Positions 1 through 53,937 of a stretch of 53,937 bases of DNA are shown in pieces. The DNA is taken from contig JAIDPF010000040.1 of the NCBI GenBank assembly GCA_029062895.1, positions 1 to 53,937 of the forward strand, in the 5' to 3' direction. Within the stretch, counting starts at the first letter, position 1. The number at the start of each line of letters is the position of its first letter. Made by a program: the position numbers and the translations under genes. Below the pieces are notes generated by a model. It was not told the origin of the DNA, made no database searches, and saw only the letters and a list, made by a program, of their open reading frames with translations. The stretch comes from Lachnospiraceae bacterium (lineage in GTDB: Bacteria; Bacillota; Clostridia; Lachnospirales; Lachnospiraceae).

Positions 1-1
1 G

Positions 2-652
2 GTAGCAAGGCTGGTTGAGGATGAGGAAGAAATCGATCCCGCAGTGCTCATTGAGGAACAGGCAAAATTAAAAGAAGAAGCCGAGGCGGAGATTCAGGAG
101 ATGAAAGCCGAGGCGGAAAAAGAGATTGCGGAGTTGCGCGCGGCATCTTCCGAGAAGGGATATCAGGATGGATATGCCGAAGGGAAGCAGAAGGCGGAAG
201 AGGAATGCAGGGCGCATTATCAGAAACTGGAGCAGCAGCTGAAGACAAAAGAAAGAGAACTGGAAGACCGGTATCAAGAAAAGATGGATGAGCTGGAGCC
301 TGCGCTGGTGGATAAGTTGACCGATGTATATGAACATGTGCTGGGGATACGGCTGGAGGAAGAGAAGGAGAATATCCTTTTTTTAATCAACAGGTCCCTT
401 GCCTCTCTTGACAGCGGAAGAAATTATATCATCCATGTTTCGAAGGAAGATTATGAGGCGGCAAAAAACAGTAAGGCGCAGATTTCTGTAGAGACTGGTA
501 TGCCGGAGGATGATTTCGAGATCATTGCGGATGGTACGATGAAAAAAGGAGACTGCATGATCGAAAGTGATCTGGGTATCATGGACTGCGGACTGGGAAC
601 GCAGATGAAAATGCTGAAACGGCAGCTTAAGCTGCTTAGTTATAACGGGTAG
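2..652 (+). CDS. fliH: Flagellar export ATPase regulator FliH (5' partial)
   Basis: The reading frame is already open at base 2, so the true start lies upstream of the window. A GTG at 44 is only an internal candidate. The protein begins with a long Glu/Lys/Ala-rich coiled coil (first ~85 codons) and ends in a globular FliH/V-type-ATPase-E-like domain, as expected for the dimeric peripheral stalk that binds and restrains the FliI ATPase at the flagellar export gate. It is followed 51 nt later by fliI, the normal partner. The family assignment rests on this architecture and on operon position; the missing N-terminus cannot be judged. Confidence 0.88.
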   Translation, partial: VARLVEDEEEIDPAVLIEEQAKLKEEAEAEIQEMKAEAEKEIAELRAASSEKGYQDGYAEGKQKAEEECRAHYQKLEQQLKTKERELEDRYQEKMDELEPALVDKLTDVYEHVLGIRLEEEKENILFLINRSLASLDSGRNYIIHVSKEDYEAAKNSKAQISVETGMPEDDFEIIADGTMKKGDCMIESDLGIMDCGLGTQMKMLKRQLKLLSYNG

Positions 653-703
653 TTGGAAAGCTGACGGGAGGCACAAGAATACAGGATAGGCAGGTTGAGG
701 AGA

Positions 704-2017
704 ATGAGCGCTGTTTCCTTGGATAAATATGATCAGGCAGTTGGAAAGATCTATTTCAAGCGGCTGGGCAAGATCACTAACGTGGTGGGACTGACGCTGG
801 AGTCCGCCGGACCGGATGCGAAGATGGGCGATCTCTGCCGGATCTATACGGAACAGGATATGAATGCCGAAAATGCGATCTTAGCGGAGGTCGTTGGCTT
901 TAATAATAATAAAACATTGCTGATGCCATATGAAGCGACTGATGGAATCGGCTTGGGCTGTGTGGTAGAAAATATGGAGCATCCTTTATCCGTACAGGTA
1001 GGGGATGCTTTATTAGGACAGATTCTGGACGGTCTGGGAAGACCGATCAGCGAGTTTAAGTATGATTCGGAACAGGTATATCCGTTGGATGCACCGTCGC
1101 CGGATGCCATGACAAGAACGATCATCAATGAGGCTCTTTCGTTGGGCGTCAAGGCAGTAGATGGACTGATTACCATTGGCAAGGGACAGAGAATCGGAAT
1201 CTTTGCAGGTTCCGGTGTTGGTAAATCAACGCTGATGGGTATGTTCGCGCGAAATACGAAAGCGGATATCAATGTGATTGCATTAATTGGAGAGCGTGGC
1301 AGAGAGGTCAGGGAGTTTATCGAACGGGATCTTGGGGAAGAGGGTATGCGGCGTTCCGTGGTCGTGGTAGCAACCTCGGATAAACCTGCGCTGGAACGTA
1401 AGAAAGCAGCGCAGACAGCGACTGCCATTGCGGAATATTTTCGCGATAAGGGCAAGGATGTCCTTCTGATGATGGACAATCTAACCCGTTTTTCCATGGC
1501 GCAGAGAGAGATCGGTCTTGCCACCGGTGAGCCGCCGGTTACGAGGGGATATCCCCCCAGCGTATATTCGGAGATGCCTAAGCTTTTAGAGCGTGCGGGC
1601 AGAAATGACAAGGGCTCTATCACAGGACTGTATGCCGTGCTGGTAGATGGCGATGATTTCAACGAGCCGATTACGGATACGGCGCGAAGTATTCTGGACG
1701 GGCATATCATGCTTTCCAGAAAACTTGGACATAAGAATCATTATCCGGCGATCGACGTACTACAGTCGATCTCAAGATGTATGTCGATGGTCACCACAAA
1801 GGAGCACCGGCAGGCGGCGGCGAAGCTGAAGACGGTGCTGGCGACCTATCAGGAGGCAGAGGATCTGATCAATATCGGAGCATACAAGAAGGGATCCAAC
1901 GCAGGGATTGATTATGCCATTACGAAGATCGACGCGGTCAATGAATTTTTGATGCAGGATGTGGATACGAAGTTTACCTTTGAGGAATCGCTGGAACTGC
2001 TGAACTCACTTTTTTGA
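704..2017 (+). CDS. fliI: Flagellum-specific ATP synthase FliI
   Basis: The protein is the hexameric ATPase that energises flagellar type III export. It carries the Walker A motif GSGVGKST near residue 170, a Walker B stretch (DVLLMMDNLTRF) and the RxxGxxPxxxGYPPS-type segment (TGEPPVTRGYPPSVYS) typical of FliI/YscN rather than F1 ATPases. At 437 residues the length is normal. An in-frame TTG at 695 would add three residues (M-R-R). I prefer the ATG at 704, but spacing to the purine-rich leader does not settle it. It sits between fliH and fliJ, the standard export-ATPase trio. Confidence 0.96.
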   Translation: MSAVSLDKYDQAVGKIYFKRLGKITNVVGLTLESAGPDAKMGDLCRIYTEQDMNAENAILAEVVGFNNNKTLLMPYEATDGIGLGCVVENMEHPLSVQVGDALLGQILDGLGRPISEFKYDSEQVYPLDAPSPDAMTRTIINEALSLGVKAVDGLITIGKGQRIGIFAGSGVGKSTLMGMFARNTKADINVIALIGERGREVREFIERDLGEEGMRRSVVVVATSDKPALERKKAAQTATAIAEYFRDKGKDVLLMMDNLTRFSMAQREIGLATGEPPVTRGYPPSVYSEMPKLLERAGRNDKGSITGLYAVLVDGDDFNEPITDTARSILDGHIMLSRKLGHKNHYPAIDVLQSISRCMSMVTTKEHRQAAAKLKTVLATYQEAEDLINIGAYKKGSNAGIDYAITKIDAVNEFLMQDVDTKFTFEESLELLNSLF

Positions 2018-2055
2018 CCGTTACTGATTAGGAAAAAGGATAGCGAGGTTGCGGC

Positions 2056-2496
2056 ATGGCGAGATTTCGATACCGGATGCAGAATATACTGGATATCAAA
2101 TCCAAACTCGAAGAACAGGAGAAGAATAATTTCGCCGCGGCGCAGCGCAAACTGGCGGAGGAAGAAGAACTTTTAAAGACCGCCATTGGAAAGAGGGAAC
2201 GTCTGGCGGAAGAAGCAAGGCGGATGCGCGGCGAGACGCTCAATATACTGGAGCTGAAAGAAAATGAATATGCCAGAAAATATGCTGAGGAGCAAGTAAA
2301 AAAACAGCAGTTGAATGTGGTGGTCGCACAGAAGAATGTGGAGGTGGCCAGGCTCAAGATGCAGAAAGCGGTACAGGAAAGAAAAATCCATGATAAACTG
2401 AAGGAACATGCATTTGAGGAATTTCTGCAGGAAGAGAATGCGGCGGAGATCAAGGAGATTGATCAGCTTACCAGCTACACCCATGGAAAGAAATAA
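2056..2496 (+). CDS. fliJ: Flagellar export protein FliJ
   Basis: This is a 146-residue, highly charged, almost entirely alpha-helical coiled-coil protein directly after fliI, the usual place and size of FliJ. FliJ forms the central stalk of the export ATPase and couples it to the FlhA gate. Heptad-like patterns of Leu/Ala with Glu/Lys/Arg run through nearly the whole length (for example KLEEQEKNNFAAAQRKLAEE). There are no catalytic motifs and no membrane segment. The identification is by position and coiled-coil nature, since FliJ sequences are poorly conserved. Confidence 0.88.
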   Translation: MARFRYRMQNILDIKSKLEEQEKNNFAAAQRKLAEEEELLKTAIGKRERLAEEARRMRGETLNILELKENEYARKYAEEQVKKQQLNVVVAQKNVEVARLKMQKAVQERKIHDKLKEHAFEEFLQEENAAEIKEIDQLTSYTHGKK

Positions 2497-2525
2497 TTTT
2501 TTAGATACAATGAAAGGACATCGAT

Positions 2526-3380
2526 ATGGCTGACGATATCAAGGTCGAGAAGAAAAAAATACAGGCGGAACGAAAAAAATTAAAACAGGATCAGAAACGC
2601 CAGCAGAAGGAAGTAAAGAAAAGGGCGAAGGAACTTGCCGACCAGGAAGCGGAATTGGATGACGATGCGCCGGGCGGCGGTTTTTCCATGTTTATGGTCA
2701 CGCTATTCATCATTCTGATCTGGATCGCGATTTTGTGTATTCTGATCAAGCTGGATGTCGGCGGGATTGGAAGCAATGTCATGACGCCGATTTTAAAGGA
2801 TATCCCTGTAATCAACAAGATACTTCCGAAGGATCAGACCACGGAAATTGCTGATTTGGAGGGGCTGTACGGATACAGTTCGCTTCCTGACGCAGTGGAG
2901 CGGATTCGGGAGTTGGAGGTGCAGCTTTCCAGCGTTCAATCTTCCAATACGAACTATATGGCAGAAATCGAACAGCTAAAAGCGGAAGTGGCGCGGCTGC
3001 AGACCTTTGAAGATCAGCAGGTGGAATTTCAGAGGATCAAGACGGAATTTTACGAAGAGGTGATCTATACGGAAAATAGTCCCGGACCGGAAGCTTATCA
3101 GCAATATTACGAGAGCATCGATCCGACGACGGCGGAATATCTCTATCAGCAGGTGGTCCAGAACATGGAGGCGGATTCACGGCTCAAAGATCTTGCAGAT
3201 GGGTATGCGGCGATGGACGCGTCGGCGGCAGGAACTATTTTTGATACAGATGTCATGCAGGGCAATCTGCAGCTGGTGGCAGATATTTTATGGGCGATGG
3301 ACGCGGACGACCGCGGCAAAGTTCTTGCTGCAATGAAACCGGAAAATGCGGCAAGGGTGACGGCATTGATGAACCAGTAG
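2526..3380 (+). CDS. ylxF: MotE/YlxF-like flagellar membrane protein (MgtE_N-type C-terminus)
   Basis: The protein has 284 residues. A Lys/Glu-rich cytoplasmic helix (about 1-45) leads to one membrane segment (about 53-77), then a coiled coil (about 120-160) and a C-terminal helical region (about 195-284) resembling the MgtE N-terminal fold, with repeated blocks such as LADGYAAMDASAAG and LWAMDADDRGKVLAAMKPENAARV. In Bacillus the gene between fliJ and fliK is ylxF, and MotE proteins of this type act as chaperones for stator or switch components in other bacteria. The role here is inferred from position and architecture. The start ATG follows an AAAGGA ribosome-binding site. Confidence 0.75.
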   Translation: MADDIKVEKKKIQAERKKLKQDQKRQQKEVKKRAKELADQEAELDDDAPGGGFSMFMVTLFIILIWIAILCILIKLDVGGIGSNVMTPILKDIPVINKILPKDQTTEIADLEGLYGYSSLPDAVERIRELEVQLSSVQSSNTNYMAEIEQLKAEVARLQTFEDQQVEFQRIKTEFYEEVIYTENSPGPEAYQQYYESIDPTTAEYLYQQVVQNMEADSRLKDLADGYAAMDASAAGTIFDTDVMQGNLQLVADILWAMDADDRGKVLAAMKPENAARVTALMNQ

Positions 3381-3401
3381 GATGTTTTTGCTCTGAAAGG
3401 T

Positions 3402-3428
3402 TAAGAAATAGGATGATTCATCCGATAA
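3402..3428 (+). promoter_or_regulatory. Candidate sigma-D (sigma-28) promoter upstream of fliK
   Basis: The sequence TAAG (3402-3405), a 15-nt spacer, then TCCGATAA (3421-3428) is close to the flagellar sigma consensus TAAA-N15-GCCGATAA. It lies 39 nt upstream of the fliK start and inside the only sizeable gap (86 nt) between ylxF-like and fliK. It would let late hook genes be boosted by SigD, encoded about 23 kb downstream in the same operon. This is inferred from sequence only. Confidence 0.45.
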
Positions 3429-3466
3429 CTCTTACGTAATAAGATTTTTTGGAAAGGAGGAAGAGG

Positions 3467-4942
3467 ATGACATCAAAAGTAGAATTGGGCTTTATGATGG
3501 GAAATGTATTTCCGGCGGCCAATGCTTCCAAAAGTGGTCAGGACGCTCAGGATGCATTTCAGGGAATTATGACCAACATGGCCTCGGGCAGTATGACCGC
3601 AGGCAATATGACTGTAACTGGTCAGGATGCTCCTAAGGCGCAGGATTACCAGCCAAAGGAAACAGCAGCCGTAAAAGAATCGGCAGTGCAGCCCAAAGAA
3701 GCTGCAGAAAGCAGTATCTCTAATGAGAGACCGGCGGATACCGTAAAGGATACGGTAGACAGCGGACAGAAGGCGGAAGTAGTGGTTGATGAAGCTGCAG
3801 TCAGTGAAGTTGAGGAAGAGATCCTTACACAGACGGCAGAGGAACTGGATGTCACGGTAGAGGAACTGGAAGAGATTCTGGCGCAGATGGGTCTGACTGC
3901 ATGGGATCTGCTGGAACCGGAGAATGTTTCAGCGCTTGTTGTACAGGTGTTGGGTGACGGCGATAAGATGTCTCTTGTTACGGATGAGAATCTTTCACAA
4001 ACAGTGCTTGATCTGAATGCATCCATGAAGGAGATTGGCGGGGAACTTGCCGAAAAGCTTGGTGTGGATGAGACGGACATAAAGGCTGTCTTAGACGAGA
4101 TACAGAGCGAGATACAGGATGTGGAACCCGTGATGCCGTTGCAGAAAACAGAAACGGCAGGAATGGCGCCGATCGTCAATGAGACGCCTGTGGCAGAAGA
4201 ACAGACCGAACATATCGAGGTAGAAACCGTTGGAGAGGTACAGGCTGTCAATGAACAGGTTCCTGCGGATACTACACAGGAGAATGGCGGCGGTTCGTCA
4301 TCAGATGCCCAGACCAGACAGCGAGATTTTGGCTTGGGACGTATGGAGAATACGGCAGCGCGGCGGCAGACGGTTAGAGAAGATCAGATCGGGGCATTTC
4401 AGCAGACAGTGGTGGATACGCCGGTGATACAGGATATGGCGCTGGAAGCAGCAAGAGAGCTGATGGGAAGCAGCCCGACAGAGATCATCAATCAGATCAA
4501 TGCCTATATTAGGCAGAATGCTGCAACACAAATTACGGAGTGGCAGATGCAGCTGAATCCCGAACATCTTGGAACGGTCGGTTTGAACGTTACTGCAAAG
4601 GAAGGTACCGTGACCGCACAATTTACGACGCAGAATGAAGCGGTAAAAGCCGTGATGGAAGCGCAGGTCATGATATTAAAAGAGAATCTGGAGCAGCAGG
4701 GAATCAAGGTAGAGGCTGTGGAAGTTACCGTGGCGAGCCACGAATTTGAACAGAACCTGCAGCAGGGGGATGACTCCAACCGACAGATGGAAGAGGAGCA
4801 GGAAAATCTCAGAAAGGCTACGAGAAAGATTGACCTGGGAGCGTTTGCTTCACCGGAAGATCTGGAAGCGCTGGACGAAGCAGAACAGGTAACTGTGGAG
4901 ATGATGCAGGCGGACGGCAACATGATGGATTATAAAGTATAA
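3467..4942 (+). CDS. fliK: Flagellar hook-length control protein FliK
   Basis: The protein has 491 residues: a long low-complexity Gln/Glu/Val/Ala-rich N-terminal ruler region and a conserved C-terminal hook-length domain (about residues 340-440, with EWQMQLNPEHLGTVGLNV and a following beta/helix pattern). FliK measures hook length and switches export specificity through FlhB. The start chosen is the ATG at 3467, six bases after a strong AAGGAGG at 3454-3460. The frame extends six codons upstream to a TTG at 3449, but that would place the ribosome-binding site inside the gene. flgD follows, as in Bacillus. Confidence 0.93.
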   Translation: MTSKVELGFMMGNVFPAANASKSGQDAQDAFQGIMTNMASGSMTAGNMTVTGQDAPKAQDYQPKETAAVKESAVQPKEAAESSISNERPADTVKDTVDSGQKAEVVVDEAAVSEVEEEILTQTAEELDVTVEELEEILAQMGLTAWDLLEPENVSALVVQVLGDGDKMSLVTDENLSQTVLDLNASMKEIGGELAEKLGVDETDIKAVLDEIQSEIQDVEPVMPLQKTETAGMAPIVNETPVAEEQTEHIEVETVGEVQAVNEQVPADTTQENGGGSSSDAQTRQRDFGLGRMENTAARRQTVREDQIGAFQQTVVDTPVIQDMALEAARELMGSSPTEIINQINAYIRQNAATQITEWQMQLNPEHLGTVGLNVTAKEGTVTAQFTTQNEAVKAVMEAQVMILKENLEQQGIKVEAVEVTVASHEFEQNLQQGDDSNRQMEEEQENLRKATRKIDLGAFASPEDLEALDEAEQVTVEMMQADGNMMDYKV

Positions 4943-4968
4943 GTATTCGGAAAGGAGAATCAAAGCTT

Positions 4969-5706
4969 ATGAGCGATCTTATAGCACAGTTTAAGGATGG
5001 CGAATTTGTTTCAGGGGTAAATACCTCATCAAGCAAGACAAAGGAAAAGAATAATTCCGGAATGGACTCCGATGCTTTTTTGACATTATTAGTAGCAGAG
5101 ATGCAGAATCAGGATCCGCTGGAGCCGACATCCAATACGGAGTGGGTAAGCCAGTACGCAACATTTACAGAGGTAGCTGAGATTCAGGCAATCGGCGAAA
5201 AGATGGGCACCGTACAGGCGCAGGGACTGGTCGGTAAGCAGGTCATCATGAAAGTAGAAAACTCGGTCGGCGAGACAGAGTATATACAGGGTAGAGTTGA
5301 TTATGTGGAATATCAGGGAGATAAAGCATTTCTTTCTATCGGCGGCAATAAGTATCCGATTGATAAACTGGATACGATCGCAGATGATGAATATCTGGAA
5401 GCTATGGAAATGCTGACAAATATCACGGATGGTCTAAAGAAATTGCCGGATATTGACGATATAACTCTTGAACATCAAGACACGATCACCGGACTTGCAA
5501 GAATTATCAACGGCATGAGCGATTATCAGTTCTCATTTGTGCCGGAAGAAACGTTTAACCTGATCGAAAAATACGCAGCAAAGCTGCAGGAACTCATCGC
5601 TCAGAAAAATAGCACGGAGGCTGGGGAAAATGACAAAAATGACACAAACGATGCAGGTGATGCAGACGATGCAGACGATGCAAACAAGAGAGTCGATACA
5701 GAATAA
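4969..5706 (+). CDS. flgD: Flagellar hook capping protein FlgD
   Basis: FlgD is the scaffold cap that permits hook subunit (FlgE) polymerisation. The N-terminal FlgD signature is clear: DAFLTLLVAEMQNQDPLEPTSN followed by a W-V-x-Q-Y-A block (residues about 36-65). A beta-rich middle (about 80-135) follows. This 245-residue form carries an extra helical C-terminal portion ending in a strongly acidic tail (repeated D-A-D-D). The last 77 nt overlap the next gene in another frame. The start ATG follows AAAGGAG. Confidence 0.93.
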   Translation: MSDLIAQFKDGEFVSGVNTSSSKTKEKNNSGMDSDAFLTLLVAEMQNQDPLEPTSNTEWVSQYATFTEVAEIQAIGEKMGTVQAQGLVGKQVIMKVENSVGETEYIQGRVDYVEYQGDKAFLSIGGNKYPIDKLDTIADDEYLEAMEMLTNITDGLKKLPDIDDITLEHQDTITGLARIINGMSDYQFSFVPEETFNLIEKYAAKLQELIAQKNSTEAGENDKNDTNDAGDADDADDANKRVDTE

Positions 5707-6091
5707 TTATTTTCCGCATGTAACAAACGGCTATCGTCCGGTTGGCATGGATGCCCCAGGAAACCGGGATGGCAGCAAGGCAGTAAACTTTCAGGAGATC
5801 CTTGGACAGAAAGCGGAAGAGACAAAAGCGGCGGAAAGCACGCTGAAGTTTTCCAAGCATGCGGCAGGGAGACTGGAAGAAAGAAACATTGAACTTTCTG
5901 AGACACAGCTGGAGCGGCTGCAGGAAGGTACGGTAAAGGCGGGAGAAAAGGGGATCAATGAATCTCTGGTACTGATGGATCAGTTCGCGTTTATCGTCAA
6001 CATTCCGGGCAATACCGTGATTACGGCGATGGATCAGACGGAAACAGATCAAAACATATTTACAAACATTGATGGAGCAGTAATCGTATAG
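5630..6091 (+). CDS. Flagellar operon protein of the TIGR02530 type
   Basis: This 153-residue protein is of the family found after flgD in clostridial flagellar operons. The core (about 65-150) has the pattern FSKHAAGRLEERNIELSE, then a T-V-K-A-G-E-K-G-I block and a V-I-T-A-M-D block. It is probably cytosolic and related to hook assembly; its biochemical role is unknown. The ATG at 5630 has GGAGG at 5616-5620, so translation starts inside flgD and the first ~25 codons (a run of M-Q-T/M-Q-V units) are read from the flgD acidic tail in a shifted frame. Several in-frame ATGs in that run could also serve as starts. Confidence 0.8.
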   Translation: MTKMTQTMQVMQTMQTMQTRESIQNNYFPHVTNGYRPVGMDAPGNRDGSKAVNFQEILGQKAEETKAAESTLKFSKHAAGRLEERNIELSETQLERLQEGTVKAGEKGINESLVLMDQFAFIVNIPGNTVITAMDQTETDQNIFTNIDGAVIV

Positions 6092-6148
6092 CCGGACCAT
6101 ACAGGAGGCTTTGCCCCGCGACTGACAGAACGGGGCGCCTTACCGGCT
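6090..6148 (+). repeat. Three-tier nested hairpin upstream of flgE
   Basis: Three inverted pairs nest in order: AGCCGG (6090-6095) with CCGGCT (6143-6148), AGGC (6106-6109) with GCCT (6137-6140), and GCCCCG (6113-6118) with CGGGGC (6131-6136). The loop is 6119-6130. The structure starts on the stop codon of the preceding gene and ends 8 nt before the AAAAGGAGGG ribosome-binding site of flgE. No T-tract follows, so it is not a classic terminator. A role in mRNA processing or stability, or in setting hook protein yield, is possible. Confidence 0.6.
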
Positions 6149-6175
6149 CCATCCGTAAAAGGAGGGCACTTAATT

Positions 6176-7933
6176 ATGATGAGATCACTCTTTTCTGGTG
6201 TAGCAGGTCTGAAGACACACCAGATCAAAATGGACGTTATTGGTAACAATATTGCCAATGTCAACACGGTGGGATATAAGTCCCAGTCGATCGTATTTAC
6301 GGAATTGATGTATCAGACGACACAGAGGGCATCAGGACCCAACGACGATACCGGAAAAGCCGGTATGAACGCAAAGCAGATCGGTCTTGGCGTAATGTCT
6401 GGCGCGATCAATACGGCGGTGACGCAGGAGGGTTCCACGCAGAATACCGGCAACGCATTTGACGTCAGGATCACGGGAGAGTCATTTTTCGTTGTCAGCA
6501 ACGGAAGCGGTTACAACTTTACCAGAGACGGTTCCTTTTATGTGGATGCCGCAGGTAATCTCGCCATGAGTTCTACCGGTTACAATGTTATGGGCTGGCT
6601 GCCGGATCCCATCACAGGAAATATCGTGCAGGATACGGTACAGAGACTGCAGATCCTCTCTGCTGAGAATCTTACCAGCAACCCGCAGGCAACGGAAAAA
6701 GCGCGTTTTACCGGAATTATCGATAGAAACGATACAAATGTTCTTTCCGCAACCGGCAAGGCGATGAATTTCTCTTTCTATGATAACTTAGGTTATACCT
6801 ACAATGCCAGATTTAAGCTCAAGGCAACGGATGAGAAGGGTATCTATATCCTGACTCTGGACGATGTTCTGCAGGGCAAGGAATCAATCTTGGATGAGTT
6901 TGATGCCAGCATTTTCACAGGCACTAATACGGAAGGCAGTCCTGTTAATGCTGCCAAAAAGAACAGCTATAGCACCATGGATGGATATACATTGGATCCT
7001 GCTACAGGTTACATCACGGTGGCAGATCCTAACGGCGGTACAGACACAACGGAACTTAGGCCAGCCGATATCTTTAATACAGATGGCACTGTGAAAAACG
7101 GTCAGGAGGAGAATGCCAACGAATATGCTGCAGCCTTTGGATTTACCAGTTATAAAGATTTGCTGGCGCTGACGGTGGATGAAAATACAGGTACTGCTAC
7201 AGACCCTATTATGTCCCCGACGAGGATTTTGTCAGTGCTGCTGAAGAACCCTCCGACATATATGAACGAAGCTGGTGATACGGTGAATCTGTTTGAGGGT
7301 GGCACGCTGAATGTAGATGGTTTTGCCACGGATGCAGGAACAAGCGTTAAACTGACATATGATGCAGAGAAGGGAACCTTTGTCGGTCTGAACGGGTCCA
7401 CCAACCTCAAGGAGTTTAACTTCATGCTTACGCCGAAGGATGCAACGGCTAAGAATCCGTTTAAACAGATTGCAATGGATCTGTCGGCGTCATTGAACCT
7501 TAATAACGAGAAAACCTCAACTATTTCCCCGACTTATGGCGATAAGGACGGAAACGGTGCAGGATGTGCGCTTGGTAAGATGACCGGCGTATCGATTCAG
7601 AATGACGGAAAGATTTATGGAGCGTATGACAATGGTCAGACAAAGCTTTTGGGACAGATCGCGGTTGCCAATTTTGCCAATGCAGCAGGTCTGGAAAAAA
7701 CAGGAGATAACCTTTATCAGGCGACCTTGAACTCTGGTGAGTTTGACGGTATCGGCGTAGATGTATCGTCGGATGGCGGTTCGATCAGAAGCGGAGTTTT
7801 GGAAATGAGTAACGTTGACCTTTCTACGGAATTTACCGAGCTGATCACGACTCAGAGAGGCTTCCAGGCGAATAGCCGAATCATTACAGTATCCGATACG
7901 CTGTTGGAAGAACTTGTAAACTTAAAGAGATAG
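6176..7933 (+). CDS. flgE: Flagellar hook protein FlgE
   Basis: FlgE is the structural subunit of the hook. The N-terminal rod/hook signature (FSGVAGLKTHQIKMDVIGNN, then IANVNTVGYKS) and the C-terminal coiled-coil signature (ELITTQRGFQANSRIITVSD, then TLLEELVNLKR) pair to form the D0/D1 core. At 585 residues it is longer than many hook proteins; the extra length lies in the surface-exposed middle (about 210-440), rich in Thr/Asn/Gly. A strong AAAAGGAGGG lies 9 nt before the ATG at 6176, with a second ATG at 6179. It is the cargo of FlgD. Confidence 0.94.
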   Translation: MMRSLFSGVAGLKTHQIKMDVIGNNIANVNTVGYKSQSIVFTELMYQTTQRASGPNDDTGKAGMNAKQIGLGVMSGAINTAVTQEGSTQNTGNAFDVRITGESFFVVSNGSGYNFTRDGSFYVDAAGNLAMSSTGYNVMGWLPDPITGNIVQDTVQRLQILSAENLTSNPQATEKARFTGIIDRNDTNVLSATGKAMNFSFYDNLGYTYNARFKLKATDEKGIYILTLDDVLQGKESILDEFDASIFTGTNTEGSPVNAAKKNSYSTMDGYTLDPATGYITVADPNGGTDTTELRPADIFNTDGTVKNGQEENANEYAAAFGFTSYKDLLALTVDENTGTATDPIMSPTRILSVLLKNPPTYMNEAGDTVNLFEGGTLNVDGFATDAGTSVKLTYDAEKGTFVGLNGSTNLKEFNFMLTPKDATAKNPFKQIAMDLSASLNLNNEKTSTISPTYGDKDGNGAGCALGKMTGVSIQNDGKIYGAYDNGQTKLLGQIAVANFANAAGLEKTGDNLYQATLNSGEFDGIGVDVSSDGGSIRSGVLEMSNVDLSTEFTELITTQRGFQANSRIITVSDTLLEELVNLKR

Positions 7934-7934
7934 C

Positions 7935-7963
7935 TTGAAAAATGTTTCATAAAGTTTTATAAT
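7935..7963 (+). promoter_or_regulatory. Sigma-A promoter for flbD-motAB
   Basis: TTGAAA (7935-7940), a 17-nt spacer and TATAAT (7958-7963) form a near-consensus vegetative promoter beginning one base after the flgE stop codon. It would give flbD, motA and motB expression independent of the upstream operon promoter. Transcription would start near 7970, inside the following hairpin. Confidence 0.7.
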
Positions 7964-8000
7964 GGTTTGCGTGGTGTTTTAATACCGCGCAAGCCTTTTG
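7964..8000 (+). terminator. Terminator-like hairpin after flgE, overlapping the promoter start site
   Basis: A 12-bp stem pairs 7964-7975 with 7984-7995 (two G-T wobbles) around an 8-nt loop and is followed by TTTTG. It could terminate or attenuate flgE transcripts, or shape the 5' end of the flbD message that starts nearby. The T-run is short, so strength is uncertain. Confidence 0.5.
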
Positions 8001-8025
8001 TGTGATTTTGTGTGGAGGTGATTTT

Positions 8026-8223
8026 ATTATAGAGGTAACCAAACTGAACGGAAGTAAGATTTTGATCAATTCCGATCTCATAGAAACAGTGGAGGAAACA
8101 CCTGATACAGTGGTTTCTTTGACGACAGGGAAAAAACTTCTTGTAAAAGAAAGTAGACAAGAAGTGAAAAATCTAGTAAAATCATTTAGAAGGGAAATTT
8201 TTGCGATACATAATGCAGAATAA
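8026..8223 (+). CDS. flbD: FlbD/SwrD flagellar protein with a probable AUU start codon
   Basis: This is a 65-residue protein of the FlbD (Bacillus SwrD/YlzI) family, with the family opening I-E-V-T-K-L-N-G followed by ILINSDLIETVEETPDT and a TTGKKLLVKES block. SwrD raises flagellar torque through the stator in Bacillus, and here motA follows 14 nt later. No ATG exists in frame. The Shine-Dalgarno GGAGGTGAT (8014-8022) is an almost full anti-16S match and sits 7 nt before an ATT at 8026, giving the exact family N-terminus. GTG (8002) and TTG (8008) in frame would lie upstream of, or overlap, the Shine-Dalgarno. Confidence 0.85.
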   Translation: MIEVTKLNGSKILINSDLIETVEETPDTVVSLTTGKKLLVKESRQEVKNLVKSFRREIFAIHNAE

Positions 8224-8237
8224 AGGGTACATGTGAT

Positions 8238-9035
8238 ATGGATTTAGCAACACTGCTGGGTATGGTCATATGTTTCGTTATGGTAATATTTGGTATTGTC
8301 TATAGCGAAACAGGCGTTGATTTTTCAGTCATGGGGAATTTTTTGGATCCTCAGTCCGCAATCATCACATTTGGTGGTGCTTTTTGTGCTGTTTTGATCA
8401 TGAACAGCGTAGCGGACTTTATCGGCGGATTAAAGAGCATCGGTAAGGCGTTTAAAACGCCGCAGTTAGATACCATAGAGATCATTAAAAAGATTATAGA
8501 CCTGTCCAATATCGCCCGTAAGGAAGGTCTGCTGTCTCTGGAAGAGGCGGCAAGCGATATTGATGATGAATTTTTGAAAAAAGGGATTTTGCTGATTGTC
8601 GACGGTACTGATCCGGAATTGGTCCGTGCGATTATGGAGACGGAGATGGGAAGCGTCGATGCAAGGCATAAGCAGAAGATAAAATTCTGGCAGGATATCG
8701 CTTCCATGGGACCTGCCTGGGGTATGATCGGTACGCTGATCGGTCTGGTTAATATGCTTCAGAACATGGATGATCCTTCTGCAATCGGTCCTGCTATGGC
8801 GGTGGCATTGCTGACGACATTGTACGGTTCTCTGCTTGCGAACTGGGTCTCCATTCCGGTATCCACGAAGCTGTCTGCCAACAATGATTCGGAGATGACT
8901 TTGAAGGAAATTATGATCGAGGGTCTGTTATCCATTCAGGCAGGTGAGAATCCGCGTGTCATTGAGGAGAAATTAAAGTCCTTCCTTGCACCGAAGGATC
9001 GTTTTGGTGAAGGATCTGAGGAAGCTGCAGAATAA
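8238..9035 (+). CDS. motA: Flagellar motor stator protein MotA
   Basis: MotA is the proton- or sodium-channel stator subunit that pushes on FliG. Four membrane segments are evident (about 3-22, 33-52, and a pair around 150-205) with a large cytoplasmic loop between the second and third. The conserved stretches FITFGGA-like (IITFGGAFCAVLIM) and PAWGMIGTLIGLVNML-x-N-x-x-DPSAIGPAMAVALLTTLYG are typical MotA/PomA. At 265 residues the length is normal. It is paired with motB downstream, though separated from it by an unusual structured insert. Confidence 0.96.
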   Translation: MDLATLLGMVICFVMVIFGIVYSETGVDFSVMGNFLDPQSAIITFGGAFCAVLIMNSVADFIGGLKSIGKAFKTPQLDTIEIIKKIIDLSNIARKEGLLSLEEAASDIDDEFLKKGILLIVDGTDPELVRAIMETEMGSVDARHKQKIKFWQDIASMGPAWGMIGTLIGLVNMLQNMDDPSAIGPAMAVALLTTLYGSLLANWVSIPVSTKLSANNDSEMTLKEIMIEGLLSIQAGENPRVIEEKLKSFLAPKDRFGEGSEEAAE

Positions 9036-9036
9036 A

Positions 9037-9171
9037 TGTGAGAAGAACTTCTAGTTGCTCGCAGCAAAGGCTGCTTCGCAAAGAAGTTCTATGTCTCACA
9101 TAGAAGAACGCAAAAAGCGCGTTCTTCAGATAAAGATGCTAGAAAGTTTGCTTTTGTATAGTGTGAGAAGA
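9037..9171. repeat. Structured insertion-like element between motA and motB
   Basis: A 10-bp direct repeat TGTGAGAAGA (9037-9046 and 9162-9171, offset 125 bp) bounds a palindromic insert. Hairpin 1 is nested: TGTGAGA (9037-9043) with TCTCACA (9094-9100), AGAACTTCT (9044-9052) with AGAAGTTCT (9082-9090), TTGC with GCAA, and GCAGC (9061-9065) with GCTGC (9070-9074). Hairpin 2 pairs GAAGAACGC (9103-9111) with GCGTTCTTC (9119-9127). Deleting one repeat and the insert restores an ordinary 30-nt motA-motB gap. It resembles a small palindromic mobile element; no transposase is present. Confidence 0.65.
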
Positions 9172-9190
9172 GAAAGTGTGGTGAGAAGAG

Positions 9191-10000
9191 TTGGCTAAGA
9201 AAAAGGAAGAAGTACCCGCACCCGGTTCGCCGGCGTGGATGGCAACATTCAGCGACTTGATGAATCTGCTATTATGTTTCTTCGTACTTTTGTTTTCCAT
9301 GTCAACTGTAGATCAGGAAAAGTTTGAGGAAGTTGCAGCTTCGTTTTCTCAGGCGTTTAGTATCTTTACTAGAGGTTCTCAGGCGATCGGTGACGGTGTC
9401 CTGATCAGTAACGGCGTCAGCCAGTTGAATCAGTTAGATGACTACATAAATAGTACCGGTCAGCCGGTTGAAAGTTCGGAAAACCCGGAGGATCTGCTGG
9501 CAGAAGCGGAGAAGATGCTGGAAGAGGCAAAACAGGCGCAATCTGAAGAAATGGCGGAGATGGTGGAAGAAGCGATCTCAGAGGCCGGCATGGACGATAT
9601 GATAGAACTTGACTATACTTCTCAGTATGTGCAGCTGACTTTAAACGGTTCTCTGCTGTTTGCTTCGGGAAGCGCTGAGTTAAAACCTGAGGCAGAAGAG
9701 GTGCTACAGCAGGTGGGTGTCATTCTGGAACGTTATGCGGAAAGTACCATAGAGATCGAGGGTCATACTGACAACCAGCCGATCAATACGGCGCGGTTCC
9801 CAAGTAACAATGAGCTTTCCGATGCTAGAGCGTTATCCGTATTTTATTATCTGATCGGGCATACGAATCTGGATCCTGCCATCATAAAACATTCCGGCAG
9901 AGGAGAATATTGTCCGATCGCGGACAACAGCACCATAGAGGGCAGGGCGCTGAACAGGCGGGTTGAGATCAAAATATACAATTCTCTTAGCGCGTATTAA
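9191..10000 (+). CDS. motB: Flagellar motor stator protein MotB
   Basis: MotB is the peptidoglycan-anchored stator partner of MotA. An N-terminal membrane helix (about 23-43) carries the ion-binding aspartate in the context ATFSDLMNLLLCFFVLL (D22). A plug/linker follows, with Glu-rich helix at about 95-135. The C-terminal OmpA-like peptidoglycan-binding domain (about 150-269) shows IEIEGHTDNQPI and an ELSDARALSV block. The start is TTG at 9191, giving M-A-K-K-K, with the purine-rich GTGAGAAGAG just upstream; no ATG fits the family N-terminus. Confidence 0.95.
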   Translation: MAKKKEEVPAPGSPAWMATFSDLMNLLLCFFVLLFSMSTVDQEKFEEVAASFSQAFSIFTRGSQAIGDGVLISNGVSQLNQLDDYINSTGQPVESSENPEDLLAEAEKMLEEAKQAQSEEMAEMVEEAISEAGMDDMIELDYTSQYVQLTLNGSLLFASGSAELKPEAEEVLQQVGVILERYAESTIEIEGHTDNQPINTARFPSNNELSDARALSVFYYLIGHTNLDPAIIKHSGRGEYCPIADNSTIEGRALNRRVEIKIYNSLSAY

Positions 10001-10041
10001 AATTTTTGCTGATTAGGTGAAAGAAAGGTGTTTGGTTTATT

Positions 10042-10557
10042 ATGAAAAAGAATTTGCTATCTCTCATTATTTTATCTTTGCTGGTGGTAAATATTGTATT
10101 GACGGCAGTGATGCTGATTTCCGTACTTTCCACCAATAAAAAGACGGCGGCTGTCGTTACGGATATTGCAAGTATCCTACAGCTGGAATTGAATGATAGT
10201 GTGGATGGAGCAGGCGCGGTATCGATCGCCGATACGGAGGTACATGCGATTGCGGAGCAGACGATCTCTTTGGAGAAGGAAGAGGGCGATGCGAAAGATC
10301 ATTTCGCAGTGGTTAGCGTATCCCTTTCCATCAATATGAAACATGATGATTATGCGTCATATGGCACGGATCTTGCTAATAAGGAAGATTTGATCAAGAG
10401 TGAGATTATCACTGTTGTCAGCAGCTATACTGCAACGGAGGCAAGACTTCCGGAAGTACAGGCAAAGATGTGCGAGGAGATTCTGGAACGTATTCAGAAT
10501 CTGTACGGTTCCACTTTTATTTATAAGGTGACGTTCAGCAATATTATAGTTCAGTAA
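10042..10557 (+). CDS. fliL: Flagellar basal body-associated protein FliL
   Basis: The protein has 171 residues: a short cytoplasmic start, one membrane segment (about 5-30, LLSLIILSLLVVNIVLTAVMLISV) and an extracytoplasmic domain of alternating strands and helices ending in a hydrophobic strand. This matches FliL, which rings the stator and helps it engage or transmit torque. The sequence is divergent, as is normal for clostridial FliL. It lies between motB and fliM, the conserved slot. The call rests on size, topology and position. Confidence 0.82.
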   Translation: MKKNLLSLIILSLLVVNIVLTAVMLISVLSTNKKTAAVVTDIASILQLELNDSVDGAGAVSIADTEVHAIAEQTISLEKEEGDAKDHFAVVSVSLSINMKHDDYASYGTDLANKEDLIKSEIITVVSSYTATEARLPEVQAKMCEEILERIQNLYGSTFIYKVTFSNIIVQ

Positions 10558-10593
10558 TTCTTGAGTTTTACTGCTGCATGGAGGTAAGGATGG

Positions 10594-11577
10594 ATGGGCG
10601 ATGTCTTATCGCAAAGTGAAATAGATGCTCTGCTTCAAGGCCTGGCCAGTGGCGAAGTGGATGTTGAAGATATCCAGAAAGATTCCGAGAAGAGCGTTAA
10701 AAATTATGATTTTAAGCGTCCATCAAAGTTTTCCAAGGAACACCTAAGGACGATGGAATTGATCTTTGAACATTACGGACGACTGCTTTCGACGAACCTG
10801 CCGGTGTATCTTAGAAAAAATATACAGGTTAATGTGACAAGTTCCGAGTCGGTAACATTTTCGGAATTTACCAATGCACTGTCCAATCCGGTCATTCTGG
10901 GCGTTGTCAACTTTCAGCCTTTGCCCGGCAATATCATTGTGGAGCTTTCCTCCAATGTCGCTTACGCGATTCTGGACAGGATGTTGGGAGGTCAGGGAGA
11001 TACGATTGACAAGCTGAGGGATTTCTCGGAGATAGAGATGGGGATATTGAACAACATCTTGTCAATCTGTACGGGACTACTTCGGGAACCGTGGAAAAAT
11101 GTTACGGACATTTCGCCGGTGCTGGAGCGGATAGAGACCAATACACAGTTTGCGCAGATCATTGCGCCCAATGAAATGATCTCCATTATTACGCTCAGTA
11201 TCAATATGGGCAACGTATCAGGTTTAATGAATGTCTGTCTGCCGTTTATGACATTGGAAAGCATTCTTGATAATCTGAACACGAAGTTCTGGTTCACCAG
11301 TCAGTCCATGAATAACGGTGAAGACACCCGTGAAAATCTGGAGATGCTGCTCAAGAAGGTTCAGGTGCCTGTGAAGGCATATCTTGGAAGGAGCCAGATC
11401 ACAGTCAATGATTTTCTAGGACTTCAGGTAGGAGATATCATCCGGTTGGGAACAAAGACGGACAGCGAACTGGATGTATATGTTGGTCAGTATAAGAAGT
11501 TTTCGGCAGTACCCGGAACGGACCATGATAAATACGCAGTCCGGGTAACTTCAGTATATAGAGAGGAGGAAGAATAG
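10594..11577 (+). CDS. fliM: Flagellar motor switch protein FliM
   Basis: FliM forms the middle of the C-ring and binds phosphorylated CheY. The N-terminal CheY-binding peptide is visible as VLSQSEIDALLQGL (residues about 4-17). The CheC-like middle domain (about 40-230) carries LRTMELIFEHYGRLLSTNL and the Y-A-I-L-D-R-M-L-G-G-x-G signature, and a SpoA/FliN-like C-terminal domain (about 245-327) ends the 327-residue protein. The ATG at 10594 follows GGAGGTAAGG. fliY begins only 3 nt after the stop, suggesting coupled translation. Confidence 0.96.
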   Translation: MGDVLSQSEIDALLQGLASGEVDVEDIQKDSEKSVKNYDFKRPSKFSKEHLRTMELIFEHYGRLLSTNLPVYLRKNIQVNVTSSESVTFSEFTNALSNPVILGVVNFQPLPGNIIVELSSNVAYAILDRMLGGQGDTIDKLRDFSEIEMGILNNILSICTGLLREPWKNVTDISPVLERIETNTQFAQIIAPNEMISIITLSINMGNVSGLMNVCLPFMTLESILDNLNTKFWFTSQSMNNGEDTRENLEMLLKKVQVPVKAYLGRSQITVNDFLGLQVGDIIRLGTKTDSELDVYVGQYKKFSAVPGTDHDKYAVRVTSVYREEEE

Positions 11578-11580
11578 ACG

Positions 11581-12789
11581 ATGGATGGCATGCTATCACA
11601 GGACGAGATTAATGCCCTGCTCAGCGGGATTGATACAGGAAATAATGATGATACGGCACCTGCTGCGTCTGATACTTCTTCAGATGAGGAACTGTTATCT
11701 GATATCGAGAAGGATGCTGTCGGTGAGATTGCCAATATCAGCATGGGTACCTCGGCGACGACGCTTTATTCCCTTGTCAATAGAAAGGTGAATATCACAA
11801 CGCCAAAGGTATCGCTTGCAACGTGGGACAGTATTGTGGAGGATTATCCGACACCATGCGTATTTGTACAGATCAAATATACGATTGGATTGAACGGCTC
11901 CAACATTCTGGTTCTTCGTGAAGAAGATGTAAAGATCATCACCGACCTTATGATGGGCGGAGACGGAACCAATACCGATGGAGAACTTGGGGAACTTCAT
12001 TTAAGCGCAATTTCGGAGGCGATGAACCAGATGATGGGTTCTGCGGCGACGTCGCTTTCTTCTATGATTGGACAGAAGATCGATATCAGTCCGCCTTCAG
12101 CAACGCATGTGAATGTGAATGAACTGAAGGATGCAGGAGTCGTGCAGGAGTTTATTGACGGAACTTTTGTCAAGATTGCGTTCAGAATGCAGATCGGGGA
12201 TCTGATCGATTCCATTATTATGCAGTTGTATCCGCTGGATTTTGCGCATTCCTTATATGATATCTTTATGAGTCAGCAGGCAGCGGCAGAACCAGAGCCC
12301 GCACCTGAACCTGCGCCGGCTGCAGCGCCGGCACCTGCACCACAGGCAGCGCCGGTGATGGAGCAGACAGCGGTCCAGCAGGCACCAATGGGACAAGAAA
12401 TGCCGCAGCAGATGATGCCGCAGATGGGGATGCAGCCTATGATGATGCAGGGGCAGCCAATGCCTTATATGATGCCGCAGATGGCAGCGCCCATGAATGT
12501 GCAGTCGGCACAGTTTCAGGCATTTACGCCGGATATGGCAGCGATCATTGGTCAGGAGAATATCAACCTGATTATGGATGTGCCGCTTGAAGTTACGGTA
12601 GAACTTGGGCGGACGGTAAAGACGATCCATGAGATTCTTGACTTTGCTCCGGGTACGATCATAGAGTTGGAAAAGCTTGCGGGTGAGCCGATCGATGTTC
12701 TGGTCAACGGTAAATATGTTGCCAAGGGCGAGGTTGTTGTCATTGAGGAAAGCTTTGGCGTGAGAGTGACAGAGATAATTAAGGACTAG
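11581..12789 (+). CDS. fliY: Flagellar motor switch phosphatase FliY (FliN-fused)
   Basis: The protein has 402 residues: an N-terminal CheY-binding peptide (LSQDEINALLSG, about 5-16), a CheC-type phosphatase domain with the EIGEIANISMG-like motif (DAVGEIANISMGTSATTL) and a second helix motif (LSAISEAMNQMMGSA), a low-complexity Pro/Ala/Met/Gln linker (about 235-310), and a C-terminal FliN/SpoA domain (about 315-402). In Bacillus FliY both forms the C-ring and removes phosphate from CheY. The long Met/Gln/Pro-rich linker is unusually repetitive. Notably no cheY follows, although it usually does in Bacillus-type operons. Confidence 0.95.
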   Translation: MDGMLSQDEINALLSGIDTGNNDDTAPAASDTSSDEELLSDIEKDAVGEIANISMGTSATTLYSLVNRKVNITTPKVSLATWDSIVEDYPTPCVFVQIKYTIGLNGSNILVLREEDVKIITDLMMGGDGTNTDGELGELHLSAISEAMNQMMGSAATSLSSMIGQKIDISPPSATHVNVNELKDAGVVQEFIDGTFVKIAFRMQIGDLIDSIIMQLYPLDFAHSLYDIFMSQQAAAEPEPAPEPAPAAAPAPAPQAAPVMEQTAVQQAPMGQEMPQQMMPQMGMQPMMMQGQPMPYMMPQMAAPMNVQSAQFQAFTPDMAAIIGQENINLIMDVPLEVTVELGRTVKTIHEILDFAPGTIIELEKLAGEPIDVLVNGKYVAKGEVVVIEESFGVRVTEIIKD

Positions 12790-12795
12790 GATTTT

Positions 12796-13161
12796 ATGTT
12801 ATTAACAGTTGATACTCTGGATAATGTGACACGTTTTCTGACGCTTCTTCTGATATTTGTCTTTGTTCTGGCAGTGACGTATTTTACGACGCGTTATATT
12901 GCCAATTTTCAGAAGGGAAAGCTTCGTGATGCCAATATCTCGGTGATAGAGACTGCGCAGATCGCTCCGGGTAAATATATCCAGATCATTCGGATCGGCA
13001 GCCGCTATCTGGCGGTGGCAGTGGGTAAAGATACGGTCACGATGCTGATGGAATTAAAAGAAGATGAAATACAGCTTTTGAATGATAAGGGAACGGATCT
13101 CCCAGGATTTAAAGAGATAATGGAGAAAGCGAAGGAAAAGCTGTGGAAGGATAAGAGTTAG
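12796..13161 (+). CDS. fliO: Flagellar biosynthesis protein FliO
   Basis: This is a 121-residue protein with one N-terminal membrane segment (about 12-34) and a short cytoplasmic beta-domain carrying the FliO/FliZ core pattern NISVIETAQIAPGKYIQIIRIG, then S-R-Y-L-A-V-A-V. FliO helps assemble the FliP ring of the export gate. It starts 6 nt after fliY and ends 12 nt before fliP, the usual FliO position. Bacillus calls its longer version FliZ. Confidence 0.88.
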   Translation: MLLTVDTLDNVTRFLTLLLIFVFVLAVTYFTTRYIANFQKGKLRDANISVIETAQIAPGKYIQIIRIGSRYLAVAVGKDTVTMLMELKEDEIQLLNDKGTDLPGFKEIMEKAKEKLWKDKS

Positions 13162-13173
13162 GGTGATCCATTC

Positions 13174-14037
13174 ATGAAAAGCACAAAAAATTATAAGCGA
13201 ATACTGCATCCTATATGCCTACTGTTTCTGGTGGGCATATTGTGTCTGTTGGTACCGATGCGTGTCTATGCAACAGATACGGACAATGACGGCGAGACGG
13301 ATGAGCGTACCTATGAGGATGAACCCGGAACCGCAGAAACCGGCAGGGACAATGCCGATCTGAACGTAGGAGATTCTTTTACGATCACGGTGGATCAGGG
13401 CAACGGCTCACTTAACGGTGCGCTGCGTATACTGATCATTTTAACGATGATCTCGCTTGCACCGATGCTGCTGATCATGTTGACTTCGTTTACGCGGATC
13501 ATAATCGTTCTGCATTTTACCAGAACGGCGCTCAATACGCAGACGGCTCCGCCCAATCAGGTGCTGTTGGGGCTTGCGGTTTTTTTGACCATTTATATCA
13601 TGACACCGGTTTTTGCGCAGATCTATAATGATGCGATACAGCCCTTGGATGAGGGCAGGATCACGCAGGAAGAGGCGCTGGAAGCCGGGCTTGCGCCGTT
13701 GCGGGAGTTCATGTGCGGGCAGACGCTGGTGAAGGATACGGCAACATTGATGGAAATTGCCGGACTGGAATGGGACGGCGTGACGACGGATGATGTGCCG
13801 ACCACGGTCCTGATCCCGAGTTTTATTTTAGGCGAGCTGCGGCAGGCCTTTATCATAGGATTTGTAATCTATATCCCGTTTTTGGTCATTGATATGGTTG
13901 TGGCATCCATTTTGATGAGTATGGGTATGATGATGCTTCCGCCGACGACGATTTCCATGCCCTTTAAAATATTATTATTTGTTTTGGCGGATGGATGGAA
14001 TCTGATTATTGTCAATCTTGTTAAGACATTCTATTGA
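13174..14037 (+). CDS. fliP: Flagellar export gate protein FliP
   Basis: FliP is the main pore subunit of the flagellar type III export gate. A cleavable signal-like segment (about 9-34, ending in V-Y-A-T-D) is followed by four membrane helices. The family blocks L-T-S-F-T-R-I-I-I-V-L and T-A-x-N-x-x-x-A-P-P-N-Q-V-L-x-G-L are present (LNTQTAPPNQVLLGLAVF), and the C-terminal block FLVIDMVVASILMSMGMMML-P-P is classical. At 287 residues it is slightly longer than average because of an acidic insert after the signal (about 36-66). Confidence 0.97.
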   Translation: MKSTKNYKRILHPICLLFLVGILCLLVPMRVYATDTDNDGETDERTYEDEPGTAETGRDNADLNVGDSFTITVDQGNGSLNGALRILIILTMISLAPMLLIMLTSFTRIIIVLHFTRTALNTQTAPPNQVLLGLAVFLTIYIMTPVFAQIYNDAIQPLDEGRITQEEALEAGLAPLREFMCGQTLVKDTATLMEIAGLEWDGVTTDDVPTTVLIPSFILGELRQAFIIGFVIYIPFLVIDMVVASILMSMGMMMLPPTTISMPFKILLFVLADGWNLIIVNLVKTFY

Positions 14038-14062
14038 GTACAGAAAGGAGAACGGTGATTTT

Positions 14063-14332
14063 ATGACGATAGAAATGGTTACCTCGCTTGTGTCACAAGC
14101 TTTATACTGTGTTATCACCACCTCGGCACCGGCATTGCTGGTTTCGTTGGTCATCGGTCTGATCATCAGTATCTTTCAGACGGTTACTTCGATACAGGAA
14201 CAGACGCTGACATTTGTACCTAAGGTGATTGCCATCTTTCTGACTCTGATCATCGGGGGTAACTGGATGCTAAATAATATGATAACGTTGATGCAGAACC
14301 TCTGGTCAAACTTTGCGGTATATACAAGATAA
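14063..14332 (+). CDS. fliQ: Flagellar export gate protein FliQ
   Basis: This 89-residue protein has two membrane helices and the FliQ signatures P-A-L-L-V-S-L-V-I-G-L-I-I-S-I-F-Q-T and a Q-E-Q-T-L-T-F-V-P-K block. FliQ stacks around FliP/FliR in the export gate. The frame is open 54 nt further upstream, but AGAAAGGAG lies just before the ATG at 14063 and the family N-terminus M-T-I-E-M-V fits there. fliR starts 13 nt after the stop. Confidence 0.96.
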   Translation: MTIEMVTSLVSQALYCVITTSAPALLVSLVIGLIISIFQTVTSIQEQTLTFVPKVIAIFLTLIIGGNWMLNNMITLMQNLWSNFAVYTR

Positions 14333-14345
14333 GCGGTGAGAGCCT

Positions 14346-15140
14346 ATGATTGATGCAGCTTTTCCCATAGAGGAATTGGAATTTTATCTCTTGATTCTGG
14401 TCAGGGTATCCTGTTTTATCTTTGCGGCGCCGTTTTTCAGTCTGAACGACGTACCTCGTCCGGCAAGGGTAGCGCTTAGTATTTTTACCGCTTATCTGCT
14501 CTATAGCGCCACTCCGGTTCATGAGATGCCAGAATACAGTACATTATTCCAGTATGCGGGGCTTGTGATCAAGGAAGCGGTTACAGGGCTTCTGGTGGGA
14601 CTGGGAGCGCAGTTTTGTTTCATGATCATTGGATTTGCGGGGCATATGGTGGATACGGAGATCGGATTTGCCATGGCTTCCCTGATGGATCCGGCTACAA
14701 GACAGCAGACGACGGTAACCGGCATGTACTTTCAATATGCCTTTATGTTGATTTTTCTGATCAGTGGAATGTACCGGTATCTGCTTTCCGCACTGGCGGA
14801 GACATTTATTCTGATCCCGGTTGGACAGGCACAGTTTATCCTCTACCGACTTTATGAATCATTTATTACGTTTATGTCTGATTATATTGTCATCGGATTC
14901 CGGATCTGCCTACCGGTCTTTTGTACGATACTGATTGTCAATGGACTGTTGGGCATTATGGCAAAGGTTTCGCCGCAGATGAATATGTTTGCGGTCGGTC
15001 TGCAGATCAAGGTATTTGCTGGACTTGGCATACTGTTGTTGACGACGTCTATGCTGCCCACGGCCGCGGATTTTATCTTTGTACAGATGAAGCGGGTAAT
15101 TGTGATGTTTGTAAAAGCAATGGGAGCGGTCTATGGTTGA
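14346..15140 (+). CDS. fliR: Flagellar export gate protein FliR
   Basis: This 264-residue integral membrane protein has about six hydrophobic segments. The block G-L-x-x-G-L-G-A-Q-F followed by a G-H-M-V-D-T-E-I-G-F-A-M-A-S-L-M-D-P motif is diagnostic for FliR. It is a single-copy gate subunit closing the FliP5-FliR1 complex. The last 8 nt overlap flhB in another frame, so the two are probably translated together, as in organisms where they are fused. Confidence 0.95.
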   Translation: MIDAAFPIEELEFYLLILVRVSCFIFAAPFFSLNDVPRPARVALSIFTAYLLYSATPVHEMPEYSTLFQYAGLVIKEAVTGLLVGLGAQFCFMIIGFAGHMVDTEIGFAMASLMDPATRQQTTVTGMYFQYAFMLIFLISGMYRYLLSALAETFILIPVGQAQFILYRLYESFITFMSDYIVIGFRICLPVFCTILIVNGLLGIMAKVSPQMNMFAVGLQIKVFAGLGILLLTTSMLPTAADFIFVQMKRVIVMFVKAMGAVYG

Positions 15141-16260
15141 ACATAAAGCGCTTCTTGCCTACCGGCTGCAGTTCTTTGCGAAGGATGGACCCGGCGGGGA
15201 GAAGACTGAGGAACCGACACAAAAGAAGATCGATGATTCCAGAAAAGAGGGACAGGTAGCAAAAAGTAAAGAAGTGGCGAGTACTCTTACCCTGATTGCG
15301 CTGTTTGTAATGCTTAAAGTCTGGATCTCTACTTTGGGTAACCAGCTGTTGGAACTGTTTCCGGGGTATTATGATCGGATGGCGGAATATGTGACGCTTA
15401 TAGGCGGTCAGATTTCCACGAGGACTTTTTCTTCACTGGTATCTTATGCTTTACAGAGAATAGCAATAATCATTCTGCCGTTTCTGCTGTCCGGGTTTGT
15501 AATCTGTTTCGTGGCGGATCTGGTGCAGGTGAAATGGAAACCTACGACAAAACCTTTGCAGCCGAAGTTCAGCAAGCTGAATCCGATTTCTGGAGTGAAG
15601 AAGCTGTTTTCGCTTCAATCGCTTGTGGAGTTGTTGAAATCATTAATTAAAATTGCCATAATCAGTATAGTTATATATAATGAGTTTAAGGAGAAATGGC
15701 AGACGGTCCTGTTGGTCTATCAAATGCCGCTGATGCAGGCGGTGGTTATGGCGGGCGATATGCTGATTAATATCGGTTTAAAGATAGCGATGATTTTTAT
15801 CGTTGTTGCTGCGGCCGATTATATCTTCCAGAGATGGAAGCATCATGAAGATCTGAAGATGACAAAGCAGGAGATCAAGGATGAGTTTAAGAATTCCGAA
15901 GGAGATCCTCAGATCAAGGGAAAAATCCGCCAGAAGATGATGGAAGCTTCCAGACGGAGGATGATGCAGGATCTTCCCAAAGCGGATGTCGTGATCACAA
16001 ACCCGACGCATTATGCCGTTGCTATCCGGTATGACACGGACATTGCGGACGCCCCCTTTGTGGTGGCGAAGGGAGTGGATTATCTGGCGCAGAAGATCAA
16101 AGAGATCGCCAGAGAGAATCATATTGAGATCATGGAAAATAAACCGTTGGCGCGTTCTTTATACGCCAATGTTGAGATCGGGGAACAGATTCCGCAGGAA
16201 CTTTATGTGGCGGTGGCCGAAGTTTTAGCTGCGGTTTACCGTGCGCAAGGGAAGATATAG
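15133..16260 (+). CDS. flhB: Flagellar export switch protein FlhB
   Basis: FlhB controls the switch from rod/hook to filament export. Four membrane segments (about 48-70, 95-120, 155-180, 195-225) precede a cytoplasmic tail with the self-cleavage motif N-P-T-H in the context VVITNPTHYAVAIRY (near residue 290). The N-terminal EKTEEPTQKKIDDSRKEGQV block is standard. At 375 residues the length is normal. It overlaps fliR by 8 nt. The cleaved C-terminus is the receptor for the FliK signal, encoded upstream. Confidence 0.97.
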   Translation: MVEHKALLAYRLQFFAKDGPGGEKTEEPTQKKIDDSRKEGQVAKSKEVASTLTLIALFVMLKVWISTLGNQLLELFPGYYDRMAEYVTLIGGQISTRTFSSLVSYALQRIAIIILPFLLSGFVICFVADLVQVKWKPTTKPLQPKFSKLNPISGVKKLFSLQSLVELLKSLIKIAIISIVIYNEFKEKWQTVLLVYQMPLMQAVVMAGDMLINIGLKIAMIFIVVAAADYIFQRWKHHEDLKMTKQEIKDEFKNSEGDPQIKGKIRQKMMEASRRRMMQDLPKADVVITNPTHYAVAIRYDTDIADAPFVVAKGVDYLAQKIKEIARENHIEIMENKPLARSLYANVEIGEQIPQELYVAVAEVLAAVYRAQGKI

Positions 16261-16289
16261 AAGAAAAAGAGGGAAAGGAGTGGAAGGAC

Positions 16290-18323
16290 ATGAAAAAAGC
16301 TGATCTTGGCGTAGCTTTGTATCTGCTGTCAGCATTTGTTATGCTGATCGTATCGATTCCAAGCTGGCTGCTGGATATCTGTCTGGCGCTTAATATATCG
16401 CTGGCTTTTACGATCATGTTTTCCACGATGTTTACTAAGGAAGTTCTGGATATGTCCTTTTATCCTACCATCCTGCTGTTTACCACAATTTTCCGTATCG
16501 CGTTGAACGTGTCTTCCACCAAATTGATACTGACCACAGGAAGTCCGGGTAATGTTGTGGAGACCTTTGGAGAGTATGTGGGCGGCGGCGATCTGGTAGT
16601 AGGTATCATTGTTTTTATTATTCTGATTATTATTCAGTTCGTAGTTATCAACAAAGGTTCCGAACGAGTAGCGGAAGTAACGGCGCGTTTTACGCTGGAC
16701 GCTATGCCCGGTAAACAGATGGCGATCGACGCGGATTTAAATACCGGTGCGATCACGGATGCACAGGCAAAGGAACAGCGTGATAAGATCCAGAGGGAGT
16801 CAAGCTTCTTCGGTTCTATGGACGGTGCCGTAAAGTATGTCAAGGGAGACGCGACTGCAGGACTGATTATTACGGCAGTCAATATCATAGGCGGGGTTGC
16901 GATGGGAGTACTGCGTCAGGGCATGGACATCGGCGATGCCTTTGACCGCTATACGATCCTGACCATCGGCGACGGACTGGTGAGCCAGATTCCTTCTCTG
17001 CTGATCTCTCTTTCCACAGGTATCCTTGTTACAAAGGGATCTAAGGATGCGGATTTTGGTACGGTGCTGGTCAGCCAGTTATTCGGCATTCCGAAAGTTC
17101 TGTATATGGTGGGGGCTACGATAGCGGTGCTGGGCATTTTGACACCGTTAAACGATGTTCTTTTTATCGGACTTGGTCTTGCGTTTATTATTGCCGGAAG
17201 AAGTATTTCCGGTACGATCAAGACGGAGGAGATCGAGGCTAAGGTAGAGGAAGAGGAAGTAGCGGCCGAGGAGATCAGGCGGCCGGAGAATGTGACATCG
17301 CTTTTGCAGGTTGATCCAATTGAATTGGAGTTTGGTTATGGTATCATACCGCTGGCGGATAGCAATCAGGGCGGTGATCTTCTGGATCGTGTTGTAATGA
17401 TACGAAGGCAAATTGCGCTGGAACTTGGAACCATCGTGCCGATCATCCGACTGAGGGATAATATTCAGCTGAATCCCAACCAGTATATCATCAAGATCAA
17501 GGGTATACAGGTCAGTGAAGGCGAGATTTTATTTGATCATTATTTGGCGATGAATCCGGGTTATGTGGAGGAGGAGATCACCGGCATACCAACATTTGAA
17601 CCGTCGTTCCATCTGCCTGCTATCTGGATCACGGAGGGACAGCGGGAACGGGCGGAGAGTCTGGGATATACGGTAGTGGATCCGCCCTCCATCATTGCAA
17701 CGCATCTGACGGAAGTGATCAGGAAGCATATCGCGGAACTGATGACCAGACAGGATGTTCAGAATCTTGTTAACAATCTGAAAGAGACCAACCCGTCCAT
17801 TGTGGAAGAACTTGTACCGAAGCTGCTTGGGCTGGGTGAGATTCAGAAGGTGTTGCAGAATCTCTTAAAAGAGGAAATCTCCATCCGGGATCTGCTTACG
17901 ATCTTTGAAGCGCTGGCAGATCATGCGGCTGCCACAAGAGATACGGATCTTCTGACCGAGTATGTCAGACAAACGCTAAAGCGTGCCATCTCCAATAAAT
18001 ATTTCTCAGAGCCGGGAACGGCCAGTGTGGTGACTCTTGATCCGAAGCTGGAGCAGGAGATCATGAACAGTGTGAAACAGTCGGAGCAGGGGGCGTATAT
18101 CACATTGGATCCGGAACGGATCAAATTGATGATCGAGAGCGTGCGTAAGGAATTGGAAAAGCTGGAAAGTATGGGTAAGAGTTCCATTATCCTTACATCG
18201 CCTATTGTAAGGATGTATTTTAAACGTTTAACAGAGGATTATTTTAACGATCTTGCAGTTGTTTCGTACAATGAAGTGGAATCCGACGTAGAATTACAAT
18301 CAGTAGGAATGGTGACGGCATAA
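16290..18323 (+). CDS. flhA: Flagellar export gate protein FlhA
   Basis: This is a 677-residue protein with about eight membrane helices in the first ~320 residues and a large cytoplasmic chaperone-docking domain after them. The FHIPEP-like block (SERVAEVTARFTLDAMPGKQ, then MAIDADLNTGAI) is the family signature. FlhA forms the nonameric ring that receives substrates from FliI/FliJ. The ATG follows AAAGGAGTGG. The stop codon is immediately followed by the flhF ATG, so the two are likely translationally coupled. Confidence 0.97.
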   Translation: MKKADLGVALYLLSAFVMLIVSIPSWLLDICLALNISLAFTIMFSTMFTKEVLDMSFYPTILLFTTIFRIALNVSSTKLILTTGSPGNVVETFGEYVGGGDLVVGIIVFIILIIIQFVVINKGSERVAEVTARFTLDAMPGKQMAIDADLNTGAITDAQAKEQRDKIQRESSFFGSMDGAVKYVKGDATAGLIITAVNIIGGVAMGVLRQGMDIGDAFDRYTILTIGDGLVSQIPSLLISLSTGILVTKGSKDADFGTVLVSQLFGIPKVLYMVGATIAVLGILTPLNDVLFIGLGLAFIIAGRSISGTIKTEEIEAKVEEEEVAAEEIRRPENVTSLLQVDPIELEFGYGIIPLADSNQGGDLLDRVVMIRRQIALELGTIVPIIRLRDNIQLNPNQYIIKIKGIQVSEGEILFDHYLAMNPGYVEEEITGIPTFEPSFHLPAIWITEGQRERAESLGYTVVDPPSIIATHLTEVIRKHIAELMTRQDVQNLVNNLKETNPSIVEELVPKLLGLGEIQKVLQNLLKEEISIRDLLTIFEALADHAAATRDTDLLTEYVRQTLKRAISNKYFSEPGTASVVTLDPKLEQEIMNSVKQSEQGAYITLDPERIKLMIESVRKELEKLESMGKSSIILTSPIVRMYFKRLTEDYFNDLAVVSYNEVESDVELQSVGMVTA

Positions 18324-19556
18324 ATGATAATCAAGAAATTTCAGGCAAAAACAGAAGAGGAAGCGGTAGCGCAGGCAAAAAAGGAACTGGGGGAGAATGT
18401 TGTGGTCATGAATGTCCGCACAGTCAAACCTAAGGGGTTTTTTAAATGGTTCAAATCATCGATTGTCGAGGTGATGGTGGCGAAAGAGGAAGAAACTGAG
18501 GCGGCGCGCGCGAAGGAGCAGACAGAGAAGATGCAGACGGAAAATCTGAAGGATGTAATAGCCTCGATTGATAAGCTGCGGCAGTTGGGTGAGGGCGGCA
18601 AGGACCTTCCTGAGAAAAAGCCGTTGCCGGCGGAGGAAGCGGTATTGGAAGAACGTCTGGAGAATATCCAAAATCTGTTAGAAGAGAAGCTAAAAAAACA
18701 GGAGGATAAGACGGACGTACAAGCCTCGGAGAAGGACAGAGAAGAGAAAAATACCGAGATGACGGAATTTATCCGCCTTCTCTATAATACAATGATCGAA
18801 AATGAAGTGCATGAAAAGTATGCAAACCAGATGATCGACGAGGTGGAACAGAATTTTGGGAAAAATATGCAGGTGGAATATGTTCTGTCCCATATCTATC
18901 AAAAGATGGTTTTAAAGTTTGGCAAAGTAGAGCGCATCACCCCTGCCGAGAAGAAAGGACCGAAGGTAATCTTCTTCCTTGGACCGACAGGTGTGGGTAA
19001 GACGACGACACTGGCAAAGATCGCGTCCCAGTTCAGTGTCAGCAGCAACAAAAAGATTGCACTGTTTACGGCGGACACCTATAGGATCTCCGCGACGGAT
19101 CAGCTGAAGACTTATGCGAATATTTTAGGGGTGCCTTTTCATATCATATATTCAGTAGATGAGATGAGAAACTATCTTGAAAGTTATAAGGAATATGATT
19201 ATGTATTAGTTGACACGGCGGGGCACTCGCCGAATAATGAAGAACGGCGCAGGGATATGAATGAATTTATCCATGCATTTGGGGAAGAGGTAGAGACGGA
19301 AGTCTATCTGGTGCTTTCGGCGACAACGAAATACCGGGATCTGGTGAATATTGCGGATACTTACACTGAGATTACGGATTACAAGATGATCTTTACAAAA
19401 CTGGATGAGACGATCGTGTATGGTAATCTGTTGAATCTGAAGATACATACCGGAGCGCCGTTAAGCTATGTGACAAACGGGCAGAACGTGCCGGACGATA
19501 TCGAGCTTTTCCAACCGCAAGAGGCAGTTAGGCAGATTCTTGGCGGGCAAGGTTGA
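18324..19556 (+). CDS. flhF: Flagellar GTPase FlhF (SRP-like)
   Basis: FlhF is an SRP-family GTPase that places flagella. The protein has 410 residues: an N-terminal basic/acidic B domain (about 1-120, highly charged and coiled), then an N/G domain with the P-loop LGPTGVGKTTTLAKIA (about 217-231), FTADTYRISATDQL, the G3-type DTAGHSP and a FTKLDET G4-like motif. It begins at the base after the flhA stop and ends overlapping the flhG reading frame. The G3 motif has His where Arg is usual (DTAGR). Confidence 0.96.
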   Translation: MIIKKFQAKTEEEAVAQAKKELGENVVVMNVRTVKPKGFFKWFKSSIVEVMVAKEEETEAARAKEQTEKMQTENLKDVIASIDKLRQLGEGGKDLPEKKPLPAEEAVLEERLENIQNLLEEKLKKQEDKTDVQASEKDREEKNTEMTEFIRLLYNTMIENEVHEKYANQMIDEVEQNFGKNMQVEYVLSHIYQKMVLKFGKVERITPAEKKGPKVIFFLGPTGVGKTTTLAKIASQFSVSSNKKIALFTADTYRISATDQLKTYANILGVPFHIIYSVDEMRNYLESYKEYDYVLVDTAGHSPNNEERRRDMNEFIHAFGEEVETEVYLVLSATTKYRDLVNIADTYTEITDYKMIFTKLDETIVYGNLLNLKIHTGAPLSYVTNGQNVPDDIELFQPQEAVRQILGGQG

Positions 19557-19597
19557 GAACAGATGAAAAAATGCGTGAAAGCAGAACGGGGTTTTTT

Positions 19598-20485
19598 ATG
19601 GATCAAGCGGAACAGTTGAGAAATATCATAAAGTCAGGAACTTACACTCATCGTCCACTGGCAAGGGTGATCACGATCACCAGCGGCAAAGGCGGTGTCG
19701 GAAAGTCCAATACGGCAATCAATCTGGCAATCCAGTTTAAAAAACGGGGCAAGCGGGTTGTTATTTTAGATGCGGACTTCGGACTAGCCAATATCGAGAT
19801 CATGTTTGGGACGATTCCGAAGCATAATCTCTGTGATTTAATTTATCAGGGAAAAAGCATCACGGAGATCATTACTTGGGGACCGGCGGAAATTGGGTTT
19901 ATCTCAGGAGGTTCGGGGATTGCGGGACTCTCCAATCTTAGTCGGGAGTACCTGACGTACATCATCCAGAATCTTGCGCAGTTGGATGCGATTGCCGATG
20001 TAATCATTGTGGATACGGGCGCGGGAATTGCGGAAGCGGTAATGGAGTTCCTTGTGGCGAGCGGTGAGATCATTGTTGTGACGACGCCGGAGCCGACCTC
20101 GATTACGGATTCCTACTCGCTGCTGAAAGCGCTTAACCGTCATCCAAGATTCCGACGGGAGAACTCTTCCATCAAGGTCATCGCGAACCGTGTGAGCGGT
20201 GAAGATGAAGCGGATTCGTTGTTTAATAAGTTAAATACGGTCGTTACGAGATACCTGTCTCTGCCGATCGAGTACCTTGGCGCGATACCTTATGATAAGA
20301 TGCTTAGCACGGCGGTCATGCAGCAGATGCCGGTTTCTTTGGCGCATCCCAATGCTCGTTCAGCAAAGGCGTATGAAGATATAGCCAATCGTTTGATGAA
20401 CATAGAACAGAGTGGTAAAATAAAGAAGAGAGGAATGGCAGCGTTTTTTTCGCATATCATTGCCAGCAAAAAGAATAATGAGTGA
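19598..20485 (+). CDS. flhG: MinD-like flagellar number regulator FlhG
   Basis: This is a ParA/MinD ATPase that works with FlhF to control flagellar number and placement. It has the deviant Walker A SGKGGVGKSNTAINLA (about 28-43), the Walker B-like VVILDADFGLANIEIM and the switch-II-like VDTGAGI. The N-terminal D-Q-A-E-Q-L-R peptide is the FlhF-activating motif seen in Bacillus FlhG (YlxH). I start at ATG 19598, which gives exactly that N-terminus. The frame continues to a TTG at 19553 inside flhF, adding 15 unlikely residues. Its end overlaps the next gene by 8 nt. Confidence 0.95.
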   Translation: MDQAEQLRNIIKSGTYTHRPLARVITITSGKGGVGKSNTAINLAIQFKKRGKRVVILDADFGLANIEIMFGTIPKHNLCDLIYQGKSITEIITWGPAEIGFISGGSGIAGLSNLSREYLTYIIQNLAQLDAIADVIIVDTGAGIAEAVMEFLVASGEIIVVTTPEPTSITDSYSLLKALNRHPRFRRENSSIKVIANRVSGEDEADSLFNKLNTVVTRYLSLPIEYLGAIPYDKMLSTAVMQQMPVSLAHPNARSAKAYEDIANRLMNIEQSGKIKKRGMAAFFSHIIASKKNNE

Positions 20486-21206
20486 AATTAGAGCGAATGA
20501 AGTGTTGAAAGCCGGAGAACGGGTAGATCTGGAGATGATTCCGGCATTTAGTGAAGAGGAATCCGAAGAGGAAAAAAAGTATTATATTACAAAGATTTAT
20601 GACATTCCGGATGAGGATCATGTGGATGTTTTAATGCCTATGGAAAAGACGAAGCTCCTGCTTCTGGAGGTCGATACGGAGTTTCATTTATTTTTCTATG
20701 GCAGGAAGGGGATCTATACCTGTGAGGCGCGTGTGAGTGAGCGGTACAGGGAGGAACAGTTTGTAGTAGCTTCTCTGGAACTTACTTCAGAGCTGAAGAA
20801 GCAGCAGCGGCGGGAGTATTATCGCTATTCCTGCGTCATCGGCATGAATACGAGACAGCTTACCGATGAGGAAGCGGAGCGGTATGAGATGACAATGGAC
20901 AGCAATCTTTTTGCACTGCCGGAGGATAAGAGTGTGATTGTTGATATCAGCGGAGGAGGAATCCGTTTTGTGACGCCGGTAGCTTATGAAAAAGGGAAGC
21001 TGATATACTGCCGGTTTCTTCTCAGGGATGGCGATCAGCAGAGGACATACAGCTGTGTGGTAAAGATATTGAATAGTCAGCCTGTGGGAAATCAAACAAA
21101 GAATGTGGAGTATCGTGGAGAGTTCAGGCATCTGGACGGCAGGGAGCGGGAGTCGATTATACATTTTATTTTTGAGGAAGAGCGCAGGATGAGGCGCAGA
21201 GGATAA
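20478..21206 (+). CDS. PilZ-domain c-di-GMP receptor (YcgR-like flagellar brake)
   Basis: The protein has 242 residues: an N-terminal YcgR-type beta domain (about 1-105) and a C-terminal PilZ domain with both c-di-GMP contacts, an R-x-x-x-R motif in QQRREYYRYSC and the D-x-S-x-x-G motif in VDISGGGIRF. Proteins of this build slow or stop the motor when c-di-GMP is high. The ATG at 20478 overlaps the flhG stop; an upstream TTG at 20460 is possible but less likely. Its placement inside the flagellar operon supports a motor-linked role. Confidence 0.9.
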   Translation: MSEIRANEVLKAGERVDLEMIPAFSEEESEEEKKYYITKIYDIPDEDHVDVLMPMEKTKLLLLEVDTEFHLFFYGRKGIYTCEARVSERYREEQFVVASLELTSELKKQQRREYYRYSCVIGMNTRQLTDEEAERYEMTMDSNLFALPEDKSVIVDISGGGIRFVTPVAYEKGKLIYCRFLLRDGDQQRTYSCVVKILNSQPVGNQTKNVEYRGEFRHLDGRERESIIHFIFEEERRMRRRG

Positions 21207-21222
21207 TGGAGGATTAAAATAG

Positions 21223-21257
21223 CCGGTACAGGTGAAGATCTGTCCGGTTTATTTTTT
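21223..21257 (+). terminator. Rho-independent terminator after the PilZ gene
   Basis: CCGG-T-ACAG (21223-21231) pairs with CTGT-CCGG (21240-21247) with one bulged base around the loop 21232-21239. TTTATTTTTT follows. It separates the export/assembly part of the operon from the chemotaxis part, which has its own promoter about 95 nt further on. Confidence 0.75.
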
Positions 21258-21349
21258 GAGTTGTGAATATTGTATAAATTTGTTTTAAAAATTTTGTAAA
21301 AAAATATTTTTGATAAATATCACTTTGCACCCATGAGAAGTGTTTGCTG

Positions 21350-21358
21350 TGATATAAT
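21350..21358 (+). promoter_or_regulatory. Extended -10 promoter for the chemotaxis segment
   Basis: TG-A-TATAAT (21350-21358) is a perfect extended -10 element, 46 nt upstream of the cheB-like start. The -35 region is poor (a TTGCAC is 22 nt away, too far), consistent with an extended -10 promoter. The flanking 21250-21350 stretch is very AT-rich with A/T tracts. It would drive cheB-cheA-cheW and following genes after the terminator at 21223-21257. Confidence 0.6.
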
Positions 21359-21404
21359 ACCATATAGGAGAAATATACAGGAATATATGTGATGTGGTGT
21401 TATT

Positions 21405-21995
21405 ATGAATAAGATAGTTGCGATAGCGGTTTCGACAGGAGGACCTAAGGCGCTGCAGCATGTGATTCCAAAACTGCCTGTGAATCTGGATGCACCGGTG
21501 ATTCTGGTACAGCATATGTTGGCAGGATTTACAAAGGATCTGGCAAAAAGACTGAATCAGCTCAGCAGGATCGAAGTAAAGGAAGCTGTGGAATATGAAC
21601 CGATCAAAAAAGGATGTGTTTATATTGCACAGGGCGGACTGCATCTGAATTATAAGGCAAATCTGGATTTGGGGACATTTTATTATTCTGATCAACCCAA
21701 CAGGCAGGGAGTAAAGCCTTGTTCCGATTATCTGTTTGAATCGCTTGCCGACAGCCCTTTTGATGAAGTTGTCTGTGTGGTGATGACCGGGATGGGATGC
21801 GACGGGACGGAGGGAATCATTCATCTCGAAAAAAAGAAAGATATTTTCGTGATTGCGCAGGATAGTGAATCCTGTACCGTATATGGTATGCCGAGAAGTA
21901 TTATTGAAGCGAAAAAGGCAGATAAAATTGTGCCTCTGGATCAGATCGCACAAGAAATAATATTAAGAGTGGGAGTGAGAAAAGATGGACGTTAG
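21405..21995 (+). CDS. cheB: Stand-alone CheB-type methylesterase domain
   Basis: This 196-residue protein consists only of the CheB catalytic domain, which demethylates or deamidates chemoreceptor glutamates. The catalytic triad is visible: Ser10 in V-S-T-G-G-P, His37 in V-Q-H-M and Asp133 in M-T-G-M-G-C-D-G. A standard CheB has an N-terminal phospho-receiver domain of ~120 residues that gates activity; this one lacks it, starting directly at the first strand. It overlaps cheA by 11 nt. Regulation must therefore come from elsewhere, or activity is constitutive. Confidence 0.88.
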   Translation: MNKIVAIAVSTGGPKALQHVIPKLPVNLDAPVILVQHMLAGFTKDLAKRLNQLSRIEVKEAVEYEPIKKGCVYIAQGGLHLNYKANLDLGTFYYSDQPNRQGVKPCSDYLFESLADSPFDEVVCVVMTGMGCDGTEGIIHLEKKKDIFVIAQDSESCTVYGMPRSIIEAKKADKIVPLDQIAQEIILRVGVRKDGR

Positions 21996-24066
21996 CCAGT
22001 ATCTTGACATTTTCCTTGATGAGACCAAGGAGCATTTGCAGAATCTGAATACTCAGATTCTTGCGCTGGAGCAGGATTCGGAGAATATGGATACGATCAA
22101 TGAGATTTTCCGTGCCGCACATTCTTTAAAAGGAATGGCGGGGACTATGGGGTATAAGCGTATGCAGACCCTGACACATGATATGGAAAATGTATTTTCC
22201 GAAGTGAGGACCGGCAATATTAAGGTTAATGCGCAGATGATTGACACACTGTTCCAATGTCTGGACGCATTGGAAGAGTATCTTTCTATTATTCAAGAAA
22301 GTGCTGATGAGGGAGACAATGACAACGAACCCTTGATCAAAGAGTTGAATCGTATTTTGAACGACAAAGGCGGGGAAGAGAAGAAAGCAGATCCCCAGAC
22401 AGAGGAAGCACCCGCCAAGGAAGCTCCCACGCTGAATACTCATTGGATGAATGTGGAATGCAAGCCGGAGGATAGGCTGCAAATCAAGGAAGCCAAGGAA
22501 AAAGGAAAGAATATTTATGGTATCACTGTCATTGTGCAGGAGGCATGTCTATTAAAAGCGGCAAGAGCGTTTTTGGTATTTAAGGCGATTGAAGAGATCG
22601 GAGAGGTCATCTCTACGCAGCCATCGTCGCAGGATATTGAAGATGAGAAATTTGAGCTTGATTTCTCATTGATCGTTGCCTCGGAACGTCAACTGGATGA
22701 AGTGCTTGACTCTGTGAAAAAGGTGTCGGAGATTGCGGATGCAATGGGCGATATCTATGTTCTGGAAGAAGAACCGAAGGCGGAAGAACCGGAGACAACC
22801 GTGCCTGCAGTGGCACAGACAACGCAGCCGGAGGTTTTGAATAAAAGCGAAACACCGAAGGCTGTTGAGAAGCCGGCGGTAAAGCAGCCTGAGAAAAAGG
22901 CTGCGGCAAAGCAGCAGATGAACCGCACCGTCCGTGTTGATATTGAAAAGTTGGATGTGCTGATGAACCTTGTCAGCGAGCTGATTATTGCCAAGAACTC
23001 TCTGGTCAGCAGCGCCACAGGAACAGACCAGAACGCAGGATTTAATGAGCAGATCGAATATCTGGAAAGCGTTACGACAAATCTGCATGAGTCCGTTATG
23101 AAAGTCAGGATGGTACCGATCGAGAGTGTACTGAATAAATTTCCGCGTATGATCAGAGACCTTTCCAAGAAGCTGAATAAGCAGATGGAACTATATATGA
23201 CTGGTGAAGAGACGGAGTTAGACCGAACCGTGGTGGATGAGATCGGTGACCCGCTGATGCATCTGCTTCGTAATTCCGCCGATCATGGCTTGGAGTCTAC
23301 TGAAACAAGAATTGCAAGAGGAAAATCACCTGTTGGTTCCATCTTTTTGGATGCTTATCAGGATGGTAATAATGTTGTCATCGAAGTGCGTGATGACGGT
23401 AATGGTATTGATGCAGACGCTGTGCGGATGAAAGCTATAGAACGTGATTTTATGACGGAGGAACAGGCGATGGCGGCTTCCGATGAGGATATTATCGCAT
23501 GTTTGTTTGAACCGGGATTTTCCACGGCGAAGCAAGTGTCAGATGTATCCGGTCGAGGCGTGGGACTTGACGTAGTTAAGTCTAAGATTGAGGCGCTTTC
23601 CGGCGAGGTCGAGGTCAAGACAAGGTTAGGAGAGGGAAGTACCTTTATTATCAGACTTCCGCTTACTCTGGCGATTATACAGGCACTTATGGTTGTTGTG
23701 GGTGGTGAAAAATATGCTATTTCCTTAGGTGGTATCCAGACAATTGAGGATGTTGATCCTAAGGAGGTTAAGACCGTACAGTCCAAAGAGGTTATCCATC
23801 TGCGTGGTTCCGTGATCCCGCTGATTCGTCTGGAAGAAGTTCTGGATATCGAATCCAAACGCGATCCGGATGAGAATATGGTCGTTGTCATTGTGAAGAA
23901 GGGGGATAAGCTTGCGGGTCTTGTGATTGATGAGTTGATCGGACAGCAGGAGATCGTTATCAAGTCTATGGGCAAGTACATAAATAAATGCAAGTTCATC
24001 AGCGGCGCAACGATTCTTGGAGATGGTGAGATCGCGTTGATTTTGGATGCGAATGCGCTGATCTGA
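21985..24066 (+). CDS. cheA: Chemotaxis sensor kinase CheA
   Basis: The protein has 693 residues and the full domain order. The P1 phosphotransfer domain (1-~105) has His46 in A-A-H-S-L-K-G-M-A. A P2 response-regulator-docking domain (~170-260) and a Glu/Pro/Lys-rich linker follow. The P3 dimerisation helix pair (~312-370) leads to the P4 kinase domain (N box LMHLLRNSADHGLE, G1 DDGNGID, G2 GRGVGLDVV) and the P5 CheW-like domain (~560-693). It autophosphorylates in response to receptor arrays and passes phosphate to CheY, which is not in this window. It starts inside the cheB-like gene. Confidence 0.98.
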   Translation: MDVSQYLDIFLDETKEHLQNLNTQILALEQDSENMDTINEIFRAAHSLKGMAGTMGYKRMQTLTHDMENVFSEVRTGNIKVNAQMIDTLFQCLDALEEYLSIIQESADEGDNDNEPLIKELNRILNDKGGEEKKADPQTEEAPAKEAPTLNTHWMNVECKPEDRLQIKEAKEKGKNIYGITVIVQEACLLKAARAFLVFKAIEEIGEVISTQPSSQDIEDEKFELDFSLIVASERQLDEVLDSVKKVSEIADAMGDIYVLEEEPKAEEPETTVPAVAQTTQPEVLNKSETPKAVEKPAVKQPEKKAAAKQQMNRTVRVDIEKLDVLMNLVSELIIAKNSLVSSATGTDQNAGFNEQIEYLESVTTNLHESVMKVRMVPIESVLNKFPRMIRDLSKKLNKQMELYMTGEETELDRTVVDEIGDPLMHLLRNSADHGLESTETRIARGKSPVGSIFLDAYQDGNNVVIEVRDDGNGIDADAVRMKAIERDFMTEEQAMAASDEDIIACLFEPGFSTAKQVSDVSGRGVGLDVVKSKIEALSGEVEVKTRLGEGSTFIIRLPLTLAIIQALMVVVGGEKYAISLGGIQTIEDVDPKEVKTVQSKEVIHLRGSVIPLIRLEEVLDIESKRDPDENMVVVIVKKGDKLAGLVIDELIGQQEIVIKSMGKYINKCKFISGATILGDGEIALILDANALI

Positions 24067-24068
24067 TC

Positions 24069-24185
24069 ATGACAGATAAGTCAGTACTATCTACCATGGA
24101 AATGGCGGAAAGACAGATACGTCAGCGTTGTTTAGTAATAAAAATTGCAGGGGACAGAGTTGTTGCTGCCCATATTGCAGATTAG
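24069..24185 (+). CDS. Possible 38-residue small protein between cheA and cheW
   Basis: An ATG two bases after the cheA stop opens 38 codons ending in TAG 22 nt before cheW. The predicted peptide starts M-T-D-K-S and contains a charged segment (EMAERQIRQR) followed by a hydrophobic beta-like stretch (CLVIKIAGDRVVAAHI). It has no obvious ribosome-binding site, so it would depend on re-initiation after cheA. I do not recognise it. It fills almost all of a 140-nt gap that would otherwise be empty, but chance cannot be excluded. Confidence 0.35.
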   Translation: MTDKSVLSTMEMAERQIRQRCLVIKIAGDRVVAAHIAD

Positions 24186-24206
24186 GAGAAAGGCAAGGTT
24201 ATCAGT

Positions 24207-24656
24207 ATGGCATATGAAATCAGTACACAGGTAAATGAGATCATACAGTATGTTGTTGTACGGATCGGTGAGGAGCAGTATGGGATTGATATCAAATACA
24301 TAGACAATATCGTCAGGATGCAGAATATCACCAGAGTTCCGAAGGTGCCGGCACATCTGAAAGGCGTGATCAATCTTCGTGGAGAGGTAATTCCTGTTAT
24401 GAGTCTCAGAATAAAGATGGGGATGGATGAAGATGAGATCACAAAGGATACGAGGATTATTATTTTAAAGATCAATCATGACGGAATCGGTCTTATGGTA
24501 GACTCGGTTAAGGAAGTTGTTTCTCTGAATGTGGCAGAGATTGAGAAGGTTTCTTTTGAGAACCGTGAAGAACGGAACGCATTTGTACAGGGGATCGGCA
24601 AGCAGGGAGATTCGTTGATTTCGCTTCTGGATATCAATGCAGTTTTGCAGGAGTAA
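24207..24656 (+). CDS. cheW: Chemotaxis adaptor CheW
   Basis: CheW is the scaffold linking CheA to chemoreceptors. At 149 residues this is a single CheW domain with the usual pattern YVVVRIGEEQYGIDIKYIDN, then an ITRVPKVPAHLKGVINLRGE block followed by a V-I-P-V-M-S-L-R hydrophobic strand, and the late motif GIGLMVDSVKEVVSLN. The ATG follows AGGAGAAAGG. It is separated from cheC by a structured 152-nt gap. Confidence 0.96.
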   Translation: MAYEISTQVNEIIQYVVVRIGEEQYGIDIKYIDNIVRMQNITRVPKVPAHLKGVINLRGEVIPVMSLRIKMGMDEDEITKDTRIIILKINHDGIGLMVDSVKEVVSLNVAEIEKVSFENREERNAFVQGIGKQGDSLISLLDINAVLQE

Positions 24657-24808
24657 ATTGAAAAATAAGCTTGATAGCTTATTTTTCAATCGCAATATTG
24701 TGCCTGCGGCAGCATACAACAAAAAGCTTACGCTTTTCGTTGTCAAGAATTGCATGCTGTGGAAAGGCATGGTTATTAGTGGGAGAATGACAGAAAGGGA
24801 AGTGTTTT
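24657..24808. repeat. Structured cheW-cheC intergenic region with a dispersed 32-bp palindrome
   Basis: The gap opens with a perfect 14-bp stem, TTGAAAAATAAGCT (24658-24671) paired with 24676-24689 around TGAT. The same palindrome recurs at 29960-29991 with a one-base change in the loop. Next come T-G-C-C/G-G-C-A (about 24700) and a stem ACAACAAAAAGC with GCTTTTCGTTGT (one mismatch, about 24715-24744), enclosed by an imperfect GCAAT/ATTGC pair. No T-tract follows, so it is not a clear terminator. Confidence 0.65.
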
Positions 24809-25408
24809 ATGGTCAATATTACAGATCAATATTATGATGTATTACGGGAAATCGGTAATATCGGTGCGGGTAACGCAACGACAGCATTATCGCAGATGTT
24901 GAATACCAGAGTAGATATGGCTGTGCCAAAAGTTAAACTGATGGAGTTTAAAGAGGTTGGAACCACGATGGGCGGCGAGGATCAGCTTGTTGCCGGTATT
25001 TATCTTGCGGTGGAAGGTGATATTACCGGCAGCATCATGTTCATTCAGAAAAAGGAATCTGCCAGAAATATGGTTTCCAAGCTGATGGGCATGGAACTTC
25101 AGGGGGATGACTTTAATGAACTGGAACTTTCCGCATTAAAGGAGATCGGCAATATCATTACAGGAGCGTATTTGAATTCCTTGTCAACATTAACAAATCT
25201 TTGTATATACCCTTCGGTGCCGGAACTATGTATCGATATGGCGGGCGCGATCATGTCTGTGCCGGCGATTGAGTTTGGTACGATCGGAGATAGGATACTG
25301 ATGATCCAGACAGACTTTGCGGATGATGCTGATATGTCAGGTTATTTTATATTAATGCCTGATGAGGTATCTTATGATAAAATATTAAAAGCATTAGGTG
25401 TCTGTTGA
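24809..25408 (+). CDS. cheC: CheY-P phosphatase CheC
   Basis: This 199-residue CheC has both phosphatase helices: L-R-E-I-G-N-I-G-A-G-N (E14, N17) and L-K-E-I-G-N-I-I-T-G (E112, N115). CheC removes phosphate from CheY and binds CheD to tune receptor adaptation, so it pairs with the next gene. No C-terminal FliN-like domain is present, which separates it from FliY. The ATG follows GGGAAGTG. Confidence 0.95.
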   Translation: MVNITDQYYDVLREIGNIGAGNATTALSQMLNTRVDMAVPKVKLMEFKEVGTTMGGEDQLVAGIYLAVEGDITGSIMFIQKKESARNMVSKLMGMELQGDDFNELELSALKEIGNIITGAYLNSLSTLTNLCIYPSVPELCIDMAGAIMSVPAIEFGTIGDRILMIQTDFADDADMSGYFILMPDEVSYDKILKALGVC

Positions 25409-25488
25409 TTTTGGATGTTTTGTATATGGCGTTCTTTGTTTTTAAGAAAGGAATCATAGAAATTTAATGGGTTAGAAGGTAGTTAGCA

Positions 25489-25974
25489 ATGGCTGAGACG
25501 TTTAAAGTAGGAATTGCAGATTTAAATGTATGCAGTGCGCCGAATATGATTACAACGATTGGACTTGGTTCCTGTGTCGGGATTGCGATCAGGGATCCGG
25601 CATTGAGAATTGGTGGTCTGGTACATATTATGCTGCCTGACAGCACGCAGATTTCCGGTTCGTCGAATCTTGCAAAATTTGCGGATACAGGAATTGAAGA
25701 ACTGGTGCGGTTGATGGAAAGAAGAGGGTGTAGCCGCTGGCGGATGGAGGCTAAGATTGCCGGAGGGGCACAAATGTTTACATTTCGCAACAAGTCGGAT
25801 CTGGCAGGTGTTGGTATGCGTAATGTGGAAGCATCAAAAAGTAAACTGAAGGCTCTCGGAATCCCCTTAAAGGCGGAGGATACGGGAAAAGATTATGGAC
25901 GGACCGTCGTGTATTATCCGGAAAATGGCAATTATGAGATCCGCGCGGTTGGAAAAAGCGTCATTATAATTTGA
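25489..25974 (+). CDS. cheD: Chemoreceptor glutamine deamidase CheD
   Basis: CheD deamidates receptor glutamines and binds CheC. The catalytic Cys29 lies in G-L-G-S-C-V-G and His46 in L-V-H-I-M-L-P, with the conserved KIAGGAQMF block near residue 90. At 161 residues the length is standard. It follows cheC after 80 nt and is followed 13 nt later by a small membrane protein gene. Confidence 0.96.
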   Translation: MAETFKVGIADLNVCSAPNMITTIGLGSCVGIAIRDPALRIGGLVHIMLPDSTQISGSSNLAKFADTGIEELVRLMERRGCSRWRMEAKIAGGAQMFTFRNKSDLAGVGMRNVEASKSKLKALGIPLKAEDTGKDYGRTVVYYPENGNYEIRAVGKSVIII

Positions 25975-25987
25975 GGGTAGGATTGAA

Positions 25988-26260
25988 ATGATGGATCAGA
26001 ATCAGATATACCTGCGTGAGCGCAGGAAAAAGAAAACAAAATTCATTCCGCCGATCATGATGCTTACGGCTGGTTTGATTACTTCCATTTTGTGTTTTGT
26101 GGTTGGATATGAATTATTAAAAAGCATGTTTATTTTATTTATTGTCATGCTTATTTTTGCAATTTTGGGAACCGTGATTAAGAGTATCATGGATAGTTTT
26201 CGGACGGAGATGGATTATTCTGATTATTTTGATGAAGACGGTGAAATTGTGGAAAAATGA
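25988..26260 (+). CDS. Small two-helix membrane protein of unknown function
   Basis: This 90-residue protein has a basic N-terminus (R-E-R-R-K-K-K-T-K), two adjacent membrane helices (about 21-40 and 45-66) and an acidic tail rich in Asp/Glu/Tyr (DYSDYFDEDGE). I do not recognise a named family. It lies between cheD and sigD and is only 31 nt from sigD, so it is part of the operon. Starts at ATG 25988 or 25991 are both possible. A membrane role near the flagellum or in sigma-factor control is speculation. Confidence 0.7.
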   Translation: MMDQNQIYLRERRKKKTKFIPPIMMLTAGLITSILCFVVGYELLKSMFILFIVMLIFAILGTVIKSIMDSFRTEMDYSDYFDEDGEIVEK

Positions 26261-26291
26261 AGGAATCCGGTAAGAGGAGACATAAGGTTGT

Positions 26292-27062
26292 ATGGACGAC
26301 GCAGGTAAAAAAAGATTGTGGGAAGATTATACAAGGTCAGAATCTCCGCAATTACGAGAAAAATTAATCATAGAATATGCGCCGCTGGTTAAGCTTGTTG
26401 CAGGCAGGCTTTGCATGTATCTTGGATACAATGTGGAGTTTGAGGATCTTGTTAGTTATGGGATTTTTGGACTGATCGACGCAATTGATAAGTACGATTA
26501 CCGTAAAGGGATTAAATTTGAAACATATGCATCCCTTCGTATTCGGGGAGCGATTTTAGATCAGATACGAAAGAATGACTGGATCCCAAGAACAGTCAGA
26601 CAGCGTCAGAAACAGATAGATGCTGCCATTAAAGAGATCGAGGCTCAGACAGGGCGCCCTGCGACAGACGGGGAAATTGCCGCTGCCATAGGCATTACCG
26701 ATGATGAATTGTTGGAATGGCAGTCACAGATGAAGGTAACCAATGTGGTTTCACTGAATGAATTTATGGAACAGGGAAGCGAAGTACCCAATGACGCTTC
26801 ACAGCCGAATCATTTTGAAATGCCGGAAGAAAAGGTTGAGCAGGAAGAGTTAAAAGAAATGCTGAAAGAGGCGTTGGAGCTTCTGACAGAAAAGGAACGG
26901 AATGTTATTTTGTTTTATTATTATGAGGAGCTGACCTTAAAGGAGATCAGCAACATTATGGAAGTGTCGGAATCAAGAATTTCCCAACTGCATACCAGAG
27001 CTTTGCAGAAGATGAAGGCAAAGCTTGGGGATTATATGGGGATCTTGTCTCAGTTAAGTTAG
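26292..27062 (+). CDS. sigD: Flagellar/motility sigma factor SigD (sigma-28, FliA family)
   Basis: The protein has 256 residues with sigma-70 regions 2, 3 and 4. Region 2 has LIIEYAPLVKLVAGRL and the YGIFGLIDAIDKYDYRKGIKFETYASLRIRGAILD series read in blocks. Region 3 includes GRPATDGEIAAAIGI, and region 4 ends with EISNIMEVSESRISQLHTRA (helix-turn-helix). This class directs late flagellar and chemotaxis genes from TAAA-N15-GCCGATAA promoters. Position after cheD matches Bacillus, where swrB follows. Confidence 0.96.
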   Translation: MDDAGKKRLWEDYTRSESPQLREKLIIEYAPLVKLVAGRLCMYLGYNVEFEDLVSYGIFGLIDAIDKYDYRKGIKFETYASLRIRGAILDQIRKNDWIPRTVRQRQKQIDAAIKEIEAQTGRPATDGEIAAAIGITDDELLEWQSQMKVTNVVSLNEFMEQGSEVPNDASQPNHFEMPEEKVEQEELKEMLKEALELLTEKERNVILFYYYEELTLKEISNIMEVSESRISQLHTRALQKMKAKLGDYMGILSQLS

Positions 27063-27084
27063 TAAATAAAGAAAAGAGGGGCGG

Positions 27085-28671
27085 ATGAACGGTTATTTTC
27101 AGGTAATTTGTAAAACAGTAGGGGTGTATTTGAGATGCTATCCTCCGACGGAGGATGGTCGTCCTATTAATTTGAAAGAACTTTTAGATTATCTGGAAAC
27201 GGAAAAACTTCCTTATGATATTCAGGTGTTGAATGAAACACTTAACGGGCTCGTGGAGGAACAGGATATTTTCTTAACGGTGGAGAAAATATTGCCGATC
27301 AAAGAGAAATGCATGGTCAGTGTGTCTTTTGATAAGATGAAAGCGAGCATATGTCTGTATCCGCCTTCTACGAACGGCAGATCGTGTTCTCAGGAGGATA
27401 TAGAATCAGCACTCCGTCTTGCCAAGATAGAATATGGCATAGATCAAGAGGCAATCAAAACATTTCTGGAACACAGAGAGTACGGAACGCCTCATGTCGT
27501 TGCGTATGGAAAACCGCCGAGAGAGGGATCGGATGCGAAGATAGAATATTTTTTCCAGACGGATAGAAAAATACGTCCACAGCTTCGAGAAGACGGAACA
27601 GTAAATTATTATGATCTGGATCTTGTGAGTCACTGTAAGAAAGGTGACCTTTTGGCGGTATTGACACCGGCGGATCTGGGAGAGCCGGGAACTAATGTTT
27701 TGGGTGCCCCCATACGCCAGAAGGAAGTCGTCCGGATGACGCTTAAGCATGGAAAGAATATTGAGAAAAACGAGGAAAAAACGGAACTGAGGTCCATGGT
27801 AGACGGTCATGTGACGCTTGTAGATGATACGGTATTTGTTTCCAATGTTCTTGAAGTGGAGAATGTGGATACCTCAACAGGAAATATAGATTACGACGGA
27901 TCGGTCAAGATTAATGGCAATGTCTGCTCCAACTTTTCTGTTAGAGCTCGGGGTGATATTGAAGTAAAGGGAACCGTAGAGGGTGCCTATATGGAATCCG
28001 GCAATAATATCGTTCTTGCCAGAGGCATCAATGGTATGGGCAAAGGAAAGCTTGTTGCGGAGGGAAACATCATATCCAAGTTTTTGGAGAATTGTTCTGT
28101 TACAGCAGGCGGGTATATAGAAACGGAAACGATCGTTCAGTCTAATGTGAAGTCTAAGACGGAGATCCATGTTTCCGGCAAGAAGGCAAGCATCACCGGG
28201 GGAACGGTCATTGCAACCAGTTTGATCAGCACGAAGAACTTAGGTACTCCTATGGGAACGGCGACGAATATTGTGGTTGGTGTCGATCCTGCGCTCAGAG
28301 AGAGAAGCGCTCAGTTGAAGAAAGAACTGGAGGAAGCAAAGAAAAATCTGGATAAAATCATGCCTGTGCTAGAAAGCACGAAAAAGAAGCTTCTTAACAG
28401 CAGTGTGTCACAGAAGGAACAGATGAAATATATGTCACAGCTGATAGAGACTGCAAGACATTTACAACAGGTCGTGGAGTCAAGGGGGCAGGAGCTGGAG
28501 GAATGTAAAGAAAAGCTGGCGCAGGATAAGGACTCTAAAGTAGAAGTCTCCGGAGAATTATACCCAGGCGTGGTTGTTACGATATCGGATGTTTCCATCA
28601 CGATCCGTGATTCGTTAAAATATTGCAGCTTGAGAAAACGGGATGGCGCAGTAAAGGTGGAGAGTTTATAG
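27085..28671 (+). CDS. FapA family protein (DUF342)
   Basis: This 528-residue DUF342 protein has an N-terminal alpha/beta part (about 1-180), a central right-handed beta-helix-like polymer region with repeated G-x-V/I patterns (about 240-400, for example VKINGNVCSNFSVRARGDIE), a coiled coil (about 410-475) and a short beta tail. DUF342/FapA proteins occur in clostridial flagellar operons. Their role is not firmly known; they may be polymerising cell-envelope or polar scaffolds. It starts 22 nt after sigD. Confidence 0.85.
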   Translation: MNGYFQVICKTVGVYLRCYPPTEDGRPINLKELLDYLETEKLPYDIQVLNETLNGLVEEQDIFLTVEKILPIKEKCMVSVSFDKMKASICLYPPSTNGRSCSQEDIESALRLAKIEYGIDQEAIKTFLEHREYGTPHVVAYGKPPREGSDAKIEYFFQTDRKIRPQLREDGTVNYYDLDLVSHCKKGDLLAVLTPADLGEPGTNVLGAPIRQKEVVRMTLKHGKNIEKNEEKTELRSMVDGHVTLVDDTVFVSNVLEVENVDTSTGNIDYDGSVKINGNVCSNFSVRARGDIEVKGTVEGAYMESGNNIVLARGINGMGKGKLVAEGNIISKFLENCSVTAGGYIETETIVQSNVKSKTEIHVSGKKASITGGTVIATSLISTKNLGTPMGTATNIVVGVDPALRERSAQLKKELEEAKKNLDKIMPVLESTKKKLLNSSVSQKEQMKYMSQLIETARHLQQVVESRGQELEECKEKLAQDKDSKVEVSGELYPGVVVTISDVSITIRDSLKYCSLRKRDGAVKVESL

Positions 28672-28689
28672 CATGGGAGGTGAACCTGT

Positions 28690-28989
28690 ATGGCAATCAC
28701 TATGATAGAGTTTCAGGGGCAGATTCCGCGTCAACAGGATTTTCAGACGATCAAGCAGAACGAAGACACCAGACCTATGGTAGATTATGGGAATTTCCAG
28801 AATCAGGTAAACCGCAATGTGGAGTCGGCGTCTTCTCAGGTCATCAGACGTAATGAAGCGGAATGGAATGAAGAAGACAGGGAACAGGGCGGCAGTTCCT
28901 ATCAGGGGGATGGCGGCAGGAATAGAAAAAAGCATATAGAGGACAAAATAATAGAAAAGAAAAAGGATTCTTTTGATATCCGTATCTGA
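28690..28989 (+). CDS. Conserved-context small hydrophilic protein, function unknown
   Basis: This is a 99-residue, highly polar protein rich in Gln/Asn/Arg/Glu, with no membrane segment. It begins MAITMIEFQGQIPRQQDF and ends in a Lys/Glu-rich helix. GGGAGGTG precedes the ATG at good spacing, and the gene sits 18 nt after the FapA gene, so it is very likely translated. I do not recognise a domain. Its composition suggests a mostly disordered protein. Confidence 0.65.
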   Translation: MAITMIEFQGQIPRQQDFQTIKQNEDTRPMVDYGNFQNQVNRNVESASSQVIRRNEAEWNEEDREQGGSSYQGDGGRNRKKHIEDKIIEKKKDSFDIRI

Positions 28990-29036
28990 TGCCTATATGG
29001 CCGGATACGGATCATGGAGAAGGAGCAGGGATACAG

Positions 29037-29954
29037 ATGGAATTAATGGAAGTAGTTTTACTTTGTGCGGGAGCTGCAATATTTTTTGCAAGCTTTTTTA
29101 TTCCGGAAAGAAAAAGCGGACAAGCAGATCGGGATACGTTGACAAAGGAAGAGATACAGGATATTTTCGATGAGGAATATGAGGATGCGAGACAGAGAAT
29201 TTTGCAGCTGACGGATGAGACGATCGAGTATTCCATGGAAAAAGCAGAACGTTCGTTAGAGCGGGTTTTGAATGAAAAAATGATGACTTTTGGTGAATAT
29301 TCGGATGCCGTTATGGAGCAGATTGGCAATAATCATCAGGAAACGGTTTTTATGTATGATATGCTTAATAACAGTAAGCAGGATCTGACAAATCTGCTTT
29401 TGCAGACCGACAAAAGCGCACAGGATGCTTATCAGTTGTCACAGGATGCTTTGACGGCGGGAGAGAACGCCAAAGAGATTGCTGAGGAAGCTAACAAGGT
29501 GGCAAGGGCAGCAAGGGCGCGTGCGAAGAAAGCTCAGGAGCAGTCGGTGGTTGCAGAGGAGAAGATGCTTCTTGCCAGAAAGAATGCGCAGGGAGAAAGT
29601 CAAAGTCCTGTGGTGGAGCAGCAGACTGGGATCGACAGGATCAGGTTGGCAGGGGAGAAGACGGAACCGCTTCCGGTAAAGGAAAGAGTTCCGGCAGAAA
29701 AACGGAGTACGAATAAGACGCAGGTTAAAAAAAGCACTCCAAATTTGGAAGCGAATCTTTTGGCAGAGGAAATGCTGCTGGACGGGAAAGACGTCAACCT
29801 TAAGTTTACTCCGGATGAGGAAAGCAGCGTCAACAGCAATGAACGGATTTTGGAACTTCATAAACGCGGAAAGTCCAATGTGGCTATTGCGAAAGCATTG
29901 GGACTGGGTGTTGGAGAGGTCAAGCTGGTGATAGATCTTTTTGAAACGAAGTAG
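29037..29954 (+). CDS. DUF6115-type membrane-anchored coiled-coil protein, SwrB-like
   Basis: The protein has 305 residues: a single N-terminal membrane segment (about 5-22, VVLLCAGAAIFFASFFI), a long cytoplasmic coiled coil (about 30-180), a variable Pro/Lys/Glu linker, and a C-terminal helix-turn-helix-like motif (RILELHKRGKSNVAIAKALG, about 272-291). Bacillus SwrB, encoded after sigD, has the same membrane-plus-coiled-coil plan and promotes export-gate assembly. I infer a related role. I chose the ATG at 29037; an in-frame ATG at 28989 overlaps the preceding stop and would place charged residues ahead of the membrane helix. Confidence 0.72.
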   Translation: MELMEVVLLCAGAAIFFASFFIPERKSGQADRDTLTKEEIQDIFDEEYEDARQRILQLTDETIEYSMEKAERSLERVLNEKMMTFGEYSDAVMEQIGNNHQETVFMYDMLNNSKQDLTNLLLQTDKSAQDAYQLSQDALTAGENAKEIAEEANKVARAARARAKKAQEQSVVAEEKMLLARKNAQGESQSPVVEQQTGIDRIRLAGEKTEPLPVKERVPAEKRSTNKTQVKKSTPNLEANLLAEEMLLDGKDVNLKFTPDEESSVNSNERILELHKRGKSNVAIAKALGLGVGEVKLVIDLFETK

Positions 29955-29959
29955 TTAGA

Positions 29960-30103
29960 TTGAAAAATAAGCTTTATAGCTTATTTTTCAATCGGCAATT
30001 TGAGTCAGATCCTCAAATTGCGTTGGTCGAAGATGAGAAACCGCCTACACGGATTACTCATCGCGTGTCATCGCAGCAGAGCTGCTTTGACATGGAGGAT
30101 TAG
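29960..30103. repeat. Multi-hairpin intergenic element with dispersed palindrome and hairpin-AUGGAGGAU motif
   Basis: Four consecutive stems fill the gap. The same 32-bp palindrome as at 24658 is at 29960-29991. GCAATTTGAG (29995-30004) pairs with 30012-30021. GATGAG (30032-30037) pairs with CTCATC (30057-30062), enclosing CCG/CGG. TGTCA...GCAGC (30066-30077) pairs with GCTGC...TGACA (30081-30092). The last stem runs straight into ATGGAGGATTAG (30092-30103), a three-codon open frame overlapping a GGAGG. The element ends 13 nt before the next gene. Confidence 0.7.
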
Positions 30104-30116
30104 AGCGAGGTATGAT

Positions 30117-30866
30117 ATGAGATTACGGCATTATTTAAAGGGACTTGGGATCGGAATGGTGGTGACTGCTTTGATTCTGCATTTCAGCGTTCAGGCGGCA
30201 GAGCCATCGATGACGGATGAGGAAATCATGGCGCGGGCAAGAGAGCTGGGAATGACCGAGAATGTGGTACTGTCAAGAAATGATCCGGCGATCAGCGACG
30301 ACAGTTCCGTTTCCGGGGAAGATGCCGTATCAACAAGTGAAAATATGGTGGCAGATGATACTGACGGCTTGGATGACGTTGGCGATCAGCAGCCTGATGA
30401 GGAGGGGATCTCTACAGACGACGGTGGTAATATGACCGCATCGGCGGGTGGTTCAGATATCGTTCCGGAGACATCTGGTCGTGAGAATGGCTCTGACGTG
30501 GCGGAAAATGGAGATACATCCGTTGGGGATCCGGCAGAGGAAGATATACTGCCTGCAGCTGGGAATGATGATGAGGCAGAGACGGAACAGCAGGAGGGTA
30601 TGGCAGGCGTGGAACCTGTAGAACCTGTGGAACCTGTGGAACCTGCGCAGAATAGTGATACTGTGACAGTTACGGTTTATAATGGGGATTCTTCCGTTTC
30701 GGTGGCAGGTAAGCTGGCGGCGTTGGGACTGGTGTCCTCACAGGCAGAATATGACGCGTATCTTTGTTCCCACGGATATGACAGGACGATTCGTACTGGT
30801 GTCCATGTCATTCCCGTAGGCGCGACGGAGAAGCAGATTGCGGAAATCATTACGTCGAAACCGTAG
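30117..30866 (+). CDS. Membrane-anchored protein with acidic stalk and MltG/YceG-like N-domain
   Basis: The protein has 249 residues: a basic start, one membrane segment (about 9-27, LGIGMVVTALILHFSVQAA), a long acidic Asp/Glu/Ser/Gly linker with a V-E-P repeat, and a C-terminal ~70-residue domain (about 180-249) resembling the LysM-like N-domain of endolytic transglycosylase MltG (SVAGKLAALGLVSSQAEYDAYL). The catalytic MltG part is absent, so it is probably not an enzyme. The ATG at 30117 gives the membrane anchor directly; the frame stays open upstream through the repeat element, which should not be coding. Last gene of the operon. Confidence 0.7.
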   Translation: MRLRHYLKGLGIGMVVTALILHFSVQAAEPSMTDEEIMARARELGMTENVVLSRNDPAISDDSSVSGEDAVSTSENMVADDTDGLDDVGDQQPDEEGISTDDGGNMTASAGGSDIVPETSGRENGSDVAENGDTSVGDPAEEDILPAAGNDDEAETEQQEGMAGVEPVEPVEPVEPAQNSDTVTVTVYNGDSSVSVAGKLAALGLVSSQAEYDAYLCSHGYDRTIRTGVHVIPVGATEKQIAEIITSKP

Positions 30867-30973
30867 GCAATGGTCATTTTATGCTTTCTGGCTGAAAAAT
30901 AATTCAATATGGTTAAGTTATCTGCCGGACGACCGATACATAATGTGGTTAAGGATAACTGATGGTAAAGACT

Positions 30974-31014
30974 AGGACAGTAATCAATGGAAATTGTGGT
31001 TGCTGTCCTTTTTT
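30974..31014 (+). terminator. Rho-independent terminator of the fla/che operon
   Basis: AGGACAGTAATCA (30974-30986) pairs with TGGTTGCTGTCCT (30997-31009), 13 pairs with two G-T wobbles and a 10-nt loop, followed by T-T-T-T-T (31010-31014). It lies about 110 nt after the last operon gene and is the strongest terminator in this part of the window. Confidence 0.88.
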
Positions 31015-31073
31015 GTAGTATGCGGGCGTGTATTGCATCGGAAGGATCGTATATAAGGGAAATGTGTATGGAT

Positions 31074-31171
31074 GGTTTACATAACTCTTTGTTTGAGCAT
31101 CTATGTTCTGAATATCTATAAATGAAATCATTTTTGGAACATAGATGCTCAAACTGCAGGTTATGTAAACC
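31074..31171. repeat. 98-nt imperfect palindrome
   Basis: The 35-nt left arm (31074-31108) and the right arm (31137-31171) match in two perfect blocks, 12 bp (GGTTTACATAAC with GTTATGTAAACC) and 17 bp (31092-31108 with 31137-31153), separated by 6 unpaired bases on each side; the loop is 28 nt. No T-run follows. It could be a bidirectional transcription barrier, the remnant of a miniature inverted-repeat element, or a structured RNA. No target duplication is evident. Confidence 0.85.
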
Positions 31172-31201
31172 TTATGGACAACATTATGGAAGGAATAATA
31201 T

Positions 31202-31259
31202 AAAAGCAATAATGTAAATCAAAAAGCTATAATGTAAATAAAAAAAACATTATGCAAAT
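31202..31259. repeat. Three 20-bp phased A/T-rich repeats upstream of the 31287 gene
   Basis: The core T-[A/T]-A-T-G-[T/C]-A-A-A-T occurs at 31210-31219, 31230-31239 and 31250-31259, exactly 20 bp apart. The first two copies also share AAAAGC 8-9 bp before the core. Two-helical-turn spacing suggests a protein-binding array or intrinsic bend. It ends 27 nt before the start codon of the following gene. Confidence 0.7.
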
Positions 31260-31286
31260 AAATAGAAATGGAATGGAGGAACCGAC

Positions 31287-31871
31287 ATGGTAACAGGAAT
31301 CACAGGCAGCGGTCAGCAGATCTATGGGTGGAACCAGCAGGTAACGGGAAAAAATAAGGATCAGAATGAAACGGCGGCGCTGGAGAATGGAAGAAAGCAA
31401 GGGACAGACAGAACCGTGGAAGAGAAAAAAGAATTTCAGGAAAAACTGCTGAAGCAGATCAAAGGGGAAAAACATGCGCCGTATGATTATCTTGCCACGG
31501 ATGGATGTATCAATTATAATGGGGTAACATTTTTCTGCGATATGGAGAAAAACCAGCTCTGTTTAGGAATCGTCAGTGACCCGCATAAGTGTCTGATGGT
31601 TTCTCTGGAGAATGGCGGCACACTGATGGTAAATCAGGACTGTATTGGAGATCTGGGCAGAGCGATTACGATGTTCACGCCGGAGGATCAGAAAAGAATC
31701 ATGTATGCTGTCAGCATGTATAAGAAGGCAAAGGAACTGGAACAGGAAATAGAAGACGACACTGCAAGTATTGGAGACAGCGCGGAGGCGACCATGGATG
31801 AAAAAAGCGGGGACATTGAAGTCGATGGAGTCGCCGACATAAACGCTGAAAAGCAGGAAAAGTACAAATAA
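31287..31871 (+). CDS. Hypothetical protein, function unknown
   Basis: This 194-residue soluble protein has a Gly/Gln-rich start (MVTGITGSGQQIYGW), a Lys/Glu-rich helix (about 45-62), a compact central domain with four Cys (about 75-125, DYLATDGCINYNGVTF and MVSLENGGTLMVNQDCIGDL) and a Glu/Asp-rich tail. GGAGG lies 10 nt upstream of the ATG. I do not recognise a family. It stands alone between the operon terminator and the rpsB promoter, behind phased repeats that may regulate it. Confidence 0.65.
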   Translation: MVTGITGSGQQIYGWNQQVTGKNKDQNETAALENGRKQGTDRTVEEKKEFQEKLLKQIKGEKHAPYDYLATDGCINYNGVTFFCDMEKNQLCLGIVSDPHKCLMVSLENGGTLMVNQDCIGDLGRAITMFTPEDQKRIMYAVSMYKKAKELEQEIEDDTASIGDSAEATMDEKSGDIEVDGVADINAEKQEKYK

Positions 31872-31883
31872 AGAAAAATATCC

Positions 31884-31913
31884 TTGTCAAAACCTGCCAG
31901 AGTATGCTATAAT
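31884..31913 (+). promoter_or_regulatory. rpsB promoter
   Basis: TTGTCA (31884-31889), an 18-nt spacer and TATAAT (31908-31913) form a good vegetative promoter 111 nt upstream of the rpsB ATG. It begins 13 nt after the preceding gene ends. Confidence 0.8.
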
Positions 31914-31919
31914 TTTCCG

Positions 31920-32015
31920 GTGACTAAAATCAGCACGCATATGGATTGAGATGCCGGTGCCTGTTGCGCTTCAGGTGGTATCAGTACGAAGTATGCGGAA
32001 GCAAAACCAAATGGA
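31920..32015 (+). promoter_or_regulatory. rpsB 5' leader with hairpin, possible autoregulatory site
   Basis: The ~100-nt leader contains a stem around 31950-31983: GATGCC with GGTATC (one wobble) outside CCTG with CAGG, separated by a bulge GGTG, and an 8-nt loop. Ribosomal protein S2 leaders are often autoregulated in bacteria, but I cannot match this to a named leader family. The ribosome-binding site AATGGAGGT is just before the ATG. Confidence 0.4.
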
Positions 32016-32024
32016 GGTAGAAAA

Positions 32025-32783
32025 ATGAGCGTAATTACAATGAAGCAGTTGTTGGAAGCAGGTGTACATTTTGGACACCAGACAAGAAGATGGAACCCTA
32101 AGATGGCTCCGTATATCTTCACAGAGAGAAATGGTATCTATATCATTGATCTTCAGAAATCAGTAGGAAAGGTTGATGAGGCTTACAACGCGATCTCAGA
32201 TATCGCGGCTCAGGGCGGAACGGTTCTGTTTGTCGGCACAAAGAAGCAGGCGCAGGAAGCGGTTAAGACAGAGGCTGAGCGATGCGGTATGTACTATGTC
32301 AATGAGAGATGGCTGGGAGGTATGCTGACTAACTTTAAGACGATTCAGTCTCGTATCAAGAGACTCAAAGAGATTGAGAAGATGTCTGAGGACGGAACAT
32401 TTGAAGTCCTGCCGAAGAAGGAAGTTATCCAGATCAAGAAGGAATGGGAAAAGCTGGAGAAGAACCTTGGCGGTATTAAGGATATGGACCGGATTCCTGA
32501 CGCGATCTTTATCGTAGATCCGAAGAAGGAAAGAATCTGTGTGCAGGAAGCACATTCCCTTGGTATTACGCTGATTGGTATCGCTGATACGAACTGTGAT
32601 CCGGAAGAACTGGATTATGTAATTCCTGGCAATGATGATGCGATCCGTGCAGTGAAGCTGATCGTTTCCAAGATGGCAGATGCGATCATCGAAGCAAATC
32701 AGGGCGAGACAATGACAGATGAGGAAGCAGAGAGTGCAGCAGCTGACGCAGAGGAAGAAGCTGCAGAAGCAGCGGCTGAATAA
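32025..32783 (+). CDS. rpsB: 30S ribosomal protein S2
   Basis: This 252-residue S2 protein has the signatures [35 protein letters not shown] and [22 protein letters not shown] (read in blocks). The C-terminus is an acidic Ala/Glu tail. S2 binds the 30S head and body late in assembly. AATGGAGGTAG precedes the ATG. tsf follows 34 nt later in the usual pair. Confidence 0.98.
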
Positions 32784-32817
32784 TCAAGGTTATTAGGATT
32801 AAATGGAGGATCAGGTC

Positions 32818-33891
32818 ATGGCTATTACGGCAAGCATGGTAAAAGAATTAAGGGAAAAAACCGGTGCAGGTATGATGGAGTGCAAAAAGGCGCTTACCGA
32901 GACCGATGGTAATATGGAAGCGGCAGTTGATGTATTAAGAAAAAGTGGTGCTGCCAAGATGGAAAAGAAGGCAAGCAGAATTGCTGCGGAAGGGATTGCG
33001 AGAGTTGCAGGTTCCGATAATACGGCAGTTGTTGTCGAGGTTAATTCCGAGACAGACTTTGTTGCCAAGAACGAGGTATTTCAGAACTTCGTACAGGGAA
33101 TAGCGGAGAAGGCGCTCGCTTCTTCTGTGGAAAAAGCCGGAGATGGTGAGGATATTGTTTCCATTCTGGATATTAAGTCCGAACTGGAAGAAAAGACGCT
33201 CACCATTGGTGAGAAGCTTTCTGTCAGAAGATTTGAGAAGGTTAGTGGAGACGCCGTTGCGTCTTATATTCACGCTGGCGGAAGAATCGGCGTCCTTGTA
33301 GCGGCGGACGGAGATTCCTCTGTGGAAGCGAAGGAAGCGCTTTCCAATGTCGCAATGCAGATTGCGGCTATGAATCCGCAGTATATCAGCAGGGCAGATA
33401 TCTCCGCAGAAGAACTTGATAAATTAAGGGAAATTACGATTGACAGCGCATTGAATGATCCTGCGTCTCTTCCTAAGCCGTTATTACAGAAATTGATCGA
33501 TAAGGCGATCGGCGACGCAGTATGGAGTAAGGAAGATATTGATATCTACAACGAGAAGAAGAGTAATATGAACTACTTATTCAACTTCCTTTTTAACGAG
33601 GCAAAAAATGCGTTGGTTGAGCTGGCATTTGCCGACAAAGATTCCATCGTTTCTGATAAGATTTTCAGCGGTCTGGTGGAAGGACGTATTTCAAAGCAGA
33701 TAAAAGAAATCAGTCTTTTAGATCAGACATATGTTAAGGCAGAAGATGGCAAGCAGACAGTTGCGCAGTACCTCAAAACCGTTTCCGGCAATCTGAAGAT
33801 TACAAAGATGGTAAGATTTGAAGTCGGCGAGGGTATGGAGAAGAAGGAAGAGAACTTCGCTGAAGAAGTGAAAAAGCAGATGGGCGAATAA
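32818..33891 (+). CDS. tsf: Translation elongation factor Ts
   Basis: EF-Ts exchanges GDP on EF-Tu. The N-terminal UBA-like domain (VKELREKTGAGMMECKKALT) and the T-D-F-V-A-K-N core motif are intact, and the end (GFIRFEVGEGIEK-like: MVRFEVGEGMEKKEENF) is standard. At 357 residues it is longer than the common 285-310, because of about 50 extra residues (around 210-262, including DAVWSKEDIDIYNEKKS) between the dimerisation subdomains. The frame is open at ATG 32803, but that ATG is part of the GGAGG-containing leader; ATG 32818 gives the family N-terminus. Confidence 0.97.
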   Translation: MAITASMVKELREKTGAGMMECKKALTETDGNMEAAVDVLRKSGAAKMEKKASRIAAEGIARVAGSDNTAVVVEVNSETDFVAKNEVFQNFVQGIAEKALASSVEKAGDGEDIVSILDIKSELEEKTLTIGEKLSVRRFEKVSGDAVASYIHAGGRIGVLVAADGDSSVEAKEALSNVAMQIAAMNPQYISRADISAEELDKLREITIDSALNDPASLPKPLLQKLIDKAIGDAVWSKEDIDIYNEKKSNMNYLFNFLFNEAKNALVELAFADKDSIVSDKIFSGLVEGRISKQIKEISLLDQTYVKAEDGKQTVAQYLKTVSGNLKITKMVRFEVGEGMEKKEENFAEEVKKQMGE

Positions 33892-33921
33892 TTCCGATGA
33901 TATGAATTTGATTATTTTTAG

Positions 33922-33954
33922 AGAGCGGCAAAGTGATTTTTTGCCGCTCTTTTT
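33922..33954 (+). terminator. Terminator after tsf
   Basis: AGAGCGGCAAA (33922-33932) pairs perfectly with TTTGCCGCTCT (33940-33950) around a 7-nt loop, followed by TTTT. It ends the rpsB-tsf transcript and lies upstream of the galactokinase start, confirming that the start is ATG 34017 and not the open frame upstream. Confidence 0.93.
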
Positions 33955-34016
33955 GGCAGATGTTTGGAATTGTTGAAAGATATATAAATGCATATTATCT
34001 GAGAAAGGATGCTGTT

Positions 34017-35297
34017 ATGAAAAACATAAATGAGTATATACAGGAAATCCAAAGCGGTATCTATGATGAACGCCTGCGTGAAATCTATGTGGATGAAAAG
34101 TTATTATTCTGTCAAAAGCAGCGGTATCAGAATGCGGTTTTAAAGTTTCAGGAATTGTTTGGAGAAAAAGAGGTATCTGTTTATAGTGCGCCGGGAAGAA
34201 GCGAGGTTTCTGGTAATCATACGGATCATCAGCATGGACATGTACTTGCGGCAAGTATCAATCTGGACGCGGTCGGTGTGGCGGCAAAGATCGGGGAGAA
34301 GACTGTCCGCCTGGTATCGGGAGATGCGCCGATGATTGAGTGTGATCTGGGGCAGCTTGAGCCTGTGGAAGAAGAAAAGGGAAGTACGGCTGCACTGATC
34401 CGTGGTGTGGCAGCCGGACTGGTGCAGAGAGGATATCAGGTGGGCGGATTTGAAGCCTATGTAACTTCGGATGTTCTGATAGGAGCCGGCATGTCCTCTT
34501 CAGCAGCGTTTGAGAGTCTGGTAGGAACGATCTTTTCCGGACTATATAACGATATGCAGGTACCTTCTGTGGATATTGCGAAGATCGGTCAGTATGCGGA
34601 AAATATATATTTTGGAAAACCCTGCGGGTTGATGGATCAGATGGCATGCAGTGTCGGCGGACTGATTTATATTGATTTCGCCGATGTACAGCAGCCGATG
34701 GTCAGACAGATCCCCGCGGATTTTGAAGGCCGCAGGTATAGTCTGTGTATCGTTGACACGAAGGGATCCCATGCGGATCTGACGGAGGATTACGCGGCTG
34801 TTCCGATGGAAATGAAGGCGGTTGCCGCGTATTTCGGGAAGGAATATTTAAGGGAGGTGGAAGAAGAAGACTTCTTTGCCAGTCTTGCGAAGATCCGTGA
34901 AGAGGCAGGCGACAGAGCAGTTCTTCGTGCGATCCATTTTTATACGGAGCAGAGGCGCGTCAGCAGGGCGGTCAAGGCTTTGGAGGAAGATAATTTTGAT
35001 AGTTTCTTATCTGAGATCAGGGAAAGCGGCGCTTCTTCGGAAAAACATCTGCAGAATATTTATAGCATAAAAGAGCCGCAGGTGCAAAGTATTACGGTTG
35101 CGCTTGCCGTCAGTGCATATTACCTGAAAGATAACGGCGTCTGCCGTGTGCATGGCGGTGGTTTTGCCGGGACGATTCAGGCATTTGTAAAAAATGAAGC
35201 GGTTGATGATTATAAAAATGCAATAGAAGCTATTTTTGGGAAAGACGCTTGTCATGTACTAAAGATACGCCCATATGGTGGGATCTGTGTCATGTAA
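34017..35297 (+). CDS. galK: Galactokinase (GHMP kinase family)
   Basis: The protein has 426 residues. The galactokinase signature is a variant, S-A-P-G-R-S-E-V-S-G-N-H-T-D-H-Q-H-G, against the usual G-R-x-N-L-I-G-E-H-T-D-Y; the ATP-binding GHMP motif (GAGMSSSAAFESLVG) and the C-terminal G-G-G-F-A-G motif are clear. It would phosphorylate galactose in the Leloir pathway. No other gal genes are adjacent, so substrate could differ (another sugar). ATG 34017 follows AGAAAGGA and sits 62 nt past the tsf terminator. Confidence 0.85.
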   Translation: MKNINEYIQEIQSGIYDERLREIYVDEKLLFCQKQRYQNAVLKFQELFGEKEVSVYSAPGRSEVSGNHTDHQHGHVLAASINLDAVGVAAKIGEKTVRLVSGDAPMIECDLGQLEPVEEEKGSTAALIRGVAAGLVQRGYQVGGFEAYVTSDVLIGAGMSSSAAFESLVGTIFSGLYNDMQVPSVDIAKIGQYAENIYFGKPCGLMDQMACSVGGLIYIDFADVQQPMVRQIPADFEGRRYSLCIVDTKGSHADLTEDYAAVPMEMKAVAAYFGKEYLREVEEEDFFASLAKIREEAGDRAVLRAIHFYTEQRRVSRAVKALEEDNFDSFLSEIRESGASSEKHLQNIYSIKEPQVQSITVALAVSAYYLKDNGVCRVHGGGFAGTIQAFVKNEAVDDYKNAIEAIFGKDACHVLKIRPYGGICVM

Positions 35298-35329
35298 AGT
35301 CGGGAGAAGATTGCCTTTTGTGCAGATAT

Positions 35330-35343
35330 AATTTGTACAAATT
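35330..35343. promoter_or_regulatory. 14-bp perfect palindrome downstream of galK
   Basis: AATTTGTACAAATT reads identically on both strands. It lies 53 bp upstream of the -35 box of the next promoter and could be an operator for that promoter or an A/T-rich coincidence. Confidence 0.35.
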
Positions 35344-35382
35344 TAATAATTTATACTTTCTTCTTTTGGAATACGTTGCAAC

Positions 35383-35411
35383 TTGTCGAAGTCCTTCTGA
35401 GATGATATAGT
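35383..35411 (+). promoter_or_regulatory. Promoter of the GGDEF-EAL gene
   Basis: TTGTCG (35383-35388), a 17-nt spacer and TATAGT (35406-35411) lie 40 nt upstream of the ATG at 35452. Five of six bases match in the -10 box. Confidence 0.55.
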
Positions 35412-35451
35412 ATTAATACTTACTGTTATTATTTGGAATTGAGGACGGCGC

Positions 35452-37089
35452 ATGGAAGGTATCTTAAAACTTCTCTGGAATAGTGAAGACGGAATCTGTC
35501 AGTTGAAAAACAATAGCCAGCTGGCCTATACGGAAGCTATGCAGTCTGACGGACTGGATGGTTTTTTGCGTCTTGTGGTAGAGGAGGATCGGGAGACTTA
35601 TGAGGTATTTCTTCGTGCTCTGAAAAATGGTCTGAAAGGCGCAGCAGAGTTTGTGCCGTTACAGGATAACCATATGTCGGTATCCGTCCGTATGTATAAG
35701 GCTGATGGAAGAGATTCCTATCACAATACGCTTTGCTTTTTCCGAAAGGACGATAACGGCGCAGCCGTACAGATGACGATGGTGATCTGTGAGATGACGG
35801 CGGAAGAAATCTACCGGATGCAGCTGGCTCAGACGATTACCAATGACAGCACGCCAGCCACGTTCCTACAGGCGGCTCATGAGGTGATTCGTCAGGACCC
35901 GGACAGGAAATATGCGCTGGTGCAGTTTGATGTTGTGAAATTTAAGATGATCAATGAGATGTACGGGGAGCAGTTCGGAGATGAGATGCTGAACTTTTTT
36001 ATCGAATCCCTGCAGGTACTCTGTAATAAGGATCAGCTCTTTGTCCGTCTGACTGCGGACGTATTTATGATATTGGTTCCACATGAAGACAGACAGGAAA
36101 TATTGGATTTTATTGAGATGGTCAAGAAAGCGCTGTCGGGATATAAGGGGATCGATTATCAGTTGGTGTTTGGCGTAAGCTATGTTGAGGATGTTAATGG
36201 TATCCTCCGTAAATACGGTGACCGTGCCGCTATGGCGAGGCAGAGCATCAAGGGCAATGCATTGCAGCATGTGGCATTTTATGAAAATAAGATGAAGGAT
36301 ATGATCTACAATAGGAAGTATCTGGAGGATCATATGGAAAGTGCGCTGGAGAACCATGAATTTGTAATGTATCTTCAGCCGAAGTATAATATGGAGAACA
36401 ACAGGATCGTTGGAGCGGAGGCGTTGGTACGCTGGGTCAGAAAAGACGGGAAAGTGGTTCCACCGTCAGATTTTGTACCGTTTTTTGAAAAAAACGGATT
36501 TGTTACCAAGATGGATGCGTTTATCTGGGAAGAGGCATGCAAGCTGATCCGGGAGTGGATGGATCAGGGGAAGGAAGTGCTCCCGATTTCAGTGAATATG
36601 TCCAGAAAGCATTTTCAGTCAGAGGATTATCTGGATACGCTAAGACATCTGATTGATACCTATAAGATTCCGAAGGAATATCTGGAGATTGAGATTACGG
36701 AAACGGTGGATGAGAATGAAACCCATGATAATATCATGCGTTTGAAAGAAGAAGGATTTACGCTTTTGATGGACGATTTTGGTTCCGGTTACTCATCCTT
36801 AAATGTACTTAAGGATACGCATTTTGACATTATTAAGATCGACAGGGCATTTTTGCAGGATTTCTTAGGATCGGACCGTGGTCAGAAGATCGTAGAGAAT
36901 ATTGTTCGTATGACAAGCGCCATCGGACTTCCCATGGTGGCGGAGGGAGTAGAGACGAAAGAACAGGCAGAGTCGCTGCTTCAATACGGCTGCAATGTGG
37001 CACAGGGATTTTATTACGCAAGACCGATGACAGTGGAGGATTTTCGGAAACGAAAAGAGGAACAGGAAAATAAGGAACAGGCAGGATAG
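35452..37089 (+). CDS. c-di-GMP phosphodiesterase: degenerate GGDEF plus intact EAL
   Basis: The protein has 545 residues: an N-terminal PAS-like sensory region (about 1-125), a GGDEF domain (about 140-290) and an EAL domain (about 300-540). The GGDEF active site reads R-L-T-A-D-V-F instead of R-x-G-G-D-E-F, so cyclase activity should be lost. The EAL site is intact: E-A-L-V-R-W, N-M-S-R-K-H-F, E-I-T-E-T, D-D-F-G-S-G-Y-S-S, I-K-I-D-R and V-A-E-G-V-E-T. It should hydrolyse c-di-GMP, the ligand of the PilZ protein encoded at 20478, and so favour motility. No membrane segments. Confidence 0.92.
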   Translation: MEGILKLLWNSEDGICQLKNNSQLAYTEAMQSDGLDGFLRLVVEEDRETYEVFLRALKNGLKGAAEFVPLQDNHMSVSVRMYKADGRDSYHNTLCFFRKDDNGAAVQMTMVICEMTAEEIYRMQLAQTITNDSTPATFLQAAHEVIRQDPDRKYALVQFDVVKFKMINEMYGEQFGDEMLNFFIESLQVLCNKDQLFVRLTADVFMILVPHEDRQEILDFIEMVKKALSGYKGIDYQLVFGVSYVEDVNGILRKYGDRAAMARQSIKGNALQHVAFYENKMKDMIYNRKYLEDHMESALENHEFVMYLQPKYNMENNRIVGAEALVRWVRKDGKVVPPSDFVPFFEKNGFVTKMDAFIWEEACKLIREWMDQGKEVLPISVNMSRKHFQSEDYLDTLRHLIDTYKIPKEYLEIEITETVDENETHDNIMRLKEEGFTLLMDDFGSGYSSLNVLKDTHFDIIKIDRAFLQDFLGSDRGQKIVENIVRMTSAIGLPMVAEGVETKEQAESLLQYGCNVAQGFYYARPMTVEDFRKRKEEQENKEQAG

Positions 37090-37093
37090 ACAA

Positions 37094-37125
37094 GAGAACC
37101 GACCGGTGGTCGGTTCTCCTTTTTA
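37094..37125 (+). terminator. Terminator after the EAL gene
   Basis: GAGAACCGACC (37094-37104) pairs with GGTCGGTTCTC (37108-37118) around a 3-nt loop and is followed by CTTTTTA. Strong intrinsic terminator 5 nt after the stop codon. Confidence 0.93.
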
Positions 37126-37153
37126 GTTGAGAAATTGAAAGGAAGTGCGCAAG

Positions 37154-39646
37154 GTGGAAGAAAAAGAAAAGAAAAGCGGATTCTGGTATCAGGTGGCAAA
37201 TTTTATTGTCAATAAGCGTAAAGCCATCGAGATTTTATTTGTCTGTGCCATTATTTACAGTGTCTTCTGTATCAATAAGGTACAGGTCAATCAGGATATT
37301 ACAAGCTATCTGCCGGAGGAAAGTGAGACCAGACGGGGGCTTTCCCTGATGGAGGAGCAGTTTGTTACCTATGGTTCCGCGAAGGTGATGTTATCGAATG
37401 TCACTTATGAACAGGCGGAGAAGCTTGCCGGACGGATAAAATTGCTTGAGGGTGTCAAATCTGCTGCCTTAGGTATGGATGAGGAACATTATAGAGGTAC
37501 GAATGTATTGATTGAAGTAACGGTTGACGGCAGCGATGAAGCGGAAAGCAGCATTCAGACCATGAATGCGGTGAAAGAGCTGCTGACAGGATATGATTAC
37601 TACATTTCCACGACCATCGGTGAAACACAGGAAAGCACGGAAAGTTTAAATCATGATATGAATATCATTTTAGTGTTGGCGGTGGTAATCATTATCGCTG
37701 TACTGTTGCTTTCAACCAAGGCATATTTTGAGATCCCGGTGCTGCTGATCACCTTTGGTGTTGCCGCGATCTTAAATATGGGTACCAATTATTGGTTGGG
37801 GGAGATTTCTTCAGTTACCAAATCAATTGCTGTGGTTCTGCAGCTTGCTCTGGCAATCGACTATGCCATCATAATGTGCGACCGCTATATGGAAGAACAC
37901 GAAACGATGGAATCTGTGGAAGCGGTGAAGGTGGCGCTCTCGAAAGCGATCCCTGAGATCAGCTCATCTTCATTGACAACGATTTCCGGTATGGTTGCCA
38001 TGATGTTTATGCAGTTCAAGCTGGGATATGATATGGGTATTGTACTGGTCAAGGCAATCATTTTAAGTTTGATTTCTGTTTTCTTCCTGATGCCGGGAGT
38101 GATACTGATCTTCGCAAAGGGCATTGACCGATCCCATCATAAATGTCATGTTCCGAAGATCTCCTTTGTTGGGAAATTTGCGGCTGCAACCAAGTATATC
38201 ATTCCGCCGGTTTTTATCATTGTTCTGGTAGGCGCGTTTATGATGTCCAGTAACTGTCGGTACCTGTATGACGTAAATTCTGTGGAGAGTTCGAAAAAGA
38301 CGTCGTCAAAGATTGCCAGAGAGAAGATCGGGGAGATCTTTGGATCGGAGAATCAGTTTGTCGTTATGGTGCCAAAGGGAAATTATGAAGCGGAAGCAAA
38401 AGTTCTGGCGGAATTGGGACATCTTTCTTATGTATCGGATGTCCTTGGATTGGCGAATCAGACGATTGATGAAGAATATTGTCTGACTGATAAGCTCACA
38501 CCAAGGCAGTTTGCCGAGCTGACGGATCTGGATGTGGAGATCGTGGAGGTCATGTACTCTGCTTATGCTTACAGTCAGGAGCAGTACGGACCGGTTGTGA
38601 CAGGTATCAGTGATTATGAGGTGCCGATCATTGATATGTTCCTGTTCTTATATGACCAGTATCAACAGGGGTATGTTACCCTGAGTGATGAAATGGATGA
38701 GACGCTGAATACCCTGTATGATACGCTGCATGATGGGCAGCTGCAATTACAGGGAGAGGAATATTCACGTTTTGTATTGAATCTGACATTGCCGGTAGAA
38801 GGACAGCCGACGTATGACGCAATGGAGGAAATCAGAGGGATCGCCTCGAAATATTATGATGTTAATCAGGTGGTTCTGGTGGGTAATTCAACCAGCGCGC
38901 ATGATCTGGAATCCTCTTTTGCAACGGATAATCTGATCATCAGCATCCTGACGGCGCTGTTTGTCATGATTATTCTGTTTTTTACATTCCAGTCAGCAGG
39001 GCTCCCGGTATTGCTGGTATTGACGATACAGGGAAGCATCTGGATCAACTTTACGGTGCCTGTTTTACAGGATACGGGTGTTTATTTTATTGCATATCTG
39101 ATCGTTTCCGCAATCCAGATGGGCGCGACGATCGATTATGCAATCGTTATTTCCAGCCGTTATATGATCCTGCGGCAGGAGATTCCCTTAAAGGACGCGA
39201 TCACGGAAACGATTGACAAGGCATTTCCCACGATTTTTACTTCCGGTTCGATCCTGACCTGTGCCGGATTTCTGATTGGATATATCTCTTCGGACGCGAC
39301 GATTGCTGCTATTGGTATTGCGCTGGGGCGTGGGACATTGATATCCATTCTGCTGGTACTTTTTGTACTCCCGCAGATTCTGATGCTGGGTGATATCATA
39401 TTGGAAAAGACGGCGCTTGCCATCAATTTGACCGGAAGACAGCGTGAGTACAGAGGCAGGGCGCTGGTATCCGGTCATGTAAGCGGTTATGTGCAGGGGA
39501 TGATCGATGCTGATATGAGCGGTCTGATTCAAGGGGAGATGAAGATCAATGTGGATACACTGCTACCCAGAAGACAGGCTCAGATCACGCCTATGGACGA
39601 TAAAATTGAGATGCATGGAGAAGAAGATAGTGAGGATGATAGCTAA
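37154..39646 (+). CDS. MMPL/RND-family transporter
   Basis: This ~830-residue protein has two matching halves, each an N-terminal membrane helix, an extracytoplasmic loop (about 45-170 and 370-590) and a bundle of about five helices (about 175-330 and 600-760). The RND-like motifs LALAIDYAIIMCDRYMEE and IQMGATIDYAIVISSRYMIL occupy equivalent positions in the two halves. MMPL proteins export lipids or other hydrophobic cargo. Cargo here is unknown. I place the start at GTG 37154, which has AAAGGAAG 8 nt upstream; a GTG at 37145 is also in frame. Confidence 0.88.
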   Translation: MEEKEKKSGFWYQVANFIVNKRKAIEILFVCAIIYSVFCINKVQVNQDITSYLPEESETRRGLSLMEEQFVTYGSAKVMLSNVTYEQAEKLAGRIKLLEGVKSAALGMDEEHYRGTNVLIEVTVDGSDEAESSIQTMNAVKELLTGYDYYISTTIGETQESTESLNHDMNIILVLAVVIIIAVLLLSTKAYFEIPVLLITFGVAAILNMGTNYWLGEISSVTKSIAVVLQLALAIDYAIIMCDRYMEEHETMESVEAVKVALSKAIPEISSSSLTTISGMVAMMFMQFKLGYDMGIVLVKAIILSLISVFFLMPGVILIFAKGIDRSHHKCHVPKISFVGKFAAATKYIIPPVFIIVLVGAFMMSSNCRYLYDVNSVESSKKTSSKIAREKIGEIFGSENQFVVMVPKGNYEAEAKVLAELGHLSYVSDVLGLANQTIDEEYCLTDKLTPRQFAELTDLDVEIVEVMYSAYAYSQEQYGPVVTGISDYEVPIIDMFLFLYDQYQQGYVTLSDEMDETLNTLYDTLHDGQLQLQGEEYSRFVLNLTLPVEGQPTYDAMEEIRGIASKYYDVNQVVLVGNSTSAHDLESSFATDNLIISILTALFVMIILFFTFQSAGLPVLLVLTIQGSIWINFTVPVLQDTGVYFIAYLIVSAIQMGATIDYAIVISSRYMILRQEIPLKDAITETIDKAFPTIFTSGSILTCAGFLIGYISSDATIAAIGIALGRGTLISILLVLFVLPQILMLGDIILEKTALAINLTGRQREYRGRALVSGHVSGYVQGMIDADMSGLIQGEMKINVDTLLPRRQAQITPMDDKIEMHGEEDSEDDS

Positions 39647-39778
39647 AAAGTAATGATATAAGTAAACTGATAAGAGACCTGGGAAGGAAAACATAAGACC
39701 TGAAAGAGAAAATGAAAGAATGATAGATAAATAGTTCAGAAATAAAAATGAGTTGTGCAGAAAGGAAGCATATTTCTT

Positions 39779-42604
39779 ATGAGAAAGTTTATTAAATATC
39801 ATCAAATATTCGCAGCAGTTATGATGGTTACTTTGTTGTTTACCGTGATCCCGATTCCGGTAAGTGCGGACGGGGATACAATTGAGATACATACGGTGGC
39901 GGATTTTTTGGAATTTGCGGAGAATTGTAAGACAGACGGCTGGAGTATGGGAAAGATGATTGTTTTACGGAGCGATCTGGATATTTCCGGTTTGACGTTT
40001 GACGGTATCCCATATTTTAATGGAACATTTCGGGGATGCGGATATACAATCAGCTTTCTTGGCATGGAACCGGTGGGTTCGCATTATGGATTATTCCGTT
40101 ATATCGGAAGCATGGGACTCGTAAGAGATCTGAATGTGCGTGGCAGCGTTACTCCTACAGGAACTGCTTCCATGATTGGAGGAATTGCAGGCGTTAATCA
40201 GGGGATGATACTGAATTGTTCCTATAACGGGAGTATAAGAGGAAAAAATGAAGTAGGCGGTATTGCCGGTTGTAATGCAGAATCAGGGATGATTCTAAAC
40301 TCAACCAATTACGCCACGGTTTTGGCGACTGACCAGACGGGAGGTATCGCAGGCAGGAATGAAGGGTTGATTGCGGACTGTGATAATCAGGGCAATATCA
40401 ACATAAAGGAACTGGATACGACGATGAATCTTGGAGGAGTGGATATTGGGACACTCAATCTGACAGAAAATATCGTGACCCGTAATGATATGGGAGGTAT
40501 CGCCGGTACGTCAGAGGGAGTGATCACCGGCTGCAGGAACAGCGGTACGATTGGATTTGAACATACAGGATATAATGTCGGCGGTATTGCGGGCAGTCAG
40601 AGTGGACAGATCTTTGATTGTACGAATGAAGGACCGGTTTATGGCAGAAAGGATGTTGGGGGTATCGTTGGTCAGGCGTTGCCGTTTATGGAGGCGACCT
40701 ATCTTTCGGAGAAAGTAGAAGGCGCGCAGGGCCGGGTATCAGGTCTGAATAATACATTAAACAGTATCGTCAGCTCCGTATCCGATACGGCGGAAGAAAG
40801 CAGGAATTATGCGGCTCAGCTCAGGACGCAGTATCAGGAGGAGTGGAAGTCGGTGTCCCAGAATCTGGCAACGATTCTGGATACTATTTCGGAAAATGAG
40901 GCTGCTGTAGAGCAATATCGGGAAAATATTTTTCATGCTATGGAGGTGATCGTTTCCGAAGGAGATCTGTTGGATATGCTTGCGCAAATAAGTGAAAACC
41001 GCATCTCGGATCAGACGGGGGAATCAGCGCGACGGATCAGGGAACAGTTACAGATCATCAATGATAATCTGCAACTGATTCAGGCGCAGTATGATATCGA
41101 CGAAGAAAGCGAAGAAGAGTTGAAAATCTGTCTGCAGGAAGAAATGCAGAATAACAGCCGGGCGGAAGATCTGAACCAGTTTGTGGAAATCATAGAGCAG
41201 GGCGGCAGAGAAGTATCGGAGGGGATGGACAGCGTGGTGTCCCAGATCAATTCGGCGCTGGATGCTGTGGATGTAGATATGACAATATTGCGGGAAAGGG
41301 GATTCATCGAAGACGTTTCCGGTATGAATTTTGCTCCGGATGCCAAGGGTGTAATCAGTGGATGCATCAATTCCGGCAGTGTCAATGGGGACATCAATGC
41401 CGGTGGGATTGCGGGTACGATGAACATCGAATATGGCAGTGACCCGGAAACAGATTTTTCCTTTGCCGGGGATGTTAATATTGTTCTGCGCACCACGTTA
41501 AATGATGTCATTATGGACTGTAAGAATTTAGGCATCGTCAGTGTCAAGAAAAATCATGCGGGCGGCATTGTCGGAGGACAGATATTAGGATTGGTTTATT
41601 CCTGTGAGGCATATGGGTATGTGATTGCGGGAACGGGTGATGAGCTTGGTGGTATTGCAGGATACAGCGAGGCGGCAGTACGAGGATGCTATAGCCTGTG
41701 CAGAATGGAGGGGCAGGACCGGATCGGTGGTATTTGCGGATATGGAAGTACGATAGAAAATTGTATCAGTATCTGTGAATTAAAAAGTGAAGGAGAGTGC
41801 AGGGGCGCAATTGCCGGAGAAGTGGATGAGGAAGGCAGCAGGATCGGCAATTTCTTTGTCAGTGATACGTTGGAGGGAATCGATGGGATCAGTTATCTGG
41901 GGATAGCGGAGCATAGTTCCCATGATAAAATTATGCAGATGGAGGGGATCCCGGATGATTTCCGTCAGATCAGAGTGACGTTTATGGTGGATGAAGCCGT
42001 TATAGAAGAACAGCAGAAGATGTATGGATCTATATTGAGGGAGGAGGATTTTCCTGCGATTCCTGAGAAGGAAGGATATTATGCGCAGTGGGATTATGAC
42101 GATATGCCGCTGCTCAACAATGAGATGTTCATAGCGGAATATATACCATGGGTAGAGGCGCTGGCAAGTGAGGAAAGAGTTGAAGATGGCAGGATGCTGA
42201 TGTTGGCGGCGGGAGAGTTTTATCAGGGAGACGTTCTGCGCCTGAACGAAGTGACGGCAGCTTTGCAGGTGCCGCTGACGGAGCAGGATACATTGTTATA
42301 TATATATGCATGGGAGATCGAAATGGCAAATCAGCATATGCTGCCGACGGAGCTGGAATGTCATTTTGCAGTGTCAAAGCCTGAACGTACAAAGCTGTAT
42401 CTCTTTAAGGACGACGCATGGATGCTGATCCCTACGACGGAAGATGGAAGCTATCTTGTGGCATCGATTCCCTATGGTGCGTCCTTTGCACTGGTAGAAA
42501 GTGACGCTGGGCTGTCCTATGCGGTGATGATTGCGGCAGGTGGGGCTCTGCTGGTCATTGTAGCAATCGTGGTAGTGCGGACGAAGCGGAGGAAAGAACA
42601 TTAA
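39779..42604 (+). CDS. Large secreted GLUG-repeat surface protein with C-terminal membrane anchor
   Basis: The protein has 941 residues. A signal peptide (about 1-32) leads to GLUG-type repeats (about 60-300 and 510-690) marked by G-G-I-A-G/G-G-I-V-G followed by N-x-G or C-x-N motifs. A long helical segment (about 305-515) interrupts the repeats, and a C-terminal region ends in one membrane helix (about 910-935) and K-R-R-K-E-H. There is no LPXTG motif. GLUG proteins are often adhesins or surface matrix proteins. The MMPL gene ends 132 nt upstream. The start has AAAGGAAG upstream; an earlier GTG at 39755 is less likely. Confidence 0.8.
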   Translation: MRKFIKYHQIFAAVMMVTLLFTVIPIPVSADGDTIEIHTVADFLEFAENCKTDGWSMGKMIVLRSDLDISGLTFDGIPYFNGTFRGCGYTISFLGMEPVGSHYGLFRYIGSMGLVRDLNVRGSVTPTGTASMIGGIAGVNQGMILNCSYNGSIRGKNEVGGIAGCNAESGMILNSTNYATVLATDQTGGIAGRNEGLIADCDNQGNINIKELDTTMNLGGVDIGTLNLTENIVTRNDMGGIAGTSEGVITGCRNSGTIGFEHTGYNVGGIAGSQSGQIFDCTNEGPVYGRKDVGGIVGQALPFMEATYLSEKVEGAQGRVSGLNNTLNSIVSSVSDTAEESRNYAAQLRTQYQEEWKSVSQNLATILDTISENEAAVEQYRENIFHAMEVIVSEGDLLDMLAQISENRISDQTGESARRIREQLQIINDNLQLIQAQYDIDEESEEELKICLQEEMQNNSRAEDLNQFVEIIEQGGREVSEGMDSVVSQINSALDAVDVDMTILRERGFIEDVSGMNFAPDAKGVISGCINSGSVNGDINAGGIAGTMNIEYGSDPETDFSFAGDVNIVLRTTLNDVIMDCKNLGIVSVKKNHAGGIVGGQILGLVYSCEAYGYVIAGTGDELGGIAGYSEAAVRGCYSLCRMEGQDRIGGICGYGSTIENCISICELKSEGECRGAIAGEVDEEGSRIGNFFVSDTLEGIDGISYLGIAEHSSHDKIMQMEGIPDDFRQIRVTFMVDEAVIEEQQKMYGSILREEDFPAIPEKEGYYAQWDYDDMPLLNNEMFIAEYIPWVEALASEERVEDGRMLMLAAGEFYQGDVLRLNEVTAALQVPLTEQDTLLYIYAWEIEMANQHMLPTELECHFAVSKPERTKLYLFKDDAWMLIPTTEDGSYLVASIPYGASFALVESDAGLSYAVMIAAGGALLVIVAIVVVRTKRRKEH

Positions 42605-42671
42605 CGAATAGCGTATCTTGGGAGCGAAAAGCGAATATAAAAAATATGTGTTAATTTTCGTTTCTTTCTGT

Positions 42672-42677
42672 TATAAT
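42672..42677 (+). promoter_or_regulatory. -10 box upstream of degV
   Basis: A perfect TATAAT lies 86 nt upstream of the degV start; no good -35 box is seen at 16-18 nt, so promoter strength is uncertain. Confidence 0.4.
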
Positions 42678-42725
42678 AAAAAAACAGGAGAAATAGGTTG
42701 AATTAAGTTTTTCATTACTATTTAA

Positions 42726-42753
42726 GTCGCAGCAGAGCTGCGACATGGAGGAT
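42726..42753 (+). repeat. Hairpin-AUGGAGGAU motif copy upstream of degV
   Basis: GTCGCAGC (42726-42733), loop AGA, GCTGCGAC (42737-42744), then ATGGAGGAT (42745-42753). This matches the motif at 30066-30103 (stem GCAGC-AGA-GCTGC and the GAC-ATGGAGGAT tail) and a third copy at 47746-47776. The GGAGG at 42747-42751 is the ribosome-binding site for degV at ATG 42758. Confidence 0.7.
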
Positions 42754-42757
42754 GAGG

Positions 42758-43633
42758 ATGAACAGAAAATATCAGTTAATTACAGACGCTTCGGCAGATT
42801 TGATTCCGGAATTTGTGCAGGAGCAGGAGATCTACGTGATTCCCATGAATTATACATTGGATTCTAAGGAAATGGTATGTCTTGGTAATGAATCCAGTGA
42901 AACTTTAAAATGGTATTATGAAGGGGAACGGCAGGGAATGATGACGGGTACGTCGCAGGTAACTCCACAGGTATACTTGGATTTCTTTAGGAAATTTGCG
43001 GAAAAGGGAGAATCGTTGCTCTATCTTTCTTTATCGGGAGGATTGTCCGGCACATATGATTCTTCGCAGCTTGCGGCAAATGAAATTATGGAGGAATTTC
43101 CGGACGTTGAGATCTGTTGCGTAGATAGCCGCAGTACGACCGGCGGTCTGCAGTTGTTGATGGAATGCGCTGCAAAGAACAGAGAAGAAGGCATGAGCGT
43201 AAAGGAGAATGCGACATGGCTGGAGGAAAACCGGCTGCGTATCTGTCATTGGTTTATGGTGGAGGATCTGATGTTTTTGAAGCGGGGAGGACGTATATCC
43301 GGCGCTGCGGCAGTCGTTGGCACTGCGCTGAATATCAGACCGATCCTACGGATCGAGAATGATGGAACCCTTGTTAACTTTATAAAGAAACGTGGCAATA
43401 AAGCCGCGCTGAATCAATTAGTGGAATTATATGACAATGCTTCTGAGAAACAGGAGGGAGAGCGGATCTGTATTGTCCATGCAGATAATGAAGAAGCGGC
43501 AGACTATCTGGAGCAGGAAGTGAAGCGGCTCAATCCTACATGTATTACGAACCGGGTTATGCTGTCGCCGGTCATCGGCTGCCACACCGGACCGGGAATG
43601 GCTGCGATTGTTCATTTTGGAAAGCGTATATAA
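42758..43633 (+). CDS. DegV family fatty-acid-binding protein
   Basis: The protein has 291 residues and the DegV pattern: ITDASADL near the start, the threonine-rich M-T-G-T-S-Q-V-T-P motif, LYLSLSGGLSGTYDS, and the C-terminal VIGCHTGPGMAAIVHFG. DegV proteins bind fatty acids and, as FakB, present them to the FakA kinase for phospholipid synthesis. FakA is not nearby. ATG 42758 has GGAGG at proper spacing; ATG 42752 in the same frame directly abuts it. Confidence 0.93.
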   Translation: MNRKYQLITDASADLIPEFVQEQEIYVIPMNYTLDSKEMVCLGNESSETLKWYYEGERQGMMTGTSQVTPQVYLDFFRKFAEKGESLLYLSLSGGLSGTYDSSQLAANEIMEEFPDVEICCVDSRSTTGGLQLLMECAAKNREEGMSVKENATWLEENRLRICHWFMVEDLMFLKRGGRISGAAAVVGTALNIRPILRIENDGTLVNFIKKRGNKAALNQLVELYDNASEKQEGERICIVHADNEEAADYLEQEVKRLNPTCITNRVMLSPVIGCHTGPGMAAIVHFGKRI

Positions 43634-43678
43634 CTTCTGGCTGCTTTGAATTTGCTATATGAAATAATCGGTGATGCT

Positions 43679-43715
43679 GGGTGATTGTGAGACAACATGT
43701 GTTTTGCAATCACCC
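43679..43715. repeat. Hairpin upstream of the GH5 lipoprotein gene
   Basis: GGGTGATTG (43679-43687) pairs perfectly with CAATCACCC (43707-43715) around a 19-nt loop. There is no T-tract, so it is not an obvious terminator for degV. It lies 33 nt upstream of the chosen GH5 start and may act in mRNA control. Confidence 0.5.
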
Positions 43716-43748
43716 ATATACATATTCGTAAAAGGGATGGAATTGGTT

Positions 43749-45002
43749 ATGGAAACTAAGGGCATCGGATGTCTGTGGGTAGGCGGTAAAAAAATCACCA
43801 TCATGGCAGTTTGCTTCATAATGATCTATATGGCATTCTGTTTGTCGGGATGCCATACAGAGGAAGAGGTGACAGGAACAGTCGAGCTATTGCAGGAAGA
43901 GGAGACGGAAGCAGTCGAGCCGTGGCAGGAAGAGGAGGTGGATGCAGCCGAAGGATTTTCTACGGATGCATGGGAGATGGCGGAACATATGGGTATCGGC
44001 ATTAACCTTGGCAATACCATGGAAGCATTTTGGGAAGATACTGCGAATCTTACCGGCGGTACGCAGAAGATCGGTGACAACACACCGTGCAACTATGAGA
44101 CTTGCTGGGGTGCTGTAGAGACGACTGAAGAAATGATAAACGGCATGAAGGATGTGGGATTTTCCACACTCAGGATTCCGGTTTATTGGGGTAATATGAT
44201 GGCGGACGACGGGACATTTACCATCAATCAGGAGTATCTTGGCAGAGTGGAGGAACTCGTTACGTACGGACTGGATGCAGATATGTATGTCGTGATCAAT
44301 ATCCATCATTACGATCAATTTCTGATCGAACATTATCCTCAGGATCAGGTGCTTGAGATCACGGAAGGCCTATGGAAACAGATTGCTGAATATTTCAGGG
44401 AGTATCCGGAGGAACTTATCTTTGAGGGTTTCAATGAGGCGCTGGGGATGACTGGACCGGAAGGACAGCTGGATGCTGAGAGGATGTACGCGTTTGTGAA
44501 TGACATGAACCAGACCTTTGTGGATGCTGTGCGTGGCACCGGTGGTGGAAATGCGGCGAGGATACTGATCGTATCCGGCTATAATACCAATATAGACGCT
44601 ACAACGGATGAGAGATTTCTGATGCCGGAGGATGTGGTTGAAGACCGTTTGATGGTATCGGTGCATTATATCGATAATGTCTGCTACTGGACAAACAGCA
44701 TTGGCAATGAAGCATGGCTGGATTACAGCAGAAGCCAGTGCGAATTGCTGAAAGCACGGTTTCTGGATCAAGGGATTCCTGTATTTGTTGGGGAATGTAC
44801 TGCTGGCTATCCATCGGAGCGTATTTCATGGGATGCGACAGTGACGGATTCCGCTGATTGTTTGGAGGCGATACTTGGAATGATTGCGGAATACGGTATG
44901 GTGCCGGTGTTATGGGATGTCTGCGATGAGTTTTATCTTAGGAGTGAGCAGCGCATTGCATCAGAGGAGGATCAGGCGGTGATTGAAGCATACAATAAAT
45001 AA
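43749..45002 (+). CDS. Glycoside hydrolase family 5 lipoprotein (endoglucanase-like)
   Basis: The protein has 417 residues. A lipoprotein signal ends in L-S-G-C (lipid-modified Cys35), followed by a Glu-rich linker with a tandem E-A-V-E-P-W/E-L-L-Q-E-E-E pattern and a GH5 barrel (about 75-410). The family motifs G-I-G-I-N-L-G-N-T-M-E, F-E-G-F-N-E-A-L (acid/base E230) and V-F-V-G-E-C (nucleophile E349) are intact. It would cut beta-1,4-linked glucans or related plant polysaccharides at the cell surface. An alternative ATG at 43737 is in frame. Substrate cannot be fixed from sequence. Confidence 0.88.
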   Translation: METKGIGCLWVGGKKITIMAVCFIMIYMAFCLSGCHTEEEVTGTVELLQEEETEAVEPWQEEEVDAAEGFSTDAWEMAEHMGIGINLGNTMEAFWEDTANLTGGTQKIGDNTPCNYETCWGAVETTEEMINGMKDVGFSTLRIPVYWGNMMADDGTFTINQEYLGRVEELVTYGLDADMYVVINIHHYDQFLIEHYPQDQVLEITEGLWKQIAEYFREYPEELIFEGFNEALGMTGPEGQLDAERMYAFVNDMNQTFVDAVRGTGGGNAARILIVSGYNTNIDATTDERFLMPEDVVEDRLMVSVHYIDNVCYWTNSIGNEAWLDYSRSQCELLKARFLDQGIPVFVGECTAGYPSERISWDATVTDSADCLEAILGMIAEYGMVPVLWDVCDEFYLRSEQRIASEEDQAVIEAYNK

Positions 45003-45040
45003 TCCGTCTGGGTTCCTCGGGATTCGCGGAAAAGAAAAAG

Positions 45041-45046
45041 TTGACA
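45041..45046 (+). promoter_or_regulatory. Isolated TTGACA in the AT-rich spacer after the GH5 gene
   Basis: A perfect -35 hexamer lies in a very AT-rich tract (45041-45125). At 17 nt a weak TAAATA follows. It may be a distal promoter for the deacetylase gene 230 nt downstream. Confidence 0.25.
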
Positions 45047-45194
45047 TAATAAAATTAAACTATTAAATAAATATAAACTAATTATAAAATAATGATTTAA
45101 TATTTCTTAATAAAATATAAAGCGTCGAATCGACCGCAACATGTTGTATATCAGCAGTTTAAAGGACACAAAAAATGCAAAAAAGCATAAAATC

Positions 45195-45265
45195 CACCTG
45201 ATTTTTCTATTTGTCAATGGAAAATGGTTATGATAAAATGATTTCAGAATTGGGGAAATCAGGTG
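45195..45265 (+). promoter_or_regulatory. Promoter of the deacetylase gene framed by a 10-bp inverted repeat
   Basis: TTGTCA (45211-45216), a 17-nt spacer and TAAAAT (45234-45239) form a good promoter. It is framed by CACCTGATTT (45195-45204) and its exact complement AAATCAGGTG (45256-45265), whose right copy contains the ribosome-binding AGGTGAG of the gene. The layout suits a repressor or looping site. Confidence 0.6.
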
Positions 45266-45275
45266 AGTTAATATT

Positions 45276-46268
45276 ATGACGGGAGTTCCGGAAAATAAAA
45301 ATAACCATCGCAGGCAGAGGATCAACAGACTGAAACGCTTTATTGTTTCCACTTTTTTTGTGTTGATGTTAATTCCTAATATCTTGTGTATTGCTGCATT
45401 TATCCGTATCAGCGGTCTGGATCGTCAGATCCATGAACTGACCGAAAGACTGGATGGGATTGCTATGGCGGTGTCAATTGAGGCGCGGGATTCGGAGACT
45501 GATATTTATGCCGGTAATGGCAGCGAGGCGATAGAAACATCCGGCGAAGTCATTACGGTAGTGCAGGACGAGATGCTGTCTTCTCAACAGAATACTGCGG
45601 GTGCGGATGATTATGAATCAGTCAGGAGGGTATGCCTGACTTTTGATGATGGACCTTCGGCTAATACGGACGTGATTCTGGACATCCTTGCCCAGTATGG
45701 TGTCAAGGCGACTTTTTTTGTGAATGGCAAGCCGGGTTATGAAGACCAGTATCAGCGCATTGTAGATGAGGGTCATACTTTGGCGATGCATTCTTACAGC
45801 CACAAGTATCAGGAACTCTATTCCGATATAGATGCCTTTACGGAAGATTTTTTTGAAATTCAAAGTTATCTTATGGACGTAACCGGTATACAATGTAAGT
45901 ATTACAGGTTTCCGGGGGGAAGCAGTAATACTGTTTGCAATGTAAATATGCAGGATTGTATTGACTTTTTGAACGAGCAGGATATAGTATACTTTGACTG
46001 GAATGTTTCTAGTGGAGATGCAACGAGAAATTATGTCAGTACAACCCAGATCGTGAATAATGTCATGATGCCGGTGGAAAATAATAGCTGGAATACCTAT
46101 GTGGTTTTGATGCATGATGCAGTAGGAAAAGAGACTACTGTTGAAGCGTTGCCGATCATTATTGAAAGATTACAGGCAATGGACAATCTGGTCATCGTCC
46201 CGATCACGGATTCGGTACATACGGTGCAGCATGTCCTTCCTGATGAAGAAAACGCAATGGAGGATTAA
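45276..46268 (+). CDS. Membrane-anchored polysaccharide deacetylase (NodB/CE4)
   Basis: The protein has 330 residues: a membrane segment (about 22-45), a short coiled linker, and a NodB domain (about 115-310). CE4 metal and catalytic motifs are present: T-F-D-D-G-P (D124, D125), H-S-Y-S-H (H172, H176) and R-F-P-G-G-S. It would remove acetyl groups from peptidoglycan GlcNAc or a surface polymer. The terminal codons (N-A-M-E-D-stop) also supply the GGAGG for the bactofilin gene, which starts one base after the stop codon. Confidence 0.92.
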   Translation: MTGVPENKNNHRRQRINRLKRFIVSTFFVLMLIPNILCIAAFIRISGLDRQIHELTERLDGIAMAVSIEARDSETDIYAGNGSEAIETSGEVITVVQDEMLSSQQNTAGADDYESVRRVCLTFDDGPSANTDVILDILAQYGVKATFFVNGKPGYEDQYQRIVDEGHTLAMHSYSHKYQELYSDIDAFTEDFFEIQSYLMDVTGIQCKYYRFPGGSSNTVCNVNMQDCIDFLNEQDIVYFDWNVSSGDATRNYVSTTQIVNNVMMPVENNSWNTYVVLMHDAVGKETTVEALPIIIERLQAMDNLVIVPITDSVHTVQHVLPDEENAMED

Positions 46269-46269
46269 G

Positions 46270-47736
46270 ATGGGATTTTTTCAGAATTTAAAAGAAGATT
46301 ACGAAGCGGCAGTGGATGAACTGCTGGGCGGAGAGTCTGCAATGCCGGAGGAAGAAGCACCCAAGACGAAACAAAGCAGAGGCAGAAAAAAGTCTTCTGA
46401 AACAGTGGAGGATACAGAGCAGGTAGCGTTGAACCTTGATATGATGGCTCCGGAAGAAGATACATTAGAAGAAGAGATTATCCATGAAGATCTTGTCGAA
46501 GATGATGATATGGAACTGGAGTCAGAGATTGTCAGTGAAATGACAGATGTATTGGAAGAAACAGAACAGGACGGAATATCAGAGAGCGAAATGGATTTTT
46601 CTGATATTTCAGCTTTATTCGCTGACGAGACGGAGGAGGGAGTAGGCATAAGTGAGGAATTGTCTGCTGTTGACGAGGAAATAGCCGTTGTTGACGAGGA
46701 ACTGGCAGGGGAGGAAGTCATAGTCGATAAGACAGTGGAGAATGAGGAACCTGCGGACGATGAAAGTCCGGTTGATGAGGGGATGGATGACGGGATAGAT
46801 GAAATAGAAGAAATAGAAGAAATAGAAGAAGATTTTGCAGATGACGAACTTGACGACGATCTGGATGACGACGATCTGGATGATGACGATTTAAATGACG
46901 TTGATTTTGACGATGATGATCTGGGAGACGTCGTTCAAGATGATCCGAAAGAGGAAGCCGCGGAGCTGCCGGAAGAACCGGGGGATATATCAGAGCTGGA
47001 GGAGCTGCCGGAGGAACCGGGGGATATATCAGAGTTGGAAGAACTGCCGGAGAAACCGGAGGATATATCAGAGCCGGAAGAACTGCCGGAAGAGCCGGTG
47101 AAAATTCCAAAAGCAGAGGCACCCAGCATATTTAGGAAGTTAGATGAACATCAGAATAATAAAGCAGATATAGTGAAGGAGGAGGAAAAATCCAGTATGG
47201 CAGTAGAAAATTTGGTTGAAGAGGAAGCATCATCAAAGACAGTGATACCAGAGCTTGCAGAGGAAGAAGTAATGGAAGTATCGGATGAGACCGCGACGAT
47301 TACAAAGGGTATGAAGGTTGCGGGTAATATCAAGAGCAACGGCAATCTTGATCTGGAAGGAGTTGTGGTCGGCAACATCAGAATTGCGGGCAAGGCCAAT
47401 ATTTTTGGAGAAATCAATGGTGATACGGAAGCCGGCAATGTCTATGCGGATGGCGCGCAGATTACGGGTGCCGTTAAGACGACGGGAAGCGTCAAGGTGG
47501 CGCAGAGTTCTGTCATTATCGGTGATATTGTAGCGACTAGCGCGGTTATAGCCGGCGCTGTAAAGGGAAATATTGATGTCCACGGACCGGTTATTTTGGA
47601 CTCTACGGCAATTGTGATGGGCGATATTAAGTCACAGTCAGTGCAGATCACTTCCGGCGCTGTAGTGGAAGGAATGTGTTCACAGTGTTATGCAAAGGTA
47701 AGTCCGGCATCCTTCTTTGATCAGTTAGGGAAATAG
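46270..47736 (+). CDS. Bactofilin with long acidic repeat-rich N-terminus
   Basis: The protein has 488 residues. A short start (GFFQNLKEDYEAAVDELL) leads into a ~300-residue strongly acidic, probably disordered region with three repeat types: E-E-I tandem, D-D-D-L tandem and a 13-residue unit ELPEEPGDISELE present about 3.5 times at 46963-47118. The C-terminal bactofilin beta-helix (about 338-470) shows ITKGMKVAGNIKSNGNLDLEG in blocks and repeated G-x-V/I turns. Bactofilins polymerise into membrane-linked scaffolds for cell-wall enzymes, here probably the adjacent deacetylase. Most bactofilins are under 200 residues, so the tail is exceptional. Confidence 0.9.
   Translation: MGFFQNLKEDYEAAVDELLGGESAMPEEEAPKTKQSRGRKKSSETVEDTEQVALNLDMMAPEEDTLEEEIIHEDLVEDDDMELESEIVSEMTDVLEETEQDGISESEMDFSDISALFADETEEGVGISEELSAVDEEIAVVDEELAGEEVIVDKTVENEEPADDESPVDEGMDDGIDEIEEIEEIEEDFADDELDDDLDDDDLDDDDLNDVDFDDDDLGDVVQDDPKEEAAELPEEPGDISELEELPEEPGDISELEELPEKPEDISEPEELPEEPVKIPKAEAPSIFRKLDEHQNNKADIVKEEEKSSMAVENLVEEEASSKTVIPELAEEEVMEVSDETATITKGMKVAGNIKSNGNLDLEGVVVGNIRIAGKANIFGEINGDTEAGNVYADGAQITGAVKTTGSVKVAQSSVIIGDIVATSAVIAGAVKGNIDVHGPVILDSTAIVMGDIKSQSVQITSGAVVEGMCSQCYAKVSPASFFDQLGK
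46963..47118 (+). repeat. 39-bp tandem repeat inside the bactofilin gene
   Basis: Units at 46963-47001, 47002-47040, 47041-47079 and a diverged one at 47080-47118 each encode E-L-P-E-x-P-x-D-I-S-E-x-E or a variant. The in-frame 39-bp period would allow repeat number to vary by slippage without breaking the gene. Confidence 0.85.
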
Positions 47737-47745
47737 ATTGCGGTT

Positions 47746-47776
47746 GCAGTAAAACTGCTCTGACATGGTGGATTAG
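47746..47776 (+). repeat. Hairpin-AUGGNGGAU motif copy upstream of pyrH
   Basis: GCAGT (47746-47750), loop AAA, ACTGC (47754-47758), then TCTGAC and ATGGTGGATTAG (47765-47776). Against the copy at 30073-30107, 28 of 35 aligned bases match, and two of the changes (C to T and G to A) are partners in the stem, keeping it paired. The Shine-Dalgarno is broken here (GGTGG) but the three-codon open frame is kept. Confidence 0.65.
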
Positions 47777-47797
47777 AATGACAGCATGGGAGATTCT

Positions 47798-48487
47798 ATG
47801 AGAATATTATTAAAGTTAAGTGGTGAAGCGTTATCTGTAGAGGGAAAGCGCTTTGATGACGAGGTCATTACCGGAATTGCGCTTCAGGTAAAGGAACTGC
47901 TGGCGAAAGGATACCAGATTGGTATTACGATCGGCGGAGGTAATTTCTGGCGGGGAAGAACCAGCGAAAATATCGACCGGACGAAAGCAGATCAGATTGG
48001 TATGCTGGCAACGGTTATGAACTGTATCTATGTATCTGAAATATTTCGCTCCTATGGGATCGAGACAGAAATCCTGACGCCGTTTATCTGCTCCACATTT
48101 ACGAAGCAGTTTTCAAAAGACACTGCAACAGCGTGTTTTCAGAGTGGTAAGGCAGTCTTTTTTGCCGGGGGTACGGGGCATCCGTATTTTTCGACAGATA
48201 CCGGAGTTGTATTGCGGGCAATCGAAGTAGATGCAGACGGGATTTATCTTGCCAAGGCGATTGATGGTATCTATGATGATGACCCGTGCAGAAACCCTAA
48301 CGCAAAGAAATATGATGAGATTACGATCGATGAGGTGATTGCACGTAATCTGCAGGTAATAGATATGACAGCGTCCATCATGGCAAGGGACAATCATATG
48401 CCGCTGTGGGTATTTGACCTGACGGAAACGAATAGTATCTTAAATGCAGTCAGCGGAAATTTTACGGGAACCAAGGTAACGGTATAA
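47798..48487 (+). CDS. pyrH: UMP kinase
   Basis: UMP kinase makes UDP from UMP. The 229-residue protein has the amino-acid-kinase pattern: ILLKLSGEALSVEGK at the N-terminus, ITIGGGNFWRGRT, ADQIGMLATVMN and VFFAGGTGHPYFSTDT. The start is ATG 47798 (GGGAG 5 nt upstream); ATG 47786 in the same frame would add M-G-D-S. Normally it follows tsf; here about 14 kb lies between. Confidence 0.96.
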   Translation: MRILLKLSGEALSVEGKRFDDEVITGIALQVKELLAKGYQIGITIGGGNFWRGRTSENIDRTKADQIGMLATVMNCIYVSEIFRSYGIETEILTPFICSTFTKQFSKDTATACFQSGKAVFFAGGTGHPYFSTDTGVVLRAIEVDADGIYLAKAIDGIYDDDPCRNPNAKKYDEITIDEVIARNLQVIDMTASIMARDNHMPLWVFDLTETNSILNAVSGNFTGTKVTV

Positions 48488-48620
48488 GATATAATAACCG
48501 CAGAAGAAAAACAAGCGACGCGAAGCGACATTTGTTTTTCTGCGGTTATTAACGAGAAAGCGTTTGACGAAGTCAAACATGGAGTGCGAAAGCACGGGCT
48601 TTCGAGTTTAGATGATATAA
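48488..48620. repeat. Structured insertion-like element between pyrH and frr
   Basis: A GATATAA direct repeat (48488-48494 and 48614-48620, 126-bp offset) bounds two structures. A 19-bp stem pairs 48493-48514 (3-nt bulge) with 48532-48550, with a T-run inside its right arm. A three-stem junction follows: GAAAGC (48556-48561) with GCTTTC (48598-48603) encloses GTTTGAC-GAA-GTCAAAC (48562-48578) and GTGC-GAAA-GCAC (48584-48595). Size and direct-repeat layout resemble the motA-motB element. The first stem may end pyrH transcripts. Confidence 0.6.
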
Positions 48621-48641
48621 CAAATAAGGGGTAAACAGACT

Positions 48642-49193
48642 ATGGATGAGAAAATCAAAGCATTGGATGTCAAGATGAAGAAGGCGTATGATTATCTGAC
48701 GGAAGATTTGGCGACAATACGTGCAGGACGCGCCAATCCTCATGTGTTGGATCGTATCAGGGTGGATTATTATGGTACGCCGACGCCGATTCAGCAGGTA
48801 GGAAATATTACGGTTCCGGAGCCCAGAATGTTGCAGATCGCGCCTTGGGAAAAGAATCTGATCAAGGAGATTGAAAAGGCAATTCTTGCTTCTGATGTAG
48901 GAATCACACCGACCAATGACGGTTCCGTGATTCGTCTGGTATTCCCGGAATTGACAGAGGAAAGAAGAAAGGAACTTGTCAAGGATATCAAGAAGAAAGG
49001 AGAAGAAGGAAAGGTTGCAGTGCGCAATATCAGGCGCGATGGCAATGATTCCTTCAAAAAACTTGCCAAGACAGATATTTCCGAAGATGAGATCAAGGAT
49101 CTGGAAGAGCAGCTGCAGAAGTTGACAGATAAGTATATCAAGGAAATTGATAAGATGATAGAAGAAAAATCTCAGGATATCTTAAAGGTATGA
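48642..49193 (+). CDS. frr: Ribosome recycling factor
   Basis: This 183-residue RRF has the family series L-x-x-I-R-A-G-R-A-N-P (LATIRAGRANPHVLDRI), YYGTPTPIQQVGNI, a G-x-x-P-T-N-D-G motif (GITPTNDGSVIRL) and RNIRRDGND. It separates ribosomal subunits after termination, with EF-G. uppS starts 4 nt after its stop. Confidence 0.98.
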   Translation: MDEKIKALDVKMKKAYDYLTEDLATIRAGRANPHVLDRIRVDYYGTPTPIQQVGNITVPEPRMLQIAPWEKNLIKEIEKAILASDVGITPTNDGSVIRLVFPELTEERRKELVKDIKKKGEEGKVAVRNIRRDGNDSFKKLAKTDISEDEIKDLEEQLQKLTDKYIKEIDKMIEEKSQDILKV

Positions 49194-49197
49194 TCAT

Positions 49198-49896
49198 ATG
49201 AGTGTTCCAAGACATATAGCCGTTATTTTAGATGGAAACGGACGTTGGGCGAAGAAGAAGGGTATGCCGCGTAATTATGGTCATGCTCAGGGAAGTAAAA
49301 ATGTAGAAGATATGTGTGAGATCGTATATAACAGGGGAATCGAGTATTTCACCGTATATGCGTTCTCCACGGAAAATTGGAGCCGTCCTGATGACGAAGT
49401 GGCTGCGCTGATGAAGCTGCTTCGGGATTATATGAAAAACTGTATTAAGCGTGCCAATAAAAATAATATGAAGGTACGAGTGATTGGTGATAAGACGGGA
49501 TTGGCGGAAGATCTGCGTGAAAGCATTGCGCAGTTAGAGGATGCGACAAAGGATAATACCGGACTGAAATTTACGATTGCCATAAATTATGGAAGCCGTG
49601 ATGAGATCACGAGAGCCGTGAGACGGATCGGAGAAAAGATTCATGCCGGTGAACTGGAGCCGCAGGAGATCACGGAGGAGCTGATTGCGTCGGAGTTGGA
49701 TACGATGGGGATGCCTGATCCGGACTTGATGATTCGTACCAGTGGTGAGCAGCGGATCTCCAATTTTTTATTATGGCAGTTGGCTTATACAGAGTTCTAT
49801 TTTACACCGGTATATTGGCCGGATTTTAACAAAGTGGAACTGGAAAAAGCGATTGAGGCATATGAGAGCCGTGACAGAAGATATGGTAAAATATAG
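49198..49896 (+). CDS. uppS: Undecaprenyl diphosphate synthase (cis-prenyltransferase)
   Basis: This 232-residue enzyme makes the C55 lipid carrier for cell-wall synthesis. Motifs are I-L-D-G-N-G-R-W-A (catalytic Asp12), YAFSTENWSRP, NYGSRDEITRAVRR and PDLMIRTSGEQRISNFLLWQ (in blocks), then the E-F-Y-F segment. No membrane helix. It feeds the same envelope pathways as the cdsA and dxr products downstream. Confidence 0.97.
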   Translation: MSVPRHIAVILDGNGRWAKKKGMPRNYGHAQGSKNVEDMCEIVYNRGIEYFTVYAFSTENWSRPDDEVAALMKLLRDYMKNCIKRANKNNMKVRVIGDKTGLAEDLRESIAQLEDATKDNTGLKFTIAINYGSRDEITRAVRRIGEKIHAGELEPQEITEELIASELDTMGMPDPDLMIRTSGEQRISNFLLWQLAYTEFYFTPVYWPDFNKVELEKAIEAYESRDRRYGKI

Positions 49897-49929
49897 TTTA
49901 TAGATCAGTATATCAAAGGAGGAAAACGT

Positions 49930-50790
49930 GTGAAAGTCAGAATAATCAGCGGTGTGACCTTTGCCCTCCTTATGGCGTTTGTGGTGTGGCTGGGGGATGC
50001 CGTTCTGGCAATTGCCTGGTGCGCTGTATCTATCATAGCATATATTGAAATGGCGAATGCAACAAATGTAAGTGCGATTGACGCTAAGGGAAAAAGAAAG
50101 CTCAATCTGATAGAGACGATTTCCATTGTTGGGATCGTTATTTATTATGTGATGATCTATGTGACAAGGAATCCACTGTATGAGATGATGACGATGGTAT
50201 TCTTGCTGATTCTTACAATGGTGGTCTATGTTTTCTCCTTTCCGAAATATAAGGCGGAACAGATCATGCATTCTTTTTTTGCTTTTATCTATGGACCGGT
50301 CATGATTTCTTTTTCTCTGATGACAAGGATGATGAGCAATGGTATGGATGATACATCCATGTATAATGTCGGCTTTTTTGCCGCATGGATGATTTTTATT
50401 TCCGCATGGACTTCAGATACTTGTGCCTATTTTGTCGGAGTTGCGTTTGGCAGGCATAAGCTGGCACCGACATTAAGTCCGAAAAAATCCATTGAGGGAG
50501 CTATCGGCGGAGTAGTAGGAGCAACAATTGCCGGGGGTATCTATGGAAAGATTTTGGAATATTATGGAATCTTTCCAGGCGGAGGGATCTGGATTTTTGC
50601 CTTGCTTGGTATGTGCGGAAGTGTTGTGGCGCAGATCGGTGATTTGGCTGCATCGGCCATAAAACGTAATTTTGATATTAAGGATTATGGGAAATGCATT
50701 CCCGGACACGGCGGTGTGCTGGACCGATTTGATAGTGTAATATTTACTTCACCGCTGATTTATGTATTGGCGCTATATTTTCTTGGATAA
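49930..50790 (+). CDS. cdsA: Phosphatidate cytidylyltransferase
   Basis: This 286-residue membrane protein has about seven or eight hydrophobic segments and the CDP-diglyceride synthase signature near the end (S-x-x-K-R-x-F-x-I-K-D-Y-G-K-x-I-P-G-H-G-G-x-L-D-R-F-D-S). It makes CDP-diacylglycerol, the precursor of anionic phospholipids. The start is GTG 49930 with AAAGGAGG 9 nt upstream. Confidence 0.97.
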   Translation: MKVRIISGVTFALLMAFVVWLGDAVLAIAWCAVSIIAYIEMANATNVSAIDAKGKRKLNLIETISIVGIVIYYVMIYVTRNPLYEMMTMVFLLILTMVVYVFSFPKYKAEQIMHSFFAFIYGPVMISFSLMTRMMSNGMDDTSMYNVGFFAAWMIFISAWTSDTCAYFVGVAFGRHKLAPTLSPKKSIEGAIGGVVGATIAGGIYGKILEYYGIFPGGGIWIFALLGMCGSVVAQIGDLAASAIKRNFDIKDYGKCIPGHGGVLDRFDSVIFTSPLIYVLALYFLG

Positions 50791-50868
50791 TGGTGATATT
50801 TGCAGCAATCATGCAGTAAAATATAAAAGGAGTAAATTTCCTTTAATGGAAAATTGACATAAAAAATA

Positions 50869-52071
50869 ATGAATTCAGAAAATACATCAGATCGCAATCA
50901 AAATGACCAAAGTAGTCCCCGGATTCCCAAACGCCTTGTGATCCTTGGTTCCACAGGTTCCATTGGCAGACAGACTCTGGAGGTCGTCAGGGAACAGGGT
51001 GGACTTAATATTGTTGCGCTTGCTGCGGGAAGCAATATAGCTTTGATGGAGGAGCAGATCCGGGAATTTCATCCTGCATATGCCGTGATGTGGGAGGAGA
51101 AGGCGGCGGAGGAACTGCAGGAAAAACTTTCTGACCAGAATGTAAAGATATTATCCGGTATGGAAGGTCTTTTAGAGATCTCATCTCTTGAAGCATATGA
51201 TGTGTTAGTTACGGCGATTGTGGGTATGATAGGAATAAGACCGACGATTGCTGCAATCAAAGCAGGAAAAATGATTGCGTTGGCAAACAAAGAAACACTT
51301 GTAACGGCTGGACATATAATTATGCCGCTGGCAAAACGTATGGGTGTGCCTATCCTGCCGGTGGATTCGGAACACAGCGCCATCTTCCAGTCGATGAACG
51401 GGGAACCAAGGGAGCGGATATCAAGGCTTTGGCTGACAGCCTCAGGCGGACCATTTCGCGGCAGGAAGCGCGAGGAGCTGGCTGATGTCAGAGTAGAAGA
51501 TGCTTTAAAACATCCGAATTGGTCGATGGGTAGGAAGATCACGATAGATTCCGCTACTATGGTCAATAAGGGACTAGAGATCATGGAAGCGAAATGGCTG
51601 TTTCAGGTGGATTATGATCAGATCAAGGTTGTCGTGCATCCGCAGTCGATCGTTCACTCTATGGTGGAATATATGGACGGTGCATTAATCGCGCAGCTTG
51701 GCATGCCTGATATGAAGCTGCCGATACAGTATGCCTTATTTTATCCAGATAGACGGCCGACAGAGCAGAAAAAAATAGAGATTTCCATGTTATCTACACT
51801 TACTTTTGAAGAACCGCAGTGGGATACCTTTAGCGGACTTTCTCTCGCATTGAAAGCAGGCAGGGAAGGCGGGAGTATGCCGACTGTTTATAATGCGGCG
51901 AACGAAAAGGCAGTCAGTCTGTTCTTGGAGAGAAGGATCACATTTTTACAGATTCCGGAGATTATCGGAAGTTGTATGGAGCGGCATAAAAAGATAGAAA
52001 ATCCTGATGTGGATCAGATACTGGCAGTGGAGCAGGAAACTTATGAGGATATTATGAGCCGTTTTCAATAA
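50869..52071 (+). CDS. dxr: 1-deoxy-D-xylulose 5-phosphate reductoisomerase
   Basis: This 400-residue enzyme of the MEP isoprenoid pathway reduces DXP to MEP with NADPH. The nucleotide-binding V-I-L-G-S-T-G-S-I-G-R-Q-T-L, the metal-site P-V-D-S-E-H-S-A-I-F-Q and the flexible-loop T-A-S-G-G-P-F motifs are intact, as is the late HPNWSMGRKITIDSATMVNKG (in blocks). ATG 50869 adds a polar ~22-residue N-terminal extension before the first strand and has a weak ribosome-binding site. It supplies precursors for the UppS product. Confidence 0.96.
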   Translation: MNSENTSDRNQNDQSSPRIPKRLVILGSTGSIGRQTLEVVREQGGLNIVALAAGSNIALMEEQIREFHPAYAVMWEEKAAEELQEKLSDQNVKILSGMEGLLEISSLEAYDVLVTAIVGMIGIRPTIAAIKAGKMIALANKETLVTAGHIIMPLAKRMGVPILPVDSEHSAIFQSMNGEPRERISRLWLTASGGPFRGRKREELADVRVEDALKHPNWSMGRKITIDSATMVNKGLEIMEAKWLFQVDYDQIKVVVHPQSIVHSMVEYMDGALIAQLGMPDMKLPIQYALFYPDRRPTEQKKIEISMLSTLTFEEPQWDTFSGLSLALKAGREGGSMPTVYNAANEKAVSLFLERRITFLQIPEIIGSCMERHKKIENPDVDQILAVEQETYEDIMSRFQ

Positions 52072-52103
52072 AATTGTTTGAGATTGCAAGGAGTGTAGTT
52101 ATT

Positions 52104-53186
52104 TTGTCATCCATGTTTATTACGATTATTTCATTTATCATTATATTTACCGTTGTTGTGGTTGCTCATGAATTTGGACATTTCCTGATCGCGAGACAGA
52201 ATGGAATCAAGGTGAATGAATTTGCGATTGGTATGGGTCCTGTGATTTTTAAGAAGATGATCAGGGGGACACGTTTTGTCATACGGCTTCTGCCCATCGG
52301 TGGGGCATGCATGTTTGAAGGCGAGGACGGTAACTATGAGAACGAGGAAGATCAAGAGACACCGGAAATTGCTAAAGAAGGATCATTTAATGCGGCGCCG
52401 GTATGGGGACGTATTGCAACGGTTCTTGCCGGACCTATTTTCAATATCCTTCTGGCATATCTCCTTTCGTTATTTCTCTGTTGGTTTTGTGGTTCCGATC
52501 TCCCTACGGTGAAAGAAGTTACCGAAGGTTATCCAGCGGAGACCGCGGGTATGCAGGCGGGAGACCGAATTATCAAGATGGATCATCAGACGATTCATCT
52601 TTGGAGAGAGATCAGCGTGCTTTCCTATATCAGCGACGGGAGTCCGGTGGAGGTGACTTATGAGCGGAACGGACAGCAGTATGAGACAATGATTACGCCA
52701 ATATATTCTGCCGAGGACGGTCGGTTTTATTATGGTTTTGTGGGCAGTGGAGAGTATATTGACTGCGACAATCTTAGTGTATTTAAATACAGCTGGTATG
52801 AGGTGCGTTATTGGCTTATATCTACGGTACAGAGTCTTGAGTATATGATTCATGGCAGGGCATCTGCGGAGGATATCGCCGGACCGGTAGGAGTTGCTAC
52901 GGTTATAGGCGACACGGTGGAACAGACGGTGGATAAGGGCGCGTTTATCGTGATCTTGGAGATGGTCAATATCGCTGTGCTTTTAAGTGTCAATCTTGGG
53001 GTTTTAAATCTGCTTCCAATTCCGGCGCTGGACGGGGGAAGACTGGTCTTCTTACTGATCGAAGCAGTCCGTGGAAAACGGGTGCCGCCAGAGAAGGAGG
53101 GACTGGTGCACATGGTTGGCTTCGTGCTGCTGATGCTGCTGATGGTATTTGTTTTGTATAACGATATCATGCGGATTATCGGTTGA
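52104..53186 (+). CDS. rseP: Site-2 zinc metalloprotease RseP (RIP family)
   Basis: The protein has 360 residues. Zinc site H-E-F-G-H (H22, E23, H26) lies in the first membrane helix, a PDZ domain occupies about 145-225, and the C-terminal membrane part has the N-L-L-P-I-P-A-L-D-G-G motif with the third zinc ligand. RseP cleaves anti-sigma factors or signal peptides within the membrane. I prefer TTG 52104, which has AAGGAG 10 nt upstream; an in-frame TTG at 52074 would put that site inside the gene. Confidence 0.95.
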   Translation: MSSMFITIISFIIIFTVVVVAHEFGHFLIARQNGIKVNEFAIGMGPVIFKKMIRGTRFVIRLLPIGGACMFEGEDGNYENEEDQETPEIAKEGSFNAAPVWGRIATVLAGPIFNILLAYLLSLFLCWFCGSDLPTVKEVTEGYPAETAGMQAGDRIIKMDHQTIHLWREISVLSYISDGSPVEVTYERNGQQYETMITPIYSAEDGRFYYGFVGSGEYIDCDNLSVFKYSWYEVRYWLISTVQSLEYMIHGRASAEDIAGPVGVATVIGDTVEQTVDKGAFIVILEMVNIAVLLSVNLGVLNLLPIPALDGGRLVFLLIEAVRGKRVPPEKEGLVHMVGFVLLMLLMVFVLYNDIMRIIG

Positions 53187-53240
53187 TGTGTACAAGAAAA
53201 ATTCATTAATAAAATTTATTGTGAATAAGAGGTTTGGTTA

Positions 53241-53489
53241 ATGAAAAAAAACAAGTTAATTTTCTTTATTATGTTGTCAATAGTTGCTATAGTTTCCATT
53301 GGTATTATCATGCACAGGAAAGCTTTGAATGAGGATAATAGCAATGAAACATCTTACAGCTATGAAGAAACAGAGTCGGAAGATGAGACATCTTATGTGG
53401 AAACATTTTACAGCTATGAAGAAACAGAACTGAGTAATGAACCGGGAGAACCATCTTCTGAAAATTTTATGCCGATAGAATTAAAGTAA
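53241..53489 (+). CDS. Small membrane-anchored peptide with internal repeat
   Basis: The protein has 82 residues: a lysine start, one membrane segment (about 6-24), and an exported Ser/Thr/Glu/Tyr-rich tail with two copies of Y-S-Y-E-E-T-E. The repeat is exact at DNA level: 53354-53374 equals 53408-53428 (21 nt, 54 bp apart), so the duplication is recent or selected. I do not recognise a family. It lies 54 nt after rseP; whether it is processed by RseP is only a guess. Confidence 0.6.
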   Translation: MKKNKLIFFIMLSIVAIVSIGIIMHRKALNEDNSNETSYSYEETESEDETSYVETFYSYEETELSNEPGEPSSENFMPIELK

Positions 53490-53813
53490 AGTTTATTTTT
53501 GCAGATTTTTTGCTTAAGTATTCTCTTTATTAAAGAGTAAGTGATCGTCTTTGATTGAGGGAAAAGTTTTTGATGTTTTGGTAAAAGAGTCTTGTGTTTT
53601 TATGTTTTTGCGTCTATAATATACCTACAACATTTCAAATGTTCATACGGTCATTCTGACCGGCTGCGTTTCGCAGTTCCTATCCACTATAGTTGAGTAA
53701 CTATAATAATCGTTGTGAGCGGAGTAATATTTTTCGTGCTGATACGGGCGGTTTGTATTGCGGCTGCTTGAAAACGATCATGAAATGATCATGAGAGAAA
53801 GGAGGAACTATGT
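53490..53813. other. 324-nt gene-free region: promoter and hairpin array before the last gene
   Basis: No coding frame is credible. It contains an A/T-rich inverted pair (CTCTT/AAGAG around 53525), a sigma-A-type promoter at 53592-53620, then five short stems in 160 nt: ACATTT-C-AAATGT (53630-53642), CGGTCA-TTC-TGACCG (53648-53662), CTGCG-TTT-CGCAG (53664-53676), TATAGTT-GAGT-AACTATA (53688-53705) and GATCAT-GAA-ATGATC (53776-53790). The last stem ends 8 nt before the ribosome-binding site. Confidence 0.7.
53592..53620 (+). promoter_or_regulatory. Promoter upstream of the terminal partial gene
   Basis: TTGTGT (53592-53597), 17-nt spacer, TATAAT (53615-53620). The transcript would begin with the hairpin array and have a leader of about 185 nt. 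Confidence 0.6.
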
Positions 53814-53937
53814 GTGCAGACTTATGGCTGTTTATATGAAAAGGGACAGCGGGAATCGAATCAGGATTCCATTGCGCTGCATAAGATTGTGACATTGTAT
53901 GGTATCTCTCTTATAAACATATCCGAGAAAACGAGAA
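53814..53937 (+). CDS. N-terminus of a probable PP2C-type serine/threonine phosphatase (3' partial)
   Basis: From GTG 53814, which has AAAGGAGG 8 nt upstream, 41 codons stay open to the window end. The peptide starts Q-T-Y-G-C-L-Y-E-K-G-Q-R-E-S-N-Q-D-S. A G-x-R-x-x-N-Q-D-S pattern at the N-terminus is the first metal-binding motif of bacterial PP2C phosphatases. The other frames from nearby ATG and GTG codons close within a few dozen codons. Only the start is visible, so the family call is tentative. Confidence 0.5.
   Translation, partial: MQTYGCLYEKGQRESNQDSIALHKIVTLYGISLINISEKTR

Follow-up and report, generated by a model that had tools for sequence, protein, structure and literature searches.

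The DNA analysed here (the window) is a contig of 53,937 nucleotides from a Lachnospiraceae bacterium (GenBank assembly GCA_029062895.1, contig JAIDPF010000040.1). Its genes include one taken for degV, as well as frr and pyrH, the product of the latter having its nearest match in Lachnospiraceae bacterium UBA1748 (81%). A preliminary description had pointed to a hairpin, followed by a three-codon AUG-NNN-GAU-UAG frame, that recurs in three of the gaps between genes, and had suggested a mobile translation-control cassette. All three copies are there, at 30066-30103 (copy 1), 42726-42760 (copy 2) and 47746-47776 (copy 3). By our count, copies 1 and 3 share 27 of 35 bases (28 had been claimed), and the reported change of a C-G pair to T-A is present.

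Two other kinds of repeat lie near pyrH. Tandem 39-base repeats (46963-47105) are found 5′ of the gene, within the ORF at 46141-47736. A different hairpin repeat, with a long stem (AATAACCGCAG..), occupies 48487-48613 between pyrH and frr. It has GATATAA on both sides, which by eye looks like a target duplication; it is present at the same site in one related locus (L181), is absent from three others (L180, L182, L183), and has further 94-97% matches in relatives.

The recurrent hairpin is real, and the phenomenon is larger than first described. That is, the hairpin of copy 1 is not free-standing and forms the 3′ end of a folded element of about 145 nt, which ends at a Shine-Dalgarno (SD) sequence. 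The features are as follows:

29956..30104, + strand: full-length element, copy 1 (unit 1: H1-H2-H3-D-SD), 149 bases; matches model R2 at 146.4 bits, E 4.7e-38
29959..29992, + strand: hairpin H1 (module A), ATTGAAAAATAAG..CTTATTTTTCAAT; repeated pattern, 7/15 pairs changed on both sides
29995..30021, + strand: hairpin H2 (module B), GCAATTTGAG..CTCAAATTGC; 5/10 pairs changed on both sides
30005-30009, + strand: 5′ side of the pseudoknot, TCAGA, within the H2 loop; pairs with TTTGA
30032..30062, + strand: hairpin H3 (module C), GATGAGAAACCGC..GCGGATTTCTCATC; 10/12 pairs changed on both sides
30066..30092, + strand: module D, with an inner stem at 30073-30085 (4/5 pairs changed on both sides) and a weaker alternative outer stem, TGTCA/TGACA (P 0.0027)
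30086..30090, + strand: 3′ strand of the pseudoknot, TTTGA, paired (one G-U included) with the TCAGA in the H2 loop; 3/5 pairs changed on both sides
30092..30103, + strand: tail ATGGAGGATTAG, with the SD GGAGG at 30094-30098; doubles as the mini-ORF of the preliminary description; read from the tail statistics
24654..24779, + strand: second unit type, A-E, with tail GGAAAGGCATGGTTATTAG; R2 match (E 1.2e-12, to 24776) and scan for the E tail
42726..42760, + strand: copy 2, a D-only unit; GGAGG 6 nt 5′ of the start codon taken for degV
47738..47777, + strand: copy 3, a D-only unit ahead of pyrH; R1 match and comparison of orthologous sites

With its GGAGG so placed, copy 2 can provide the gene taken for degV with a ribosome-binding site, as had been proposed, and it is the only one of the three with canonical spacing in the window. 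Copies 1 and 3 have a second SD-like stretch between tail and gene; in copy 3 this is a separate GGGAG at 47788, closer to the pyrH start. At the copy 2 site, two relatives (L180, L183) carry a different stem, GAGC[C/T]GCC..GGCGG. The hairpin of copy 3 is missing from L180, L181 (which keeps part of the tail) and L183, and L182 has another arrangement.

Module D, the hairpin together with its GACATGGAGGATTAG tail, is highly repeated. The pattern GCAG..CTGC..GACATGG has 39 sites in the genome against 0 for the reversed-pattern control, and a covariance model built from these 39 pattern-matched copies (R1) finds 71 matches at E <= 0.01 in the 3.07 Mb, 115-contig genome (150 of 1848 candidates scored). 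The same search, which had been proposed with the preliminary description, gives matches in 8 of 35 genomes of the genus: five have 40 to 71 matches and three have one or two. Within the window, a 28-base motif, GCAGCAGAGCTGC-NNN-GACATGGAGGAT, occurs once at up to 3 mismatches (0/100 shuffles). Covariation, for which a statistical test had also been proposed, is strong across genera (see below) and thin inside the genome itself; the strong signal is the contribution of other genera. Among the 39 D copies, 2 of 10 pairs changed on both sides: an inner-stem change of C-G to U-A in 12/30 cells, i.e. two subtypes, and an outer-stem change of A-U to G-C in 7/38 cells, in copies with doubtful alignment. 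In the corresponding control, 430/500 shuffles match the observed number of both-side-changed pairs and 0/500 match the number of such cells.

Bases 5′ of many D copies are repeated as well. The H1 pattern has 66 genome matches against 0 for its reversed-pattern control, and the element of copy 1 matches positions 1-146 of the element at locus L023 with 91% identity (blastn). Units form mosaics, which include D-only units (copies 2 and 3), units lacking H3, and the types A-E (..GGAAAGGCATGGTTATTAG) and F (..GGCGGCATGGGGGATTAG-like) with related tails. This third type, F, was seen at L099, L071 and L085, with TGTGAAAA..TTTCACACC, GAAAAACGC..GCGTTTTTC and a hairpin with a CATGG tail.

The fold was examined in an alignment of 31 units (A2), 18 from elsewhere and 13 from the clade of the window. 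From 46 elements wanted, 4 were left unparsed and 11 of the 42 parsed were excluded because modules were missing or supernumerary, the strand was wrong or the element was redundant (L286, L191-L196, L198, L036, L042, L255). The structure comprising H1, H2, H3, D and the pseudoknot is paired in 96.2% of 1431 cells, a figure that leans towards the structure because the structure was derived from A2 itself. Both sides changed at 29 of 47 pairs (188 such cells). None of 500 shuffles reaches any of five measures, and controls with the partner slid by 1-3 columns leave 3-8 both-side-changed pairs. When 3′ arms were reassigned among sequences 2,000 times, the observed pairing was never reached for any helix; the same holds within the 18 units from elsewhere alone. 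Covariation thus shows the fold to be conserved.

The pseudoknot joins the H2 loop (columns 52-56 of A2) to bases between D and the SD (columns 138-142, just 3′ of D). We followed it in 20 loci outside A2, hand-chosen from R2 matches and found by a four-hairpin model without the pseudoknot; 4 of their 12 genomes (G177, G349, G357, G335) had contributed other copies to A2. In these test loci the H2 loop and the 3′ strand have a longest complement of 8.05 bp on average, compared with a permuted mean of 5.6 and maximum of 7.1. Summed over the 20 loci, it reaches 161, whereas the permuted sums average 112.5 and peak at 142 (0 of 20,000 permutations). Examples are GTCGGAGC/GCTCCGAC, CCGCAGGCA/TGCCTGCGG, TTCTGAGCG/CGCTCAGAA and GACGAGC/GCTCGTC; at three of the 20 (L337, L334, L336) the complement is only 5 bp. 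Copy 1 itself folds at -63 kcal/mol (z -7.7) in pseudoknot-free folding, which gives the outer D stem. Some bases of this outer stem, whose variants include TGTCA/TGACA and TTCC/GGAA, also belong to the pseudoknot strand; comparative support for the stem (P 0.0027) comes from a test that detected D in 32 of 40 elements (8 without) and ignored relatedness. At three loci (L326, L327, L332) we also observed CCTCC between H3 and D, the complement of that unit's own SD GGAGG and a possible case of SD sequestration.

Units often sit at gene starts. If a gene start is taken as the start of any ORF with 80 or more codons (40 or more where it runs open off the end of the stretch), 52 of the 71 D copies have a same-strand start at -8..+60 nt, compared with 2/71 in the opposite-strand control. 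The spacing from GGAGG to start is 4-13 nt in 36/71 copies, 25 of these having exactly 6. The remaining 19 copies have no qualifying start nearby, and in five of them another unit comes next, as read from the rows. In the 20 test loci, all from other genera, a same-strand start lies within -16..+60 of the unit end in 19, against 2 on the opposite strand (-8..+60). Likewise, A-E tails from the window's own and related loci have a start in 21/32 cases, nine at an identical offset, against 4/32 on the opposite strand. On the left side, the flank of 32 full units reads AG in 32/32 and TAG in 28/32, with a G-rich, SD-like stretch before it. The stop codon of the upstream gene coincides with the left edge of H1 (offset 0 or +5) in 15 of 70 H1 rows, of which 19 have no upstream gene and some are the palindrome read backwards.

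Orthologous sites differ in content. The comparison covers pairs that happened to be among the retrieved loci and is not a census. A proB-like leader carries the element in L006 and none in L044. H3 is missing as a block, between short direct repeats, from some orthologous copies (L020/L254, L064/L248/L259, L027/L265), H2 stands in place of H1 in L029/L216, and another unit is found at the same site in L067/L229. In other cases (L001/L249, L027/L224, L060/L256) a full unit is common to the relatives. Taken together, relatives with flanks about 82-96% identical differ in modules at the same site. At many of the sites modules are exchanged and the relative's site is not cleanly empty, a difference that recombination between copies could also produce. 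In L060 and L256, we noted that the tail to the left of a unit and the one to its right have the same species-specific variants (ATA versus ACA), as if by gene conversion or target duplication. Across the 32 full units, the SD-like flanks on the two sides of a unit resemble each other more than permuted pairs do (P 0.018; one reversed match of 33 was excluded), a weak signal on which we do not propose a clean target duplication. A search for a transposase partner (Y1_Tnp) found none tied to the element. The window's own genome has one match, at a seemingly ordinary IS200-like locus with no unit alongside in 1601 bases; matches also occur in G016 (in pieces), G022, G002 and G042, and there is none in the carriers G008 and G012, whose assemblies are incomplete (88% and 72% complete).

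We think it probable that the element is a modular, non-autonomous interspersed repeat, structured, which spreads into ribosome-binding sites and rebuilds them. The analysis establishes the fold (through covariation), the large number of copies, their location ahead of genes and, at some orthologous sites, absence or exchange of modules. A full unit of about 145 nt comprises H1, H2, H3, D and the pseudoknot linking the H2 loop to the five bases immediately past D; an SD comes next and, often one base after TTAG, a start codon. In the mechanism we propose, such a unit would insert into a ribosome-binding site after TAG. The previous SD would then lie to the left of the unit, and the 3′ end of the unit (D, pseudoknot strand and SD) would serve as leader of the downstream gene. 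With stop codons (TAG/TGA) at its left end and an SD at its right, the element may be tolerated inside tightly packed operons. In particular, a repeat that ends in an SD at the right spacing would explain how insertions survive between ribosome-binding site and start codon within operons. It would also imply that, in these bacteria, many genes have leaders made of a single pseudoknotted RNA that is held in common and can be exchanged. The D/pseudoknot fold adjoining the SD may additionally tune initiation.

A possible, if rather unlikely, alternative is a regulatory RNA of the host, resembling a riboswitch or leader, whose duplication ahead of many genes would have created a translational regulon, with the pseudoknot and the outer D stem competing to open or close the SD. 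The compensatory changes in the pseudoknot right beside the SD fit this reading, as does the overlap of the outer D stem with the pseudoknot strand, although the outer-stem P value carries the detection rate and disregard of relatedness given above. Mismatches are also informative here, since selection on RNA should tolerate G-U better than A-C. In D stems of the window's own clade, G-U mismatches outnumber A-C by 17 to 4 (P 0.007), or by 14 to 4 with each hairpin counted once; 4 of 113 D copies were skipped in this count and, by eye, some 3 of the 17 cases of G-U seem to be mis-registered. The H1, H2, H3 and E stems of the same clade have 24 G-U versus 30 A-C (P 0.50), i.e. no RNA-strand bias, and in A2 G-U pairs are rare (12 of 1431 cells, versus about 9 A-C counted by hand on aligned rows). 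All of these numbers count copies, not independent events. The preliminary description had taken the compensatory change as an argument for RNA: pairing is indeed strongly conserved, yet an excess of G-U is confined to D. From these small counts, D may be used as RNA, whereas the other hairpins would be needed mainly for propagation or are too young to tell. The result for H1, H2, H3 and E speaks against selection on RNA only, and it counts against the interspersed-repeat reading too. Against a host regulon there stand, in addition, the module differences between close relatives at the same site and the downstream genes, which look unrelated when judged by eye from their start sequences (pyrG-, pth-, proB-, degV- and fabG-like).

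Some, but not all, relatives of the bacterium carry the element. With one full unit as query, blastn finds it in 16 of 392 genomes of the order (E <= 1e-5); R2 finds it in 30 of the 392, in 19 of 173 genera and two families, with E-values to 1e-43, from 7 candidates scored per genome and with the weakest matches (about 40 bits and less) counted by score alone. A class-wide draw gives matches in 3/391 genomes, all of the window's own family. A match of 74.7% covering 54% of the query (E 2e-4) lies on an unannotated gut phage scaffold, MT836788.1; though partial, it reads like an entire unit, and by eye it has a pseudoknot that fits, CCGCAGGC/GCCTGCGG. Viral contigs scanned with an exact pattern gave 0 matches, and plasmid records gave none to the element. 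A bolder reading, which we regard as unlikely, would make the element a mobile regulatory RNA: a pseudoknotted switch with its own SD that inserts at gene starts, brings dozens of unrelated genes per genome under shared translational control, and spreads between species and onto phages.

The mini-ORF of the preliminary description fares worse. Whether as the minimal AUG-NNN-GAU-UAG ORF or as a longer leader ORF from the NTG of H1, control of the gene by stalling or coupling is very improbable. Its best support is that the frame from the H1 NTG is open to the tail in 37/56 units, against 0 and 9 for the other frames. This NTG is, however, missing at L337, L328 and L336, and 31 ungapped copies show 14 synonymous changes versus 13.3 expected and 1 stop versus 2.2, i.e. 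no coding bias. Among the 97 tails with ATGG (out of 113), the stop at codon 4 is present in just 54, so that a conserved start and stop of a small upstream ORF was not found in this set; the SD guanines after the codon-4 position are kept in 90/97 and 88/97. The A-E unit end, CATGGTTATTAG, has no stop at codon 4, and in 9 of the 20 test loci the tail ATG (GTG in one of them) opens a frame that continues into the gene (offset -13). On the inconstant stop, the tail start in frame with the gene and the lack of coding bias, we rejected both the mini-ORF and the leader-peptide readings. What stands of the cassette first proposed is that it is recurrent, structured, spreading and able to supply a ribosome-binding site; the three-codon ORF falls away as a working part. 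Finally, an explanation by unremarkable hairpins between genes (terminators, or a resemblance due to chance) next to a common SD is refuted and keeps next to no probability, for although hairpins and SDs are generally common, the reversed-pattern controls (39 vs 0 for D, 66 vs 0 for H1), the R2 E-values, the cross-genus covariation and the position before starts all oppose it.

How does the element compare with known systems? Scanning the window against Rfam 15 gave 0 matches that reach the gathering score of any family. TD-2 RNA (RF03162) has two long hairpins of similar make-up and matches four A-E units weakly (L071, L073, L089, L091). The best of these matches, 44.0 bits (E 7e-4), lies below the gathering score of 48.7, all are antisense, and 12 scanned loci with full units gave none; one possibility is that the TD-2 family describes a related palindromic repeat read from the opposite strand. 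A separate observation from the retrieved loci is a T-box leader match on the minus strand of L290 (505-701; 77.1 bits, gathering score 93), its 5′ end cut by the end of the stretch.

Several families of repeats share individual traits with the element. Non-autonomous elements derived from IS200/IS605 have subterminal hairpins and insert 3′ of a fixed short sequence. They would resemble the TAG|unit..TAG arrangement seen here, but no associated TnpA was found in our searches. Rickettsia palindromic elements are palindromic repeats with an open frame, whereas our element has no sign of peptide selection. REP/BIME, ERIC and Correia elements are short intergenic repeats able to affect mRNA in operons; we know of none with an SD-anchored 3′ end, and we set them apart by description.

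A close parallel by description is with the BOX elements of pneumococcus, which are short, modular, interspersed intergenic repeats, present in many copies per genome and forming stem-loops when transcribed, according to the parts of PMC3049150 covered here. BOX modules are gained and lost, and boxA and boxC can stimulate downstream genes (same parts of PMC3049150). Our element shares the separable modules, with units lacking A, B or C and with module differences at orthologous sites. Pneumococcal dispersed repeats are, however, over-represented between convergent genes, away from start codons, and those parts of PMC3049150, which also mention REP/BIME, ERIC and Correia elements, describe no anchoring of the kind seen here, where units end at an SD and start codon in gene orientation and contain a pseudoknot. 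No description of such an element was found among the literature titles and abstract openings listed, or in parts of PMC3049150 and PMC8040213. Dispersed palindromic repeats are already known; here, a covariance model finds the element across genera. With the window free of Rfam matches at the gathering score and no description in the literature so covered, we call it a new form of interspersed repeat, one that is anchored at gene starts and pseudoknotted.
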